Assembly: GCA_024761205.1 (NCBI GenBank)
Contig: JAMASS010000016.1
Location: 41,888-105,887, forward strand
From: Limisphaerales bacterium
GTDB lineage: Bacteria > Verrucomicrobiota > Verrucomicrobiia > Limisphaerales > AAA164-E04
Direction of reading: 5' to 3'
DNA: 64,000 nucleotides
Shown: positions 1 through 64,000 of the stretch, in pieces
Position numbering within the stretch: position 1 is the first letter of the stretch
Layout of the letters: each line of letters begins with the position of its first letter
Notes under the pieces: generated by a model
Database searches by the model: none
Seen by the model: only the letters and a program-made list of their open reading frames with translations
Told to the model about the DNA's origin: nothing
Made by a program: the position numbers and the translations under genes

Positions 1-1746
1 CCCCACCGATGTGTGCACTGGTCGAAACCATTTATCGTCGGTCTGAATCGGATTGGGTGCCTCGATCATACGGAAGGTGCTCCCGGCAGTTTCGATCCTC
101 AGAGCGTGCATCTTGTTGGCCAGTGAGTTGCCCCCGACAAAATGACCCTGAAGAGAGGGAATCGCACCACTGCTGTAGAACACCCACTGATGTACCAAAC
201 GCACCTTCTCCCCTTCAACCGGTAATCCATGAAAATGACCAAAAGCATAGGGATTCGTATGCGGCCCATGCTTGCCAAAGTTCTTTTGGTAATAACCGTC
301 TTGAACAAAGTACACGGCCTGCAGATTCCCATTAGTTCCGGAATACAAGCGCCCTTTGTCATCGAAATCCACACCAAAGGTATTCCATCCGCCCTCAGCA
401 AACAATTCGAAGCGGTAGGTCTTCGGGTGGTAACGCCAAATATTCTGCCCAAAAAAAGCAAATCGTTCATCCGAGCCGGAGAGCTCGACATTGATTCGAG
501 CCGTCACCGTACTCCCAACTGCGCCGTACAACCACCCATCGGGTCCCCACTTAAGGCTATTGGCAATCGAATGAGTATCCTCCAGACCGAACCCTGATAA
601 GTGAACTACCGGATCACCATCAGGCCTGTCGTCTTGATCGCGATCCGGATAGAACAAGAGGTAGGGAGGATTTAACACCCACAGACCATCGCCAGCAAAG
701 GCAATGGAAGTCGCCAGGTTCAACCCATCCACGAAGATACCATGCTGATCATAGTCGCCATCCCCATCAGTATCCTCATGATAGGTGATGCGATCACGTC
801 CCACGAATCTCTGATGCTCCGGTTTTCGATACGGCGGCGGCGGCGGCACCTGGTCGAACACCTTTCGCAAATGGTTGTCCCACGTCAGCACCTTCAACCC
901 GGCCGGATTCGGGTATTGAATATACTGCACCACCCAAAGACGACCGCGCTCATCAAAGTCCGTGTAAAGCGGCTGCCGCACGATGGGTTCATGCAGGACC
1001 GTGTCCACCGCCAGCCCCGAGCTCAATCGAAGCATCTCCCTAGCCGCCTGAGGAAATTGGGGATCGCCTTTGCCCTCGACATTCGAATGAACATTCGGAT
1101 TCCCCACAAACCGTTTCCTGACCTCCTCAACTATTTGCTCCCGCCCCGCCTTGTCAGCGTCGACGACGCCCAAATGCCCCCCGTGACAGTTGCCAGTCTT
1201 TGACAAAAAAAGTCGAACTTCCTTAGCAGCAGAACCGCTCAACCAGTCTGCCCATCGAGGTTGATCCCCCCGCCGCACCAGCCACTCACCGGCAAGATCA
1301 ATGGCATCATCGCGTCGCGACAAATGCACGGGACCTGAAAGAATCCCTCCCCGCCCACTTTGGTCATAGACCCGCCAGGCAATCAGGTTGTACTCCCCAA
1401 AGCGAATCAGATCCGGGTCGATGACAAAGGGACGTCGAATACTGCTGGCCGGTCTTCCAAAAAGCGGCGGCATCGCACCATTCGCGCCGATCTTCTCCCC
1501 ATTGAAAAACGCTTCGTCGACATCATCCACCTCCTTCGCCACCAATAACAACCGGCTCCCGCGCCACAATTCTGGAATCTTAACATAACATCGATACCAG
1601 GCGAAACCATCATAGTCCTGTCCCTCCTCACCCCTCAGTGGCCACGCTCCTGGAACCTTCACAGGAGTCCATGAGTCGAGTCCGCTCGCCCGAAGAACCA
1701 CGACATTCAGGCACATCCATACCACAACGAGAAGACAACGCTTCAT
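1..1746 (-). CDS. PVC-type heme/dehydrogenase-like secreted protein, C-terminus cut by window edge
   Basis: The minus-strand frame is open from an ATG at 1746 to base 1 (582 codons) and runs off the window, which is why the ORF track misses it. The start 'MKRCLLVVVWMCLNVVVLRA' looks like a signal peptide. Residues about 25-170 resemble a beta-sandwich (galactose-binding-like) segment with 'WTPVKVPGAWP' and 'WYRCYVKIPELW'. From about residue 200 the protein matches the Planctomycetes/Verrucomicrobia N-terminal dehydrogenase or beta-propeller family (Piru_Ver_Nterm), with 'DFDERGRLWVVQYIQYPNP', an acidic 'DTDGDGDYD' stretch, 'GLNLATSIAFAGDGLWVLNP' and 'SLKWGPDGWLYGAVGSTV'. Family members usually end in a CxxCH cytochrome domain, which would lie outside the window. 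Likely role: periplasmic oxidation of a sugar or polyol; the substrate cannot be told. Confidence 0.8.
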   Translation of the reverse strand, partial: MKRCLLVVVWMCLNVVVLRASGLDSWTPVKVPGAWPLRGEEGQDYDGFAWYRCYVKIPELWRGSRLLLVAKEVDDVDEAFFNGEKIGANGAMPPLFGRPASSIRRPFVIDPDLIRFGEYNLIAWRVYDQSGRGGILSGPVHLSRRDDAIDLAGEWLVRRGDQPRWADWLSGSAAKEVRLFLSKTGNCHGGHLGVVDADKAGREQIVEEVRKRFVGNPNVHSNVEGKGDPQFPQAAREMLRLSSGLAVDTVLHEPIVRQPLYTDFDERGRLWVVQYIQYPNPAGLKVLTWDNHLRKVFDQVPPPPPYRKPEHQRFVGRDRITYHEDTDGDGDYDQHGIFVDGLNLATSIAFAGDGLWVLNPPYLLFYPDRDQDDRPDGDPVVHLSGFGLEDTHSIANSLKWGPDGWLYGAVGSTVTARINVELSGSDERFAFFGQNIWRYHPKTYRFELFAEGGWNTFGVDFDDKGRLYSGTNGNLQAVYFVQDGYYQKNFGKHGPHTNPYAFGHFHGLPVEGEKVRLVHQWVFYSSGAIPSLQGHFVGGNSLANKMHALRIETAGSTFRMIEAPNPIQTDDKWFRPVHTSVG

Positions 1747-2049
1747 AAACTATGAAGCTAGAGAAGAGCCATTTCACTGTCATCAACGATTTTTCGAGGC
1801 CAGTAGAACGAAAGGCGAAATCCATAGCAGAGAATTCAGCCACTTGACCCTGAATCTAGGGCTAAAGTCCCGGCCACATTCGTCCATCTCATTATCGAAA
1901 TAAGCCAACCCGTCACAGTTATCCCAAACAGCGACATCATTTCATCACACCTCAGACGATCTCTAAACGGCACAGCTTAGCAGTCAGTCAAACAAAAGAC
2001 CCGCCCATCTAGTAATGAGCCGGCCTTTCCTGACTCCTTGTCCAAAATT
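1747..2049. other. intergenic, no gene seen
   Basis: About 300 bases between two minus-strand genes. It must hold the promoter of the heme/dehydrogenase-type gene and the end of the sigma-factor transcript. I see no convincing ORF, tRNA or strong terminator hairpin. Confidence 0.5.
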
Positions 2050-3105
2050 CTAAGCCGAACCAAGATCCAACGACGCCAGCCCGAAGTCCTGGCTCTTCCC
2101 CATCATCTTGCGAAGCCGCTTCAACGCCATATTCTGGAGCTGACGAATGCGCTCCCGGGTCACCCCAAACTTGAGCCCCACTTCCTCCAAGGTCCATTCC
2201 CGTTCACTATCAAGGCCAAATCGATACTTCAAGATCTCGGATTCTCTAGCACTCAGCTGAGTCAAAGCCTGATTGAGTAGTTTCAACGACGCTTGCAGGA
2301 CCAACGACTCATAGGGATCGCTCACCCGATCATCGGCGACCTTTTCCTCCAAGCATAAATTATCATTCGAATTTAAGGGCTCATCCAGGGACAACGTCTG
2401 CGCTCCCACCCGTTTCATGAAGAGCACCTCACGTTCCGTCTTCCCAAGCTCGTCGGCGATCTCAATATCCGTTGGCTCCCGACCCAAAATATCCTGCAGC
2501 TTCAACACCGCCCGCCGCATGCGCGCGAGCTTATCCACCATGTGGATAGGAAGGCGAATGGTCTTCGATTGGTTGCTCAGGCTGCGCCGGATCGCTTGCT
2601 TGATCCACCAAGAACTGTAGGTCGAGAACTTTGCCCCCTTAACGGGATCAAACTTGTCCACCGCCCGAATCAGCCCCAAATTCCCTTCGTTAATCAAATC
2701 CAAAAGCGGCAAGCCATAGCCCTCATACTTTCTCGCAATCCGAACGACCAACCGGAGGTTCGCCCTGATCATCTGATTGCGCGCCTCCTGATCGCCCTGT
2801 TTGATCCGTTCCGCCAGCGCTACCTCTTCCTCCGAGGTGAGCAAGGCCACCTCGCCGATCTCCCGCAAATACAGACTGAAGAGCCATCCATCATCGGAAC
2901 GAGAGCACTTGGTTGATTCCTCGCCCGGACGCCGCCCGATTGTGATCGACGGGAGTTCTTTCTTTCCCTGCTTGGGCTTCGAGAGTCGCCCGTCAAAAAC
3001 TCCGGCGCTGCTCCTCCGGCATGTTTTCTTCAACCGCACCACCGGAGGACGATATTCCCCCAGACTTGGCACCCGTGCTCTCCCCGTTCGTTTGTTTCGA
3101 TTCAC
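2050..3105 (-). CDS. RNA polymerase sigma factor, RpoD/SigA family (group 1/2)
   Basis: A 351-residue sigma-70 protein. After a basic linker of about 70 residues come region 1.2 ('[20 protein letters not shown]'), region 2 ('[20 protein letters not shown]', '[20 protein letters not shown]', '[11 protein letters not shown]'), region 3 ('[16 protein letters not shown]') and region 4 with its helix-turn-helix ('[20 protein letters not shown]'). It lacks the long region 1.1 of a classical RpoD and is shorter than most primary factors, so it may be a second RpoD-like or RpoS-like factor rather than the main one. The start is GTG, with GGAGGT five bases upstream. It selects -10/-35 promoters for core polymerase in the cytoplasm. 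Confidence 0.93.
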
Positions 3106-3667
3106 AATACACCTCCGTCTCTCCTAAACATCTTCCTGCCACCTTCCATCAGCGGAACAGGTCCAAACTCAATTCACTGGTTCAATACCCTGTCACATGC
3201 ACTTCTGCCTTACTATAGACCTCCAAGTCAGAAAATCATTCAAAGATTTGAGACTCCAGCCGCCCTAATCCTTCCCATGGGCTAACCCCACCCATCAGGC
3301 GGAGCACAATCCCTTCCAACAGACAAGCTGTCTTGGATGCAGGGGGGGAATTGTGAGCCACCAAGAAACGGAAAACGCACGAGATACAAGTCCGTTTATA
3401 TTACAAAACTGAGACAGGACCTACAGAATAGTTCTTGTCATAGGGATTCTGTTAAATCTATCACAGTCGCCCAAAGGGATACCTAGGAGCCAATTTTACC
3501 TTTTGGGAAGTAACAGGGCAGCGAAAAACTGACCGTGAGCCACTCGCACTGCGGTGAATCGAGAGTCCATCCGAGCCGCCGGCCCGCAAAGTGGGGCGGT
3601 TCCCCAACGAAACTCATCTCCAAACGTCAGAGCCGGATTTCGCCTTTCACCGCTGCACTCCCAGCGT
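3106..3667. other. intergenic, 560 bp, no gene recognised
   Basis: Separates two minus-strand genes. The part next to the sigma factor holds its Shine-Dalgarno GGAGGT and presumably its promoter. The short plus-strand ORFs here show no domain-like sequence. No clear terminator with a T-run was found. Confidence 0.5.
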
Positions 3668-4846
3668 CTAGAGACTTCGGTAAAGATTCTGCACCGTCAG
3701 CAATCCGTAAGCGGTGACCAAGACAGCATCCTTTTCCCACCAGCGGGCGTTGTCATTTACCCACTGTCCCTCTGATCGTTGGAGATCCAACATTTTTAAG
3801 GCCAACTCCGCTGCCCACCGAACGGACTTTCCGTCTTTCATCTTCAGTTCCTCGATTCCCGCCAAGCTCAAGGCTTTCGACATGGTATAGAAATAGTAGT
3901 AAAGTCCTTGGGCGCCCATGAATGGATTCTCGTCCAAAGTGTAGTTGCGCTCGAGCCACTCTCGAACGGCCTGAACCCGCTTGTCGGAAAAATCCATCTC
4001 AGCGTAGATGTAACTTAACAATCCAGCATAGGAGATACTCCCATAAGATCGCAGCGCGGTGCGGCCGCTTGGCAGGGTCATCTCCCCCGCCTTGCTGTCC
4101 CCCGGAAAGTAGACAAAGCCCCCTCGATTCGCATCATCCCCCGAAACCCAAGCTTGCTGGTTGGTCTCAGGCAAGTTCTGGCAGTTCTGGACAAATTGGA
4201 TCACGGCGTCCCAATCCAGGTTGTCATCCGCCATTTTGGCCGTGTCCTGTACGAGATGCCGGCTATGGTAAATCGCTTCGAGAGCCAAAACCGTATTGGA
4301 CATATCCGAATGGGGGTACCGATCACCGTAACCAATGCCGCCGTCCAAAACATTGTCCCTCTTCCCCTTCGCCCTAAAATCCTGCTGGCCGCGAATCAGG
4401 TACTTTCGTCCCGCTTGAATAATCTCATGGTACGCCGGGTCATTCGCTACCACAAAAGCGAGCACAGAAACCGCCGTGTTGTAATTCGTGAGGGATTCGA
4501 TGCGATAGATCCCGCCATTAGGTTGAACCGAGCCAACCAGATACCTGTATCCCTTTTTCAACACTTCTGCCTTCTTCTCGGCATGATGTTCCTCCGGATC
4601 CCCTTGCAACGCCGCCAAGGCCAAAGCAGTAATGGCCGGATAATCCGCATCGGACCACGATCCGTCCTCCGCTTGATGCGCGAGTAGATAGTCGCAGGCC
4701 CCATCAATGGCCCGCGCGAGCTCCTTTTTGAGAGATCGATCGGGCGGCAGCGCCGGCACGGGTTCTGCAAGACCACTGACACACGGACTCAAGAGGCCAA
4801 TGATAGCCACCAAACCCCACTTAAAAAGCTTTCCATGCAATGTCAT
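3668..4846 (-). CDS. secreted prenyltransferase/squalene-cyclase-repeat protein
   Basis: A 392-residue protein with an N-terminal signal peptide ('LFKWGLVAIIGLLSPCVSGL'). It then shows repeated alpha/alpha-barrel motifs of the prenyltransferase and squalene oxidase repeat type: 'GACDYLLAHQAEDGSWSDAD', 'YLVGSVQPNGGIYRIESLTN', 'GGIGYGDRYPHSDMSNTVLA', and a C-terminal 'EGQWVNDNARWWEKDAVLVT'. Such exported repeat proteins are common in Verrucomicrobia and Planctomycetes. They keep the fold of terpene cyclases but usually lack the catalytic DxDD motif; I do not see DxDD here, so terpene cyclisation should not be assumed. It is monocistronic, and its enzymatic role, if any, is unknown. Confidence 0.8.
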   Translation of the reverse strand: MTLHGKLFKWGLVAIIGLLSPCVSGLAEPVPALPPDRSLKKELARAIDGACDYLLAHQAEDGSWSDADYPAITALALAALQGDPEEHHAEKKAEVLKKGYRYLVGSVQPNGGIYRIESLTNYNTAVSVLAFVVANDPAYHEIIQAGRKYLIRGQQDFRAKGKRDNVLDGGIGYGDRYPHSDMSNTVLALEAIYHSRHLVQDTAKMADDNLDWDAVIQFVQNCQNLPETNQQAWVSGDDANRGGFVYFPGDSKAGEMTLPSGRTALRSYGSISYAGLLSYIYAEMDFSDKRVQAVREWLERNYTLDENPFMGAQGLYYYFYTMSKALSLAGIEELKMKDGKSVRWAAELALKMLDLQRSEGQWVNDNARWWEKDAVLVTAYGLLTVQNLYRSL

Positions 4847-5093
4847 TTTTCCGAATTAATTTACGATTCTCTAACGGCAAATCATACTCAATCCCAACTC
4901 GCCCCACGGGAAACCGAGCCTTTGTAAGCGCCCGCTTGCCGACCGTCCCAATAAACATCATTTTCATCGTCCATCGAGCGAAAAATCGCCCCGAAAACTC
5001 ATCAAGGAAATTTCCTTTACACCTACTTTTAAAAAAATACACTCCTTGGCCATTAATTATTGCGAATTGCTGAGGCACGATAAAGTTAGTTGT

Positions 5094-5351
5094 ATGGAAC
5101 CAAAGTCGAACACGATTGAACAGTTTCGATTGCACGGTAGTGACACGGGGTCAGCAGACATCCAGGTGGCACTGCTAACCAGCCGCATCAACAATCTGAC
5201 CGAACATTTGAAGGTGAACCAAAAAGATGTGAGCTCACGCCGCGGCCTTTTAATGATGGTGAGCAAGCGACGCCGGCTGCTAGACTACCTCAATAGCAAA
5301 GACAATAGCCGCTACGTCGCGCTAACGAAACGACTCAAACTCCGACGCTGA
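5094..5351 (+). CDS. rpsO: 30S ribosomal protein S15
   Basis: An 85-residue S15, close to the usual 88-89. The ORF track starts 16 codons earlier at 5046, but the S15 homology begins at the ATG at 5094 ('[20 protein letters not shown]'). The signature '[20 protein letters not shown]' and the C-terminal '[20 protein letters not shown]' are clear. S15 binds 16S rRNA in the central domain during 30S assembly. No good Shine-Dalgarno is visible before the chosen start. The gene lies directly upstream of pnp, the classic rpsO-pnp order, with 272 bases of leader between them. Confidence 0.95.
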
Positions 5352-5388
5352 TCGGTTGTCAAACAATCGCATTTCAATGCTTTTCCGT

Positions 5389-5414
5389 CCCCTTAACCAC
5401 TTTTGATTAAGGGG
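5389..5414 (+). terminator. hairpin after rpsO (weak terminator or processing site)
   Basis: CCCCTTAA and TTAAGGGG form a perfect 8-bp stem with a 10-base loop, 37 bases after the rpsO stop. There is no T-run downstream, so this may be an attenuator or an RNA-processing site in the rpsO-pnp transcript and not a full terminator. Confidence 0.55.
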
Positions 5415-5543
5415 ATATTCATTTGGAGAGTGAAGCACGACACACCCTGGGGTGTCCATCGGTCAGTCAGGTGCGATCTGACCGTCTCTTCACCAACAAT
5501 CGCGCCAAAATTGAGACGCCGAACACTGAAGGCGCTGAGTAAT

Positions 5544-5587
5544 TTCTTTCAGTCCCGTGGTCATGAACAGAAACGTGACTGAAAGAA
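5544..5587 (+). promoter_or_regulatory. long hairpin in the pnp leader
   Basis: TTCTTTCAGTC (5544-5554) pairs perfectly with GACTGAAAGAA (5577-5587). Three further pairs (CGT/ACG) extend the stem beyond a one-base mismatch. It ends 36 bases before the pnp start. In Escherichia coli the pnp leader carries an RNase III-cleaved stem through which PNPase represses its own synthesis. A similar role here is inferred from position and shape only. Confidence 0.55.
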
Positions 5588-5623
5588 GTTCCTCCGAGCT
5601 CCGGTGTTTTCGGCATCAAAGCT

Positions 5624-7780
5624 ATGCCAGAAACCATTAGTATCGAAGCGGGCGCCAGCCCAATCCAAATCTCAACCGGAGAAATTGCCAAACAAGCCGA
5701 TGGCTCCGTCACCGTACAACTCGGTGAAACCATCATCCTCGTGGCCGCTGTCGCCGCCGCGACCGCTCGACCGGGCCAAGACTTCTTCCCGCTCACCGTC
5801 GACTACCGCGAAAAGGCGGCAGCAGCGGGATGTTTCCCCGGCGGTTTCTTCAAACGTGAAGGCAGACCGACGGAGAAGGAAATCCTCACCTGCCGCCTCA
5901 CCGACCGCCCCATTCGACCGCTGTTCCCCAAGGGGTGGCTCAACGAAGTCCAGGTCCAAACCATTCTCCTCAGCGCCGACGGTGAGAATGACCCGGATAT
6001 TCTCAGCATCCTCGGAGCCTCGGCCGCTCTGTCCGTCAGCGACATTCCTTGGGCGGGTCCCCTCGGGGCCATCCGAATAGGTCGCGTCGATGGCAAGTTC
6101 ATCGCCAACCCCACACACACCCAACGGGAAAACAGCGACCTCGATCTGATCTACGTCGGCAATGAGTCCGACATGGTCATGTATGAAGGATCCGCCAAAG
6201 AAATCAGCGAAGCCGATTTCCTCACGGCCCTCAAGTTCGGCCAAGAGTGCTGCGGCCCGATGATTGCCGCCCAAAAAGAACTGACCGAAAAGGCGGGCAA
6301 AACCAAACGCGTCGTCGAAATCCCGCAAGTGCCTGAGGGGATCATAGAGGAAGCCAAAGAACTGGCCGGTGACCGTGTCATTCCCGCCCTGCTGACGCCC
6401 GGGAAGCTGGACCGAGAGGCTGCTTGGAACGCCATCACTGAGGAGGTCGGAAACGCTCTCATCAAGGAACATGGCGAGGAGGTGGTCACCGAAGCAATCC
6501 TTAAAGATCTCTTCCATCAAATTCAAAAAGCAGCCGTACGATCCCTAATCCTTGATGATGGGAAGCGACTGGACGGTCGTGAATTCGATGCGCTTCGTCC
6601 CATCTCCAGTCGGGCCGGATTACTCCCCCGCGCGCACGGTTCCTCTCTTTTCACCCGCGGCGAAACTCAAGCCCTGGCGCTCGCCACTTTAGGCACTCAA
6701 GATGACGCGCAAAGATTCGATTCCTATTCGGGCGGTGTGGAGGAGAAACAGTTCATCCTCCACTATAACTTTCCGAACTTCTCCGTTGGTGAGACCGGCC
6801 GGATATCGGGTCCGGGTCGCCGAGAGATCGGCCACGGCGCCCTCGCCGAACGCTCTCTGAAACCCGTGGTCCCGCTTGACGATTTTCCCTATGCCATTCG
6901 CCTAGTTTCCGAAATCACCGAATCGAATGGGTCCTCGTCCATGGCTACTGTCTGTAGCGGCTCACTTGCTCTGATGGACGCCGGCATTCCCATTTCCAGT
7001 CCCGTTGCCGGAATTAGCATCGGCATCTGCACCGAACCCGACGATCAGGGGAAGATCGGACGCTTCCAACTCCTGACCGATATCATGGGCTGGGAAGATG
7101 CTTTCTGCGACATGGATTGTAAGATCGCGGGTACCGCAAAGGGGATTACCGGCTTCCAATTAGACCTCAAACTCCAAGGCATCTCGCACGAAATTATGAC
7201 TCAGGCCCTGGATCAAGCCAAAGCCGCCCGCGGCAAAATTTTGGAAGAAATGGCCAAAACCCTGGCTGAACCCCGCCCGGACTTCAGCCCCTACGCACCC
7301 AAAATCACCATCATCTCCATCAATCCCGACAAGATCGGTGCCCTCATCGGTCCCGGTGGCAAGAACATCAAGCGGATCGTCAAAGAGTCTGGATGCGAAA
7401 TCAATATTGAGGACGATGGCGAGATCAAAATCTACTCGGTCTCCGGCGAGGCCCTCAAGATCGCTCAGGCTGAGATCGAAGCCATCACCGCCGAGATCGA
7501 AATCGGGAAGGTCTACCGTGGCAAGGTAGTCTCCGTCAAAGAGTTCGGCTGCATTGTCGAAGTCTTCCCCGGCCAAGATGGATTGTGCCACATCAGCGAA
7601 TTGGCCAACTTCCGAGTGAAGCGGATCGAAGACATTGTCAAGATCGGCGATGAGACTTGGGTGAAGTGCATCGAGATCGACGACAAGGGCCGCGCTAAAC
7701 TGAGCCGTAAAGCCGCCATGGAACAACGCGACAGAGAGATGGAAGAAAAAGACAACGACGAGCCAACGGATAAAGAATAG
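5624..7780 (+). CDS. pnp: polyribonucleotide nucleotidyltransferase (PNPase)
   Basis: A 718-residue phosphorolytic 3'-5' exoribonuclease that degrades RNA to nucleoside diphosphates. Domain order: first RNase PH core (about 10-140, 'VTVQLGETIILVAAVAAATA'), alpha-helical domain, second RNase PH core (about 310-460, with 'GSSLFTRGETQALALATLGT' and 'SNGSSSMATVCSGSLALMDA'), KH domain (about 556-615, 'IGALIGPGGKNIKRIVKESG') and S1 domain (about 626-695, 'GKVVSVKEFGCIVEVFPGQD'). The length is normal for the family and the acidic tail is short. The ATG start fits the family N-terminus. It follows rpsO and a hairpin-rich leader, and is followed by the lipid A genes on the same strand. Confidence 0.97.
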   Translation: MPETISIEAGASPIQISTGEIAKQADGSVTVQLGETIILVAAVAAATARPGQDFFPLTVDYREKAAAAGCFPGGFFKREGRPTEKEILTCRLTDRPIRPLFPKGWLNEVQVQTILLSADGENDPDILSILGASAALSVSDIPWAGPLGAIRIGRVDGKFIANPTHTQRENSDLDLIYVGNESDMVMYEGSAKEISEADFLTALKFGQECCGPMIAAQKELTEKAGKTKRVVEIPQVPEGIIEEAKELAGDRVIPALLTPGKLDREAAWNAITEEVGNALIKEHGEEVVTEAILKDLFHQIQKAAVRSLILDDGKRLDGREFDALRPISSRAGLLPRAHGSSLFTRGETQALALATLGTQDDAQRFDSYSGGVEEKQFILHYNFPNFSVGETGRISGPGRREIGHGALAERSLKPVVPLDDFPYAIRLVSEITESNGSSSMATVCSGSLALMDAGIPISSPVAGISIGICTEPDDQGKIGRFQLLTDIMGWEDAFCDMDCKIAGTAKGITGFQLDLKLQGISHEIMTQALDQAKAARGKILEEMAKTLAEPRPDFSPYAPKITIISINPDKIGALIGPGGKNIKRIVKESGCEINIEDDGEIKIYSVSGEALKIAQAEIEAITAEIEIGKVYRGKVVSVKEFGCIVEVFPGQDGLCHISELANFRVKRIEDIVKIGDETWVKCIEIDDKGRAKLSRKAAMEQRDREMEEKDNDEPTDKE

Positions 7781-7915
7781 CCCCATCCACTTCACATCTC
7801 TGCTCCACGCCAAATCGCCTCCCAAACCGAGGCGCCTTCCTTTTGTCCAACTTGCCACCAGGAACTCGAAACTCGGCACTCCCAATCCCCGCAACGCTCA
7901 ACCTGCCTGCTTGCC

Positions 7916-9298
7916 TTGACCGTGTCCAATCTGTTTAATTCGCCCGTGCCACAGCAGCAAACTATCAGCGAGCCATCCACTTTTGACGGGGTTGGCCTGC
8001 ACAGCGGCAACAAAGTGTCAATGACCTTCCTGCCGGCCCCGCCGAATTCCGGCATCCGATTCCGGCGTATTGATCTCGAAGGAAAACCCGAGATCGACGC
8101 CTTGGTCGATAACGTCAGCGACACCACTCGATCGACAACTCTCTCCAAAGGGAACATCAAGCTGCACACGGTTGAACATATCCTGGCAACGTTCCACGGA
8201 TTCGGTATCGACAACGTCATCGTCGAGTTAAACGCCAACGAACCCCCGATCACGGATGGCAGCGCCCACGAATATTGTCGCATGATCAAAACTTCCGGAA
8301 CGACCCTGCAACCGGAAGACAAAGATCCGCTGGTCGTGACCGCGCCCATCTCCATCACTTCAGAGGAATCGATTCTCTCCATTTTTCCTTGCGATAGATT
8401 CAAAGTCAGCTGCACCAGCTCGGATGACAAAGGACGCTTCACACAATTCTACAGTTCGGATATCACCCCGGAATCCTGGGAACGAGAACTCTCCCGTGCG
8501 CGAACGTTTTGTTTCTTTGATGAAATCGAGTTCCTTATCAAGAATGGCCTCATCAAAGGCGGCAGTCTTGAGAATGCCGTGATCATTCGTGACGACGTCG
8601 TCCTGACCAACGAACCCTTGCGCTATCAAGAAGAGTTCGTTCGCCACAAGATCCTCGATATCATCGGCGATCTCTCTTTGGTCGGCCGCCCCATTCAGGG
8701 TCACGTGGTGGCCGTTCGCCCGAGCCATCGAGCCAATTGCGAGCTAGCCCGAGAATTGGATCGACAGGTGAAGAAGCGTCTTGCTCGCACTCAGACCTTT
8801 TTGCCGCCCCGCAACGGCACCCTAAAAAAAGCCGCTCAAGCCTCCGCGCCCGAAATTCCGGCCGGTGGTGAAGTGATCAACATTGACCAAATCATGAAGA
8901 TCCTGCCGCACCGTTACCCCTTTCTCATGATCGACAAGGTCATCAAGATAGCGGAAACCGCCATTACCTGTCTTAAGAACGTCACCCTTAACGAGCCTTA
9001 CTTCCAAGGACACTTCCCCGGGCACCCCATCATGCCCGGCGTCCTTCAGCTAGAAGCGATGGCTCAAGCAGGCGGATTACTCATTCTCAACAAAGCCGAA
9101 AACTGGGGAAAAATCGCCTACCTCATATCCGCCGAAAACGTTAAATGGCGCAAACCGGTCCAGCCCGGTGACGTCCTGATCATTGATATCGAACTGATCA
9201 AAGAACGCGGTAAGACCGGCAAGGCGAAGGGCCGCTGCAAAGTCGGAAACGACATCGTCAGCGAAGGGGTAGTCATGTTCATGCTGACGGACGCCTAA
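7916..9298 (+). CDS. lpxC: bifunctional LpxC deacetylase / FabZ dehydratase fusion
   Basis: A 460-residue fusion. Residues about 15-300 are LpxC, the zinc UDP-3-O-acyl-N-acetylglucosamine deacetylase that commits precursors to lipid A. Zinc and active-site stretches are present: 'TVEHILATFHGFGIDNVIVE', 'HKILDIIGDLSLVG' and 'PSHRANCELARELDRQ'. Residues about 315-460 are FabZ (3-hydroxyacyl-ACP dehydratase), with 'ILPHRYPFLMIDKV', the catalytic 'GHFPGHPIMPGVLQLEAMAQ' and a full hotdog fold. This fusion is known from Bacteroidetes and PVC bacteria. There is no ATG start; either TTG at 7916 or GTG at 7922 must be used. It lies 13 bases before lpxA, so the two are probably co-transcribed. Both products act in the cytosol. 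Confidence 0.95.
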   Translation: MTVSNLFNSPVPQQQTISEPSTFDGVGLHSGNKVSMTFLPAPPNSGIRFRRIDLEGKPEIDALVDNVSDTTRSTTLSKGNIKLHTVEHILATFHGFGIDNVIVELNANEPPITDGSAHEYCRMIKTSGTTLQPEDKDPLVVTAPISITSEESILSIFPCDRFKVSCTSSDDKGRFTQFYSSDITPESWERELSRARTFCFFDEIEFLIKNGLIKGGSLENAVIIRDDVVLTNEPLRYQEEFVRHKILDIIGDLSLVGRPIQGHVVAVRPSHRANCELARELDRQVKKRLARTQTFLPPRNGTLKKAAQASAPEIPAGGEVINIDQIMKILPHRYPFLMIDKVIKIAETAITCLKNVTLNEPYFQGHFPGHPIMPGVLQLEAMAQAGGLLILNKAENWGKIAYLISAENVKWRKPVQPGDVLIIDIELIKERGKTGKAKGRCKVGNDIVSEGVVMFMLTDA

Positions 9299-9311
9299 GC
9301 CGACGCCGATC

Positions 9312-10076
9312 ATGATCCATCCCACGGCAGTCATCCACCAAAACGCTCAAATCGGCCAAGACTGCGAAATCGGCCCCTTCTGCGTTATCGGCGAACACGT
9401 CGTTCTCGGAGACCGCTGCCGCCTCCTTTCCCATGTCGTTATCGACGGCCACACCACCATCGGCAGTGAAAATCGATTCTATCCCTTTTGTAGCGTCGGC
9501 CTCAGAACCCAGGATTTGAAATGGAATGGCGGCGTGACTTCCACCACCATCGGCGATCGCAATGTGATCCGTGAATCGGTCACCATCCACAGCGCCACGG
9601 GTGATGGCGAAGCCACCGCCATCGGGTCTGACAACAACCTCCTGGCCTACTGCCACATCGCCCACAACGTGACGCTAGGCAATCACATCATCATGTCGAA
9701 CGTTGGCGCCCTCGCCGGCCATGTCACCGTCGAAGATTACGCAGTCATCGGCGGCTTGGCCGGGGTGCACCAATTCTGCCAAGTAGGCAAATACTCGATC
9801 ATCGGCGGCTGTTCAAAAGTCGTCAAAGACGTCCCGCCCTTCATGATGGTCGATGGCAACCCCGCGCGGACCCGCGCCATCAACAAAGTCGGCCTCACCC
9901 GAAATGGATTCGCCACCGAGAGCCAAGCAGCCATCCGCAAAGCCTACAAAATCCTCTTTCGCAGCGGAGCGGCAACCGCCCAAGCCGTCCAACGCATTAA
10001 AAACGAACTCCCCCGGACTCCGGAGACCGAACACCTTCTCAAATTCATCGAAAACTCCCAACGGGGTCTGGCCTAG
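9312..10076 (+). CDS. lpxA: UDP-N-acetylglucosamine O-acyltransferase LpxA
   Basis: A 254-residue acyltransferase that performs the first step of lipid A synthesis. Left-handed beta-helix hexapeptide repeats run from 'IHPTAVIHQNAQIGQDCEIG' to about residue 185. The catalytic-histidine stretch 'CHIAHNVTLGNHIIMSNVGA' and the acyl-chain ruler and C-terminal region 'GVHQFCQVGKYSIIGGCSKV' are intact. The start is ATG, 13 bases after lpxC-fabZ. The lpxD gene is not in the window. About 120 bases later the accessory HTH/helicase locus begins. Confidence 0.96.
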   Translation: MIHPTAVIHQNAQIGQDCEIGPFCVIGEHVVLGDRCRLLSHVVIDGHTTIGSENRFYPFCSVGLRTQDLKWNGGVTSTTIGDRNVIRESVTIHSATGDGEATAIGSDNNLLAYCHIAHNVTLGNHIIMSNVGALAGHVTVEDYAVIGGLAGVHQFCQVGKYSIIGGCSKVVKDVPPFMMVDGNPARTRAINKVGLTRNGFATESQAAIRKAYKILFRSGAATAQAVQRIKNELPRTPETEHLLKFIENSQRGLA

Positions 10077-10197
10077 GCGCTTTTCTGAGGCCGGGCATAC
10101 GCCACTCCACTACGCCCCTTCTGTCTTCTTGTTTCCAACGGTTGCCGTTGGCACATAGTAAATCTAACGTACTCCACACCTCAGATACCAAAGGGCT

Positions 10198-10338
10198 ATG
10201 ACCATGGAGAACGAGGATCACTGGCTTTTCGGTCAACGAGAGTTACCCGCATATCTCGACGCAAAGCCAGGCACGGTTTACACTTGGATTCACAAAAGGG
10301 CTTGCACGCTCAGAAGATGGGGAGGCTTTGGAAGATGA
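10198..10338 (+). pseudogene. excisionase-type HTH protein, broken by a one-base frameshift
   Basis: The frame from ATG 10198 reads 'MTMENEDHWLFGQRELPAYL...PGTVYTWIHKR' and then loses homology and stops at 10338. The remaining family sequence, 'GLHAQKMGRLWKMKKNEADD' followed by 'WVRAKA', continues in the -1 frame from about 10300. Adding one A to the AAAA run in 'CACAAAAGGG' would join the two into a complete MerR/excisionase-like winged HTH of about 60 residues. The restored frame has no stop and runs straight into the helicase, so an intact version would be either an HTH-helicase fusion or an upstream gene that also lost its stop. A sequencing error in the homopolymer cannot be ruled out. 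Confidence 0.75.
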
Positions 10339-10376
10339 AGAAGAATGAAGCAGATGACTGGGTGCGCGCCAAAGCG

Positions 10377-13300
10377 ATGAATTCGACGCCATCGAAACAG
10401 CAAACCGGAATATGGGACAACCACAGCCGTGGTATCATCGGCGACTTCCTGCGCCATCGCATCAAGCCTGGAGCAGAGCTCTCCTTCGTTTCCGCGTATT
10501 TTACCATCTACGCCTATGCGGCTCTGAAGGATGAACTCGATCAGATATCCCGTTTCCGATTTCTCTTTGGCGAGCCTCGCTTCATCCAGTCACTCAATCC
10601 CGAAAAGACTGAGAAGAAGGCGTTCGCCATCGAGAAGGGCGCTCTCACTCTGGCGAGCAAGCTAACCCAGAAACACATCGCCCGTGAATGTGCACAGTGG
10701 ATCAAGGCAAAGACGGACATCCGCTCTGTCGTGCGGACAGGGTTCCTTCACGGCAAGATGTACCACGTGAACAACAACGGTGTTTCCGAAGCCATCATCG
10801 GAAGCTCCAATTTCACCGTCAGCGGTCTGGGACTCGGGCCCCATGGCAACATCGAACTGAACTTGCAAGTCAATGACAACAGAGATCGCGACGACCTCAA
10901 AGCATGGTTCGACGAAGTGTGGAAGGACAACAGCTTGGTCAAGGATGTGAAGCCGGAAGTGTTACGTTCCCTCGCACAGATGTACCAGAACCATTCACCC
11001 CAGTTTATCTACCTCAAGACGCTGTTCCACATCTTCCAAGACTATCTCTCGAAAGCCGAGCTCGGTGGACTCCTTGATGAAAAGACGGGCTTCTTCGAGT
11101 CCGACGTCTGGAACCTGCTCTACGATTTCCAGAAGGACGGCGTCAAAGGCGCGATCAACAAGATCCTTACTCACAAGGGCTGCGTGATTGCCGACAGCGT
11201 GGGGCTCGGCAAGACCTTTGAGGCGCTGGCTGTGATCAAGTACTTCGAGCTTCTGAATGCGCGCGTCCTGGTGCTTTGCCCAAAGAAACTGGAGAGCAAC
11301 TGGTTGATCTATCGCAATAACGATAAGCGCAATCCACTGCTGAAGGACAGATTCGCATACACCGTCCAGGCCCATACCGACCTCGGCTTAGACAAGCATG
11401 CAACGCATCACTGGGGCAACTACAACTTAGTCGTCATCGACGAGTCGCACAACTTCAGAAACAACGCACCAGGCAAGCAATACGATGACGGGACACGGCG
11501 GCTATCCCGCTACGAGTTCCTCATGCGGAAAGTTCTTCAAGACGGCGTGGACACCAATGTCCTGCTTCTCTCGGCTACACCCGTCAACACCAACCTGAAG
11601 GACCTTCGCAACCAGATCTACCTCCTTACGCAAGATAACGACCGCGCCTTCGAGACTTCGTTAAGCGTGCATAGCATCGGGCAGACAATGAAGAATGCCC
11701 AAACCTGCTTCACGAGGTGGGCGAACCCCAAGAAGAACCCCGAAAGGAAAGTGTCGGGCCTGTTGGACATCCTCGATTCTGCCTTCTTCAAGCTCCTCGA
11801 CGAACTGACCATCGCGAGATCTCGCCGCCACGTCAAACGTTACTACGATATCGCCAAGGTAGGGCGCTTTCCCGAGCGGCTCAAGCCGCTCACATGCACA
11901 CCGGGCATCGACATCAAAGGCTCCTTTCCAGCATATGACGACTTGAACGAAGACATTTCGCGCTACAAACTGTGCGTCTATAACCCTTCCGAATACATCC
12001 TGCCCAAGTTCATCTCTGAATATCCCAAGGCAACCGAAGATGCATCCGCCCTTCAGAATCAGAAGGATCGCGAGAACTATCTGATCGGCATGATGCGTGT
12101 CAACTTCCTCAAGCGTCTCGAAAGCTCGATCAAGGCATTCAAGATCACCCTCGACCGGACAATCAAGAAGATCGAGGACCTTGAGGACAAGATCATCCAT
12201 TTCGATAAAAACCGTGCCAAGTACATGAACCCCGAACTATTCGACGATGCCGACGACGAGGAAGAGATGGCCGACCTTAAAGAGCGGTTCATGGTCGGCA
12301 AAAAGCTTGAGTTTCGCCTTGAGCACCTTGACATCAACCGTTGGCTCGGGGATCTGAAAGCAGACAAAACACAGCTCATCAGCATCCATAAAACCGCCTC
12401 AAAGGTCACGCCAGACCGCGACGCCAAGCTCCACAAACTCAAGAACCTCATCGCCAAGAAGCAGGAATGCCCCGTCAACCCGAAGAACGAAAAAGTTCTC
12501 GTCTTCACTGCGTTCTCCGACACAGCTCTCTACCTGTACGAATGCCTGCGCCCGTGGCTGCGGGACAAACTCGGGCTTCATGTCGCCGTCGTCACCGGCA
12601 GCGGTGACAACAAAACAACCTTCAAGCCCCAAGGTTTCCGGGCGCAGACCGATTTCAACGCCATTCTCACAAACTTCTCTCCTCGTTCAAAACACAGGGA
12701 GAAGATGGTGGACAGCATGCCACAGGAAGGTGAGATTGACATTCTGATCGCGTCAGACTGCATATCCGAAGGGCAGAACCTCCAAGACTGCGACTATCTG
12801 GTGAACTATGACATCCACTGGAATCCGGTCCGCATCATCCAGCGCTTCGGCCGCATTGACCGCCTAGGTTCCACCAACCGTTGCATCCAGCTCGTGAATT
12901 TCTGGCCCACTCAAGACCTCAACAAATACATCAATCTCAAGGACCGAGTCGAAGCCCGCATGGTCCTTGCGGACCTAGCCGCAACGGTTGAAGACGATCT
13001 CCTGAACCCCGAACAAAGCGAAGATCTCCACAAGAACGAGCAGACCTATCGCGAGAAACAGCTTCTCCGCCTGAAAGACGAAGTGCTCGACTTGGAGGAC
13101 ATCGAGGAGAACGTCTCGTTGAGCGAATTCACGCTGGACGACTTCCGGGAAGAACTCATGAACCACTTGGAGGCCAACCGAGCCAAACTCAACGACGCCC
13201 CACTCGGGCTCTGCGCCCTAGTTCCCCCGTTGAAAGAACGCCGCACTGCCGATCCTTTCGATTCGTCCCTGCGCGACATTGCGCGTCCGGGAGTCATCTT

Positions 13301-13709
13301 CTGTCTTCGCCACTCCGTCCGCCCCACTGAAAACCGGCGCAGCGTCAACCCCATCAACCCATACTACCTTGTCTATGTCAGAAGTGACGGGGAGATACGG
13401 TCCAACTTCATGTATCCGAAACAAATCCTGTCCATATACCGAGCCCTGTGCCAGGGGCAGACCGAACCCTTCAAAGACCTATGCGAAGCATTCGACCAAG
13501 AAACGGATAACAGCAGGAAGATGCACGAATACACGAGATTGCTCAATCGCGCCATCGACGCGATCAAACATGGCTTCAAAAAACGCGCTGTCCAATCAAT
13601 GCTGGGCGACAGAAATGCAGTCATCCCCAAGACCTCCGAGCAACCCATTAGCGAAGAGGATTTCGAGCTGATCACTTGGCTGGTCATCAAGGAAAGCGGC
13701 CGAGGATGA
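10377..13709 (+). CDS. PLD-domain SNF2-family helicase of a restriction-modification-like system
   Basis: About 1110 residues from the ATG at 10377 ('MNSTPSKQQTGIWDNHSRGI'). The longer ORF-track frame uses a TTG inside the broken HTH gene. Residues about 115-180 form a phospholipase-D-like nuclease half-site ('GFLHGKMYHV' and 'AIIGSSNFTVSGLGLGPHGN'); the expected Asp of HxK(x)4D is an Asn here. The SNF2 ATPase follows: Walker A 'IADSVGLGKTFEALAVIKYF', Walker B 'LVVIDESHNFRN', motif III 'LLLSATPVNTNLKDL'. The C-terminal helicase lobe has 'IASDCISEGQNLQDCDYLVN' and the arginine-finger motif 'QRFGRIDRLGSTNRC'. Its stop overlaps the methyltransferase start (ATGA). Expected role: ATP-driven DNA translocase with or without nuclease activity, working with the methyltransferase against foreign DNA. 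Confidence 0.9.
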   Translation: MNSTPSKQQTGIWDNHSRGIIGDFLRHRIKPGAELSFVSAYFTIYAYAALKDELDQISRFRFLFGEPRFIQSLNPEKTEKKAFAIEKGALTLASKLTQKHIARECAQWIKAKTDIRSVVRTGFLHGKMYHVNNNGVSEAIIGSSNFTVSGLGLGPHGNIELNLQVNDNRDRDDLKAWFDEVWKDNSLVKDVKPEVLRSLAQMYQNHSPQFIYLKTLFHIFQDYLSKAELGGLLDEKTGFFESDVWNLLYDFQKDGVKGAINKILTHKGCVIADSVGLGKTFEALAVIKYFELLNARVLVLCPKKLESNWLIYRNNDKRNPLLKDRFAYTVQAHTDLGLDKHATHHWGNYNLVVIDESHNFRNNAPGKQYDDGTRRLSRYEFLMRKVLQDGVDTNVLLLSATPVNTNLKDLRNQIYLLTQDNDRAFETSLSVHSIGQTMKNAQTCFTRWANPKKNPERKVSGLLDILDSAFFKLLDELTIARSRRHVKRYYDIAKVGRFPERLKPLTCTPGIDIKGSFPAYDDLNEDISRYKLCVYNPSEYILPKFISEYPKATEDASALQNQKDRENYLIGMMRVNFLKRLESSIKAFKITLDRTIKKIEDLEDKIIHFDKNRAKYMNPELFDDADDEEEMADLKERFMVGKKLEFRLEHLDINRWLGDLKADKTQLISIHKTASKVTPDRDAKLHKLKNLIAKKQECPVNPKNEKVLVFTAFSDTALYLYECLRPWLRDKLGLHVAVVTGSGDNKTTFKPQGFRAQTDFNAILTNFSPRSKHREKMVDSMPQEGEIDILIASDCISEGQNLQDCDYLVNYDIHWNPVRIIQRFGRIDRLGSTNRCIQLVNFWPTQDLNKYINLKDRVEARMVLADLAATVEDDLLNPEQSEDLHKNEQTYREKQLLRLKDEVLDLEDIEENVSLSEFTLDDFREELMNHLEANRAKLNDAPLGLCALVPPLKERRTADPFDSSLRDIARPGVIFCLRHSVRPTENRRSVNPINPYYLVYVRSDGEIRSNFMYPKQILSIYRALCQGQTEPFKDLCEAFDQETDNSRKMHEYTRLLNRAIDAIKHGFKKRAVQSMLGDRNAVIPKTSEQPISEEDFELITWLVIKESGRG

Positions 13710-16700
13710 AAAAAAACTTGCGAACAAAGCTAGTCGGCGCCCTTGCCTCCTTCGAGTGCCGCCGGCCTAAGGAAGCAGCCCTTTCCCTCCTGAGCACTCT
13801 GGGATACGAGAGCCAGAGGACCCTTGATCTTGATGGCAAGCCAACCGCCTTTCTCCAGCAATTCGATGCCCGCCACCGCCGACTCCAGCGAGACAAGGCG
13901 CTATTTGATGAGTGGAAAAGCATAGAACTCCTTTTCCAGCTCACAGACGACGAAGTGCGCGACTCCGGGAGACAAGCCGATCCGCCGTTCGATTCCTCCA
14001 AGACAGTAGATAATCGCAACTACAAGTCTTACCTCTTCTTTGTGCTCCATCTGAAGCCCGGGCCTTACACACGAAGCAACCTGTCGGACATCACCCGTGA
14101 GATCAATCTGCTCTTTGATATGCCGGTCATGCTGCTCATCAAGAACGCCCCGACGCTCACTCTCGCAATCATCAACCGCCGGCTCAGCAAGCGTGACCCC
14201 ACCCGTGATGTCGTGCGCAAGGTGACGTTGATTCGGGATATAAACTACGCTGCACCGAATCGCGCCCACATTGAGATTCTTCTCGATCTCTCGTTTCCCG
14301 TGCTCCGCTGCGCATACACACAGATTACGACCTTCTCCGAACTCCACGACGCATGGGGCAAGACGCTGGACATCCAGGCCCTCAACAAAAGCTACTTCGA
14401 AAAGATCCGCAATTGGTTCTACTGGGCAAGAACGAAAGTTGCATTTCCCAACGGTGCCCGCAAAGACGCCGACGGCGGCGATTCGGAAAGCCTTATTCGC
14501 CTCCTGACACGCCTTATCTTCTGCTGGTTTCTCAAGGAGATGAGTCTCGTCCCGGAAGATCTCTTCCGCCCCGACAAAGTCGGCGATTTACTGAATAAAT
14601 GGCGGCTCGATGAAAAGGACCCCGACGGCCGCTACTACAAGGCCATCCTTCAGAATCTCTTCTTCGCCACGCTAAACACACCCGTGAAGCAGCGGCGCTT
14701 CCGCACCAAGCGGAGCTACAAAGGACGCAACAAGGACTACGGCGACCAGGCATGGTTCCGTTACTGCGATCTCTTCAAGAAAAAAGCCCCGGTTGAGGAC
14801 CTCTACAAATCAATTCCATTTCTCAACGGCGGCCTGTTCGAGAACCTTGACCGCATCCCCGGGCACGACGCCAACGCCACCAAGGAAGTACGAATCGACG
14901 GCTTCTCCGACGTAGCCTCGAAACAGCCATCCGTACCGGACTATCTCTTCTTTGGCGAGGAGCGCGAAGCCCCCGAAATCAAGTCCCTCCTAGGCGAATC
15001 ACGCCCGCCCAAGGTCCGGGGCCTGATCCACATCTTCAACGCCTACAAGTTCACAGTTGAAGAAAACACGCCTCTGGAAGAAGACATCGCGCTTGATCCC
15101 GAGCTCTTGGGTCGCGTGTTCGAGAACCTGCTTGCCGCCGTCAATCCGGAAACCGGGATCGTTGCGCGCAAATCCAACGGCTCATTTTACACCCCGCGAA
15201 AAATCGTCAACTACATGGTCGAAGAAACGCTTGTGAGAAGACTAGAGACGCAGCTCTCCAGCACGATGACCAAGGCAAAAAACATCGCTCCACGCCTGCG
15301 CGAGCTGTTTTCGGAGACGGCGGAAAACCATTGCTTCAAGGAAGCAGAAGCCGAGATTCTTGTCGATGAAATCAGCCGCCTGCGGATTCTCGATCCCGCC
15401 TGCGGCTCCGGCGCCTTTCCCATGGGCATTCTGCATCGGCTCGTGCACGCCCTGCGCAAGCTCGATCCGAAAAACGAACGCTGGAAGAAAGCCAAACTCG
15501 AAACCCTGCCGCCGGAAATGCGAAAGAAGACAGAACAGACATTCAAAAAAGAATCATTCGACTACACTCGCAAACTGGAACTCATCCGTGACTGCATCCA
15601 CGGCGTCGACATCCAGCCCACGGCAATCCAGATCAGCAAACTGCGCTTCTTCCTCTCACTCGTGATCGAACAAAAAGGCAGCTCTTCCTTCCTTCCCCTT
15701 CCCAACCTCGAAACCAAATTCGTGTGCGCAAATACCTTGCTGGGTTTGCCCCATCCTGAAAAGAGGGACCTCTTCCGGCATCAGATCGAGGCCAAGGAAA
15801 AGGAGCTTCTGAAGACCCGTTCCCGCTACTTCTTCGCCGAAACCCGCGCGGAAAAAGAAAAGTGCAAAGAGGATGACACAAGACTACGCAAGGAACTGGC
15901 CGACTTCATCAAAGAACTCGGCGGCAGTGTCGCTGATCAACTCGCCTCCGAGGTCGCCGCCTGGGACCCCTACCGCTCAGACAATCCCGCAGACTTCCTC
16001 GATCCGGAATCCATGTTCGGCGTGGCCGATGGTTTCGACATCACCATCGGCAATCCGCCCTACGTACGAGCCGACGAGCAGTCCGAGTGGAACCAAGCCC
16101 AACGCAAGGCCATCCTCGAGAGCCAACAATACGAAACACTCTGGGAGAAATGGGACCTCTACGTCCCGTTCATCGAACGGTCCTACAAACTGCTCCGGCC
16201 CAACGGCGTCACCTCATTGATCGTGTCCGACGCCTACTGCCATGCCAAATACGCCCGGAAATCTCAAAACTGGTTCCTTCACAATAGCCGCATCCTGCGT
16301 CTCGACTTCCTGAGCAAGCTCAGGATATTCGATGCCGCCGTCCACAACGTGACCTACTTCTTCCAACACACCGACGGCAAACGCAACCCACCCGAACGCC
16401 GCATCCACCAACCCGAATTCGGGACAACTAATCTCTTGCCTACTGGCCAGCAACTTGACCTTACTGAACGAGTATTTTTCCCCGAAGATACTAACTTTCA
16501 ACAGTTTTCAGCCACGACAGTTTTGCTTGATGAGATCTGCTACGTCAGTGTCGGTATGGTAGTTAATGCTGACGAAAAAAGGGCACCTGGCGCGTTTAAA
16601 TTAAGAGATTTAGTCTCTGATACAAAAGATGAACACCACACAAAACCGTTCATAGAGGGTAAATTCTTGGCAAGGTGGCTACCCATTAAAAACAGATATC

Positions 16701-17293
16701 TTGAATGGGGTACCTATCGAGCGCCAAATTTATTTCGTTGTCCAACATTCGTTGAGTTGTACGAAGTAAAAGAGAAATTGATCTCAGCCGACATGTCTGC
16801 GGGAGTACAACAACTGCGTGTGGCCTACGACAATCAGAGGCTCTTTCACAACCATTCAGCTTGGTCGTTCCTGCTCTGGCACAGCTTGTCTGGCGTAAGA
16901 AATCGATCTATCAAGGGACGAACTCGCTACCGCAACGAAAAGCCGCCACGGTCAGACCTCCCGAAACGCGAGGAGCTTGAGGCAATCAGTCTGCGCTTCT
17001 CGGCGAAGTATATCCTTGCCGTGATGAACTCAACCGTGGCGCGTGATTTCCTCCGGGCCAACAGAAGAAGCAACATCCACCTCTACCCTGATGATTGGAA
17101 GAAACTGCCCATCCCGGACGTATCGGAAGCGAAGCAGAAACCCATCATCGAAATCGTCGACCGGATTCTTGCGAAGAAGCAGCAAGACCCCCGCGCCGAT
17201 ATTTCCGAGCTTGAAGCAAAGGTCGACGCCATGGTCACCAAACTATATCAGCCGGCCTCCACCCCGCCATCGCCTATCCAGCGCAGGGTTTAG
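13706..17293 (+). CDS. Eco57I-like N6-adenine DNA methyltransferase with target-recognition region
   Basis: 1195 residues from the ATG at 13706, which overlaps the helicase stop as ATGA; the ORF-track TTG start at 13676 is unlikely. A long N-terminal region of about 450 residues precedes the SAM-binding motif I 'ILDPACGSGAFPMGILHRLV' (about residue 560) and catalytic motif IV 'ITIGNPPYVRADEQ' (NPPY, about 781), as in type IIG/Eco57I enzymes that methylate adenine at N6. The last 300 residues form the probable target-recognition domain, ending in a helical 'ISELEAKVDAMVTKLYQ'. Bases about 16430-16800 are visibly more AT-rich, with different codon use, which suggests a swapped recognition module. 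Methylation likely marks self DNA; the helicase partner would attack unmarked DNA. Confidence 0.9.
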   Translation: MKKNLRTKLVGALASFECRRPKEAALSLLSTLGYESQRTLDLDGKPTAFLQQFDARHRRLQRDKALFDEWKSIELLFQLTDDEVRDSGRQADPPFDSSKTVDNRNYKSYLFFVLHLKPGPYTRSNLSDITREINLLFDMPVMLLIKNAPTLTLAIINRRLSKRDPTRDVVRKVTLIRDINYAAPNRAHIEILLDLSFPVLRCAYTQITTFSELHDAWGKTLDIQALNKSYFEKIRNWFYWARTKVAFPNGARKDADGGDSESLIRLLTRLIFCWFLKEMSLVPEDLFRPDKVGDLLNKWRLDEKDPDGRYYKAILQNLFFATLNTPVKQRRFRTKRSYKGRNKDYGDQAWFRYCDLFKKKAPVEDLYKSIPFLNGGLFENLDRIPGHDANATKEVRIDGFSDVASKQPSVPDYLFFGEEREAPEIKSLLGESRPPKVRGLIHIFNAYKFTVEENTPLEEDIALDPELLGRVFENLLAAVNPETGIVARKSNGSFYTPRKIVNYMVEETLVRRLETQLSSTMTKAKNIAPRLRELFSETAENHCFKEAEAEILVDEISRLRILDPACGSGAFPMGILHRLVHALRKLDPKNERWKKAKLETLPPEMRKKTEQTFKKESFDYTRKLELIRDCIHGVDIQPTAIQISKLRFFLSLVIEQKGSSSFLPLPNLETKFVCANTLLGLPHPEKRDLFRHQIEAKEKELLKTRSRYFFAETRAEKEKCKEDDTRLRKELADFIKELGGSVADQLASEVAAWDPYRSDNPADFLDPESMFGVADGFDITIGNPPYVRADEQSEWNQAQRKAILESQQYETLWEKWDLYVPFIERSYKLLRPNGVTSLIVSDAYCHAKYARKSQNWFLHNSRILRLDFLSKLRIFDAAVHNVTYFFQHTDGKRNPPERRIHQPEFGTTNLLPTGQQLDLTERVFFPEDTNFQQFSATTVLLDEICYVSVGMVVNADEKRAPGAFKLRDLVSDTKDEHHTKPFIEGKFLARWLPIKNRYLEWGTYRAPNLFRCPTFVELYEVKEKLISADMSAGVQQLRVAYDNQRLFHNHSAWSFLLWHSLSGVRNRSIKGRTRYRNEKPPRSDLPKREELEAISLRFSAKYILAVMNSTVARDFLRANRRSNIHLYPDDWKKLPIPDVSEAKQKPIIEIVDRILAKKQQDPRADISELEAKVDAMVTKLYQPASTPPSPIQRRV

Positions 17294-17373
17294 CGGCTCG
17301 TTTAAGTTCCGGCGGATGCGATGCTGCTGGTCAGTGATAGGTCTCACCGATACTAGGTTTTTCAGGTTTTCCA

Positions 17374-17550
17374 TCAGCCCTTCAGTCTTCCAAAATACCA
17401 GGGGGCGATGCCTTTGCTCAGCACGGGCTGCTTCGAGCGTGAGCCCGTCTCTTGGCGGGCTTTGGCTGGCGCACCGGTGTTTCCCCTGGGCGACTGTCGG
17501 AAGAGAGCACCCAAGGTCCGCTTCATCTGTTCTGCGATATCGGCACTCAT
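17374..17550 (-). CDS. small IS-associated ORF (MKRTLGALF family)
   Basis: A 58-codon frame not listed in the ORF track: ATG at 17550, TGA at 17374, starting 44 bases after the transposase stop on the same strand. It reads 'MSADIAEQMKRTLGALFRQS' then 'PRGNTGAPAKARQETGSRSK'. The core 'MKRTLGALF..xPRxxG' recurs in the 63-residue ORF at 25127-25318. The protein is small, basic and probably disordered at its C-terminus. I recognise no known family. It could be an accessory gene of the IS or a conserved neighbour. That the two copies keep an open frame and a shared core while the transposase is wrecked supports a real gene. Confidence 0.55.
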   Translation of the reverse strand: MSADIAEQMKRTLGALFRQSPRGNTGAPAKARQETGSRSKQPVLSKGIAPWYFGRLKG

Positions 17551-17594
17551 GGTTCAGTTTTTTTTGTGTTGTCGTTTGTCGTCGGTGTGGTGAT

Positions 17595-18420
17595 TTATTT
17601 GGTGAGCATCGCCCCGGTCAACCGCTTGCCAAAAGTCCCTCGACACACCGTGCCCAGCCAATCTTCAGCCGTGTTCACACTTTGATTGATGCGCCAGGCG
17701 AACTCGTTCAGATACCGGGAGCAATGCCTGCAGCTCCAATGGTGCCGTAAAATCCCCGCTTCAACACGGCCCAAACGCTCTCAATGCCCTTGGTGCGGAC
17801 CTGCCCTTCCGCATATTGCCGGGCGGAATGATTCACCCGGCGCTGCCGATACCAGAGCCTCTCCGGCCCCGTGTAAGAGGGGAAGTCATCCGTGTAAATG
17901 GGGGAGCCACGCGGCGGCGGATGAGAGCGAACATGACAGGCTTGGCTCACCCTCTCCGCCGGGAATAGCAAGACCCGTCCGTTTCTTTCCCGCATCCCCG
18001 CCACGGGCATCTTGCCCGCCGGGCCGCGTCCTTGCCGCTTTTTCCGGGAGAAACGGCGGTTCTTTTCCTTGCCGCCCAGGTAGGTTTCATCTATCTCAAT
18101 GACGCCTTCGAGGTAAATTTTAGCCTCCTTACAGGCCTCGCCAATGCGCCAGGAACCACGCCGTCTTGGGTGTCACTCCCAAGACCCTGGAAAGCTGCCA
18201 TGAAGAGACACCCTCTTGCGCCCCATGTTCAGCAGATAGACGGCGTAAAGCCATGTTTGCAAGGAGACATGGCCGCGCTCGAACACCGAGCCGATCCGCA
18301 CGGTGAAATCCTTCCGGCAACGCCAAATGCCCGGGCGCGGGCGCCGTTCTGCGGCCTGTTTTGGGCGTGGCACTTGGGGCACTCCACGCCGTGTTTCCAT
18401 CGCTCCTCTTCGAATAAAAC
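17595..18420 (-). pseudogene. IS1595-type transposase, several frameshifts, N-terminus lost
   Basis: Pieces in different minus-strand frames together give a typical ISXO2-like DDE transposase. They are a zinc-ribbon fragment 'RWKHGVECPKCHAQNR', 'WRCRKDFTVRIGSVFERGHV', 'SSWQLSRVLGVTPKTAWFLA', 'IEIDETYLGGKEKNRRFSRK' (first Asp), 'PIYTDDFPSYTG' (second Asp), 'KGIESVWAVLKRGFYGTIG' (Glu region) and a C-terminal 'YLNEFAWRINQSVNTAEDWL' ending at TAA 17595. At least four frame changes are needed and the first 30 or so residues are missing, so no active enzyme can be made. Confidence 0.85.
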
Positions 18421-18442
18421 ACTTTGTCGACTTTTTTTATGA

Positions 18443-18478
18443 AACAGCCTTCCCTTGTGGCATCAAGTATGTAATTCC
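18443..18478 (-). repeat. IS1595-type terminal repeat, copy 1
   Basis: AACAGCCTT near 18443 and TCAAGTATGTAATTCC at 18463-18478 form the outer end next to the transposase start. The same blocks, in the same plus-strand order, are at 26301-26342. Confidence 0.6.
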
Positions 18479-18655
18479 ACTTTTTGTTTGAAGATTGAGA
18501 TAGGATAAACCGAATCTACGGGATTGCTTCCTTCATGGAAATTCTGTTTATCTCATCCAACTCCCAACAAATTGGGTCGGGGTGCCCCCGCTTACCCTTC
18601 CTCCACCATGGCGACAGACTCTACAGCAAGACACCATCTGGCTAGTGAGTATTGA

Positions 18656-19614
18656 ATGAAATCTATGCAGGACAATCTCCCTTCAACACTCACCGAAAGG
18701 AAACTCTCCAACCCCAAACTGCTGTCGGTTAGTCTCTTGTTCTTGGCGCCCTTGTTCATTCTCCTGCTCCTTCCGAAGGCGCACGAACCGGTTCATGAAG
18801 GCAAGACACTCTCTCAGTGGCTGGAGACCCTCTATCCCGACCAACCCTCCGGACTTGGGCTCATGCACCAGCCGCTGACTGCTAGCCTCAGTTCGGACCA
18901 GATCAAGGCGCGAAAAGCAATTCAAGTGATCGGAACGAATCAGCTACCAAGTTATCTGAAGATGATCAGTCGTTCACGGACTTCCTTTGAGACAAGATGG
19001 AATGCGTGGCTCAACAAACTATCGATCAAAAACAAATCGCTCCTCCTGACCACAGCGGAAACAACCCGAATGCGAGGCGCATTGGCAATTCATGCCCTGG
19101 GCCCCGACGCATTGCAGATGAAACCGGAGCTTCTGAACCTGCTCAGCAACTACACGTTTTCCACACCCTCCGCCCATGCCTTGGCTAGCCTTGGACCGGA
19201 AGTAGTTCCGGACATGCTGGATCCACTGGCACATACAAATGCCTGGATTCAAATCTGCGCGGTTTGGGTATTGGCCCAAAACCAAACGGCTTCGCGCGCC
19301 ATAGTAACCAACCTCAACGCCCTTCTGCGTAATCCCAATGCTGCGTTCGATCGACTACCCTGTGGGCCGTCGGTCAGATCGGCGGTGAACGGACCTGGCT
19401 CACCAATACACTTCACCAGATGATCCAGGATCCCGTTCCCATGATCTGAAATGTCACCCTAAACACCCTGATGAATACAGAACTCGATACTTCATGGAAG
19501 GCAGGTTTCCTTGCTTCCCTAACAAACCACAAAGACAGAGCACTCTCTAGGGTGACTCAAAGACACTTGGCTCAATTATTGAAAATACCAGAATCTGACG
19601 AGTCACTGCCTTGA
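18656..19614 (+). pseudogene. HEAT-repeat membrane-anchored protein, frameshifted and with in-frame stop
   Basis: The ORF from 18656 begins with a cytoplasmic tail and one membrane helix ('LLSVSLLFLAPLFILLLLPK'), then 'GKTLSQWLETLYPDQPSG' and HEAT-like helical repeats such as 'MRGALAIHALGPDALQMKPE' and 'AHALASLGPEVVPDMLDPLA'. Near 19355 the repeat sequence jumps to the next frame ('STTLWAVGQIGGERTWLTNT'), hits TGA at 19447-19449, and the same frame goes on without stops to 19614. One frameshift plus one stop make it a recent pseudogene. Such 'GKTLSQWL' HEAT proteins are common in Verrucomicrobia; their function is unknown. Confidence 0.75.
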
Positions 19615-19711
19615 TCGCAGCCTTTCACCGAAAATCTCCAAAACTTTCCCGACGAATTGACAACCAGGTCGATGTGTGGCGTAATGCCCGGCCCGCAGAG
19701 CGAGGACACGG

Positions 19712-19796
19712 GGTGGGATACCCAAGCGGCCAACGGGGGCAGACTGTAAATCTGCTGGCATTGCCTTCACAGGTTCGAATCCTGTTCCCACCACCA
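19712..19796 (+). tRNA. tRNA-Tyr (GTA)
   Basis: An 85-base class II tRNA with a long variable arm. Acceptor GGTGGGA (19712-19718) pairs with TCCCACC (19786-19792). The anticodon stem-loop CAGA-CTGTAAA-TCTG gives anticodon GTA at 19746-19748. The T-arm GGTTCGAATCC is present, the discriminator is A and CCA is encoded (19794-19796). It marks the left edge of the most decayed stretch. Confidence 0.95.
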
Positions 19797-19852
19797 CTTC
19801 TTCAAAGAGCACCATACCGCCGCAGATCACTGAGAATGCTCAAAGCTTGAAG

Positions 19853-20121
19853 ATGGCTCAAGAATACCTGTGGTATAATTCAAACTGGCTTACCGAATTT
19901 GTTCGAGCAAAAAGGAATTCATCCAGGAGCGCTACCCGGAAAAATGCGCTGCATTCCCCGAGATCATCAATCGCCTCAAGACTTGCGACGATTCCGCAGC
20001 CATCAAGCTCGACAAGCTCTTTGACAAGCCCACACCTCAAGAACCACATTACAATTTTCTGAGTCTCTGCCTAGATTTTAGCCGCTGCGGCATCTACATG
20101 GACACACCCGAAGCCAAGTGA
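19853..20121 (+). pseudogene. fragment of an unrecognised protein gene
   Basis: ATG 19853 starts 'MAQEYLWYNSNWLTEFVRA'. A frame change near 19910 leads to protein-like sequence 'EFIQERYPEKCAAFPEIINR', 'LKTCDDSAAIKLDKLFDKPT' and 'LSLCLDFSRCGIYMDTPEAK' to TGA at 20121. I do not recognise the family. The need for a frameshift in otherwise coherent sequence points to a broken gene. Confidence 0.4.
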
Positions 20122-20700
20122 TGCTCAATTACTGTATAAACAATCAGGACCCGGTCCCAATCACTTCAGCCAAATCCAGTCCGGGCATAAAAATTCCCAG
20201 CAGAGCCAAGAGAACTGGGAAAAGGAAATCTTCGAAGTCCCAAGGATGAGTTTTATTAACATAAGCCCAACAACTCTCAAACTCTCACTCAAGGAACAAC
20301 ATCACTCCGAAGCTCGCAGCAGGCTCCGAGGTTTCTCCGAAGGCACCTCACCTTTAAGGACGAGTGGATCGAACACACCATCGACAATCTCCTTGATCCG
20401 AAAAAAGAAGTAGGGGTTATGTGTGGTAAACCATCACTGCCAATCTTCCGCTGCCTGCAGTTCCCGGACTTCCTTAGGCCCATATCGATCGAGCAACTCT
20501 TTTACAAGCTCAGAATCAGCCTGACCCTTTAATGCCATGATGTCCTTGGTGAAAACTCTCGAATATCAATAGGAATCCCCATTCCTTAGCCTCCGTATCC
20601 ACTTCCAACTCGAAATCTGAGAGGCCGGATGCGGCAGGACCGGTTAGCACTACACCACTCCTTCACCGCCTCTTTCTTCAACCGAGACTCAACTCTCATA
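20122..20700. other. decayed sequence, nothing recognised
   Basis: Only short, mutually overlapping ORFs on both strands and no domain-like peptide that I can assign. The composition resembles the neighbouring pseudogene tract, so this is probably older coding DNA that has lost its frames. Confidence 0.4.
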
Positions 20701-23660
20701 CAATAGCTCGACTCAAAAAATGCGAGTCTGCATCCACATCACCAGCCTTCCCGAGCCGGCTCCAAATACGTTCGCGGATAGCCAACTAGGTCTGCAAACA
20801 GATTTCCCTGCCGCCAGAAACCGCCACCGCCGTCTTGTCATTCTGCCCACCACAGACCACTTCAACTCCAAGTTTCTTGTCAAACCATCGGTGTAAGTGC
20901 ACCAACCATCCCTCCAAATCCGATGGGGCCGTTGCACCAAAGGGAGCATTTTGACCTTGGGTTCCTTGATCTTGGACACAAACGCCTTGGGGGTTGGCAA
21001 CATTAAGGATGCAGTCAGATCAATTTCGAAGAGTTCGCCAAAAACGATGTACTCGCGCAACCTCTACGCGAATGGCTCCAAGCACATTCAGCCCAGCGCT
21101 TCCCAGCAAAACCGTGGCCATGCGCAGTCTCTTGGGTGAGCGGTGATCCTTTTGAACAAGACCACGTTTTGATGATAAGTGTCTGTCCTGCAATAAAGAA
21201 AGTGGCGACTCTTTGCCGCTTTGCCGCCTTCAAGGAAACCGCAGAGGAGGCCAGCAGCCTCCTCACAAATTTGATATTGGACCCGTGCATTTGAGGACTT
21301 TTTCTCCCAAGGCTGCTCCCCCCTTCGGGGCCCCGGATCGAACGCCTCAACGTCATCTCCTTTTTCTGGACTTTAAAGCCGGATTCTTTAACCGGACCCA
21401 AGGCCATCCCATCTCCCGTCGACTCAAACCACCCCGGGAACTCCAAGGTCGGAGTCGCCGCTCACAAATCCTCCCCACTCTCGGTTGCGGCGGTTCTGGC
21501 GCCAACCACCTCAAAGACTTCAAGCTCGCGATTGTCATCTGCGCCAGGAATCGTCACTGCCTAGTGAATCGTACCCAACGCGTGTCGTGTCCATCCGATT
21601 CCAAACTTTCAAAATAGCCCAAAACTCATACCTTCCTGCAAGCAAGTGCTTGCTGGCAAAATTGCCGTCAGAATCCAGAAACACCCGCCATCCTCGGGAG
21701 CTAACCGTGCCCCACTGAAAACGAAAGGCGTTCCCCCAAACCAGTAACAAATCGACCGGAAATCATCAGATCAAAACCACTCCCGCATCCAAGCCCGTTG
21801 TTCTGCTTGACTCCTCCCCCTGCGGCTGAGGAACGCAGCTGCCAGCAGGTTCAAACGAGAAGCGCGAAAGCCCCAAATTTGCAGTCTCCCGAATCTCGCT
21901 TGGGATCGCCAACCCTGCCCACCACTCGTCAGCAAACCAAAGCGCAACGATCTCGTAGGTGCCAACGTGTTTCATCACCCTCAATGGCCCTTCAATCATC
22001 GCCCAAGCGGTCAGCTAGGTTTCGGATACCTTCTCAATAACTCCATATCCGAAACCGCATAACCCTCGTCAGCCACACAGCACCCTTTGCGACTTGCGTC
22101 AATGCCTTCATCTTAAACCGCCCGTCTGAACCAACTAACACCATCTGAACCTCACGAAATCGGGTATCGACAAACCCATTCTTGATAATTCAACCCAAAA
22201 CGGCGTTCCGTGAAGTAAAGCTCAGCAACCACGGATGCGCACCCGTTGATACCAACGATTACCCCTTCCAAATCACCTCCAACCTGCGCTTTGACGACTG
22301 AGGAAACGCCCGATTCGCAGCCATCCGCTTCAATCCATAAAAAAGTCGTAAGGCTTCACTGTTCCGACAACTACAGGACGATCAAAGATCAGACTGAACT
22401 GCCCGTCCCGAAAGTCTTTCTTGCCATGCGGCGCCCATTCACCGCCCTCCGACCGCAGTGGGCCAGTGAGCAAGTAAACCAATCCACGACCAGTCAGGCA
22501 TCACACTGAATTAAAGAATCGCCTCTTCGGGCTCAGCATCAATCACCCGACCGGAAACGTGAAGTTCCGTCCTCAGTTGAATCACCTTTCCCGCCGAACT
22601 CACCTCCATCAGGTAGCGGAGCAACCCCCAAATAGCCGGGCCTGATAGATATAATCCTAAGCAAAACGGACAATAGCGTACGCCAAACCATGCGACTATC
22701 CCCGTCTGTTCGAAAACTCTCAACCCGGCCGATGACAAGCGCGCCATTCCACCGCAGAGACGAGAGCGCCCTCTATTGGCTCTCCTTCCAGATCCCTCAC
22801 TTTCAAGGTCACCGTTGACGGTTGCTTAGTTGAAAGCTCTATAAGCGCAGAATCCTGTCCCACCTCAATGCTGCGAATGACCGGCACCCAAAAGGCCGCA
22901 TCCGCCACGATCATTCGGTTACCGCCATCGATCCGCTCGAATCAGAAATTGCCAGAGGAGTCGGCGATGGCAGCTGAATCGCTCCCACCCCCAAATAACT
23001 CCCCACTGATTACCCAGAGTGACCACGCCCCAGCGACCGGATGCCCATCCAGACCCATTACGACTCCAACGAGACTTCGGAAAGCCCTTCATCCGAATGA
23101 CCGCAGTGCATGAATACAACTCGCCCTGTGAAACTCCTCCCTGATCTTCAGATAGCCGGACGAAGTCGGGATATTGCACCTCGATCAGGAAAGAGACAAT
23201 CTCAACGGGGACGGCCTGCTGACAACCACTTTTCAGAATCCAAGATACCGAAAGGGACGGGCCTGAGAAAAATTGACCTCTACCTGCCCCCTCCCCTGCG
23301 ATCGGCTGACCGTCTTCGTCCGACCATCTTCCGCCGATCCAGAGACTCGGAGGCAACTTCACCACCTCATTCGCCCCCACGAAACGACGGCCGCTCTCAC
23401 GCCGAAATCGAAACTGTAGCGGCACGTAGCCTTCCCTACGGATTTTAATTGTGGCCATTTGCTCGGACCCAGCTCAGCCGAAACAACGAAAACATCATTG
23501 CGATCCGTGGAACCATCTTCTATCTCCCCGCTGTTTGGCCCTCCAGGAACGCGGCACTCGCCCCCTCCCTCCACCGGGCTACCGGAAGCCCTATCGATTA
23601 GGCGAAAAGAGATTTCACTAACCTCACAGACAACGGCCAGGAAAGCTCCCCCCAATGCTC
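20700..23660 (-). pseudogene. large carboxypeptidase-regulatory-like repeat protein, heavily frameshifted
   Basis: Reading the minus strand across frames gives repeated beta-sandwich units of the carboxypeptidase regulatory-like (CarboxypepD_reg/Cna-B-like) type: 'SFRLIDRASGSPVEGGG', 'LPPSLWIGGRWSDEDGQPIA', 'GVVMGLDGHPVAGAW', 'VTLKVRDLEGEPIEGALVS' and 'LHVSGRVIDAEPEEAI'. Between units are linkers such as 'DSSGNF' and 'NRMIVADAAFWVPVIRSIEV'. At least four frame changes are needed in the 22.5-23.66 kb part alone. The part below 22.5 kb is less clear but keeps fragments such as 'HVGTYEIVALWFADEWWAGL' and 'GWRVFLDSDGNFASKHLLAG'. The intact gene would have coded a large exported or surface protein. 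Confidence 0.6.
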
Positions 23661-24049
23661 AAAGTTACCCCTATAAAACTCCTAAAGATTTAATCAACCC
23701 TCCCGTCAATGAGATCGAGGATAAACTGAGATGAGCGCGACTACGCTTGCGCCCCAAAAAGGGTTCCAATCGAGCAAGAGAACGCAAGCTGTCAGCAGGC
23801 GGGAGTTTGTAGCGGCACAAAGCGGCATCTTAAGCCATCAAGGGCACAGGTGACAAACCATGCCTACAGCCGGGCCCGCGCTTTTGGGGTTATCTAATGC
23901 CTTGGGACGGAGGGGGAAGCCGGAGGCCTTGGGGAGAGCTTCCTCAATTCTCTCCCGCCAATCTTTCAACGTTCCGGTTGCCCCTAGGAGTAACGCCCGT
24001 CTGAGGTGCGGCCAGGGTCTGAGCCTCCGCTTGGTGCTCAAGCGAATCA

Positions 24050-24345
24050 GCCTATTTTCCACGGCTTCTCAGCGCGCGCTCCATTGCCCGGCTGCTGCTT
24101 CTCAGAGGCAACGGGTTGCCCTCCCAAACTCCGGCTCCACCGCCGCCGGCCACTGAACGCTTCTTCCAGTACCCAGGGCGGCGGGAGCCGTTCGGAACGA
24201 TCGCTCTTGGCCTCAGGCTTGGCGCGGCGGTCGTTGCACGCCGACACCAACGCGTCAAAGGCTTTCGCCAATCGCTCCGGCGATAGTTTTTCAAGCCGGG
24301 CGCCCAAAAGCAGGAATTGACGATTCTCTTTAGTGATATCGAAGA
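24050..24345 (-). pseudogene. unidentified minus-strand coding remnant
   Basis: The ORF-track entry 24047..24496 (minus) holds a protein-like helical run 'LLLGARLEKLSPERLAKAFD' then 'ALVSACNDRRAKPEAKSDRS' and 'PPPWVLEEAFSGRRR'. Its upstream half is only the antisense of the cyclase relic at 24.31-24.60 kb, so the real remnant is the lower part. The family is not recognised. Confidence 0.3.
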
Positions 24346-24610
24346 TTTCATCTTGCTTTCCAAAGGCATGATTCCAGCGAGCGCGTTGATCTCCTGAACG
24401 GTTATTTTGAAACCACGGTTGGCAAATACATCGGAGACGCCATCTTTGCCTTTTGGAACGCTCCAGAACCGCAAGAAGATCATACCATCCGAACATGCAA
24501 AGCTGCGATCTAGGTTCAAAATCGACCCTATCAATTCAGCGAGGGGAAACCGATCCATACTCTCCTATCGGCCTCCACACCGGTATCGGCGAGGATATCC
24601 ACGACATCAA
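24312..24610 (+). pseudogene. class III adenylate/guanylate cyclase fragment
   Basis: Plus-strand pieces in different frames match the cyclase catalytic core in the right order: 'LTILFSDIEDFILLSKGM' (first metal-binding Asp), 'DLLNGYFETT', 'VGKYIGDAIFAFWNAPEPQE' (second Asp region) then 'DHTIRTCKAA', and 'IGLHTGIGE'. Stops and frameshifts separate them, and the regions before and after are missing. This is a clear relic of a nucleotide cyclase; no working enzyme can be made. Confidence 0.65.
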
Positions 24611-24619
24611 CAGCAACCG

Positions 24620-24990
24620 CCTCAAGTGCAGTTGGCGGCAATGACTTGGAACGGATCGTCAAATGACGACGAGACGAATGTTGAACGCATATTTACCTTC
24701 AGCCCACCGTCCGGCTCTTCTACCGCAATCGTCACAGTGGTTTTCCCTTCTTCAAACGCTGGCGCAGTGACTCGCAGCATTCGGCTCGAACCATCGCCGA
24801 TGATTTCCAGGAAAGAGTTCGAAACAATGCCCTGATCATTGGAACACATCACCAGCGAGAGTTGCGGCAATTGGCTGCATCGCCACCGTCGTCAGCTTCA
24901 AAATTGAGATACAGCATGGCTCCGATGCGATCTTTTGATCGGGAATTAAGGTGATCGTTGGCGCTTCGTTGATGTTCTCCACATTATGTA
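24620..24990 (-). pseudogene. fragment of an Ig/cadherin-like repeat surface protein
   Basis: The minus strand reads 'VENINEAPTITLIPDQKIAS' and, in another frame, 'FLEIIGDGSSRMLRVTAPAF' then 'EEGKTTVTIAVEEPDGGLKV'. This is the typical unit of tandem tandem-95/cadherin-like adhesin repeats ('VNDAPT...I.DQ.I...' to 'TV.V.D.DGG'). Only about one repeat survives, with frame changes, so this is a relic of a very large gene. Confidence 0.5.
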
Positions 24991-25126
24991 GCTGTTTCCG
25001 TATTTTTTAGGGAGGGGTTATGATGTTTATGGTTAATTCAAAACACTTAATCCGACAAAATGTCATGTATGAAAAACCCTGCAATAGGACTATAGACACG
25101 ACAGTCCCAAAGGAGAAAGGGAAACG

Positions 25127-25318
25127 ATGAACCCAGAGATGGAAGAACGCATGAAAAGGACCTTAGGCGCCCTTTTCAATCACACACCGAGGAAATCAGG
25201 GAAAAAAACGGAGCGAAAACCACCGCAACAGACTGATGAGGGACCGGCTGCCTCTCAATCCGTGACGTCGAAGCGCAGGAGGGTAACTGCCCTAAGCTGT
25301 TGGGTCGCGATGGGATAG
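25127..25318 (+). CDS. small ORF of the MKRTLGALF family, copy 2
   Basis: A 63-residue ORF with a good ribosome binding site (AAAGGAG) before ATG 25127. Its N-terminus 'MNPEMEERMKRTLGALFNHT' then 'PRKSGKK' matches the ORF beside the IS1595 relic at 17374-17550 over the core MKRTLGALF and the following PRxxG. The rest is basic, low-complexity and probably disordered. It lies in the same tract as the IS-like end at 26301-26342, which suggests it is part of, or carried by, a second IS copy whose transposase is gone. No known function. Confidence 0.5.
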   Translation: MNPEMEERMKRTLGALFNHTPRKSGKKTERKPPQQTDEGPAASQSVTSKRRRVTALSCWVAMG

Positions 25319-25407
25319 CGAACACAGGAGTTCCTATTTATACTGACATGTTAGCGGAGGGAGATAGACAAAGAAAACCAGCGTCAACTTAAAATTCTCA
25401 AGAAAAA

Positions 25408-26238
25408 ATGAAGGCAACAATCATACTCTTAGCATTTCTGGTGCCATACATCGGGACCGCCATCGGTCAATCCAGAGTGGCGACCTCAACACCGAGGTTT
25501 TACCAGCACTGGATGGAAACGCCGCAAGCTATCAAGGATGAGGTTCTGCGCTCCGATCCGAACGCGGAGAGGGACTACCAAGAGGCACTCACCAAGTATC
25601 AGTTCTACAAGGGCATCTTTCCGAGGGAATTCAGGAACTTCATCCTCAAGAAGGCGAGGCTCATCGCCTTACGCCGGCAGAGTCAAGGCTTGGAGCTCGA
25701 CATTGAGCAAATACTCTACTTCGCTGAGTTGGACGCCATTGCTGACTTTGAGCTTCACGGAAACGGCTACCTCCGTGAAGACGGCGGCTATAAAGACGTT
25801 CGTGATTGGCTCAGGGAAACGAGGGACTACAGACTGCAAAAAAGCTTGGAACTTCGCGTAAGCTCTTTTGACAGGGTTTCGAGGGATTTCGGCCCCGGCG
25901 TTCCCGGCACCTTGCAATTGGCATGGGACGCTAAAGCGATTGTCGATCGGCAGGCACGGGAAGGCGCCTTCGACCCGGACGATTTTGAAGCCAAGAGAAA
26001 GGCAGAACGCATTGCTTACCGCAAAGTGAAGTGGGACTTCCTCATCAAGGAGGCATTGGGATTAGATCATGCCGATCCCGTGGAGCACCTGTTAAGCCAG
26101 CCCCCCGGCACCAATCCGGCGGACATCTACTTTCAACGGAAAAACCAACGGATAAGCGGCAAAACCGAGGCAGATGAAGTTTTGGGAGACATTATCCGAA
26201 TCATCGATCCTTTCCTTGTCACGGAGAACACCAACTAA
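25408..26238 (+). CDS. secreted protein of unknown function
   Basis: 276 residues with a signal peptide ('MKATIILLAFLVPYIGTAIG'). The mature part is charged and mostly helical: 'YQHWMETPQAIKDEVLRSDP', 'LIALRRQSQGLELDIEQILY', 'DIEQILYFAELDAIADFELH' and a lysine/arginine-rich segment near 'FDPDDFEAKRKAERIAYRKV'. I recognise no domain or catalytic motif. Unlike everything between 18.6 and 25 kb, the frame is fully intact, so it is either young here or under selection. It stands between a small IS-associated ORF and an IS-like end and is followed by a strong hairpin; a passenger gene of an IS1595-type element is one reading. Confidence 0.7.
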   Translation: MKATIILLAFLVPYIGTAIGQSRVATSTPRFYQHWMETPQAIKDEVLRSDPNAERDYQEALTKYQFYKGIFPREFRNFILKKARLIALRRQSQGLELDIEQILYFAELDAIADFELHGNGYLREDGGYKDVRDWLRETRDYRLQKSLELRVSSFDRVSRDFGPGVPGTLQLAWDAKAIVDRQAREGAFDPDDFEAKRKAERIAYRKVKWDFLIKEALGLDHADPVEHLLSQPPGTNPADIYFQRKNQRISGKTEADEVLGDIIRIIDPFLVTENTN

Positions 26239-26252
26239 CCGCTAATCCTCAC

Positions 26253-26289
26253 CAGGGAGCCGCTGTTTTTCAAAAGCAGCGGCTCCCTG
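26253..26289 (+). terminator. perfect 13-bp stem hairpin after the secreted-protein gene
   Basis: CAGGGAGCCGCTG and CAGCGGCTCCCTG form a perfect 13-bp GC-rich stem around the loop TTTTTCAAAAG, 14 bases after the stop. No T-run follows, so termination strength is uncertain, but position and stability fit a terminator or 3'-end stabiliser. Confidence 0.65.
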
Positions 26290-26300
26290 TCACCCCAAAA

Positions 26301-26342
26301 AACAGCCTTTACTCCCTCATGTGGTGTCAAGTATGTAATTCC
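26301..26342 (+). repeat. IS1595-type terminal repeat, copy 2
   Basis: Starts with AACAGCCTT and ends with GTGGTGTCAAGTATGTAATTCC. The last 16 bases are identical to 18463-18478, and the AACAGCCTT and GTGG blocks are shared with small indels. Reading inward from the right the end is GGAATTACATACTTGA, so any element would lie to the left (25-26.3 kb). Confidence 0.55.
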
Positions 26343-26439
26343 CAAAGGAAATCCGTTTCCGCACCCAAAGGCCGCTACACAGAACGGGGCTGTTAGTCAT
26401 CATTTCCGAGATCTCATTGCAGTCTGCAAGCGACTCTCT

Positions 26440-27243
26440 ATGATGCCGCCCGAAAGAATGAGTAACGAACAGGAAACCACCGAATCCAACGCCCCTTATC
26501 AACGCACCGACCAACGCCAATACGGCGAATTGCGCCCCATCACATTCCAAAATCACATTGCTCCCCACGCCACCGGCTCAACCCTCATTGAGTGGGGGTT
26601 GACCCGAGTTATTTGCGCAGCGACGATCGAAGATCGAGTCCCACGGTGGATGAAGGAGCAGAACATCACCGGTGGCTGGGTCACTGCGGAATACGCCATG
26701 CTCCCCTACTCGACCCTCAGCCGCAAAACTCGAGACAGCTCTCGAGGCAAAATTGACGGACGCTCGCAAGAGATCCAACGACTCATCGGCCGCTCCATGC
26801 GGGCAGCGGTCAACCCGGAAGCCCTTGGTGCTCGCACCATCTGGATTGATTGCGACGTCCTCCAAGCGGATGGCGGCACTCGCACAGCGGCGATTACCGG
26901 CAGTTTTGTTGCCCTTTCACTAGCCATCAACCGTCTCTTGGAGGCAGGACAACTCACGGCAAATCCCATCCTCAAGTCCGTGGCTGCGGTGAGCGTGGGC
27001 GTTGTCGGTAGCACACCGCTGCTCGACCTTTGCTACGAAGAAGACGCTACTGCCGAAGTCGATCTCAACATCGTCATGACTTCGGAACAGGAGTACATCG
27101 AACTTCAAGGGACCGGAGAAAAGACGACCTTTGGCACCGCTGCTCTCGAACAGATGCTGGGTTTGGCCCGGGACGGCATCGCCACCCTCTCCCGACTGCA
27201 GAAAGCAGCGCTGGTATCCACCACCCAACCATACGGTTCATGA
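26440..27243 (+). CDS. rph: ribonuclease PH
   Basis: 267 residues. RNase PH trims tRNA 3' ends phosphorolytically. Signature stretches are intact: 'YGELRPITFQNHIAPHATGS', 'GGWVTAEYAMLPYSTLSRKT', 'GRSQEIQRLIGRSMRAAVNP', 'IWIDCDVLQADGGTRTAAIT' and 'LCYEEDATAEVDLNIVMTSE'. The N-terminus has about 18 extra residues if ATG 26440 is used; ATG 26458 ('MSNEQETTESN') is equally possible. This gene is the right-hand border of the decayed tract, only about 100 bases from the IS-like end. Confidence 0.95.
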   Translation: MMPPERMSNEQETTESNAPYQRTDQRQYGELRPITFQNHIAPHATGSTLIEWGLTRVICAATIEDRVPRWMKEQNITGGWVTAEYAMLPYSTLSRKTRDSSRGKIDGRSQEIQRLIGRSMRAAVNPEALGARTIWIDCDVLQADGGTRTAAITGSFVALSLAINRLLEAGQLTANPILKSVAAVSVGVVGSTPLLDLCYEEDATAEVDLNIVMTSEQEYIELQGTGEKTTFGTAALEQMLGLARDGIATLSRLQKAALVSTTQPYGS

Positions 27244-27370
27244 GACCACAGCGTAGAGCCCTCTATTTGATGCGGTACACCAAGGTAGAGACGGCATACC
27301 ATCGAACCACCTTTGGCTTGAAGTAGGAAGAAGTGATGGAGCAGCACAATCAGAACGCCTTTGACTAGCT

Positions 27371-27562
27371 TCATCTGCTGGAGGCTAATGGTATTGCCAA
27401 CGCCGAAAACCGATCAAACAATTTCGAGGGCGCACCCAAGAATGCCTGAGCACGATCCTCCGTCCGGACGCCAGCAACTTGATTGGCGTCTTCTACCACG
27501 GCGGCGTTATTCGAATGCTGTTCGCCTTGTCCTGGATCTGCCAGTAAGTCAAATAACTTCAT
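27371..27562 (-). pseudogene. possible sulfatase C-terminal remnant
   Basis: In the 365-base gap between rph and prmA the minus strand reads 'MKLFDLLADPGQGEQHSNNA'. This resembles the end of secreted sulfatases ('LFDLxxDPGExxNLA'). The rest of the 63-residue ORF is not convincing. The remainder of the gap holds nothing I can identify. Confidence 0.25.
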
Positions 27563-27608
27563 CCGAATTTGATTATGCCAGTACTACCGTGGTCCATTTC
27601 AAGGGAGG

Positions 27609-28547
27609 ATGACCAGGGGTTCAATTGACCAACTACTGTCCATGGCAGCACCGCAACCACCGCTAAGGCAAGTTGCCATTACTACCAGCCTCGAAGCTGA
27701 GGAAGCCGTCGCCGGGCTGCTAGAAGCTCTTTTTGAAACCACTCCTTCCACTTCAATTCGCCAGGGATCTCACGAAGCTGTTATCTCAGTCTTTACCCCC
27801 GCCGAGCGCGACAACGCGACTGATCTCAAACGGAAGATTCGCGAACAACTCGCCTACTTTGAGATCTGCGGATTGGATGTGGGCGATGCCACCATCCAGA
27901 TTCAACAGGTGAAACCACAAGACTGGTCCGAGAGCTGGAAGCGTCACTTTCACCCCATCGAAATCAACGATCGCCTCCTCATCAAACCACCCTGGAGCCG
28001 CAAACGAGCGAAGGGCCATCAAGCGGTGGTGATCCTCAACCCAGGCATGAGCTTTGGCACGGGAAACCATCCCACCACTCTCTTCTGTCTCCAACAAATC
28101 GCCGCCATCATCGACGCCAGTGAAACCCCATCATGCCTCGATATCGGAACCGGCTCCGGGATTCTGGCGATTGCAGCTGCCAAGTTGGGCTACACACCGA
28201 TCAGCGCCTTTGACAACGATCCTCAAGCCGTTGGAACGGCGAGGGCGAACGCAGCCTGTAACAACGTCAGCGGCCAAATTGACATCGCGCAGGCCAGCCT
28301 CGAGGATCTTACTCCACAGTCAAATCAGCAGTATTCAGCTGTTTGTGCCAATCTCACCCACGATTTACTCAAGAAGTATCACGAACCCATCACTGCTCAA
28401 CTCGCGCCCCGAGGGCGCCTCATTCTTGCCGGCATCCTCACGTCCCAATTCTCCGCCGTCCGCGCCTGCTTTGAATCGCGAGGGCTTAAATTAGTGAACT
28501 CCGAGGAACTCAATGAATGGAAATCCGCGTCGTTTAAGCAGAGCTAG
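27609..28547 (+). CDS. prmA: ribosomal protein L11 methyltransferase PrmA
   Basis: 312 residues. The N-terminal L11-recognition domain ('RQVAITTSLEAEEAVAGLLE') is followed by a class I SAM methyltransferase core: 'DWSESWKRHFHPIEINDRLL', 'GMSFGTGNHPTTLFCLQQIA', motif I 'CLDIGTGSGILAIAAAKLGY', and 'AVCANLTHDLLKKYHEPITA' (usual NI in place of NL). It trimethylates amino groups of L11 in the cytosol. The ORF-track ATG at 27609 sits immediately after GGGAGG, which is too close for normal use; ATG 27642 ('MAAPQPPLRQ') fits the family length better. Confidence 0.92.
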   Translation: MTRGSIDQLLSMAAPQPPLRQVAITTSLEAEEAVAGLLEALFETTPSTSIRQGSHEAVISVFTPAERDNATDLKRKIREQLAYFEICGLDVGDATIQIQQVKPQDWSESWKRHFHPIEINDRLLIKPPWSRKRAKGHQAVVILNPGMSFGTGNHPTTLFCLQQIAAIIDASETPSCLDIGTGSGILAIAAAKLGYTPISAFDNDPQAVGTARANAACNNVSGQIDIAQASLEDLTPQSNQQYSAVCANLTHDLLKKYHEPITAQLAPRGRLILAGILTSQFSAVRACFESRGLKLVNSEELNEWKSASFKQS

Positions 28548-28991
28548 ATGCCGTTGCACCGCGAAGAGAAGGCGGAATTCCGCATTCCCCACGTTTGCGC
28601 CTAGCGAGATGAATCTATTCGACCACCTCGAATGCCATTGACGATAGCGGCTCGACAGAGTCTCGCCCCACCTTAGAACCACCACATGGCTCGAACGTCT
28701 CCATTACAATCCATTGAACACCGAGATTGAATTCTGGTCAGAATCATGTAAGCTTTCGGTGTCAATCATATGACGAATCGAGTCGGCAGGGCATTCTTAT
28801 TCCCAAATATCGCGATCAGCGAACTGATGCTGCAGCCAGCATTAGCCCTCCGCTTTCGTCACTTTCGACTCTGGAAGAACTTAATATTCCTAATCAATGG
28901 CCCCACCACGGTCGCATCCCGGCAATTATCATTGCCGACCGGGGATCTGCCGACCGGGGGTCCATTCATTCCGATCAGAAAGGAAATCAGA
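28548..28991. other. intergenic, no gene recognised; contains a 15-bp tandem repeat
   Basis: The ORF at 28770-29153 extends far upstream of the credible small gene starting at 28992, but its upstream part has no protein character. At 28933-28962 the unit TGCCGACCGGGG(A/G)TC is repeated twice head to tail, just ahead of that small gene. Confidence 0.4.
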
Positions 28992-29153
28992 ATGACGAAA
29001 ACCCAAACAAACCTTCACGACGTCATCCGAAACTCCAAACATGGCTTCCATCAAATGGACGATCGCCCTGGAAAGCCCCAGAAGCATCGTTACGAGAGAC
29101 GCAAGATTCGAGAACTTTTGAAGAGTAAAGGCTTAGCAGAAGCGGACTCGTGA
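28992..29153 (+). CDS. small basic protein of unknown function
   Basis: 53 residues from ATG 28992, with AGGAAAT upstream as a possible ribosome binding site. It reads 'MTKTQTNLHDVIRNSKHGFH' then 'QMDDRPGKPQKHRYERRKIR' and 'ELLKSKGLAEADS'. It is rich in Lys/Arg/His with a probable C-terminal helix, so it could bind RNA or DNA, but no family is recognised. A textbook terminator 22 bases after the stop supports it as a real single-gene unit. The ORF-track start at 28770 is rejected because the upstream part lacks protein-like composition. Confidence 0.6.
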   Translation: MTKTQTNLHDVIRNSKHGFHQMDDRPGKPQKHRYERRKIRELLKSKGLAEADS

Positions 29154-29174
29154 TGGCTTCGCAGAGATTTTGAA

Positions 29175-29207
29175 AACCGCCTCGCTCGAGGCGGTTTTTT
29201 TATTTTC
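29175..29207 (+). terminator. Rho-independent terminator
   Basis: AACCGCCTC-GCTC-GAGGCGGTT forms a 9-bp stem with a GCTC tetraloop, followed directly by a T-rich run (TTTTTTTATTTT). It terminates the small basic protein gene. Confidence 0.92.
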
Positions 29208-29303
29208 AAGTCCCCCGAATAAAAACCCAGCGCAACAGCAAAAGTCACACCCTCATATCGAAGAGAAAAGTGAGAAGCATGTGATCCGACTCACATTCGG
29301 CTG

Positions 29304-29774
29304 CTACTGACAGGCCGGGCAGATGCCGAAGAATTCCAGCTTATGAGTGACCTGTTGATACCCGCTGGCAATTGCGATTTGCTCTTCAAATTCACTTGGA
29401 AAACACTCGTCAATCTCGACAATCTTCGAACATTCACGGCAAATCAAGTGGTGATGGTGATCATCCCGACCATCCGCAACCAGTTCGAATCGCGCACTCC
29501 CATCGCCAAAGTCAAATCGCTTCACCATCCCCATATCCTCTAACATGCGCATCGAACGGTAAATCGTCGCCAAATCGCAGCCGGCACCGAGGGCCTCATA
29601 CACTTCCTTGTTGGTCATGGGATGGGGATGATTCCGCAAGAGATCCAGAATCCGCTTACGCGGTCCCGTGATCTTCCGGTCTCGACTCCTCAATCGATCC
29701 GTCAACGACGATAGATCTTGCTTCGGATATTCGTGGCCATGCGTCACGTCATCTACCGTCCCCCCTATGCCCAA
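29304..29774 (-). CDS. Fur-family metalloregulator (Fur/Zur/PerR-like)
   Basis: 156 residues. The winged HTH lies at about 30-95 ('RDRKITGPRKRILDLLRNHP', 'TNKEVYEALGAGCDLATIYR', 'SMRMLEDMGMVKRFDFGDGS'). The metal-binding and dimer part has 'DDHHHHLICRECSKIVEIDE' and a C-terminal 'CPACQ', giving the two CxxC pairs of the structural zinc site. The start is TTG at 29774 or a downstream GTG; no in-frame ATG is near. It represses metal-uptake or oxidative-stress genes when metal-loaded. No metal-uptake gene is adjacent, so iron, zinc or peroxide sensing cannot be told apart. Confidence 0.9.
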   Translation of the reverse strand: MGIGGTVDDVTHGHEYPKQDLSSLTDRLRSRDRKITGPRKRILDLLRNHPHPMTNKEVYEALGAGCDLATIYRSMRMLEDMGMVKRFDFGDGSARFELVADGRDDHHHHLICRECSKIVEIDECFPSEFEEQIAIASGYQQVTHKLEFFGICPACQ

Positions 29775-30153
29775 CGGCAGAATCCCATAACCCGCAAGTC
29801 GTCATTGGAAACGGCTAGGCGCATCTCAAATATTGAACGCTCCGACCAATCGAAAAAACACAGGCAAAACCGTTGAGGATTGACTGCCCCCATTCCTGAA
29901 TCTCCGCAAGAAACACATAAACAAAAGACACACCCTAGCACGCTTACAAAGAGAGACGAGACAGATTCCCACTACACAATCTCTGATGGAGCTTACACCA
30001 ATCCCCAAAAACGCCTCAAGGCAAACGCGGTTTGAGAGGACTCTCGCCCCACCTTTACGCGAGCTTCTCCTCTCGGGAAACTCTGATTAGATAACCGGAA
30101 ACTCGGCTTTTCTCTGGAAAAATCACCGAAAACAACAAAGTGCATGGATTAAA
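29775..30153. other. intergenic, nothing recognised
   Basis: About 380 bases between the start of the Fur-family gene and the end of glyQS, both on the minus strand. It should contain the fur promoter. No ORF with protein character, no tRNA and no strong T-run terminator were seen. Confidence 0.45.
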
Positions 30154-31590
30154 TCAGAGGTTCCCTAGCAACGGCAAGATATCTTTGGTGGCCACTCGAC
30201 TCTGCTCAGTGGTATCTCGCTCCCTTAGCGTCACCGTGTCTTTCATCTCCAACGACCCGCCATCGCCTATGGTATCGAAATCCACTGTAATGCAATACGG
30301 CGTCCCAGCCTCGTCTTGCCGGGCGTAGCGCTTACCGATCGATCCGGTCTCATCATAGACGGCTGCGAATCGAGTCTTCAGCGAGTCATAGATATCCTTC
30401 GCCTTGGCAACAAGTTCCGGTTTGTTCTTCTGCAACGGAAAAACGCCAACCTTGATAGGAGCAATCCGCGGATGAAACTTCATCACGACCCGCTTCTCCA
30501 ACTCGCCTTTCGCATTCGGAATCATCTCTTCGCTATAGGCATTGCATAGGAGAGCGAGAACCAAGCGATCGACCCCGGCACTAGGTTCAATCACATGCGG
30601 CACGTATTTCGCCTTAGCATCGGCATCGAAGTATTCCATGGACTTCCCGCTGTGCTCCTGATGTTTACCCAAATCGTAATCCCCGCGCGCCGAGATGCCT
30701 TCCAGTTCCTGCACCCCAAAAGGAAATCGGTACATGATATCGACAGTCGCTCGCGCGTAGTGAGCAAGCTCATCGCCCTCTTGCCAATACAACTCCAACG
30801 AATCAGCGGGCAACCCAATACTCTCGTACCAACTCAACCGCTGTTGAATCCAATATTGATGCCACTGTTTCCATCCCCAGTTTGACAACGGTGTCTTGAC
30901 ATCGGCATCATCAACCGGTAGGGCACCCTCAGCTTGGGCGATCTCATCGGGTTTGATAAAAAACTCGAGTTCCATCTGCTCAAACTCCCGCGAGCGGAAG
31001 GTATAGTTTCGAGGATTGATCTCGTTGCGAAAAGCCTTACCGATTTGGCAAATTCCAAACGGAACTTTCTGACGAGAGACATCCAGCACATTCTTAAACT
31101 GAGCAAAGATCGCCTGAGCCGTTTCCGGTCGCAAATAGGCCACATTCTCCTCGGATTCAACCGGCCCCACATAGGTCTTGAACATCAGGTTGAAGGCCCG
31201 GGGTTCGGTTTTCTCCGCCTCGCACTGAGCAACCATTTTGCTCGGCTTATCGGGACAAGACGTCGACTCCAATTGATCGGCCCGAAATCGTCCTTGGCAC
31301 CTCTTACAATCGACCATTGGATCACTAAAAGTCGACATATGTCCGCTAGCCTCCCAAACCTTGGGATGCAAAATGATGGTGGCGTCTAACCCGACCACAT
31401 CCTCGCGATCACGCGTCATACCCTGCCACCAGCAATCTTTAACATTGCGCTTCAGCTCCGCTCCGAGGGGGCCGTAGTCCCAAAAGCCATTGATCCCGCC
31501 ATAAATTTCGGAGGACTGGAAGATGAATCCACGGCGCTTGCACATGGACACGAGCTTTTCCATTAATTCGCTGCCCCTTGATTCAGACAT
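30154..31590 (-). CDS. glyQS: glycine--tRNA ligase, single-chain class II type
   Basis: 478 residues from ATG 31590 ('MSESRGSELMEKLVSMCKRR'); the ORF-track start is a TTG seven codons earlier. It charges tRNA-Gly with glycine. Class II motifs are clear: motif 1 region 'YGGINGFWDYGPLGAELKRN', motif 2 'GICQIGKAFRNEINPRNYTF' then 'RSREFEQMELEFF', motif 3 'EPSAGVDRLVLALLCNAY', and a C-terminal anticodon-binding domain ending 'LRERDTTEQSRVATKDILPL'. It is the alpha2 form found in many PVC bacteria, not the alpha2-beta2 GlyQ/GlyS pair. Confidence 0.96.
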   Translation of the reverse strand: MSESRGSELMEKLVSMCKRRGFIFQSSEIYGGINGFWDYGPLGAELKRNVKDCWWQGMTRDREDVVGLDATIILHPKVWEASGHMSTFSDPMVDCKRCQGRFRADQLESTSCPDKPSKMVAQCEAEKTEPRAFNLMFKTYVGPVESEENVAYLRPETAQAIFAQFKNVLDVSRQKVPFGICQIGKAFRNEINPRNYTFRSREFEQMELEFFIKPDEIAQAEGALPVDDADVKTPLSNWGWKQWHQYWIQQRLSWYESIGLPADSLELYWQEGDELAHYARATVDIMYRFPFGVQELEGISARGDYDLGKHQEHSGKSMEYFDADAKAKYVPHVIEPSAGVDRLVLALLCNAYSEEMIPNAKGELEKRVVMKFHPRIAPIKVGVFPLQKNKPELVAKAKDIYDSLKTRFAAVYDETGSIGKRYARQDEAGTPYCITVDFDTIGDGGSLEMKDTVTLRERDTTEQSRVATKDILPLLGNL

Positions 31591-31735
31591 AAGCGCGGGA
31601 GTTTTCGACAAGGCATTGCCAATGTCAAGCAGGTGGATTTGGATCCTAACTAACCAAAAAGTGAACTCAATCCGCTACGCGAAGTGCGTTCGCGTCTTTC
31701 TTGGACGATCAGATTTCGGCGGCACAACCGCTCCA

Positions 31736-32218
31736 CTAACAACTTGTTGGGACCTCTTGGAGAACCTCGACACAGTGAGGAATGGCGCCGATAACAAAGC
31801 CGAGACACGCCATCGCCCCCTTCGGCTTGCCTGGCAGACAAATCACCAGGGCCTTATCCACAGCAACTGCCAAGCCTCGAGAAAGAATAGCATTCGGTGT
31901 GATCTTCATGGATTCCATTCGCATCACTTCACCGAATCCCGGCAACTCACGCTCGGCAATCTCGCGGACCGCTTCCGGCGTGACGTCTCGCGCGGCAACA
32001 CCGGTGCCACCCGTTGTCAACACCAGATTGCATCCTTGGCGGATCATCTCTCGGATCGCACGCTGGATCTCACGTTTCTCGTCAGCAACAAGCGTATCCC
32101 CTCCGACCGTCCAGCCATAGCCTTCCGCGGCTTCCTGCAAAGCGGGTCCACCAAGATCATCATAGAGCCCCTGTGAAGCGCGGTCAGATATCGTAACAAT
32201 CCCTACATTTAACTGCAT
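31736..32218 (-). CDS. mogA: molybdopterin adenylyltransferase MogA/MoaB family
   Basis: 160 residues from ATG 32218 ('MQLNVGIVTISDRASQGLYD'); the ORF-track start 16 codons upstream adds residues outside the family. It adenylates molybdopterin before molybdenum insertion. Family motifs are 'GIVTISDRASQG', 'LVLTTGGTGVAARDVTPEAV', 'PGFGEVMRMESMKITPNAIL', 'SRGLAVAVDKALVICLPGKP' and 'KGAMACLGFVIGAIPHCVEV'. It is minus strand, 145 bases upstream of glyQS. No other molybdenum cofactor gene is in the window. Confidence 0.93.
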   Translation of the reverse strand: MQLNVGIVTISDRASQGLYDDLGGPALQEAAEGYGWTVGGDTLVADEKREIQRAIREMIRQGCNLVLTTGGTGVAARDVTPEAVREIAERELPGFGEVMRMESMKITPNAILSRGLAVAVDKALVICLPGKPKGAMACLGFVIGAIPHCVEVLQEVPTSC

Positions 32219-32515
32219 CGCCAAATTATGATCCCACTCCTCAAGTGATGTAAATAGGGAATGCATTCGGCAGAGGAAAAGAGAGCAAAGCCATTATCTT
32301 CAGCCAAGCCCAGTTAAAGTCCACACCTTTACCATGTCCCCTGCGAACCCATGAAACGAACTGTGCAAATCCTCGCTTGATGATGAATTGCCTATCATAA
32401 CCAAAGGGACAGCTTCGCTCTCGCACTCTCAAAACGGTCGCCGGTCCGACAGGTCGTGAGGAGATGAACACCACGCAGACCGCGATCTCCGTCCGACAGC
32501 TGCTAGCGTCAGAAT

Positions 32516-32926
32516 TCAAGAACGGAATGATAAATTATGGGATTGGAGAGACTTCGGCGCCGAGGGGAAGCTGCATCTTGCCTGGAGCCGCGGGGCCGCA
32601 GGCGCGTCCGGTCGCCCCTCTAATATGTCCGGCACACTCAGGAGTTGCAGGCGCAACCTGGCAACGCGCTTGATGGCGTGTATGGCGATGTCGCTTCTGA
32701 TCCAGCGGCGTTTCAACCTATGCGCCGCCTCCAAAGTAGTGGCGCACCCACAAAACGGGTCGGACACCACATCACCCTCATTCGAGCTCGCCTTGATGAT
32801 GCGCTCCAGTAAGGCCACGGGCTTCTGCGTGGGATAGCCGAGGCGTTCTTTAGATATATTGATAATGGCTTTTATATCATTCCATATATCTTTAAACATC
32901 TGCAAAATAGCGCCCTTGTTCATCAA
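32516..32926 (-). pseudogene. DNA methyltransferase (N4/N6 type) C-terminal remnant
   Basis: The minus strand keeps a coherent 90-residue piece: 'WNDIKAIINISKERLGYPTQ' and 'KPVALLERIIKASSNEGDVV', then motif I 'SDPFCGCATTLEAAHRLKRR' (usually DPFCGCGT) and 'SDIAIHAIKRVARLRL'. This is the end of a beta-class DNA methyltransferase, in which YPTQKP precedes the SAM-binding motif. The catalytic N-terminal half is missing, and after 'RLRLQ' the sequence leaves the family. It is a broken relic of a second modification gene, unrelated to the one at 13.7 kb. Confidence 0.7.
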
Positions 32927-32939
32927 CCTGTTCGCTAAA

Positions 32940-33332
32940 TCCTGTGCCCGAAGATGGCGTTCATCATCACCTGATTTCCGAGCCCGGCCTAGCCGTTGGT
33001 TCCCGTGGCATTGTAGATCTCCATCATCGGCGCTAGCGAAGGATGGAACTGCACAAATCCATTTCCGTAATCAACGGCCTCACTCTCGGGAATGAAGAAG
33101 GTCGGACGGTTTCTGAGATTGTAGTCGGAATCATCGAGCGGGATGACGGTGCTAATCCCATCGTCCCTCCTTCCTGAAAGATGAAAATCATCTTCTTGTT
33201 CAACGCCGTCGCAGCCTGCACTCGACGTTGAGAAGACCTAGGGGTGGCCAAGTTGACTCCAATGGCGCCCTGGCCGAGTCCGGATTTTTGGAGGAAGTTT
33301 CGTCGTGAGATATTTATACCGATGAGATTCAT
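32940..33332 (-). pseudogene. DUF1501-family N-terminal remnant
   Basis: It starts 'MNLIGINISRRNFLQKSGLG' (twin-arginine signal), then 'NKKMIFIFQEGG'. After a frame change it continues 'IPLDDSDYNLRNRPTFFIPE', 'SEAVDYGNGFVQFHPSLAPM' and 'MEIYNATGTNG', which is the normal DUF1501 order. It then decays. The intact homologue in this window is at 50487-51983. Confidence 0.65.
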
Positions 33333-33429
33333 AAGATGGCTATTGGAATTGCAGACTCGGCGCCGAGAGAATGAGATTGATAAGACCGCCGACCCGCTCG
33401 AAGTAATCGGATCGAATCAGTCAAAACAG

Positions 33430-34340
33430 GAATGAGTTGCCGGCCGGTTTGGTATTGGTGAACCGCACGAACACATTCCGCTCAGCCTTGGTCAGCTCGC
33501 CGGCAAAGAGCAGCTCATTCCAAAACACGTACAGTGCTATTCACGTATTCGATGGAGGTTCTGACTTTCGCCTGATAGTCGGCATCCGACCAGAAGTAAT
33601 TGTTAGCCGCGAGGTCAGAAGATCGTCCGTCCGCAGGACTGTTGCGATGTTCCCCGCCGGTTTAGTGGTGGAATCCAAGCGGCGATTGCGTCGCCCATAG
33701 GCCACAGCAATTTAGGATCGGCAGTGCGTTCGTGATCGGCCATTGAATTGATTACCGTCAGCGCATCCAGCACGTCCTCGGTGCCTTGGCAATCGCCTGG
33801 AATCCGGATCTCGTAGGATGTTCCCTCAAAGATCACTTTTTCCGTGTAGTCGTGATCCTCGAGATTAAACCGGAAGGTCCAGATGCCGTTGGGATCGTTC
33901 TCTCCTGCTCTCCGGGCCGGGTGATCGCGTCACTAGGCGAGCGTCAACATAGAAATTGGTGTCTCTGAGGTCAGAATTGTGGGTCTGCACGGACAAGACG
34001 TTGACCTCGAAAACGGGCCGAAGCCGTCTAATGTGCAGGCTAATATCAATGAGCAGCTCCGTTGGGCCGGTGACCAGGTGCTTTTGAGCCGCCGTCACGC
34101 GATGCTCAGGTATCCGCCCCGCCTTCTGCATGCTCTTGCTTCGGCCGAGTTCCAACCTATCAAGGAAGGAGACATAGCCATCGTCGTAGTCAATCGCCAG
34201 GAGCAAGTTCTCGATCCGATTAAGTTGTTCCCCGAGAACCAAAAACTCGCAGCCATCCTGGACATAGCTTTCCAGTATAATTCATGCGAATTCCTCAGCC
34301 AAATAACGGATCTGAATACTGCCGGGGATTCGAATCAGTG
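33430..34340 (-). pseudogene. DUF1800-like remnant upstream of the DUF1501 relic
   Basis: Pieces in changing minus-strand frames include 'FRFNLEDHDYTEKVIFEGTS' then 'YEIRIPGDCQGTEDVLDALT', and at the end 'FWNELLFAGELTKAERNVFV' and 'RFTNTKPAGNSFLF'. The first resembles DUF1800 ('HDxGEKTILGxTxxxxxGxxDGxxALDLI'). DUF1800 and DUF1501 genes form common tandem pairs in this phylum, which supports the call. The portion above 33.9 kb ('LLLAIDYDDGYVSFLDRLEL') is less certain. Confidence 0.45.
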
Positions 34341-34342
34341 AT

Positions 34343-34835
34343 CTCTGAGTTCGAGAGTTTCTGATATCATTCGAGAGATGGAAATCAGTCGATCCGTCCT
34401 CCAATTGATCAGCTGCCCAGCAGGTCCGCCTCTCAACCTAGTTTCGCCCGATCTGTTTCTGTGTCCCGTTTGCTCAGGCTCTAATCCTGCTCTCAGCAGA
34501 TTTATTGTTAAGGCCCGGCGTGGACACAATCACTTTTCGTCAAGGATCACGGGTTACCAGAATCTGCTTTTGAGAAAGCGATGCTTCTAAGGGATTTTGT
34601 TGCTTTGAAAAGAACAGAACGGTTTGTTAATTGACGTTATGCGAAAACAAAATGCAAAGGAATAAATATATTCAGGGGCAACAACAGAAGTCCAGAACCT
34701 CCGGTCCGACCTGGCCCGTTGATTCAGCGTTAGCGGCCGCCATGGAGTTGTGCTCAGCACCCGCTTCGGCATCATCAAGTCGCCTTCCCTTTTCCTCGTG
34801 CCTGAACCCCTCGTCAAAAAAAACTTAAAAACCTG
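34343..34835. other. intergenic, no convincing gene
   Basis: A 70-codon plus-strand ORF at 34378 ('MEISRSVLQLISCPAGPPLN', with a CPVC pair) might be a worn zinc-ribbon or Trm112-like fragment, but support is weak. The rest is featureless up to the operator-promoter at 34838. Confidence 0.35.
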
Positions 34836-34837
34836 CT

Positions 34838-34864
34838 TTGATAACAGACCGGTCTGTCTAATAC
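34838..34864 (+). promoter_or_regulatory. promoter with palindromic TetR-type operator in the spacer
   Basis: TTGATA (34838-34843) and TAATAC (34859-34864) form a -35/-10 pair with a 15-bp spacer. Positions 34844-34857 are a perfect 14-bp palindrome ACAGACCGGTCTGT, the shape bound by TetR-family repressors. A repressor on this site would block the promoter of the YHS gene that starts 49 bases later. No tetR gene is in the window. Confidence 0.6.
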
Positions 34865-34912
34865 GCTCTCGGTTCGTAAGAAAACCGTTAATGACAACAA
34901 TAATCATCAGCT

Positions 34913-35368
34913 ATGAAAAACATCATTATCAAAATGTTCGTTTTGTCTGCCTTATTCGTCGTCTCGCAACAATCCCTCCAAGCGGCTAACCCAATCAGCA
35001 TCACCTTTTTTGGCAGCAAGGCAATCGGCGGCTATGACGCCGTGGCCTATCACACGGCAAAGAAGGCCATTGCCGGGAACAAAAAATTCGCCACGACTTG
35101 GAAGGGAGCGAATTGGTTTTTCTTTTCGGCGAAAAATCTCCAGACCTTCCTTGCTGAGCCGACAAAATATGCTCCGCAATATGGTGGCTACTGTGCCTGG
35201 GCGGCGGCAGACAATCGGTTAGTGAAGGCGGACCCAAAGATCTTTGATCTTCACGAGGGAAAACTCTACCTCAATTACAACAAGAAGACGCAACGCGATT
35301 GGAACGTCGACCGCCAAGGTATGATTACCCGAGGTGACCGGAACTATCCGAAGTTAATCGCCAAGTAG
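34913..35368 (+). CDS. exported YHS-domain protein
   Basis: 151 residues with a signal peptide ('MFVLSALFVVSQQSLQA'). The YHS-like domain spans about 30-110: 'FFGSKAIGGYDAVAYHTAKK', 'TTWKGANWFFFSAKNLQTFL', 'AEPTKYAPQYGGYCAWAAAD'. The YHS fold is linked to metal or heme handling in several proteins; the function of these stand-alone exported forms is not settled. The gene lies 56 bases before the TVP38-oxidoreductase fusion on the same strand, so both probably answer to the operator-promoter at 34838-34864. Confidence 0.88.
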   Translation: MKNIIIKMFVLSALFVVSQQSLQAANPISITFFGSKAIGGYDAVAYHTAKKAIAGNKKFATTWKGANWFFFSAKNLQTFLAEPTKYAPQYGGYCAWAAADNRLVKADPKIFDLHEGKLYLNYNKKTQRDWNVDRQGMITRGDRNYPKLIAK

Positions 35369-35424
35369 TCGGTGACGGCGTAAAAGGAGACAAGGTTTCC
35401 AACAACCCATTCCTAGCATTTTCC

Positions 35425-37719
35425 ATGACCAAGGCCTCAAACGCCGGCGCCACTGCACTGAAATCAAATTCGAATCTCGCCACTAGAATCGTTCTTCTAA
35501 TCACAGTGCTTGGATTGATCGGATTCGCTTACACACGGTTCGAGGATGCCTTGAACTTGACCAGCAAAGAACAGGCACTACGATCCTACCAAGAAAACCA
35601 CGCCGGAACCGTCGTCCTCCTTTCGCTCCTAGTCTATATCGTCGTTACCGGACTATCGCTGCCAGGAGCGGCAGTGCTGACTTTGGTTCTGGGTTGGCTT
35701 CTCGGATTTGGAGTCGGGCTATTGGTTGCCAGCGTGGCATCCACGGCGGGCGCCACGCTCGCCTTCCTGTTCAGCCGATTCTTTTTGCGTGACTTGATTC
35801 AAAGCAAATTTGGCGAGCCATTGAAAACGTTCAATGAGGCATTGGATCGTGAAGGCGCCTTTTATTTGTTCACGCTGCGTCTGATTCTGGTCGTTCCCTT
35901 CTTCGTCATTAACTTGGTGATGGGATTAACTCCAATTCGCACCTGGACTTTCTGGTGGGTCAGCCAATTAGGAATGTTACCTGGAACTGCGGTCTACGTT
36001 TATGCGGGCGCCTCGTTTCCATCCCTTGCCGCACTCGCAGAGAAAGGTGTCAAGGGGATTATCTCGCCCCAGCTACTCGTGGCCTTCACTCTGCTAGGAC
36101 TGCTCCCGATCATCGCCAAGAAATTGCTCGGTCGTTTCAAACGCCCGGCAAATTTAATCGTCCACCACACCCAACCAGTCTTAACCCAACTCACATCAAC
36201 CATGAGCTCATTTGAAGCCCTACTACCCCGAGACGATCATAACTTAAAACTAGAGTCTCATGTTCGTCCGCCTGACTATATAAACCCGACACCCGCCTCC
36301 AAATACAACCTCATGGTGATTGGCGCCGGCACCGCCGGGCTCGTAACAGCCGCCGGCGCCGCCGGGCTCGGGGCCAAAGTCGCCTTGGTGGAGCGCGCCT
36401 TGATGGGCGGTGACTGCCTAAATGTGGGATGTGTACCATCGAAAGGAATCATCAGCGCCGCCCGAGTGGCGGCGGCAGTGAGGGGCGCGGGTGACTTCGG
36501 CGTGAAGGTGCCACCCGGCATGACCATCGACTTTTCCCAGGCCATGGCCCGGATGCGTAAACTGAGGAGTGCCATCAGCCCACACGACTCGGTGAAACGT
36601 TTCAGCGACCTAGGAATCGATGTGTTTCTTGGACAAGCAGAGTTTGCAGATGGGAACACTGTTCGGGTGGACGATAAGATACTACCTTTTTCAAAAGCCG
36701 TTATTTGCAGTGGCGCTCGGGCCTCCGCGCCACCCATTCCGGGATTGCAAGACGTGCCGTATCTCACGAACGAGACGCTCTTCTCGTTGACCGAATTGCC
36801 GAAGCGATTCGGTATCATAGGGGCCGGACCCATCGGGTGTGAAATGGCGCAAACCTTCGCGCAATTTGGTGCCGAGGTTTACCTAGTTGGGCCCCAGCAC
36901 GAGATTCTTCCCAAGGAGGATCGCGAAGCCGCTCAGATTGTCTCTGACTCACTAAAAAAGGACGGTGTCCATCTGCTTGGATACGGTCGGGACCTGATTG
37001 TCTCTCAAGACCAACAAGGCATTCACCTCAAGGTGGAAAGTCCGGACCATGGATATGATGTCATCGTAGATAAGTTGCTGATCGCCGTCGGGCGCGCTCC
37101 CAACGTCGAGGGCATGAACCTTGAAAAAGTAGGCATCGAATATTCCAAGAAGGGCATCCAGATCAACGACTTCTTGCAAACTACCAACCCACGGGTGTAC
37201 GCGGCCGGGGACATTTGTTCGCCTTATCAATTTACCCACGCGGCGGATTTCATGGCGCGAGCGGTCCTTCGAAACGCCCTGTTTCACGGCAAGGCAAGGC
37301 ACAGCAGTCTCGTCATTCCTTGGTGCACATACACCTCTCCGGAGCTTGCCCACGTCGGGCTTACGGCAGACCAAGCGGCCAAGAAAGGGATCGAAGTGAC
37401 CACCTTCACCCAGCCTTTGTCCGGTGTGGATCGAGCAATACTTGAAGGTGAAACCGAGGGATTCGTCCGCGTCCACGTCAGAAAAGGTAAAGACGAAATT
37501 GTTGGCGCAACCATTGTCGCCTCAAACGCCGGGGATATGATTAGCTCTTTTTCGATGGCGATGACACAAAAGATAGGGCTCGGTGCCATTGCCAATGTCA
37601 TTCACCCCTACCCCACTCAAGCGGAGGCGATCCGAAAGCTGGGCGACCGATACAACAGAACCAAATTCACCCCTTTCGTCAAAAACCTGTTTAACAAATG
37701 GCTCGCCTGGAGCCGCTGA
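35425..37719 (+). CDS. bifunctional TVP38/TMEM64 membrane protein and FAD-dependent disulfide oxidoreductase
   Basis: 764 residues. The N-terminal 240 residues carry several membrane helices and the VTT/SNARE-associated core ('LLSLLVYIVVTGLSLPGAAV', 'FYLFTLRLILVVPFFVINLV', 'WWVSQLGMLPGTAVYVYAGA'). From about residue 295 it is a mercuric-reductase-like pyridine nucleotide-disulfide oxidoreductase: FAD motif 'LMVIGAGTAGLVTAAGAAGL', redox disulfide 'GDCLNVGCVPSKGIISAARV', NAD(P) motif 'FGIIGAGPIGCEMAQTFAQF', second FAD motif 'YAAGDICSPYQFTHAADFMA' and the C-terminal His/Glu pair 'HPYPTQAEAIRKLGDRY'. No mercury-binding HMA domain or C-terminal Cys pair is present. The natural fusion ties a flavin reductase to the membrane; its substrate is unknown. 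Confidence 0.92.
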   Translation: MTKASNAGATALKSNSNLATRIVLLITVLGLIGFAYTRFEDALNLTSKEQALRSYQENHAGTVVLLSLLVYIVVTGLSLPGAAVLTLVLGWLLGFGVGLLVASVASTAGATLAFLFSRFFLRDLIQSKFGEPLKTFNEALDREGAFYLFTLRLILVVPFFVINLVMGLTPIRTWTFWWVSQLGMLPGTAVYVYAGASFPSLAALAEKGVKGIISPQLLVAFTLLGLLPIIAKKLLGRFKRPANLIVHHTQPVLTQLTSTMSSFEALLPRDDHNLKLESHVRPPDYINPTPASKYNLMVIGAGTAGLVTAAGAAGLGAKVALVERALMGGDCLNVGCVPSKGIISAARVAAAVRGAGDFGVKVPPGMTIDFSQAMARMRKLRSAISPHDSVKRFSDLGIDVFLGQAEFADGNTVRVDDKILPFSKAVICSGARASAPPIPGLQDVPYLTNETLFSLTELPKRFGIIGAGPIGCEMAQTFAQFGAEVYLVGPQHEILPKEDREAAQIVSDSLKKDGVHLLGYGRDLIVSQDQQGIHLKVESPDHGYDVIVDKLLIAVGRAPNVEGMNLEKVGIEYSKKGIQINDFLQTTNPRVYAAGDICSPYQFTHAADFMARAVLRNALFHGKARHSSLVIPWCTYTSPELAHVGLTADQAAKKGIEVTTFTQPLSGVDRAILEGETEGFVRVHVRKGKDEIVGATIVASNAGDMISSFSMAMTQKIGLGAIANVIHPYPTQAEAIRKLGDRYNRTKFTPFVKNLFNKWLAWSR

Positions 37720-37763
37720 CTGACAGAACAATAAACCGAACCAACACAACGGCCTGATCGACA

Positions 37764-39116
37764 ATGAGTAACCCCGGTCATTCTGAAATCAAGAAATTCA
37801 TGAACGGGCTGGTGAAACGCAATCCGCACGAACCGGAGTTTCATCAAGCGGTCCGTGAGGTCGTTGAGAGCCTGATGCCCTTCGTCATGGAGCACCAGCA
37901 CTATCGCGACGCGCAAGTGTTGGAGCGAATGACGGAGCCGGATCGGATCGTCAGTTTTCGCGTGACGTGGGAAGACGACCAGGGGTGCATTCGAGTCAAT
38001 CGCGCGTATCGCGTCCAATTCAATAACTCCATCGGCCCGTATAAAGGCGGCCTTCGCTTTCATCCGACAGTCACTCAAAGTGTGCTCAAGTTCTTAGGCT
38101 TCGAGCAGGTCTTGAAGAACAGCCTGACCGGCCTGCCCATGGGGGGGGCCAAAGGGGGGGCGAATTTCAATCCCAAGGGCAAGAGTGACCGTGAAGTCAT
38201 GAGGTTCTGCCAGTCGCTCATGACAGAGCTTCAGCGGCACATTGGTGAAGACACAGATGTACCGGCCGGCGATATTGGGGTCGGGGCTCGGGAAATCAGC
38301 TATCTCTTTGGGCAGTATAAACGGCTCGAAAACCGATTTACCGGAATTCTCACCGGCAAGGGGCTTGCCTTTGGCGGCAGCTTGGTGCGTAAGGAAGCAA
38401 CCGGTTACGGATGCATTTACTTTTGTGAGAACATGCTCAATCAGTGTGGCGATTCTTTGCAGGGCAAGACCGTCGCCGTTTCCGGATCCGGCAACGTTGC
38501 CCTTTACGCCATCGAGAAGGCGCAAGACCTCGGCGCCAAAGTGGTTTCCGCATCAGACTCATCCGGTTCGATTCACGATCCCGACGGTATCGACCCTGAA
38601 AAACTTGACTTCCTCAAGGAGCTCAAGGAAGTGCACCGCGCTCGCATTCACGAGTATACCGAACGATATCCGGGAGCAAGTTTCCATGCCGGCGAACGCC
38701 CTTGGGGTATTCCGGTCGATGTAGCCCTGCCCTGCGCGACTCAGAACGAGATCAGTGAAGAGGACGCAAAGCGCCTTTTGGACAATGGGGTTCAGTCCGT
38801 CTGCGAAGGCGCGAATATGCCCACGGTACTCGCGGGAGCGAAGCGGTTCGTGGATGCGAAAATCCTTTATGGTCCGGCTAAAGCCGTTAACGCCGGCGGG
38901 GTCGCCGTGTCGGGACTCGAGCAAAGTCAAAACGCCCTGCGCCTTTTATGGAGTCGCAACGAAGTGGACACCAAATTGCAAACAATTATGCAGGACATTC
39001 ACAAGAAGTGTCTTGAATATGGAAGAAACGGTGATTCAGTGAATTACGTCACAGGAGCCAATATCGCCGGTTTCATCAAGGTAGCAGACGCCATGGTCGC
39101 ATACGGAGCCGTGTAG
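37764..39116 (+). CDS. gdhA: NADP-type glutamate dehydrogenase
   Basis: 450 residues, the normal length for hexameric GdhA, which converts 2-oxoglutarate and ammonium to glutamate. Substrate-site motifs are intact: 'NSIGPYKGGLRFHPTVTQSV', 'LTGLPMGGAKGGANFNPKGK' (catalytic Lys), 'TDVPAGDIGVGAREISYLFG', and the Rossmann stretch 'GKTVAVSGSGNVALYAIEKA'. The start is ATG, 44 bases after the TVP38 fusion. Ammonium assimilation in the cytosol. Confidence 0.96.
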   Translation: MSNPGHSEIKKFMNGLVKRNPHEPEFHQAVREVVESLMPFVMEHQHYRDAQVLERMTEPDRIVSFRVTWEDDQGCIRVNRAYRVQFNNSIGPYKGGLRFHPTVTQSVLKFLGFEQVLKNSLTGLPMGGAKGGANFNPKGKSDREVMRFCQSLMTELQRHIGEDTDVPAGDIGVGAREISYLFGQYKRLENRFTGILTGKGLAFGGSLVRKEATGYGCIYFCENMLNQCGDSLQGKTVAVSGSGNVALYAIEKAQDLGAKVVSASDSSGSIHDPDGIDPEKLDFLKELKEVHRARIHEYTERYPGASFHAGERPWGIPVDVALPCATQNEISEEDAKRLLDNGVQSVCEGANMPTVLAGAKRFVDAKILYGPAKAVNAGGVAVSGLEQSQNALRLLWSRNEVDTKLQTIMQDIHKKCLEYGRNGDSVNYVTGANIAGFIKVADAMVAYGAV

Positions 39117-39191
39117 CGAGCGGATCCGGCTCCATTATAGAGGCGCAAAAGCGATCAGGACTAGACGAGAAACTCTCGTGACAAGCGTATA

Positions 39192-40844
39192 GTGAAAGCC
39201 TCCGATCTATTCATCAAATGCCTGGAGCAAGAAGGTGTCGAGTACATTTTCGGCATCCCGGGGGAAGAGAATCTCGATTTTCTGGACTCCCTGTCTCGCT
39301 CCCACATCAAGCTCATCCTGACCCGACATGAGCAAGCGGCGGGCTTCATGGCGGCCACTTATGGTCGCTTAACCGGCAAGGCCGGTGTGTGCCTGTCCAC
39401 CCTAGGGCCAGGGGCTAGTAACTTTGTCACCGCTGCCGCATACGCTCAGCTAGGCGGCATGCCCATGATGATGATCACGGGACAAAAACCCATCAAGCAC
39501 AGCAAGCAAGGACAGTTTCAGATCATCAATGTCGTCAACATGATGCAGCCAATCACGAAATACACCACGCAGATTGTCAGCGGCGACAGTATCCCCTCCC
39601 GTGTTCGCGAAGCCTTTCGGATCGCCGAAGAGGAAAGACCGGGCGCTGTCCATCTAGAACTCCCAGAAGACATTGCCGTCGAGGCCACCATCGCGCAACC
39701 GCTCCAGCCAAGCCTAGTGCGACGCCCAACGGTTGAAGCCAAGTCAGTTCAACACGCGTTGGCTCTGCTGAAGGTTGCCAAGCATCCCTTGTTGGTGATT
39801 GGGGCCGGGGCGAATCGCAAACTGACCGCCAAGCAACTGCGCGCGTTCGTCGACAAGCAGGGCATCCCGTTCATTACGACTCAGATGGGCAAGGGCGTCA
39901 TCAACGAATCTCACCCGCTCTGCATTGGCAATGCCGCCCTGTCCAGCAGTGATTTCATTCACCGGGCTGTCGAACAAGCCGACCTGATTATCAACGTCGG
40001 TCACGACGTGGTGGAGAAACCGCCCTTCTTCATGAAAGACCATGGGGCTCAGGTCATTCATATCAACTTCAGTTCCGCCCGGGTCGATCCCGTCTATTTC
40101 CCCCAAGTGGAGATGGTGGGCGATATTGCCAACAGCATCTGGCAGCTGAATCAGTCGCTCGAACCACAGATTCAGTGGAATTTCGACTATTTTCAAACCG
40201 CACACAATGCCATGGAAGCGCACATTGCCGAAGGCGTCGACGTTACTCGTTTCCCGGTCTATCCTCAGGGCTTGGTCGCCGTGGTCCGTGAAGTGATGCC
40301 GGATGACGGCATTATCACCCTCGACAATGGTGTCTACAAAATCTGGTTTGCCCGCAACTACCCGGCACGTCATCCCAACACGGTGCTGCTCGACAACGCC
40401 CTCGCCACCATGGGAGCCGGACTTCCCTCGGCAATGGCCGCAAAGATGATCTTTCCGGAAAGGCACGTGATGGCGATCTGCGGCGATGGCGGATTCATGA
40501 TGAACTCCCAGGAGTTGGAGACAGCCGTCCGACTGAAACTCAATCTTGCCGTCCTGCTGCTCAATGACCGTGCTTATGGCATGATCAAATGGAAGCAATC
40601 CCATCTCGATTTCCAGAACTTCGGACTCGACTTCGGGAATCCCGACTTCAAGCAATACGCCGAAAGCTATGGAGCCAAAGGCCATCGGGTAGAATCATCC
40701 GGAGAACTCGCGCCACTTATCAAACAATGCCAAAACGACCCTGGGGTTCATCTCATCGACATCCCCATGGATTATTCCGAGAATGATCAGATTCTGAATC
40801 GCGATCTGCCCCAACGAAGCCAAACTATCCAGGGGAGCCTCTGA
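39192..40844 (+). CDS. acetolactate-synthase-like thiamine diphosphate enzyme
   Basis: 550 residues with a GTG start. The three ThDP-enzyme domains are present: Pyr domain with the catalytic Glu in 'LILTRHEQAAGFMAATYGRL', a central domain ('ALLKVAKHPLLVIGAGANRK'), and the PP domain with the ThDP motif 'AICGDGGFMMNSQELETAVR' ending in Asn of 'LLLNDRAYGMIKWKQS'. Overall it is closest to catabolic acetolactate synthases (AlsS-like), which need neither FAD nor a regulatory small subunit, and no ilvH gene is beside it. It is followed by an aldehyde dehydrogenase, so a 2-oxo acid or aldehyde pathway other than valine synthesis is possible. The substrate is inferred only. Confidence 0.85.
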   Translation: MKASDLFIKCLEQEGVEYIFGIPGEENLDFLDSLSRSHIKLILTRHEQAAGFMAATYGRLTGKAGVCLSTLGPGASNFVTAAAYAQLGGMPMMMITGQKPIKHSKQGQFQIINVVNMMQPITKYTTQIVSGDSIPSRVREAFRIAEEERPGAVHLELPEDIAVEATIAQPLQPSLVRRPTVEAKSVQHALALLKVAKHPLLVIGAGANRKLTAKQLRAFVDKQGIPFITTQMGKGVINESHPLCIGNAALSSSDFIHRAVEQADLIINVGHDVVEKPPFFMKDHGAQVIHINFSSARVDPVYFPQVEMVGDIANSIWQLNQSLEPQIQWNFDYFQTAHNAMEAHIAEGVDVTRFPVYPQGLVAVVREVMPDDGIITLDNGVYKIWFARNYPARHPNTVLLDNALATMGAGLPSAMAAKMIFPERHVMAICGDGGFMMNSQELETAVRLKLNLAVLLLNDRAYGMIKWKQSHLDFQNFGLDFGNPDFKQYAESYGAKGHRVESSGELAPLIKQCQNDPGVHLIDIPMDYSENDQILNRDLPQRSQTIQGSL

Positions 40845-40960
40845 ACTAACACAAGGCACAGCGGGCGGGGCTTGCAGGCGCCGCCAAGCGTGCCGGCAAA
40901 CTTGCGCCTTAGGCCTGAATGCCGGATACTGGTCCAAAGACTCCCTAGTTTTCTTTCACC

Positions 40961-42391
40961 ATGCTTGCCAAATCCTATTCCTACTATCTCGCGAACACAC
41001 CCGAGGCGCCCAACGCGGACCTCATTGTCACTGACAAATTCAGCGGCGAACCGGCAACCAAAGTGGCCATGGCGGATGCAAAGGCGATCGACCAAGCCAT
41101 TGCCGCCGCCGAATTGGCGGCTAAGACGTTGGAACAAGTGCCACCCTACCAGCGCCAAGCCATTCTCCAACACTGTGTGGACCACTTTACCGAACGCGCC
41201 GAAGAACTGGCGCAGGCCCTCTGTGTCGAAGCCGGCAAACCCATCAAAGACAGCCGCGGCGAGGTCACTCGATTGATCGATACCTTCCGAATTGCCGCCG
41301 AAGAATCCGTGCGCATGGATGGGCAGCTCCAGAACTTGGAGATTAGCGCCCGGGCCAAGGGTTATCGCGGTGTCTACAAACGAGTGCCTATCGGCCCCTG
41401 CTCCTTCATTTCACCGTTCAATTTCCCGCTCAATCTTGCCGCTCACAAAGTGGCTCCCGCCATCGCTGTCGGCTGCCCATTTGTGTTGAAGCCCGCGAGC
41501 TTGACTCCCATCGGCGCATTGATCATCGGCGAGGTGTTGGCGGAGACCGAATTACCCCCGGGCAGTTTCTCAATTCTCCCCTGCCGCCGTGACGGTGCGG
41601 AACTGTTCACCACGGACGAGCGGCTCAAGCTGCTGAGCTTCACCGGCTCGCCCGGCGTTGGCTGGGCACTAAAGGCCAAAGCAGGGAAGAAGAAGGTCGT
41701 TCTCGAATTGGGCGGCAATGCGGCCTGCGTGGTTGCTGAGGACGCCGACCTGAATGACGCAACCCAACGCATTGTGTTCGGTGCCTTCTACCAAAGCGGT
41801 CAAAGCTGCATTGGCGTTCAGCGGATACTGATTCACGAAAGAGTCTACGACCCCATGAAAGCCAAACTCGTGGAAGCCGCCCAATCCCTGCGATCCGGCG
41901 ATCCGAAGGACGAGGCGACGTTTATCGGCCCGCTGATCTCAGAAAAGGAAGCCATTCGTTTGGAGGCATGGATTGCTGCCGCGCAGACGGCCGGCGGCAA
42001 ACTGCTTTGTGGGGGCCAGCGCGATGGCGCCATCCTGCAAGCGACATTACTGGAAGACGTGCCGGACGATCAGGATATCTGCGCCAAGGAAGCCTTTGGC
42101 CCCGTAGCCATTTTGAGTCGATTCACCCAATTCGATGACGCCCTCCGTCAGGTCAATGCGAGCGTCTTCGGCCTTCAGGCCGGTATCTTCACCCGTGATC
42201 TCTACAAATCCCTGCAAGCTTGGGACGAACTGGAAGTCGGAGGCGTGGTGATCGGAGACGTCCCATCGTGGCGGGTTGACAACATGCCTTATGGCGGCGT
42301 CAAAGATAGCGGGCTCGGACGGGAAGGAATTCGGTTCGCGATGGAAGACATGACCGAGATCCGCAACCTCATTATCCGGACACCTCAGTAA
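40961..42391 (+). CDS. NAD(P)-dependent aldehyde dehydrogenase
   Basis: 476 residues of the ALDH superfamily. The oxyanion region 'GPCSFISPFNFPLNLAAHKV', cofactor loop 'LLSFTGSPGVGWALKAKAGK', general base 'VVLELGGNAACVVAEDADLN' and the nucleophile Cys in 'AFYQSGQSCIGVQRILIHER' are present, with a C-terminal 'MPYGGVKDSGLGREGIRFAM'. It oxidises an aldehyde to the acid, or acts as a phosphorylating or CoA-type relative; the exact substrate is not visible. It lies 116 bases after the acetolactate-synthase-like gene on the same strand, suggesting a joint pathway. Confidence 0.92.
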   Translation: MLAKSYSYYLANTPEAPNADLIVTDKFSGEPATKVAMADAKAIDQAIAAAELAAKTLEQVPPYQRQAILQHCVDHFTERAEELAQALCVEAGKPIKDSRGEVTRLIDTFRIAAEESVRMDGQLQNLEISARAKGYRGVYKRVPIGPCSFISPFNFPLNLAAHKVAPAIAVGCPFVLKPASLTPIGALIIGEVLAETELPPGSFSILPCRRDGAELFTTDERLKLLSFTGSPGVGWALKAKAGKKKVVLELGGNAACVVAEDADLNDATQRIVFGAFYQSGQSCIGVQRILIHERVYDPMKAKLVEAAQSLRSGDPKDEATFIGPLISEKEAIRLEAWIAAAQTAGGKLLCGGQRDGAILQATLLEDVPDDQDICAKEAFGPVAILSRFTQFDDALRQVNASVFGLQAGIFTRDLYKSLQAWDELEVGGVVIGDVPSWRVDNMPYGGVKDSGLGREGIRFAMEDMTEIRNLIIRTPQ

Positions 42392-42412
42392 CTTGGCCGC
42401 GCCACCCTCACC

Positions 42413-42642
42413 ATGGCTACAGATTCTCAGGACTTTTTCGAAAGAAGCCTCATTGCCCATGAACAACTTCGAGGCAAAATTGGCATTCACACCAAACTGC
42501 CGCTTGAGAGTCGAGTTGATCTGTCTCCCCTTTCCCTGAGATCATGCCTCATGCGGCTCTCCAAGCCGGAGCCGCAGTCATTGGCATAGGACGCACGATT
42601 TTCCCAATCAGGCGAGATTGCGGCGCACAATGCTGCTAGACC
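42413..42642 (+). pseudogene. malic-enzyme-like remnant with internal deletion
   Basis: ATG 42413 begins 'MATDSQDFFERSLIAHEQLR' then 'GKIGIHTKLPLESRVDLS', a close match to the N-terminus of NADP malic enzymes ('HxxxGKIxVxxKxPLxTxxDLSLAYTPGVA'). Soon after, in another frame, comes 'ALQAGAAVIGIGRTIFP', similar to the C-terminal 'GAAxxATGRSDFPNQ' region of the same family. Most of the enzyme between them is gone. Confidence 0.4.
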
Positions 42643-42649
42643 GAAGCAC

Positions 42650-43490
42650 CTAAAAAAATCGACTGCCGCCTTCTGATTGGAGCTGTTTTCACCGATCCTC
42701 AGATTGGGCAAACAAGGCTCACGGAGCGGTGGGCGCAGCAGCAATGCATCGATTCCCGCGTCGCCAGCTACCCTTTCAACGATCACGGGAAGTCAATCAC
42801 TATGGGCGCCAAGTTTGGCTTTGTGAAACTGCCGGACTAGGCGGCAACCGCTGAGATCTTGGGCGGCATCTGTGTCGGCCCTTCAGGTGGAATTAATTCA
42901 CGAGATCACCTTCGCCCCGGCGAGTCGGATGACCGTGTTCATAAGTTTGCGGTGATTCCCCCATTACCACCCTACTCTAGCTGATATCTGGACCTACCCA
43001 GCAGAAGAATTGGCGGATCAAATTTCCGCCTGAGCAGCGAGGCCTCAATGGATCACCCAAGAGGCCCGTTGTGATCGAGAAGAAGCGCAGACCAAACCGA
43101 GGCAGAACCTCCACCTTGCCGCAACCTGCGAGAACGGAAAAAGTGGAAGGGACTTCAGTCTCTTTTTCCTAAACACATCGCGTGCAACGCAGAGGGTAAA
43201 ACGGCCGACAAGGAACCCCACGGGCGGGGGGCTTTGAGCGCGCGGCCAAGAGATGGGCCTTGCCGCCCCAACGGGTGAGCAGGGGATCAAGCCGCCGGGC
43301 ATCTCATCCCTCGAAGAAGCCCTCAAAATCTCGGCCGTCTCATGGCGGCCATCTCCATTGGCGAGAATATTCAAGCTAGGGAGGACAACCCTTGAAATCC
43401 CTTCCTTTTAGGGTAGATTACGCCCAACGAGGCGCTGGGACTCCTAACTAAGGACCAGTTCAGTTTACGATTTAGCAGGAAAAGGATTCT
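42650..43490. other. gene-free stretch before grpE
   Basis: No ORF with protein character. The short minus-strand ORFs (42487-42786, 43045-43374) have biased composition and no domain. This is probably decayed DNA downstream of the malic enzyme relic plus the grpE upstream region. Confidence 0.4.
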
Positions 43491-43491
43491 G

Positions 43492-43518
43492 CTTGCATTG
43501 AGGCAGAGGGTCCCTATT
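43492..43518 (+). promoter_or_regulatory. heat-shock (sigma-32-like) promoter candidate for grpE-dnaJ
   Basis: CTTGCAT (43492-43498) and CCCTATT (43512-43518), separated by 13 bp, resemble the sigma-32 elements CTTGAAA and CCCCATNT. They lie 57 bases ahead of grpE. No CIRCE inverted repeat (TTAGCACTC...GAGTGCTAA) was seen in the leader. Confidence 0.4.
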
Positions 43519-43574
43519 CGTCTCCGGAAGGCAGTCAGTAATTTTTTACCGTGATTTGTTAAGAAAAATCAAAA

Positions 43575-44288
43575 ATGAGCGAGGATACAAAGCAGGAAAC
43601 AAACCCGAAAGAAGGCATTGAAGAAAACGAAGTGAACGAATCGAATCCGACTGGTGCTCCGAAACCAGAGGTCGATTCTCCCGAGGAGGCCAAGCCTGAG
43701 AGTGACGCCGAAGTTGAGAGTGGCGAGGAGGCTGTTGAGAGCCCGCAACCAGTGATTTTGAGCGTGGAAGAGCATCGCAAACTCACCGATCAAGCCGAAA
43801 AGTCTGCGGAATACTGGGATCGACTCTTACGACTCACCGCCGAATTCGATAATTTCAAAAAGCGCGCGGCGCGGGATCGACAGGAAGCCATCAAGTATGC
43901 AAACGAGTCCATCTTGGAAAAACTGCTCCCTACGCTGGACAACTTTGATATGGCCATGCTGGCCGTCAAAAATGCAAATGCGCAAGCCGATTCCCTGGAC
44001 TCGCTCAAGCAAGGGATCTCGATGGTCTTCAAACAACTAAAGGATGTGATCAAGGAATCTGGGATGGAAGAGATTGATGCCGCCGGACAAACCTTTAATC
44101 CTGCTTGGCATGAAGCCATCTCACAAGAGGAAACCGATGAGGCTCCAGAGGGTCAGGTGATCAAGCAGCTTCGCAAAGGGTATAAGCTCAAAGATCGACT
44201 CATTCGACCCGCAAACGTTATCGTAGCCAAAGCGACTGGCCAATCCGAACAGCCCGCTGAGGACAATCCCAAAAAGACCGAGGACTAG
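43575..44288 (+). CDS. grpE: nucleotide exchange factor GrpE
   Basis: 237 residues. The first 65 are acidic and disordered, followed by the long dimerising helix ('AEYWDRLLRLTAEFDNFKKR', 'AARDRQEAIKYANESILEKL') and the beta domain ('GMEEIDAAGQTFNPAWHEAI', 'VIKQLRKGYKLKDRLIRPAN'), ending 'VIVAK'. GrpE releases ADP from DnaK. It is followed three bases later by dnaJ; dnaK is not in the window. Confidence 0.96.
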   Translation: MSEDTKQETNPKEGIEENEVNESNPTGAPKPEVDSPEEAKPESDAEVESGEEAVESPQPVILSVEEHRKLTDQAEKSAEYWDRLLRLTAEFDNFKKRAARDRQEAIKYANESILEKLLPTLDNFDMAMLAVKNANAQADSLDSLKQGISMVFKQLKDVIKESGMEEIDAAGQTFNPAWHEAISQEETDEAPEGQVIKQLRKGYKLKDRLIRPANVIVAKATGQSEQPAEDNPKKTED

Positions 44289-44291
44289 CCA

Positions 44292-45434
44292 ATGGCCAAA
44301 CGAGACTATTACGAAGTTCTCAGCGTCAAAAGAGGAGCGTCGGCTGACGAAATTAAGAAAGCCTACCGAAAACAGGCAGTCAAATATCATCCCGACAAGA
44401 ACCCTGGGAACAAGCAAGCCGAGGAGCGGTTCAAGGAACTGGGCGAGGCGTATGAGGCCCTGAGTGATCCTCAGAAAAAGGCCGCATACGATCAGTATGG
44501 TCACACGGCCTTTGACCATCGCTCCCGCGGCTTTGGTGGCGGACGGGGTGGCAGTTTCCACGATCCCTTCGATATCTTTCGTGAAGTCTTCAGTGGCAGC
44601 AGTGGCAGCATTTTTGAAAACCTCTTTAGCGACGGTCGGCGGGACTCTTCCGGCCGCCAACGGGGGGCTGATCTTCGTTACGACCTCGATATCACCTTTG
44701 AAGAAGCGACGATGGGATGTGAGAAGGACGTCCCCATTACCAAACTCGACAGTTGCCAGATTTGTCAGGGGTCCGGTGCCGCTCCCGGGACGAGCCGCAA
44801 GAATTGTTCCACCTGCGATGGAGAGGGGCGAGTGGTCTCCTCGCGCGGTATCTTCAACATCGCTCAAACCTGCCCGACTTGTGAGGGGAGCGGCGAGATC
44901 CTCGAGAAACCCTGCGCCTCATGCCGCGGTAGCGGTCGCCAAGAGAAGATCAAAAAGATCAGGATCAGGATTCCTCCGGGTGTCGATTCCGGTGCCCGTT
45001 TGCGATCATCCGGCAACGGTGAAGCCGGTGTGCGAGGCGGTGCTCCCGGTGATTTGTATGTGGCCCTCCATGTTCGCGAGCATGAAATCTTTGAACGCAA
45101 TGGGGATGACCTCCTCTGCGAAGTGCCCATCAGCTTCGTGGCGGCAACCCTCGGCTCCGAACTCACAGTGCCGACGCTGCAAGAGCAAGCCAAGATCAAG
45201 ATTCCGGCAGGGACTCAGTCAGGAACGGTCTTTCGACTCAAAGGAAAGGGCGTGAGAAACGTCCAGGGCTACGGTTATGGCGACCTTCACGTGAGAGTTT
45301 CAGTCGAGGTACCCACCCGATTAAACGCCGAACAGACCGCAAAACTCAGAGAATTCGGCGAACTCTGTGATAACAACGTCAATCCGATCTCGACGAATTT
45401 CTTTGAGAAGGCCCGAAAATTCTTCTCCGGCTAA
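44292..45434 (+). CDS. dnaJ: chaperone DnaJ (class A Hsp40)
   Basis: 380 residues. J domain (1-70, '[20 protein letters not shown]', HPD in 'YHPDKNPG'), a Gly-rich linker ('[10 protein letters not shown]'), and a zinc domain with all four CxxCxGxG repeats ('CQICQGSG', 'CSTCDGEG', 'CPTCEGSG', 'CASCRGSG'). The C-terminal substrate-binding domains follow ('[20 protein letters not shown]'). It stimulates DnaK ATPase and delivers clients. Only three bases separate it from grpE and six from rsmE, so the three form one operon. Confidence 0.97.
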
Positions 45435-45440
45435 TCTACG

Positions 45441-46196
45441 ATGCATCGTTTCTTTCTTCCCGCCAGCCGGTGCCGAGAAACAACGGTGGAGCTTTCCGAA
45501 CGGGACACCAAACACGCCGCCAAGGTTCTGCGTCTAAAGGAAAAAGACCGCTTCAGTGTGTTGGATGGCCAGGGCTGCGAACTCCTCTGCCAGGTCCAAA
45601 AGGTCCATAAACAGTCAGTGCAAGGAAAGGTCCTCTCCCGAAACACCCTTCCCGCATTGGGCTATGAGCTTTCCCTCGTTCAAGCCGTAACCAAGGGAAA
45701 ATCCATGGACCTGATCATCCAAAAGGCCACTGAACTCGGCTGCCGAACCATTATTCCTGTAATCTCCGAACGAACTGTGACGCAATGCGATGAGTCGGAT
45801 TCACGCAGCAAACAGGAAAAATGGCAGACCATCGCCGTGGAAGCGATGAAGCAGTGCGGCCAAGGGTGGTTGCCCGAAATCTTGCCGCCGCTTTCCTTGC
45901 GCGCCCTCTTCTCCGGTAGTTCCCTGCCCAAAGACCGGCTATCCCTCCTAGCGAGCCTGCAACCCGCTGCCTTGCATCCTCGAAAACACTTGGAGGCATA
46001 CCAAACGGAACACGGACATCCGCCAAGTCAAATGACTGTCTGGATCGGCCCGGAAGGTGATTTCACCCCGGCCGAGATCAACACCATCAAAGGCAGCGGC
46101 GTCCTGCCCATCACACTCGGGCCTCTCATCCTCAGGAGCGAGACTGCTGCAATCTATGCGCTGTCAGTGCTCAACTACGAGTTGCAGTCTCCTTGA
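45441..46196 (+). CDS. rsmE: 16S rRNA (uracil-1498-N3)-methyltransferase RsmE
   Basis: 251 residues. The N-terminal PUA-like part ('MHRFFLPASRCRETTVELSE', 'KHAAKVLRLKEKDRFSVLDG') precedes a SPOUT/trefoil-knot methyltransferase with 'LVQAVTKGKSMDLIIQKATE', 'LGCRTIIPVISERTV', 'QEKWQTIAVEAMKQCGQGWL' and the SAM loop 'VWIGPEGDFTPAEINTIKGS', 'LGPLILRSETAAIYALSVLN'. It follows dnaJ, an arrangement seen in many bacteria. Confidence 0.95.
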   Translation: MHRFFLPASRCRETTVELSERDTKHAAKVLRLKEKDRFSVLDGQGCELLCQVQKVHKQSVQGKVLSRNTLPALGYELSLVQAVTKGKSMDLIIQKATELGCRTIIPVISERTVTQCDESDSRSKQEKWQTIAVEAMKQCGQGWLPEILPPLSLRALFSGSSLPKDRLSLLASLQPAALHPRKHLEAYQTEHGHPPSQMTVWIGPEGDFTPAEINTIKGSGVLPITLGPLILRSETAAIYALSVLNYELQSP

Positions 46197-46368
46197 GCGA
46201 AAATACCCGGGCATTGACCTCGTTGCCGCAAAAGACGGAGCCGCCGCACACCATCATCCGCCGCCTCAAGCTCCGAGAGGATGGGCCTGGGGAGCCGAAC
46301 GGAGAAACTTGTGCAAGTGGGTCGCTCAATCGCCGTCTTCGCCCCGGGGGTTTTCTGAAATATCGGCT

Positions 46369-46923
46369 TCATTCATTGGCGGCAAGAAAATCGTTTGCGA
46401 ATTTCTTTGCACATTGCTCCGTGTGATCCATCAGTTTTTCTTCAATCATAGACTCCCCACAGTATCCATACCATCTTATCTTCCAGATCGTCGCGGCTGT
46501 GAGGAATGTAAATTCATTGTTGGCGAATCTGCCTGTTTTATATAGCTGCAGGTTGATGCTAAAGATAAATTGAGGCAAACTTGGGTGCTTCATTGCTTCA
46601 ATGGTAAGCCACAAATCATTGGGCGATGTGGCATCGATGGGGATACGGCTGCTCCTCAAAATCAACTCAAGCTCAGTTTGGAATCGGTCTTTCTTAATGC
46701 CTTCCTTTAACAGGTTATCATTAATAAGTATCATCGGATTCACGCTTTTCATCCCCCGCAAGACTCCGTTGCCAAACACATAGGGCGGCAAAACATCTTG
46801 GCTTTCGCGCTTTGCCGGAGCCGTCTCGGCGGAGGGCGTGTCTTGGGTGAGTGAGGGATCGCATCCGGCGAAAGCCAGAATGCTGGCCGTGAGCAAAAAG
46901 CGGACTGAGGGATTGGCTTTCAT
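46369..46923 (-). CDS. putative lipoprotein of unknown function
   Basis: 184 residues from ATG 46923 ('MKANPSVRFLLTASILAFAG'); the ORF-track start lies six codons upstream. 'LAFAGC' is a lipobox, so the mature protein is probably lipid-anchored. Beyond it are a Pro/Ala/Glu-rich linker and a compact domain ('GMKSVNPMILINDNLLKEGI', 'DRFQTELELILRSSRIPIDA', 'LYKTGRFANNEFTFLTAATI') ending in a helical tail. No known domain is recognised. It is convergent with rsmE. Confidence 0.7.
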   Translation of the reverse strand: MKANPSVRFLLTASILAFAGCDPSLTQDTPSAETAPAKRESQDVLPPYVFGNGVLRGMKSVNPMILINDNLLKEGIKKDRFQTELELILRSSRIPIDATSPNDLWLTIEAMKHPSLPQFIFSINLQLYKTGRFANNEFTFLTAATIWKIRWYGYCGESMIEEKLMDHTEQCAKKFANDFLAANE

Positions 46924-47201
46924 TGAGGAGGATTGCCGCACAGTTGAGGCCGGCGTGTCAAGTCAAGGCGCGTTTTTTCTTCCGGGGCAACGCCGCTGAA
47001 TCTCCCGGTAAGACGGGCGGAATGGCGGACGGAGGCTTGATCGTGCGTTAACGGCGGCCTTGAGTGCGCGCATTATTGGCGAATATCGGGAGGAGCAAGC
47101 GGCAGCGAGGCTGCCGTTTTCAACCTTTTGGGAACGCTGAAAATCTCCCGAAGCCGTGCAGATTGGGGAGGTTTGTCCAAGAACCGGCTAGCGGCTCTCG
47201 G

Positions 47202-47807
47202 TCAGAGAGAGCTGTTGTGTTCGCTGAGATATTCAGCCACGCCCTCAGCTGTTTGTTTCATCCCCGGATCACCCTTGTTCCAGCCTGCCGGACAGACGGT
47301 CTCGCCAAATTCTTCCACAAACTGAAGGGCTTCGGTCATGCGGAGGTGTTCATCAATGTTGCGCCCTAGGGGGAGGTTATTGACGGTCTGGTGTTGCACG
47401 ATGCCTTGTTTGTCGATGAGGAAGGTCGCTCGCATGGCGACGCCAGCTTCGGGATGTTCAACGCCATAGTCCTGAGAGATGGAGTGCCGAGTGTCGGCAA
47501 CGATCGGGAATTTCACTGGCCCAATGCCGCCGTTCTCGATCGGGGTTTTCCGCCAGGCGCAGTGGGTGAATTGGGAATCAATCGAAACACCGACAATCTG
47601 AACGCCGAGGTCGTCAAAGCCCTCGTAGCGATGATCCATGGCAATGATTTCGGTCGGGCAGACAAAGGTGAAATCAAGCGGCCAAAAGAACAGGATGACG
47701 TGTTTGCCCCGCAGTCCGGAGAGCTTGAAGTCTTCCTTGATACTGCCATCGGGCATGGCGGCGGGGGCAACAAAATCAGGGGCTTCTCGTGCGACTAAAA
47801 CGCCCAT
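47202..47807 (-). CDS. typical 2-Cys peroxiredoxin (AhpC/Prx1 family)
   Basis: 201 residues. The peroxidatic Cys is in 'WPLDFTFVCPTEIIAMDHRY' and the resolving Cys in the C-terminal 'EFGETVCPAGWNKGDPGMKQ'. The active-site Thr and Arg context is normal ('GVAMRATFLIDKQGIVQHQT'). It reduces hydrogen peroxide and organic peroxides in the cytosol using thioredoxin-type donors. A ribosome binding site (AAAGGA) precedes ATG 47807. It is monocistronic; no ahpF is adjacent. Confidence 0.95.
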   Translation of the reverse strand: MGVLVAREAPDFVAPAAMPDGSIKEDFKLSGLRGKHVILFFWPLDFTFVCPTEIIAMDHRYEGFDDLGVQIVGVSIDSQFTHCAWRKTPIENGGIGPVKFPIVADTRHSISQDYGVEHPEAGVAMRATFLIDKQGIVQHQTVNNLPLGRNIDEHLRMTEALQFVEEFGETVCPAGWNKGDPGMKQTAEGVAEYLSEHNSSL

Positions 47808-48360
47808 TTCTATGAATCCTTTCTTGTGTGTTTGTTTTTTGTTTCTGCTTCAGCACTTCGATTGAAGGGGGTGGAGTCTAGCCTCGGTTCCGAATGCAGG
47901 CAAAGGGAAATCGACGGATGCCTTATTTTTGGAGGTGATTCAGAATGTGTGTCTGAGGAGAGAGGTTAGCATTGGATGGTTTTGTGACCTTTTTGGAGAA
48001 CAAGGGGGGGAGAGAGCGGCGAAGAATCACCGCTTCCCCGGGTCAAGATATTGATTGGAGTCGGTCTACATCGACCTGCGGTTCAAAAAGAGGAAGGGAC
48101 ACGGCACGCACTGCGATAGAAGGATTGCTCAGGGAGCATCGTGCGGACCGCCAAGGCAAGCCCCGGCCGCAAGCCATTTCAAAAAGCCCGGGGCAATCCT
48201 GGAGACTCCCGAGTGGAGCCGAGGGCATTCCTTGGCCGGACACCTGTGGGGCAATGGCCGCCGGTGTCTTTTTTTTCCGCCCCCGCTCCAAATCATTCCA
48301 AAAATTGAACTGCGCCCCTAACTATAACTCTTTTCAATTTTCCATTGCATTTTGCCGGGG
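47808..48360. other. intergenic upstream of the peroxiredoxin gene
   Basis: It holds the peroxiredoxin promoter on the minus strand. No ORF with protein character; short ORFs at 47972-48367 overlap each other on both strands and are compositionally biased. Confidence 0.4.
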
Positions 48361-48363
48361 GGT

Positions 48364-48392
48364 GTGACAATACTCACCGCGTTCCCTATAAA
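48364..48392 (+). promoter_or_regulatory. sigma-70-type promoter of the candidate small RNA
   Basis: GTGACA (48364-48369) and TATAAA (48387-48392) are separated by exactly 17 bp, a near-consensus -35/-10 pair. A start at about 48399 would give a transcript of about 70 nt up to the terminator T-run. Confidence 0.6.
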
Positions 48393-48398
48393 AGGATA

Positions 48399-48468
48399 GT
48401 CCTCCTGAGTCGGAGGATGGCGGGTTCTGGTGTTATTAACCGTGTGTCTCCAGAGCCCGTTTTTTTTT
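48399..48468 (+). ncRNA. candidate small RNA, two hairpins, about 70 nt
   Basis: The predicted RNA begins just after the TATAAA box. Hairpin 1 is TCCTCC-TGAGTC-GGAGGA (48400-48417). Hairpin 2 is CGGGTTCTGG paired with CCAGAGCCCG (48421-48430 and 48450-48459; one G-T pair), followed directly by nine T residues (48460-48468), a textbook intrinsic terminator. The TCCTCC run is complementary to Shine-Dalgarno sequences and the RNA holds several GGA motifs, so it could act on translation or bind a CsrA-like protein. No significant ORF fits between promoter and terminator. No known RNA family is recognised. Confidence 0.6.
48421..48468 (+). terminator. intrinsic terminator of the candidate small RNA
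   Basis: A ten-pair stem CGGGTTCTGG / CCAGAGCCCG with a 19-base loop and an uninterrupted run of nine T. Confidence 0.8.
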
Positions 48469-48469
48469 C

Positions 48470-50486
48470 GGACGCTCAATTGTTGCTTGGAATATAGCAG
48501 GCCACGGCGCTAGGAGCTTCACGGCTGTCACGGAGATATCACTGAATTGTCTCCGGTTTCTTAAGTTGACCTTCCGCAAACTTAGCGAATCTCAATCCAG
48601 AGGTGGCATCTTCAAAATCACCATCGACGTCTCCGCGCATGGTTGACCCGCCGAACCGATGCGGCTCATCCTGTGGTTTTCGTGCTGTTTGCCGTGGCGT
48701 CATCATTTAGCTTTGTGTGATGCCTTTCGGAAGCCGTTTGCAGCGACGACCTTTGACAAACGATTTGAATGGCGTGCCGGACTCCATTTCGCGCTCCGAA
48801 GCGTCTGTTGAGACAGCTTTTAAGCAGTGCGGCCGGTTGGTTTCCGGTGGCCGCCGCCGATTTTACGGGCTCATTTTTACCCACTCACCCCAAGATCATC
48901 AGTAAAGGCAGCGCAATCCCGTTTTGCCGGCCCGGGGCCGCACCTTGCGGGAAAACCGACTGTGGTCTCGTGGTTCTAAATCCCTCTCATGCCGCCTTCG
49001 CATCGTGGGAAATGGCTTGAATGGAACGCCGTCCTCCCCCTCCCCCATTGGCGGTTTGCCTAGGCGGGGGCCCGTCCTCATCGGTAAGCCTCGGGGAGGT
49101 TTGGCGGGCTGTTTGTCTCATTCCAAGAGCGAGCGCGCAGGGGGAGAGGGTGTGAGCTCCCGCTCCGGCCGGCAGCGAGGCCGTTGTTGAGCCCGCGCGA
49201 AGGCACTCCAAGAAGCGGCTGATCGAGCAGGTGAGCGCCACCTGACTCATGCCCAATAGCGTTCTGCTCCGGATGAGTGCCATCTGTGCGCCAATTGCCT
49301 GCCGCCGGGAGATGCGCCTGCGGGCTGCGAGGCATTGCAAGACAGCGGCGGTGGCGCACGGGAGGCGCGTTTTCCGCCGCCCACCAACGGCGGGAGAAGG
49401 GAGACAGGAAGTAATATGAAAGCCGCAATTGAAATCGAAGGCAAACGCGCTAGGCGGCGGGGATGAGGATTGAAGGAGGCTCGACGATGGGCCGACTGGT
49501 AAGCGGCGGCATTGAGAGCGCCTTTCCCATTTTGTGCCGCAGGCGGGGGGCTGGTTTTTCAAGGCAATTCATCCGCTTCGAGAATGTGCCCCGGCATCCG
49601 CCGAGGCCCCCGGAAAGCCCGCCCCCGAGGGTTTAAGTCTTTCCAAGCCTTTCCCAAGGGTTTCTTGAACTTCCTGCCGCCGAGGTTTTTGTAATGGAAA
49701 TTCCCGAAGTCCTGGTCGCCATTCCACAAATCGTGACTGACCGGAAACATATGCCTTACTTCAAAGTCCGGCCAAATCTAGCCAGTATTCCTACGTCTGC
49801 ATCTATCCCGGCCACGGACAGTTGATGCGCACGGCATTTGAACGGTGATGTCGATCAGCAGATCCACCGTGTTGATCGCTAGATGACCAAACTTTTTGCT
49901 AGATAAGCGGACACGATCAGTCCAACTACCGACCCCACTCCGGAGAGAAATTTCGGGGAGCCATCTCCCGATTTAGCGGCATCGACAGACACTAAGAAGA
50001 GGATGAAACCGAGGGCTCAACAAAAAATCAGGTAGCATCTATGAAGGCGCGGCAATCTTTGAAGGAGGTGCTTGCGCGGATGGCGTTGAGTTTCGCCTGT
50101 CGACGGGCTGAGGAGCATGCCACACACTATGGAGTCGGTCCGCTTTCGCTTTTCCCCTTGATGAGATTCCGCATCCCCCAACGTGTTTCTCATTTGACTT
50201 ATCCGCCGCCCTCTCCTTCTGATGGTCTCCCACCGAGGATTCGGGCGTTTTCTTCGAATCCGGTTTTTCGACCACCAATATTGTTTCCGAGCCGTAGGAG
50301 GGGCAGGCAACCGTTTCGCTGATGCGGGAGGCATCAAATTCCAAAACCACCGGGTAGTGGCTGCATTGGGACCCCATTTGGCTGATAGCGGATTCGGGGT
50401 GATTTCACGGCTTGCCGGCGGCAATGTTTTCCGGCGGCGCTTCCAACCAATAGCCAGCTATGGGCAACGGTGGGATTCTCTCGCGC
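48470..50486. other. 2-kb gene desert, GC-rich, no gene recognised
   Basis: ORFs on both strands overlap heavily and none shows domain-like sequence. The minus-strand 191-residue ORF at 48987-49562 is the longest but is rich in Pro, Gly, Ser and Arg, as expected of chance ORFs in GC-rich DNA. The bases just after the DUF1501 stop (49.9-50.4 kb) may be an old coding relic on the minus strand, but I cannot assign it. Confidence 0.4.
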
Positions 50487-51983
50487 CTATGCGATCAAAT
50501 CGTGGATCACGTGACCATGAACGTCAGTCAATCGAAAGTCGCGCCCTTGATATCGGTAAGTTAAGCGCGTGTGATCGATGCCCAACAGATGCAGAATCGT
50601 AGCGTTTAGATCGTGGATATGCATTGTTCCCGGAGTCCAATGCTCCTTGTTGGGCTGAGGATCCATGGGGGCGCCGTCTTCATTCGCGATGTTGTAGCTG
50701 TAGTCATCCGTCTTGCCATAGGTAATTCCCGGCTTCACTCCCCCGCCGGCCATCCACACGGTGAAACAACGTGGGTGGTGATCGCGCCCGTAGTTCTCTC
50801 GTTTTAGATTGCCCTGACAATACGCCGTCCGACCGAACTCACCGCCCCAGATCACCAAGGTATCATCCAACATGCCCCGTCGCTTCAGATCCTTGATCAG
50901 AGCGGCGCACCCCTGATCAATATCCTTGCACTGCGATTCATGCTCTTTCGGCAGATTGCCGTGGGCATCCCAACCCCGATGGAAGATTTGAATGTTCCGT
51001 ACGCCTCGCTCCGCCAAACGCCGCGCATTGAGACAGCAGGCGGCAAAGGTGCCCGGCTTTCTTGCCGCTTCTCCGTAGAGCTCAAAAGTCGAGTTGCTTT
51101 CGCCAGATAGATCCATGAGTTCCGGTACGGACGCCTGCATTTTATAAGCCATCTCATGCTGCCGGATGCGCGACAAGACTTCGGGATCGGCGAAGCGCTC
51201 ATATTGTCCTTGATTGATAGCGGCGAGCGCATCAAGTTGAGCACGCCGATCCGTGCGGCTCACACCCACCGGATTACTCAGGAACAAAACCGGATCCCCT
51301 TCACTGCGGAGCAAAATACCCTGATGATCCGAGGGCATGAAACCAGTACCCCAGAGACGATTAAACAAGCTTTGTTCAGGGAAACTGCTTTTCGCGTGCA
51401 TTACCACGTAGCCGGGAAGGTCTTCATTGAGACTGCCCAAGCCGTAGCTCACCCAAGCGCCTAAACTAGGACGCCCCGGAATCTGGCTCCCCGTTTGAAT
51501 GTAAGTAATGGCCGGATCATGATTAATGGCTTCGGTGAAGGCCGTGTGTACCACGCAAAGATCTTTGACGACGGTCGCGGTATGCGGCAGCAACTCGCTC
51601 ACCCAGACGCCCTTGTCGTGGTTCTCCTGCAGCGTGAATTTGTATTTGCTGGGGGCCAGAGGGAATCCGTTCTTCTGATTCGCAGTCATGCCGGTCACTC
51701 GCTGCCCGCCGCGAATGTGATCGGGCAATTGTTCCCCGAACATGTCGTTCATCTTGGGCTTGTAATCCCAAAGATCGTGGTGACTAGGACCGCCGCTCAT
51801 GAACAAGTAGATCACATGGTTGGCTTTGGCGGCATGGTGCAGACCACCGCTCTCCGCACCGGAAGCGCGTAACAAACCGCTACCCAACAAATCGGCCAGT
51901 GCCGCCGTTCCCAAACCCAATGCCGAGCGGCCGAAAAAGTGCCGCCGGGTCATCATCAATGCGTATTCACGTTGTGGGTCCAT
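50487..51983 (-). CDS. DUF1501-family exported protein
   Basis: 498 residues. A twin-arginine-type leader ('MTRRHFFGRSALGLGTAALA') is followed by the DUF1501 (sulfatase/alkaline-phosphatase-like fold) sequence: 'VIYLFMSGGPSHHDLWDYKP', 'SELLPHTATVVKDLCVVHTA', 'HDPAITYIQTGSQIPGRPSL', 'VIWGGEFGRTAYCQGN', 'DHHPRCFTVWMAGGGVKPGI' and 'HIHDLNATILHLLGIDHTRL'. These proteins are almost always coded beside DUF1553 partners in Planctomycetes and Verrucomicrobia. The biochemical role is not established. It starts 22 bases after the DUF1553 gene, so the two form an operon. Confidence 0.93.
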   Translation of the reverse strand: MDPQREYALMMTRRHFFGRSALGLGTAALADLLGSGLLRASGAESGGLHHAAKANHVIYLFMSGGPSHHDLWDYKPKMNDMFGEQLPDHIRGGQRVTGMTANQKNGFPLAPSKYKFTLQENHDKGVWVSELLPHTATVVKDLCVVHTAFTEAINHDPAITYIQTGSQIPGRPSLGAWVSYGLGSLNEDLPGYVVMHAKSSFPEQSLFNRLWGTGFMPSDHQGILLRSEGDPVLFLSNPVGVSRTDRRAQLDALAAINQGQYERFADPEVLSRIRQHEMAYKMQASVPELMDLSGESNSTFELYGEAARKPGTFAACCLNARRLAERGVRNIQIFHRGWDAHGNLPKEHESQCKDIDQGCAALIKDLKRRGMLDDTLVIWGGEFGRTAYCQGNLKRENYGRDHHPRCFTVWMAGGGVKPGITYGKTDDYSYNIANEDGAPMDPQPNKEHWTPGTMHIHDLNATILHLLGIDHTRLTYRYQGRDFRLTDVHGHVIHDLIA

Positions 51984-52005
51984 GTCGTTTCTCTGAGTTG
52001 AATGT

Positions 52006-54933
52006 TTAGTAAACCAGAATAGCCACGTCAGTGGCCAAAACAGCCGTCGTCACCTGAGTCCAAGCGGCGTGTTCCACCGTGTTCAGCGACGGGTCACGAG
52101 CGACCTCCCCGACCGAAAGCAAGGCCCCGGCATCATCTTCCGCTTCACGGTAGCGCTGCTTCATTTGCTCCAACAAACGTTGGCAGGCCGTTAATTCCTG
52201 TCGGGTCGGAGCGCGGCTCGCCAACAGCTTGAACAGCAATTCAAAGCGTTCGCCATCGCTGGCTCGCTCCCGCAAAAGTCGCTCGCCAAACATTCGCGCA
52301 ATCTCAATCCGCTGGGTCTCGTTCAGGAGTCCCAGCGACTGCAAGGGAGTGTTAGTGCGGGACCGCCACACGCAACTAGATTCCCGACTCGGGGCGTCAA
52401 AGAGAGTCATCATGGGGTGCGGACTCGTCCGTTTCCAATAGATATAGAGGCTGCGTCGATAGAGTCGTCGCCCCTGGTCACGCACATACTGCTTGGTATT
52501 GCTTGCCGGATGCGCCAGAGCCATCCACAATCCGCCCGGTTGGTAGGGCTTCACCCCCTCACCCCCTATATGAGGGTCCAGCATGCCGCTCGCCCAGAGC
52601 CCCAGATCGCGCAAGACTTCGGCGTCGAGCCGGTGACTCGGCCCACGGGCAAACAATCGGTTTTCAGAATCTTCCACATCCGACCGCCATTTCGAAACTT
52701 GCCGAAATGTGCGGCTATTCACCATCAATCGCAGCATGTGTTTGAGATTCCAGCCACTCTCCTGGAGTTCGATCGCCAACCAATCCAACAGTTTGGGATG
52801 CGTCGGGTATTGTCCTTGCAAACCGAAATCCTCGGGCGATCGAACCAAACCGTATCCAAATGTCCGTTGCCAGACTCGATTGATCAACACACGGGAGACG
52901 ACCGGGTGCTCAGGCGACGTCAACCATCGCGCCAACCCCAACCGGTTCCGCTCCTCGTTCTCCGGTAGCCCGCCCATGACGGAAAGCACTCCCGGCTGCA
53001 AGGCCTCGCCAACCGGCAGGTTGTACTCACCCCTTCGCAACACCTTGGTCTCGCGCGGTTTCGTTAACTCACGTGCCACCAAACTCGTGGTCAACGTCGA
53101 CGCTTGAGCGGCATAGCGTTCCGCTATGATTCGTGCTGTCGCTGCCTGCTTCATCTCTTTGAAGGGACCCAGTGCGTCCGCGAGCAAGAGCAGCCGGTCC
53201 TCGTCGTCACTAGAGCCAAGCCCTTTGGCCTTCGCCACCGCGGTCCATGGATTCTTCAGTCGTAATTCGATCTCACCAGGGGTTGCTTGCCCGCCAATCT
53301 TGATCCGAACCCGATTCTGCCCTTTGGTCAAAGTAAGTGGCATCAGCATCTGACGTCGCCCATCCCCATCCGACTGCGCAGCCACCAACGCCTCCTCATT
53401 GACCCAGACTGCGCAGCCCGCCCCACCGGCGAGCGTCATCCAAAGCGTAAGGTCCTCGGGCACCTTCACGGCAAAGGCAATCCACACGGCCTTGCCAACA
53501 CCAGGCAACGAACTCCAGCGAACGGTGCCCGGCAGCCCTTGAACGTCCTTCCACGCTTCGCCGCCTTCGGGAGCCGGTGCACCGGCATCGACGATATCGC
53601 TTCGTTTCCACTCGCTGGTTTCCCAGTCAGAGCGTGCTTTTGCAAAGGCCACAATCGTTTCCGAGGGAACCGCCTCCTCCAAGTTTGTTTCCCTCAGAAA
53701 TCGAGAACGATCGGCGAGAAACCGTTCCCATCCGGCCCATTCCGTGGGATTCTCCGGCACCTTGACCACCGGACCGTACACATACGAGTTCCCGTCCATG
53801 GAACTCTCCGCCGTGCTATTGAAGAAGGCAAACAACCGGTAATACTCCCTCTGCGTAATCGGATCGTACTTGTGGGTGTGGCACCGAGCACAAGTCAAGG
53901 TCATCCCCAGAAAAACTGTACCGAGATTCTCTGTCCGATCAAAATTGTTCTTTGCCTGAAATTCCAGCGGGATAGCCCCCCCTTCAGCTGTCGTCGGATT
54001 CATGCGCACGTAGCCGGTGGCCAATTCCTGCTCCAAAGTAGGGTTCGGCAATAAATCACCGGCCAACTGCCACGTAATAAAATCATCGAGCGGCAAATTG
54101 TCGTTGAAAGCCTTGACCACCCAGTCTCGGTAAGGGTAGATCCCTCGTCGATTATCCAAGTGCAGTCCGTGAGTATCTCCATAGCGAACCGCATCCAACC
54201 AGTAACGGGCCTGATGTTCCCCATAACGCGGACTCGAAAGAAGTTCGTCCACAAATCGCTCATACGCATCCGGTGACTCGTCGGCTAGGAACGCCTCCAG
54301 TTGAGCCAGCTCCGGTGGCAGTCCCGTTAAGATCAAAGCCACCCGCCGAGCCAGCGTCCCCCTGTCCGCTTCCGGCGCAAAATCGACCTCAGCTTCCGCC
54401 ATCCGCTCGGCAATAAACGCATCAATCCCACCCTGAATACCATCGCGCACCGGAGGAGACAGTCTCTGGGGAGGGATAAACGCCCAATGCTTGGCATACT
54501 CACCGCCCTCTCGGACCCATTGACTCAACAACGCGCGCTCAGCGTCGGTCAACTGCTTCTCGGCATCTTCCGGAGGCATCGGATCGTCAGCATCGTGAAT
54601 CCGGGCCAATAGCTCGCTCTCTTCCGGATCTGTGGGGTTGATCGCTTGATAGCCACCCTGATCGCTAGTAGCTCCCTCGAAGGAATCCAGACGGAGGAAG
54701 TCTTTTTCCTTCGCATCCGGACCATGACAGACAAAACATTTGTCTGACAAAATTGGCAGAACCTGGCGCGAAAAATCGACCGGTGCGTCAATCGCCGCTA
54801 GTTTCCCTGCGAGGAATCCCATCCCGAGCAAGATACTGCCAGTAGAGGAGAGAATCCGATAACTAGCGCGAATTGCCGTTCCAAAAGTACCGTTGCCAAA
54901 CATGGTTAAAATCTTGCTGCTACCCGGAAACAT
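52006..54933 (-). CDS. PSD1 cytochrome c / DUF1549 / DUF1553 protein
   Basis: 975 residues. After a membrane or signal segment ('STGSILLGMGFLAGKLAA') comes the planctomycete-type cytochrome c motif 'VLPILSDKCFVCHGPDAKEK' (CxxCH). DUF1549 follows ('GIDAFIAERMAEAEVDFAPE', 'RYGEHQARYWLDAVRYGDTH') with a second CxxCH in 'GMTLTCARCHTHKYDPITQR', then a carbohydrate-binding-like insert (about 450-560), then DUF1553 ('NRLGLARWLTSPEHPVVSRV', 'LINRVWQRTFGYGLVRSPED'). It is predicted to be periplasmic and to bind heme. Together with the DUF1501 partner it is a hallmark gene pair of this phylum, often thought to act in polysaccharide breakdown. Confidence 0.93.
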   Translation of the reverse strand: MFPGSSKILTMFGNGTFGTAIRASYRILSSTGSILLGMGFLAGKLAAIDAPVDFSRQVLPILSDKCFVCHGPDAKEKDFLRLDSFEGATSDQGGYQAINPTDPEESELLARIHDADDPMPPEDAEKQLTDAERALLSQWVREGGEYAKHWAFIPPQRLSPPVRDGIQGGIDAFIAERMAEAEVDFAPEADRGTLARRVALILTGLPPELAQLEAFLADESPDAYERFVDELLSSPRYGEHQARYWLDAVRYGDTHGLHLDNRRGIYPYRDWVVKAFNDNLPLDDFITWQLAGDLLPNPTLEQELATGYVRMNPTTAEGGAIPLEFQAKNNFDRTENLGTVFLGMTLTCARCHTHKYDPITQREYYRLFAFFNSTAESSMDGNSYVYGPVVKVPENPTEWAGWERFLADRSRFLRETNLEEAVPSETIVAFAKARSDWETSEWKRSDIVDAGAPAPEGGEAWKDVQGLPGTVRWSSLPGVGKAVWIAFAVKVPEDLTLWMTLAGGAGCAVWVNEEALVAAQSDGDGRRQMLMPLTLTKGQNRVRIKIGGQATPGEIELRLKNPWTAVAKAKGLGSSDDEDRLLLLADALGPFKEMKQAATARIIAERYAAQASTLTTSLVARELTKPRETKVLRRGEYNLPVGEALQPGVLSVMGGLPENEERNRLGLARWLTSPEHPVVSRVLINRVWQRTFGYGLVRSPEDFGLQGQYPTHPKLLDWLAIELQESGWNLKHMLRLMVNSRTFRQVSKWRSDVEDSENRLFARGPSHRLDAEVLRDLGLWASGMLDPHIGGEGVKPYQPGGLWMALAHPASNTKQYVRDQGRRLYRRSLYIYWKRTSPHPMMTLFDAPSRESSCVWRSRTNTPLQSLGLLNETQRIEIARMFGERLLRERASDGERFELLFKLLASRAPTRQELTACQRLLEQMKQRYREAEDDAGALLSVGEVARDPSLNTVEHAAWTQVTTAVLATDVAILVY

Positions 54934-54989
54934 AGCCTGTAGCGTGCTTCATGAAAATAGAAGAGATCAATTCGACGGATCCGATTGAT

Positions 54990-56650
54990 CTGTCAAGTCA
55001 ATCAAACATCGGCCCCCGAAAGTCGAGCGGGTAGATCTTGCCGAGGTTATAGCTGATATCATGTGAAGATCGCCTTTACAATCACACCCAACCACCACCA
55101 CGGTTGCTGGCCTCATCCCTATTTCGCGGATCTGATCCAGCTTGCCCTCTTTCTGCGTGATACTCCACAGGCTTTCGACTGAGAGTCCACACAAATGTAG
55201 ATGCCCTTGAAAAGCGGGATTGCTTGCCCCGCCATAGATGATCCCTCACGTGATAGACGCCCCATACCGCCGGTAAAACGGAACCAACGACGCCACGTAT
55301 CGCCCTTGAGGTCGCGATAAACCGTAGAGAACAACTCAAACCCTTCATAGACACTCCATCCATGATTTTCTCCGGAGCCACCAGGCATACTTCCTCGAAA
55401 CGGTTCTATCCTATGCCCCCAACCCAAAGCATGTCAGCCTCCGGGATCCAAGCAGAAACGCCAAGTCTGCCTTAGCCCGCAAGCGAAAATCTCCGGTCGC
55501 AGCCAAACCACGAAAATCAGCAAAAGGATTCTCTGGCGGCACACAGTAGACGGCCCCTCACTCGCCGATCCACATCACTGCGAAGGAACTTGCCGGCACC
55601 AACCCCTTGAAGATTCTGCCCACGCCTAAAAGGCCCCCCTGCGGCTCGGCGTCCCCTCATGCCGATATGGAGGCAGCCCTCCGGACCAAACTCAATGCCT
55701 TCCCCATGGTGAAATCCCGTCGACACATCAATTCGGATCACCTGCCTTGAGTGCTGGCCTGAATCTCGCTTCCAATTTTCGCGAGCCACACGTTTAGCCA
55801 CGATCATCGCTCGCTGATTCCCCCTGTACTCGTGCATATCTGGTACTTGCGATTATTCTCTCTATAACTGCGGGTGGAAGGCGACGCCAAGCAATCCTCC
55901 TCCCACACCTTGAAGAAAATCGACGCCTCAAATTCATCCGTCTGTTCCACCAAAATATAAACGCGTCATCGATCACCGGATCCTCCTTAAACCAAAGCGG
56001 CTTGTTGAATTGATACTCATCGCCAAGAAAGGGCCGTAGCGTGACCGGTTTTGAAACGGTCGGAATCACCTTTGGCGCGCCCTCCTCATTTGCCAGCCGC
56101 ACCGCCGATTCCTTTAACAATTCCAGGCAACCAGTCAGGCCGGCAAATTCCCCCCCAACGAAAGTCCAGCGTGCAATCCCTTCAGCCATCAATGAAACCG
56201 CGCTGGTCCGGCGAAACTCGATGCAATCCTCCGCAATGCGATGCCAGCACCCGCATTCACAGCGGCAAGGACGATCTCGTCTCCATCAGCGGACCGCAAC
56301 ACCCCCTCAATGGTTTCCCCATCTTTGGTTTCGATCACTGTCGTGCTATCCCCCATCATGATCACCGACGAAGATTTCAGAATCGCCCGGATGAAATCCG
56401 TCGGCAAGCGTTTATACCACACACTCAGAGAGACTCAGCCTCCACCTTGTCCGCATCAACCGAATGGCATTGGAAGCACTGCACCCGCGGATTCTGGGAA
56501 ATCTCGCCACCGCGTTTCAGACCGCCTTCGTGCCGTCGGGCAAAGTTTCTGCACTCATCGAGCAATGGCGCAGCACCAGCGTTTCCCTTCGGAAAAAACC
56601 GACCAAGTGCACCCCCCCATGCCACGAAACGCGACGAATCAAATCAGCTG
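54990..56650 (-). pseudogene. decayed heme-binding dehydrogenase-type protein
   Basis: From right to left the minus strand gives a CxxCH motif ('GGEISQNPRVQCFQCHSVDA'), a putative heme-binding-domain tail ('FIRAILKSSSVIMMGDSTTV', 'IETKDGETIEGVLRSADGDE'), then 'FLGDEYQFNKPLWFKEDPVI' and 'DDAFIFW', 'IDVSTGFHHGEGIEFGPEGC', and 'GWGHRIEPFRGSMPGGSGEN'. These come from Planctomycetes/Verrucomicrobia heme-binding proteins, broken by many frame changes. More than one original gene may be mixed here. The stretch left of 55.0 kb is the DUF1553 promoter region. Confidence 0.5.
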
Positions 56651-56744
56651 AGAATCCATGCTATAAATTCTGACAAAGCTCCCGAATTAGCACCAGCGTT
56701 TTGCCACCGGCCGAATCAAACAATTATACGGAACAATGAAGGAT

Positions 56745-56818
56745 TGGCTGTCCGGCATGGACTCGAACCATGACTAAAGCCTCCAAAGGGCCTTGTGCTA
56801 CCATTACACCACCGGACA
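56745..56818 (-). tRNA. tRNA-Gln (TTG)
   Basis: Minus-strand tRNA. Acceptor TGTCCGG (from 56818) pairs with CCGGACA (ending at 56749); discriminator G and encoded CCA follow (56745-56747). The anticodon loop CTTTGGA gives anticodon TTG (complement of 56784-56786), reading CAA. D-arm 'GTAATGGTAGCAC' and T-loop 'GGTTCGAGTCC' are present. Confidence 0.93.
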
Positions 56819-57120
56819 AGCCACGGCCAAAATACTGCCACGTTCCAAACGCGCAAACAAAAATGGATATCCTTCGTATGAACCAAGGTGGAGCCGCCGT
56901 CCTCCTTCGCTAAAGCTGCGGAGGAGGGAAGTTCGCTGCGTTGCATAGTTGGCCAAAGGCGCCCGCTCATGGCATGGATTCCATCGCGACGACAACGCAC
57001 AATGGAGACTCCTCGACCCAAGTCAACCTTGGCTATGGCACTCATTTTATCTCTGCCACATAACGACCAAGCTCAGCAGACAAACCACGAAGCGGGTTGA
57101 CCGTCGGCTGAAGCGCCACG

Positions 57121-57606
57121 TTAGCTGCCATCAAACCTCACTTCTTGCTGCTCAATTACCTTCGGAGAAACGACGACGGTGCCGACTAGTTTGTCATGCC
57201 ATCCCTGCTTCCTGTCATCGAATGCTATCCATATGAACCCCATGCCGAGTGGGATTAAGGAAATAATACGTGCGAAGTAACGGCCAATGCACTGACCTAA
57301 GGTTGGTGCTCTGCCGGTCTTTGCATCCACAATTTTTGCTCGCACTGCCATTTTTCCTGGCGTCGCTTGTTTCGCAACCCAGAAACATATGGTCGCGATC
57401 ATTGGGAACAAGCCTGAAATTAAGAAATCAAACGGACCCAGAAAAATATCTTCGCTTTCCCAGTATGACTCATAGTATTCCCAGTATGACTCTCCATAGT
57501 AGAGTGTTAGCACTGGGGTTGTAATGGCGACCAGTATCAACCTATCAAGCAACGCTGCACCCACTCGCACCCAAAAACCGACATACTTCAGATCGTTGCT
57601 GGTCAT
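57121..57606 (-). CDS. RDD-family integral membrane protein
   Basis: 161 residues. RDD-type signatures: first helix 'GFWVRVGAALLDRLILVAIT' (the Arg...Asp pair), a second helix near 'FPMIATICFWVAKQATPGKM', then 'AVRAKIVDAKTGRAPTLGQC', 'IGRYFARIISLIPLGMGFIW' and the last motif 'FDDRKQGWHDKLVGTVVV'. RDD proteins are small inner-membrane proteins; some act as Na+/H+ antiporters, most are uncharacterised. The loop between helices 1 and 2 contains a recent-looking duplication (ESYWEYYESYWES). It is isolated in a relic-rich region. Confidence 0.88.
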   Translation of the reverse strand: MTSNDLKYVGFWVRVGAALLDRLILVAITTPVLTLYYGESYWEYYESYWESEDIFLGPFDFLISGLFPMIATICFWVAKQATPGKMAVRAKIVDAKTGRAPTLGQCIGRYFARIISLIPLGMGFIWIAFDDRKQGWHDKLVGTVVVSPKVIEQQEVRFDGS

Positions 57607-57844
57607 AGTATTTCCAAGTGTAGCTGATCAGAATAGAAGCTTACCCATTGATTATCAAGCAAGTCTGCCTGAGAATACAATATTGGAGACTGTTTCAAGC
57701 AGGACCTGTCACGTGTAATATCATCGTCCGAAGGCGCCCAAAACCTCGACTCACCAAGCTCCGCACATATATCATTGTGGGCACCGCCCGTATCCGATAC
57801 GACGAACATCTCCTGATCCTTTCTGCCCGGTGCAATTAATGGGC
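57607..57844. other. short gap upstream of the RDD gene
   Basis: Presumably the RDD promoter region on the minus strand. Nothing else is recognised before the PD40 relic. Confidence 0.35.
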
Positions 57845-58201
57845 TCAATCCAACCCGACTCTGAGTGCAGCCATACCAGCCGAGCGGTGAACCCGTGAAC
57901 CCTTAAGTGAAAAAATTGCCCGGCAACGTTTCTTCGTCAAGATACACCCTAACCGACCCCGTGCACGCGTACAATCGATTTCACCCACAGTTCGCGACCA
58001 AAGATCCAACCACATCAGCGTACCCACTCGAAAATCGATCGGACGCGTGAAGTCGATGCTGCTTCCGTCAAGAGACCACGTGGGTTCGATATCCCAACCT
58101 ACTCCGCGACTCACTAGTTGAAGGACAGCTCCCCCGGCGACGGCCTGCCGTTCGGACGAAGGTGCGCCCGGTGAGCGAAAGGCCAGATGGACTGCAAACA
58201 A
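57845..58201 (-). pseudogene. PD40/TolB-like beta-propeller fragment
   Basis: The minus strand has 'VGWDIEPTWSLDGSSIDFTR' and 'FRVGTLMWLDLWSRTVGEID', a WD40-like PD40 unit ('PxWSPDGxxIAFxS'). Only about 120 residues with one unit remain, without a plausible start or signal, so it is a fragment of a larger exported protein gene. The 215 bases to the right contain the upstream region of the Yip1 gene. Confidence 0.45.
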
Positions 58202-58415
58202 CCTTAGTGCAACAATATGAATCCTGAACGGGATTTTTAAGGTGTTGGCTATTTTGGTTGTTACCGAGACTTTTAGCGTTTTGACTTGTCACCCCTTTAC
58301 AATACAAATCGGATTGGCAATTGTAAGGGGCCGGTCGCAGCCTTCCGCTTAGCTTGATCACGCGTTTGAAGTTGTGGGTTCTGAACCGGCATCTAAACTA
58401 CTGACCGAGAAATCT

Positions 58416-59177
58416 ATGAAATCTGAAGAGCACGATATTGTCGAACCAACACCAAGGAAACAGTCTTCACTCTTTGAACGGCTTACGAATGTATTTGTGA
58501 GCCCGGGTGAGGTCTTTAGCGAACTCCGCGGGGTACCGGCGGACTCGATGAATTGGGCGGTTCCGATGGTGGCCATGATTGTCATGGGGATTCTTTTCTC
58601 GGTGGCGGTGTTTTCGCAAGAGAGCGTGGTCCAAGGCATGAGGGAGGCTTCGATAGCGGAGATTGACATCATGGTTGAAGAGGGGGAGATGACTCAGACG
58701 CAGGCGGACAAGGCTGCGGTGTGGGTCGAAAAAATCATGAGCTCGAAGCTTGTGATGCTTCTTGGCATTGTGGGGAGTGTTTTTGGTACTCCGATCATCT
58801 GGCTCATCATTGCGTTTTTGTTTCACTGGATTGTCCGCATCGCCTCTCAGAGCCGGATTCCTTTTTCCAAGTGTTTTGAAGTGGTTGGTCTGAGCAATGT
58901 GATTTCAACCCTTGGTATGATAGTGACTATGCCGGTGGTGGTTCTTACCGGCAACATCAAAATGAAGTTGAGATTGGCCTTGGTTTTTCAAGAGTTTGAC
59001 CCGACAGAGCACCTTCATGCCTTGGCGGCGGAAGTCGATATATTCCGTCTCTGGTACATTGCTGTCTTAGCCATTGCCTGGTCTCAGCTTACATTACAGC
59101 CGCTGTCGAAATGCTGCGCTTGGCTCTTTGGTCTCTGGTTTGCGTTTTGTTTAGGGAGTATCTTCCTATCCCTTTGA
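58416..59177 (+). CDS. Yip1-family membrane protein
   Basis: 253 residues from ATG 58416 ('MKSEEHDIVEPTPRKQSSLF'); the longer ORF-track start is unsupported. The Yip1-like N-terminus 'FERLTNVFVSPGEVFSELRG' is followed by five or so hydrophobic segments ('NWAVPMVAMIVMGILFSVAV', 'LVMLLGIVGSVFGTPIIWLI', 'GLSNVISTLGMIVTMPVVVL', 'LWYIAVLAIAWSQLTL'). It is an inner-membrane protein of unknown role, placed 98 bases ahead of the efflux adaptor on the same strand; it may be part of, or assist, the export system. Confidence 0.85.
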   Translation: MKSEEHDIVEPTPRKQSSLFERLTNVFVSPGEVFSELRGVPADSMNWAVPMVAMIVMGILFSVAVFSQESVVQGMREASIAEIDIMVEEGEMTQTQADKAAVWVEKIMSSKLVMLLGIVGSVFGTPIIWLIIAFLFHWIVRIASQSRIPFSKCFEVVGLSNVISTLGMIVTMPVVVLTGNIKMKLRLALVFQEFDPTEHLHALAAEVDIFRLWYIAVLAIAWSQLTLQPLSKCCAWLFGLWFAFCLGSIFLSL

Positions 59178-59275
59178 ATGTTGGCGAGTTAAATATTAAC
59201 ACAAGCCAACGTTCTATCGCATTTGGTGTAACACTTTGCCGGGTGGTCTGGGTATACGAGAGGAGGTCAATCTGC

Positions 59276-60589
59276 ATGGCAACAAGGAAATCGAAGAAGC
59301 GAAAAAAGGTCATCATCTTTTCGGGGATTATCCTCGTCCTGGTCGGGCTTTCGGCGGCTGCGGTGCTGCGCAAAAAGGACGTCATTTTGAGTGTGGAGAC
59401 GGAGGCGGTTGAGCGACGTGATGTGACTGAAGTCGTTGTGGCTGACGGGAGGATTCATCCTGTTGTGCAGGTGGCTATCAGTCCGGAGGTTAGCGGGGAG
59501 ATCATCAACTTGCCCGTTTGGGAAGGGCAGCAAGTGAAGAAGGGAGAGCTCCTGTTGGAGATTCGCCCCGACTTTTACAAGGCGGCAATGGCTCAACAGA
59601 CAGCCAGCTATAAGTCAGCCTTGGCGGGGTTGGACTCAGCCAAGGCGAGTCTCAAGAATGCGGAGTTTGAATTCACTCGCATTGAAAAACTCTACAAGGA
59701 TGACTTGGAATCCGATTCCAACTTTCAGGCGGTCAAGACTGCCCTCGAAGTGGCCGAGGCCCGGCATGAATCCTCCACTCATCAGGTGGCCATGTCCAAG
59801 GCTTCGCTCGATCGAGCAGCGGAGGATTTGGCGAAGACAAAGATTCATTCTCCGCTCGATGGCACGATCACCCAACTGAATTCGGAGTTGGGCGAACGCG
59901 TGTTGGGGACCGTTCAGAACATGGGCACAGAGATCATGATTATCTCGGATTTGAATGCCATGGAAGCCCGTGTGGAAATCGGTGAGATTGACATTGTCTT
60001 GGTTGAGGTTGGGCAAAAGGCGACGTTGGAGGTGGATGCGTTTCGGGATGAAACGTTTAGTGGCGTCGTCTCTGAGATTGCAAATTCTGCACGGACGAGC
60101 GGGGCGGGTTCCCAGCAAGTGGCGACGAAGTTTGAAGTCCGTATTCGTATTAACGAAAATGAAAACTTTCGGCCCGGGATGTCGGTCACGGCAGATGTCG
60201 AAACGCGCTTTCGCAAGGGTGTGATTACGGTTCCTTTTCAAAGCGTGACGACCCGGTCCTCAAAAGGAATATCCGACAAGAAAGGTGAAGCAGGGAACAA
60301 GAAGGCTGACACTGAGGACAAAAAAGACGCTAAGAAGGATAAGGCCAAAAACAAGCCGATTGAAGTCGTGTTTGTGGTCGAAGGGGATGAGGCAAAGATG
60401 GTGTCGGTAGAGCGGGGCATCAGTGACGACAATTACGTTGAAATTACCTCGGGCCTTGAAGTTGGCCAGATGGTGGTCTCGGGGAGCTATAAGGCGATCG
60501 CCGAGGATCTTGAGGACGGCAAGAAGGTCAAGGTCCGGGGCGGTGGTGCGAAAAAAGGGGACCCATCCGAGGACAGGAAGAAGCCATGA
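59276..60589 (+). CDS. MacA/HlyD-type periplasmic adaptor of an ABC exporter
   Basis: 437 residues from ATG 59276, which has a strong Shine-Dalgarno (AGGAGGT); the ORF-track start 55 codons earlier overlaps the Yip1 gene. An N-terminal membrane anchor ('[20 protein letters not shown]') precedes the lipoyl-like halves ('[20 protein letters not shown]', '[20 protein letters not shown]'), a coiled-coil hairpin (about 95-175) and beta-barrel domains ('[20 protein letters not shown]'). A Lys-rich insert ('[20 protein letters not shown]') lies late in the protein. It links the inner-membrane pump to an outer-membrane channel. The gene overlaps the ATPase by four bases. Confidence 0.92.
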
Positions 60590-61299
60590 GCCTCATTGAG
60601 GTCAAGCGCCTCTCAAGGGTTTATCATATGGGCGATGAAACGGTTTACGCCCTTCGCGATGTTTCGTTGACCATCGAGAAAGGAGAATACGTCGCGATCA
60701 TGGGGCCTTCGGGTTCCGGGAAGTCGACCCTTATGAATTTGATCGGTTGTTTGGATTCACCGAGCAGCGGAAATTTTCTACTCAACGGGATTGAGGTGAG
60801 CGAGATGGATGATGACGAACTCGCGGATATCCGAAATCAAGAAATTGGGTTTGTCTTCCAAACGTTCAATCTTCTTGCTCGCTCTACCGCCCTGCACAAT
60901 GTGGAGCTACCCCTGATCTATGCAGAGATCGATGGTGAAACCCGTCGGGAACGTGCATTGGAAGCATTAAGGCAAGTGGGGCTAGGCGATCGTGTGACCC
61001 ATCGTCCGAATGAGCTTTCCGGTGGCCAGCGACAGCGCGTAGCCATCGCACGAGCGTTGGTGAATTGGCCTGCCATTATTCTCGCTGATGAACCCACGGG
61101 AAATCTGGACTCGAAGACCGGTGTTGAGATCATGGCGTTGTTTGAAGAGTTGTCCCGCAAGGGCAATACCATTATCGTTGTCACTCACGAAGAGGAGATC
61201 GCCCGACATGCACGTCGCGCCATCCGAATTCGGGATGGACTGATCGCCGCCGACGAGGCGATTCGGCCGGAGAATCGGATTCAAGTCACGGTGGCGTAG
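60586..61299 (+). CDS. MacB/LolD-type ABC transporter ATPase
   Basis: 237 residues. Walker A '[20 protein letters not shown]', Q-loop '[20 protein letters not shown]', ABC signature '[20 protein letters not shown]' and Walker B '[17 protein letters not shown]' are all intact, followed by the H-loop '[17 protein letters not shown]'. It drives the mechanotransmission-type exporter formed with the adjacent FtsX-like permeases. The start codon overlaps the adaptor stop (ATGA), which implies translational coupling. Confidence 0.95.
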
Positions 61300-61352
61300 A
61301 CTGTCGTTTGCGCGTATCCCCCCCGCGTCTAGGTGAGCAGCAATAGCGAAGG

Positions 61353-62573
61353 ATGAAACTAAGCTACGAGCTATCCGAGGCGGCTAAGATATCCTGGGTC
61401 GCGATCAACGCGAACAAACTCCGGGCGGCCTTGACGACCTTGGGAATCATCATCGGGGTGGCGACGGTGAGTTTGATGGGCAGTGCGATCACGGGACTGA
61501 AGCGAACGTTCGAAGACAGCTTGTCTTTGCTCGGAGCCGATGTCCTGTTTGTGGAGAAGTTCGACTGGGTATCGAAAAATGACTGGCGGGAGATGCGGAA
61601 CCGTCCGGATATCACGCTGCGTGACGCGAAGCGGTTGGAACGCGAATTGGAGCTCGCACAGACGGTCTCAGTGGAGGCACAGAGCCAAGGGGCGGTTTCC
61701 TATGAAGAGCGGTCAGCATCCTCCGCGCATCTTATTGGGGCGAATGAAAGCACGGCAATGGTCCGTGGCTTCTTGTTATCTGAGGGGCGGTTTTTTACCG
61801 AGTCCGATGTCGATGGTTTGAGGCCTGTTTGTGTGGTCGGATCTTTGTTGGCTGAGAATCTCTTTCCTCATTCCAATCCCCTGGGCAAGCGAATTAAGAT
61901 CCGCGGAAAGAAGTATGATGTGATTGGTGTGTTGGAGAAGATGGGGGGGGTTTTGTTTGGGGATATTGACAATCAGGTCGTTGTGCCCGTCACCCGATTT
62001 GCCACTGATTTTGCCTATAATCCGGGTGTCTCTATCAGTGTGAAGGCGGTCGGCACCGAACAGCTGGAGGACACTCGCATTGAACTGCGGGGTGCCATGC
62101 GGAAGATCCGTCGTTTGGCGCCGGATGAGAAAGATAACTTCGCGATCAATCAGCAGAGTATGTTGATGGATGCGTTTATGCAAACTGGAGGGACCATAGC
62201 TGCCGGTGGCTTGTTGATTACCGGACTGAGTTTGCTGGTTGGAGGCATCGGCATCATGAACATCATGTTTGTTTCGGTCTTGGAGCGAACTCAGGAGATT
62301 GGTCTCAGGAAGGCTCTGGGGGCGAAACAGCGGACGATTCTGATTCAATTTTTGTTGGAGGCCTCGTTTATTTGCTTGTTTGGAGGCCTCCTAGGTTTGG
62401 TTTTGGCGTATCCGGTGACGTTGCTCATGCAGCAGGCTTTTCCTGCGACCCTCGCTTGGCCGGTGGTGCTAACGGCACTCGTGGTTTCCATTCTCACCGG
62501 ATTGGTCTCGGGCTATTTACCGGCGCATCGAGCCGCCAAGTTGAATCCCGTGGACGCCCTTCGGCAGGAGTAA
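61353..62573 (+). CDS. MacB-type ABC permease 1
   Basis: 406 residues. One membrane helix near the N-terminus ('ALTTLGIIIGVATVSLMGSA'), a periplasmic MacB_PCD-like domain (about 50-270, 'IKIRGKKYDVIGVLEKMGGV'), and three C-terminal helices of the FtsX fold ('LITGLSLLVGGIGIMNIMFV', 'LGAKQRTILIQFLLEASFIC', 'WPVVLTALVVSILTGLVSGY'), with the conserved 'ERTQEIGLRKALGAK' coupling helix and 'AAKLNPVDALRQE' end. It lies 53 bases after the ATPase and 10 bases before a second permease, with which it may form a heterodimer. Confidence 0.93.
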   Translation: MKLSYELSEAAKISWVAINANKLRAALTTLGIIIGVATVSLMGSAITGLKRTFEDSLSLLGADVLFVEKFDWVSKNDWREMRNRPDITLRDAKRLERELELAQTVSVEAQSQGAVSYEERSASSAHLIGANESTAMVRGFLLSEGRFFTESDVDGLRPVCVVGSLLAENLFPHSNPLGKRIKIRGKKYDVIGVLEKMGGVLFGDIDNQVVVPVTRFATDFAYNPGVSISVKAVGTEQLEDTRIELRGAMRKIRRLAPDEKDNFAINQQSMLMDAFMQTGGTIAAGGLLITGLSLLVGGIGIMNIMFVSVLERTQEIGLRKALGAKQRTILIQFLLEASFICLFGGLLGLVLAYPVTLLMQQAFPATLAWPVVLTALVVSILTGLVSGYLPAHRAAKLNPVDALRQE

Positions 62574-62583
62574 GTAGCTAGCA

Positions 62584-63825
62584 ATGACGAGAGCGGAAAT
62601 CAAAGAGAGCTTTTTGATGGCACTGGACGCCTTGCGGGCCAATAAGGTTCGCTCTGCCCTGACTCTGTTGGGCATCCTGGTTGGGGTTTTCTCCATTATC
62701 CTGGTAATGACGGCGATTCGGGTGATGCAGGAGAGCGTGGAATCGAGCCTGAGCCAGCTGGGGGCAAATACGTTTCAGATTCAGAAGTGGCCGAGCTTGA
62801 GAGTCGGGGGTGGTGAACGGGATTGGCAGAAGTATTTTCGGCGTAAGAACCTCACATACGAGGATGCGCAAACGCTGGCCGAACGTCTCACCCTGGCCAA
62901 GCATATCGGTGTGGATGAAGGGCTTTGGACGGCTGAGGTCATTTCGGACTACGAACAAACCAATCCGGATGTTCGGCTGCGAGGCACGACCCCCGATACC
63001 TTTCCGGGGAAGAACTGGGTAATCGAAAAGGGGCGAGCGCTCTTGGATGCGGATTTGGATGGCAATCGGCGAGTCTGTGTGTTGGGCGCGCCGGTGGCTA
63101 AAAAAGTTTTCCCGTTTGGATCGGCTATCGGGCAGCCGATCAAATTTCATGGCATTACTTACATGGTGGTGGGTGTATTGGAGGACATGGGAAATTCTTT
63201 CGGGAGTGAGCAAGGGAACTTCGTTTTGATTCCCCTCACGACGGGGCTCAATCGATATGGTTGGAAGCGGAGTTTGGATTTTGTGATTCAAGCTCCGGAT
63301 CAAGCCACCTTTGAAGAGGTGCAACTGCAGGCGCGCGGTATCTTACGGACGATCCGAAAAGTAACACCGGGTGAAGAAGATGATTTTGATATCGTCTCTA
63401 ATGACTCACTGATCACCCAATTCCGAACCGTCACCCTAGCGGTTCGGGGAGGAGCTGCGGCGGTGAGCTCGATTTCGTTGGTTGTGGCTGGAATCGGTAT
63501 CATGAATATCATGCTGGTGTCGGTGACGGAACGAACCCGTGAGATCGGGGTGCGCCGAGCGGTCGGTGCCAAGAAGAAGAATATTCTGCTTCAGTTTATT
63601 ATCGAGGCGGTTGTCTTGTGCCAAGTGGGTGGGGTGATCGGTGTTATTCTGGGAATCCTTGGCGGTAATGTTACCTCCGTATTGATGAAGCTGCCGCCGA
63701 GTATTCCACTGGATTGGGCGCTATATGGTGTTCTGATCTGTTCGGCGGTTGGCGTGGTTTTCGGCACTTATCCGGCCTACACGGCAGCTCACATTAATCC
63801 GATCGACGCACTGCGCTATGAATAG
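62584..63825 (+). CDS. MacB-type ABC permease 2
   Basis: 413 residues with the same architecture as its neighbour: 'ALDALRANKVRSALTLLGIL' leading into the first helix, a periplasmic domain containing 'IKFHGITYMVVGVLEDMGNS', and C-terminal 'VVAGIGIMNIMLVSVTERTR', 'EIGVRRAVGAKKKNILLQFI', 'AHINPIDALRYE'. The two permeases are clearly paralogous but diverged, so the pump is likely an asymmetric heterodimer unlike the MacB homodimer. The remaining 175 bases of the window after its stop hold nothing recognised. Confidence 0.93.
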   Translation: MTRAEIKESFLMALDALRANKVRSALTLLGILVGVFSIILVMTAIRVMQESVESSLSQLGANTFQIQKWPSLRVGGGERDWQKYFRRKNLTYEDAQTLAERLTLAKHIGVDEGLWTAEVISDYEQTNPDVRLRGTTPDTFPGKNWVIEKGRALLDADLDGNRRVCVLGAPVAKKVFPFGSAIGQPIKFHGITYMVVGVLEDMGNSFGSEQGNFVLIPLTTGLNRYGWKRSLDFVIQAPDQATFEEVQLQARGILRTIRKVTPGEEDDFDIVSNDSLITQFRTVTLAVRGGAAAVSSISLVVAGIGIMNIMLVSVTERTREIGVRRAVGAKKKNILLQFIIEAVVLCQVGGVIGVILGILGGNVTSVLMKLPPSIPLDWALYGVLICSAVGVVFGTYPAYTAAHINPIDALRYE

Positions 63826-64000
63826 GCGCGAGTAGCCGGCGCGTTATACGAGAGGGGGTTGGCAGACGGTGGCGCCCTGGGGTGGTTCTCACTCGCCTAG
63901 GGGAAGCTAAAGTGGCGCAGCCGCGCTCCAAAACCTCGCGACATCTCATGGGGCGCTCAATAATTTTGAAATTGTTACGGGCGATTTGGCGATCAAGGGG

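Follow-up and report, generated by a model that had tools for sequence, protein, structure and literature searches.

A small RNA gene in a verrucomicrobial genome belongs to an uncatalogued two-hairpin family with conserved loops

Introduction

Small RNAs of the LhrC/RsaE type carry UCCC-containing anti-Shine-Dalgarno seeds, and RRM domains commonly bind single-stranded RNA that is rich in GU. LhrC is named among multicopy small RNAs (PMC11697453). Bacteroides also has an RRM protein, RbpB, which binds FopS, a family of 14 paralogous small RNAs (PMC11697453). Catalogued small RNAs are scarce in the Planctomycetes-Verrucomicrobia-Chlamydiae group as a whole, for which a review's table holds 8 (PMC9029176).

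We analysed a 64,000-nt stretch of verrucomicrobial DNA (hereafter the window, in which all coordinates below are positions). A preliminary description had pointed to a self-contained small RNA gene within it. Judged from its sequence and that of its relatives, the flagged spot is a genuine small RNA gene of an uncatalogued two-hairpin family. The preliminary description was right about the self-contained RNA gene and wrong about which part of it matters; the function discussed below is one that we infer.

Structure and context of the element in the window

The predicted RNA is ~88 nt long and lies on the plus strand at 48381..48468, its 5′ end placed by the conserved promoter and leader and its 3′ end by a T-run. 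The segment folds with –33.5 kcal/mol (z –4.5). For 48395-48470 the energy is –31.8 kcal/mol, whereas shuffles average –17.8 (z –4.61), and 0 of 200 shuffles folded as well. An 18-position 5′ leader starting with GUUCCC, a possible seed (48381..48398, plus strand), is followed by hairpin 1 (GUCCUCC/GGAGGAU, 48399..48418, plus strand), which is predicted by the fold and shows both-side changes in all stem pairs across family members. Its arms TCCTCC (48400-48405) and GGAGGA (48412-48417) are directly visible on the plus strand, and its loop contains GAGU (48407-48410, plus strand). Hairpin 2, which is also the terminator stem (GGCGGGUUCUGG ... CCAGAGCCCGUU, 48419..48461, plus strand), is supported by the fold, by covariation and by the match of the element to the covariance models R1 and R2 described below (E 7.1e-17). 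It presents the conserved apical loop AACCGUGUGU (48438..48447, plus strand). The T-run of nine T that completes the intrinsic terminator (48460..48468, plus strand) is again directly visible, and its first two T are able to pair at the base of hairpin 2. A simple scanner missed the terminator of the window copy because its loop exceeds 8 nt. The parts listed in the preliminary description, namely GTGACA/TATAAA with a 17-nt spacer, TCCTCC/GGAGGA, a GC-rich hairpin and nine T, are all found where it placed them.

The element lies between a peroxiredoxin gene (47202-47807) and a DUF1501 gene (50487-51983), and the interval 47808-50486 contains no recognisable gene. Tested ORFs in this interval gave no Pfam matches, so the earlier characterisation of the region as gene-free holds. 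A small ORF starting at ATG 48417 was considered and rejected: GGAGG precedes it directly with zero spacing, in L002, the closest relative, this frame runs into a stop after six codons, and the differences in loop length are not multiples of three.

A dispersed repeat, some 85-130 bp long, has one copy at 48144-48268, immediately before the small RNA gene. About 15 further copies with 72-86% identity occur in the window's genome, and the repeat is unrelated to the small RNA. The copy in the window ends in a GGACACC...GGTGTC hairpin followed by a T-run. No clear match to this repeat was found in 39 relatives.

Distribution and novelty of the family

A nucleotide search of relatives returned three homologous stretches. 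One of them, with 77% identity over 137 nt, comes from a genome of the window's genus; in the other two, one from the same family and one from another family, the hairpins alone match. Once placed on the same strand, the window copy and its three homologs can be aligned across the two hairpins; each stem shows compensatory changes, while the loop TAAnyCGTGTGT is unchanged in all four. A covariance model built from these four sequences (R1, cut-off E ≤ 0.01) matches 142/320 genomes of the window's order. From 90 members we then built a second model (R2, cut-off E ≤ 1e-4), which matches 197/320 genomes and 66/118 genera of the order, with 1-8 copies in each genome. The covariance search across Verrucomicrobiota suggested in the preliminary description has thus returned a large set of relatives, in which the hairpins, the loops and the T-run recur, in agreement with a self-contained small RNA gene that ends in an intrinsic terminator.

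In an even 388-genome sample of the phylum, R2 matched two genomes, the window's own and another from its order, and none outside the order. An exact pattern search in 84,980 GTDB species genomes gave 28 matches, all in Verrucomicrobiota metagenome-assembled genomes (MAGs), several of them named Pedosphaera. As far as sampled, the RNA family is confined to one Verrucomicrobiota order (Pedosphaera-like lineages). Some RNA-bearing GTDB MAGs (L122, L125, L126, L129, L131, L133 and L135) are titled 'Akkermansia muciniphila', and these titles look wrong.

The family is absent from the catalogues that we searched, in line with the earlier statement that no family matched. At gathering score, Rfam 15 finds two tRNAs only in the whole window; at E ≤ 5, the element region gives only chance matches to eukaryotic snRNAs and snoRNAs; and at the relatives' loci Rfam reports nothing at the element. 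No description of such an RNA was found in the literature (open-licence papers).

The window's genome contains two clear copies, whose stems differ and whose loops, GAGU and AACCGUGUGU, are the same. No copy was found in the complete genome G001 (best E 5.5), which belongs to the window's genus; hence the RNA is dispensable there and the genus does not strictly require it. That a genome may carry several copies at separate places, and that a different, unrelated dispersed repeat lies just upstream of the window copy, could suggest a dispersed mobile or REP-like DNA repeat. However, copies from the same genome differ in their stems and keep pairing and loops, and some copies occupy conserved loci across genera, so that we consider a mobile repeat very improbable. 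Carriage by viruses was also considered, and the exact pattern has no match in IMG/VR viral contigs.

Covariation and conserved loops

When 90 members are aligned to the model, pairing holds in 98.5% of cells, 15/18 pairs are doubly changed, and the covariation score is 0.552 versus 0.229 for shuffles. Since a model-fitted alignment leans toward its structure, the count was repeated, with the fold of the window copy as reference, on 63 diverse members that MAFFT had aligned without structure. Here 90.3% of cells pair; sliding the partner by 1-3 columns lowers this to 45-58%. Changes on both sides are seen in 17/23 pairs; the compensatory changes that the preliminary description had named as a check on the two stems are thus present in an alignment blind to structure. 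Judged by these comparisons the structure is under selection, and we hold it as nearly certain that the family is a real structured RNA family.

The most constant parts of the RNA, by alignment, are the hairpin loops GNGU and CCGUGUGU and not a ribosome-binding-site-like sequence. Hairpin 1 is typically of 7 bp with a GNGU loop (GAGU in 29 and GUGU in 26, together 55/92 assignable 4-nt loops). Hairpin 2 shows strong covariation above an invariant CGG/CCG core, and its apical loop, usually AACCGUGUGU or AUCCGUGUGU, has GUGUG in 104/104 members, with CC or CT in front of it in most; members were found with models containing the loop sequence, so this apparent conservation is partly ascertainment and is inflated. 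The near-invariant surface of the RNA consists of these two loops, GNGU (hairpin 1) and AAnCCGUGUGU (hairpin 2). In a divergent f42 member hairpin 1 is completely different (GCCCAAU-GAGA-AUUGGGC), yet AAACCGUGUGU is kept.

This pattern bears on the proposal that the RNA acts as an anti-Shine-Dalgarno RNA via TCCTCC and/or as a CsrA sponge via GGA. Both TCCTCC and GGAGGA are present in the window copy; however, both are base-paired and neither is conserved in sequence. The TCCTCC arm, which had been supposed to pair with ribosome binding sites, is buried in a stem of 6-7 bp and varies freely across the 104 members of the family compared (UCCUUCC, UCUGCCC, UCUUCGC, GCCCAAU and others), with pairing kept and sequence not; being paired and variable, it does not support an anti-Shine-Dalgarno role. 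GGA, supposed to be bound by a CsrA-like protein, sits in a paired arm and not in a loop, and csrA (PF02599) gave no match in the window's genome (G000, 95% complete), while 10/20 genomes searched have one; a CsrA role is therefore not supported either. We assign this proposal only a slight residual probability.

Promoter and 5′ end

Two candidate promoters precede the hairpins. GTGACA (48364..48369, plus strand) and TATAAA (48387..48392, plus strand), put forward in the preliminary description, are present with a 17-nt spacer and have the best sigma70-like score upstream of the hairpins. This pair outscores the second candidate against the E. coli consensus, and 3.5% of shuffles are as good. 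It would start the RNA at ~48399, approximately at hairpin 1. A promoter-like site is found at the position equivalent to GTGACA in polA-linked paralogs of the window's family (L016, L017, L024 and L028); in the closest relative, L002, the equivalent site is not good. The counterparts of TATAAA are TATAAG in L002 and AATATT in L010.

The second candidate comprises a putative –35 element TTGCAT (48345..48350, plus strand) and a putative –10 element CAATAC (48368..48373, plus strand), separated by a 17-nt spacer; CAATAC lies 7 nt before GTTCCC and is a weak match to the consensus. From here the RNA would start at GUUCCC, ~48381. In 12 members GTYCCC or a close variant (ATTCCC, GTCTCCC) stands 9-18 nt ahead of the modelled core, whose first element is hairpin 1. 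TTGNNN is conserved at 34-36 nt upstream of GTYCCC in 12/12 of them, with a spacer of 16-18 nt, and the shared site can be written TTGNNN-17-yA; these members come from families f1 (the window's), f36 and f7, and the nine f7 sequences are related and so not independent. A weak –10 element is located 6-7 nt before GTYCCC (CATAGT, TATTGT, TACCTA, TAAATC, TAGACA, TAACTC and others). The GUYCCC leader is absent from other paralog groups.

A simple scanner detected no consensus promoter at the element, and with generic sigma70 scoring of upstream regions only 9/104 members stand out from shuffles; promoters were therefore judged by position conservation instead. Both candidates are possible, and the upstream TTGCAT/CAATAC is favoured because it is conserved in position. 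For the promoter of the preliminary description this means that its presence and its score stand, while its role in starting the RNA is doubtful.

Genomic neighbourhoods of the copies

Copies of the RNA adjoin diverse genes. In f1 they are located between polA and an AIR-synthase-like gene (AIRS), and in f7 they either adjoin ribBA or have mnmG on one side and a pseudopilin (N_methyl) gene on the other. HupE genes adjoin copies in f15 and f36, DUF5690 adjoins copies in G002 and in f61, and a glycosyltransferase is also among the neighbours. All four orientations of flanking genes occur. At about a dozen f7 loci (L022, L031, L043, L052, L054 and others) the pseudopilin gene follows the RNA on the same strand.

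The varied neighbours and the four orientations argue against a cis-regulatory leader. One could nevertheless propose an attenuator or riboswitch, in which the terminator hairpin controls the downstream gene, for example the f7 pseudopilin, since a pseudopilin gene lies on the same strand within 800 nt downstream in 13/87 distinct members, often with mnmG or ribBA on the opposite side. However, downstream genes of other members differ or point the other way, nothing protein-like follows for 2 kb downstream in the window, and no alternative antiterminator pairing was noticed, all of which makes such control in cis highly unlikely.

A specialised 3′-end element, that is, a conserved intrinsic terminator with a stabilising upstream hairpin that forms the ends of mRNAs and of some short transcripts and has no role in trans, has more in its favour. 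The T-run is one-directional, as follows from the T excess after the stem (mean 7 T in 12 nt) over A before hairpin 1 (3.7 A in 12 nt). The upstream gene is on the same strand in 66/99 cases, and about 13/104 copies begin 0-20 nt after the upstream stop codon; some of the upstream genes of these stop-adjacent copies have LamG or Reelin-like surface domains. These ~13 copies could be 3′UTR-derived RNAs or plain terminators. On the other hand, a terminator needs neither a near-invariant 10-nt loop nor an additional hairpin whose tetraloop is conserved; the copy numbers, 2 in the window's genome and 1-8 per genome, fall far short of those of a general terminator; and many copies are free-standing, some of them with a promoter that is conserved. 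We therefore view a pure 3′-end element as an unlikely explanation, though one that keeps some weight.

A probable role in trans and a possible protein partner

Because the neighbours of copies differ and all four flanking orientations occur, we think that the RNA probably acts in trans. One form of such action is direct base-pairing, in which the CCGUGUGU loop and/or the GUYCCC 5′ end would pair with mRNA start regions. The conserved loop is large and accessible, the 5′ end is also conserved, and the multicopy RNAs FopS, LhrC and OmrA/B work in this way (PMC11697453). However, the genome shows no enrichment of the loop complement ACACACGG (67 sites versus 74 for the reversed pattern), and GUYCCC is limited to one paralog group. 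Of the 60 ACACACGG sites examined, 6 lie ≤60 nt from a putative start, where by estimate ~3 are expected. We hold base-pairing as a possible mode of minor probability; a partner that is an RNA-binding protein rather than one fixed mRNA target is more likely.

Overall, the comparisons incline us, with some reserve, to a multicopy trans-acting small RNA of Hfq-less bacteria, whose loops would be read by a shared partner with an RRM protein as the leading candidate. The RNA opens with a predicted short 5′ tail (GUUCCC... in the window copy); then come a 7-bp hairpin whose loop is GNGU, a long terminator hairpin whose large loop shows AAnCCGUGUGU, and oligo-U. Under this proposal two related loops, C-GNGU-G and CCGUGUGU, would be presented to one shared cellular partner, and the variable 5′ tail would give each copy its own role. 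That the loops are read by a protein we rate at about even chances. That this protein is an RRM protein, which would act as RbpB does with FopS in Bacteroides, is a more tentative suggestion that draws on analogy.

RRM proteins are the leading candidate because Hfq is absent and RRM proteins are nearly universal in these genomes. Hfq (PF17209) was found in 0/20 genomes, with positive controls, which separates the family from the Hfq-dependent class of small RNAs. RRM_1 (PF00076) is present in 55/58 genomes, including one in the window's genome. RRM proteins also occur in genomes in which the RNA was not detected (e.g. G001, G020 and G021), so co-occurrence does not single them out. Autoregulation of RRM genes via GTGTG in their leaders was considered and rejected, the motif being absent from the leaders checked.

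Throughout the order, RRM genes have a conserved 5′ leader of their own in common, about CTTCAGGTGAACNTNGTTCAGTGATGATTTGAAACCCGRNGGTCGGGAACAGTC, which is possibly an uncatalogued regulatory leader and has no Rfam match. It is seen ~160 nt upstream of RRM genes (L170, L173, L178, L181, L187 and L188), and L169 is the locus in the window's genome. GGGAAC in this leader complements GUUCCC, with which the window RNA is predicted to start, and not the GUCCCC of f7; the complementarity may be chance.

Comparison with known systems

The family is large, well supported and uncatalogued, and belongs to largely uncultured bacteria without detectable Hfq. An 88-nt RNA with two near-invariant loops offers a concrete bait for the protein that handles small RNAs in such Hfq-less bacteria.

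Small RNAs of the LhrC/RsaE type resemble the family in being multicopy, and a C-rich GUYCCC stands at the predicted 5′ end of one of its paralog groups. Unlike in that type, the C-rich motif is missing from the other paralogs, and the CCGUGUGU loop is the conserved part.

FopS/GibS with RbpB in Bacteroides thetaiotaomicron is alike in that the RNAs are multicopy and paralogous and end in an intrinsic terminator, and in that the host encodes RRM proteins. FopS has a single-stranded 5′ R1 seed and one terminator hairpin (PMC11697453), whereas the family described here has two conserved hairpins with GNGU and CCGUGUGU loops, and FopS/GibS show no sequence or Rfam match to it. As a FopS-like mode would imply, an RRM protein (the single PF00076 match in G000) is encoded in the same genome, and the RRM partnership is here a candidate only.

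CsrB, RsmY and RsmZ share with the family a short motif repeated in hairpin loops, an intrinsic terminator and several copies per genome. In CsrB/RsmZ the motif exposed in the loops is ANGGA, whereas here it is GNGU/GUGUG, and the window's genome is without a detected csrA. It is conceivable, though we think it rather unlikely, that the paired GUGUG-type loops of the paralogous RNAs titrate or guide an RRM protein in an order-specific global post-transcriptional system. Such a system, if true, would be a bacterial counterpart of CsrA/CsrB, in which an RRM protein and a GU-rich motif replace CsrA and GGA.
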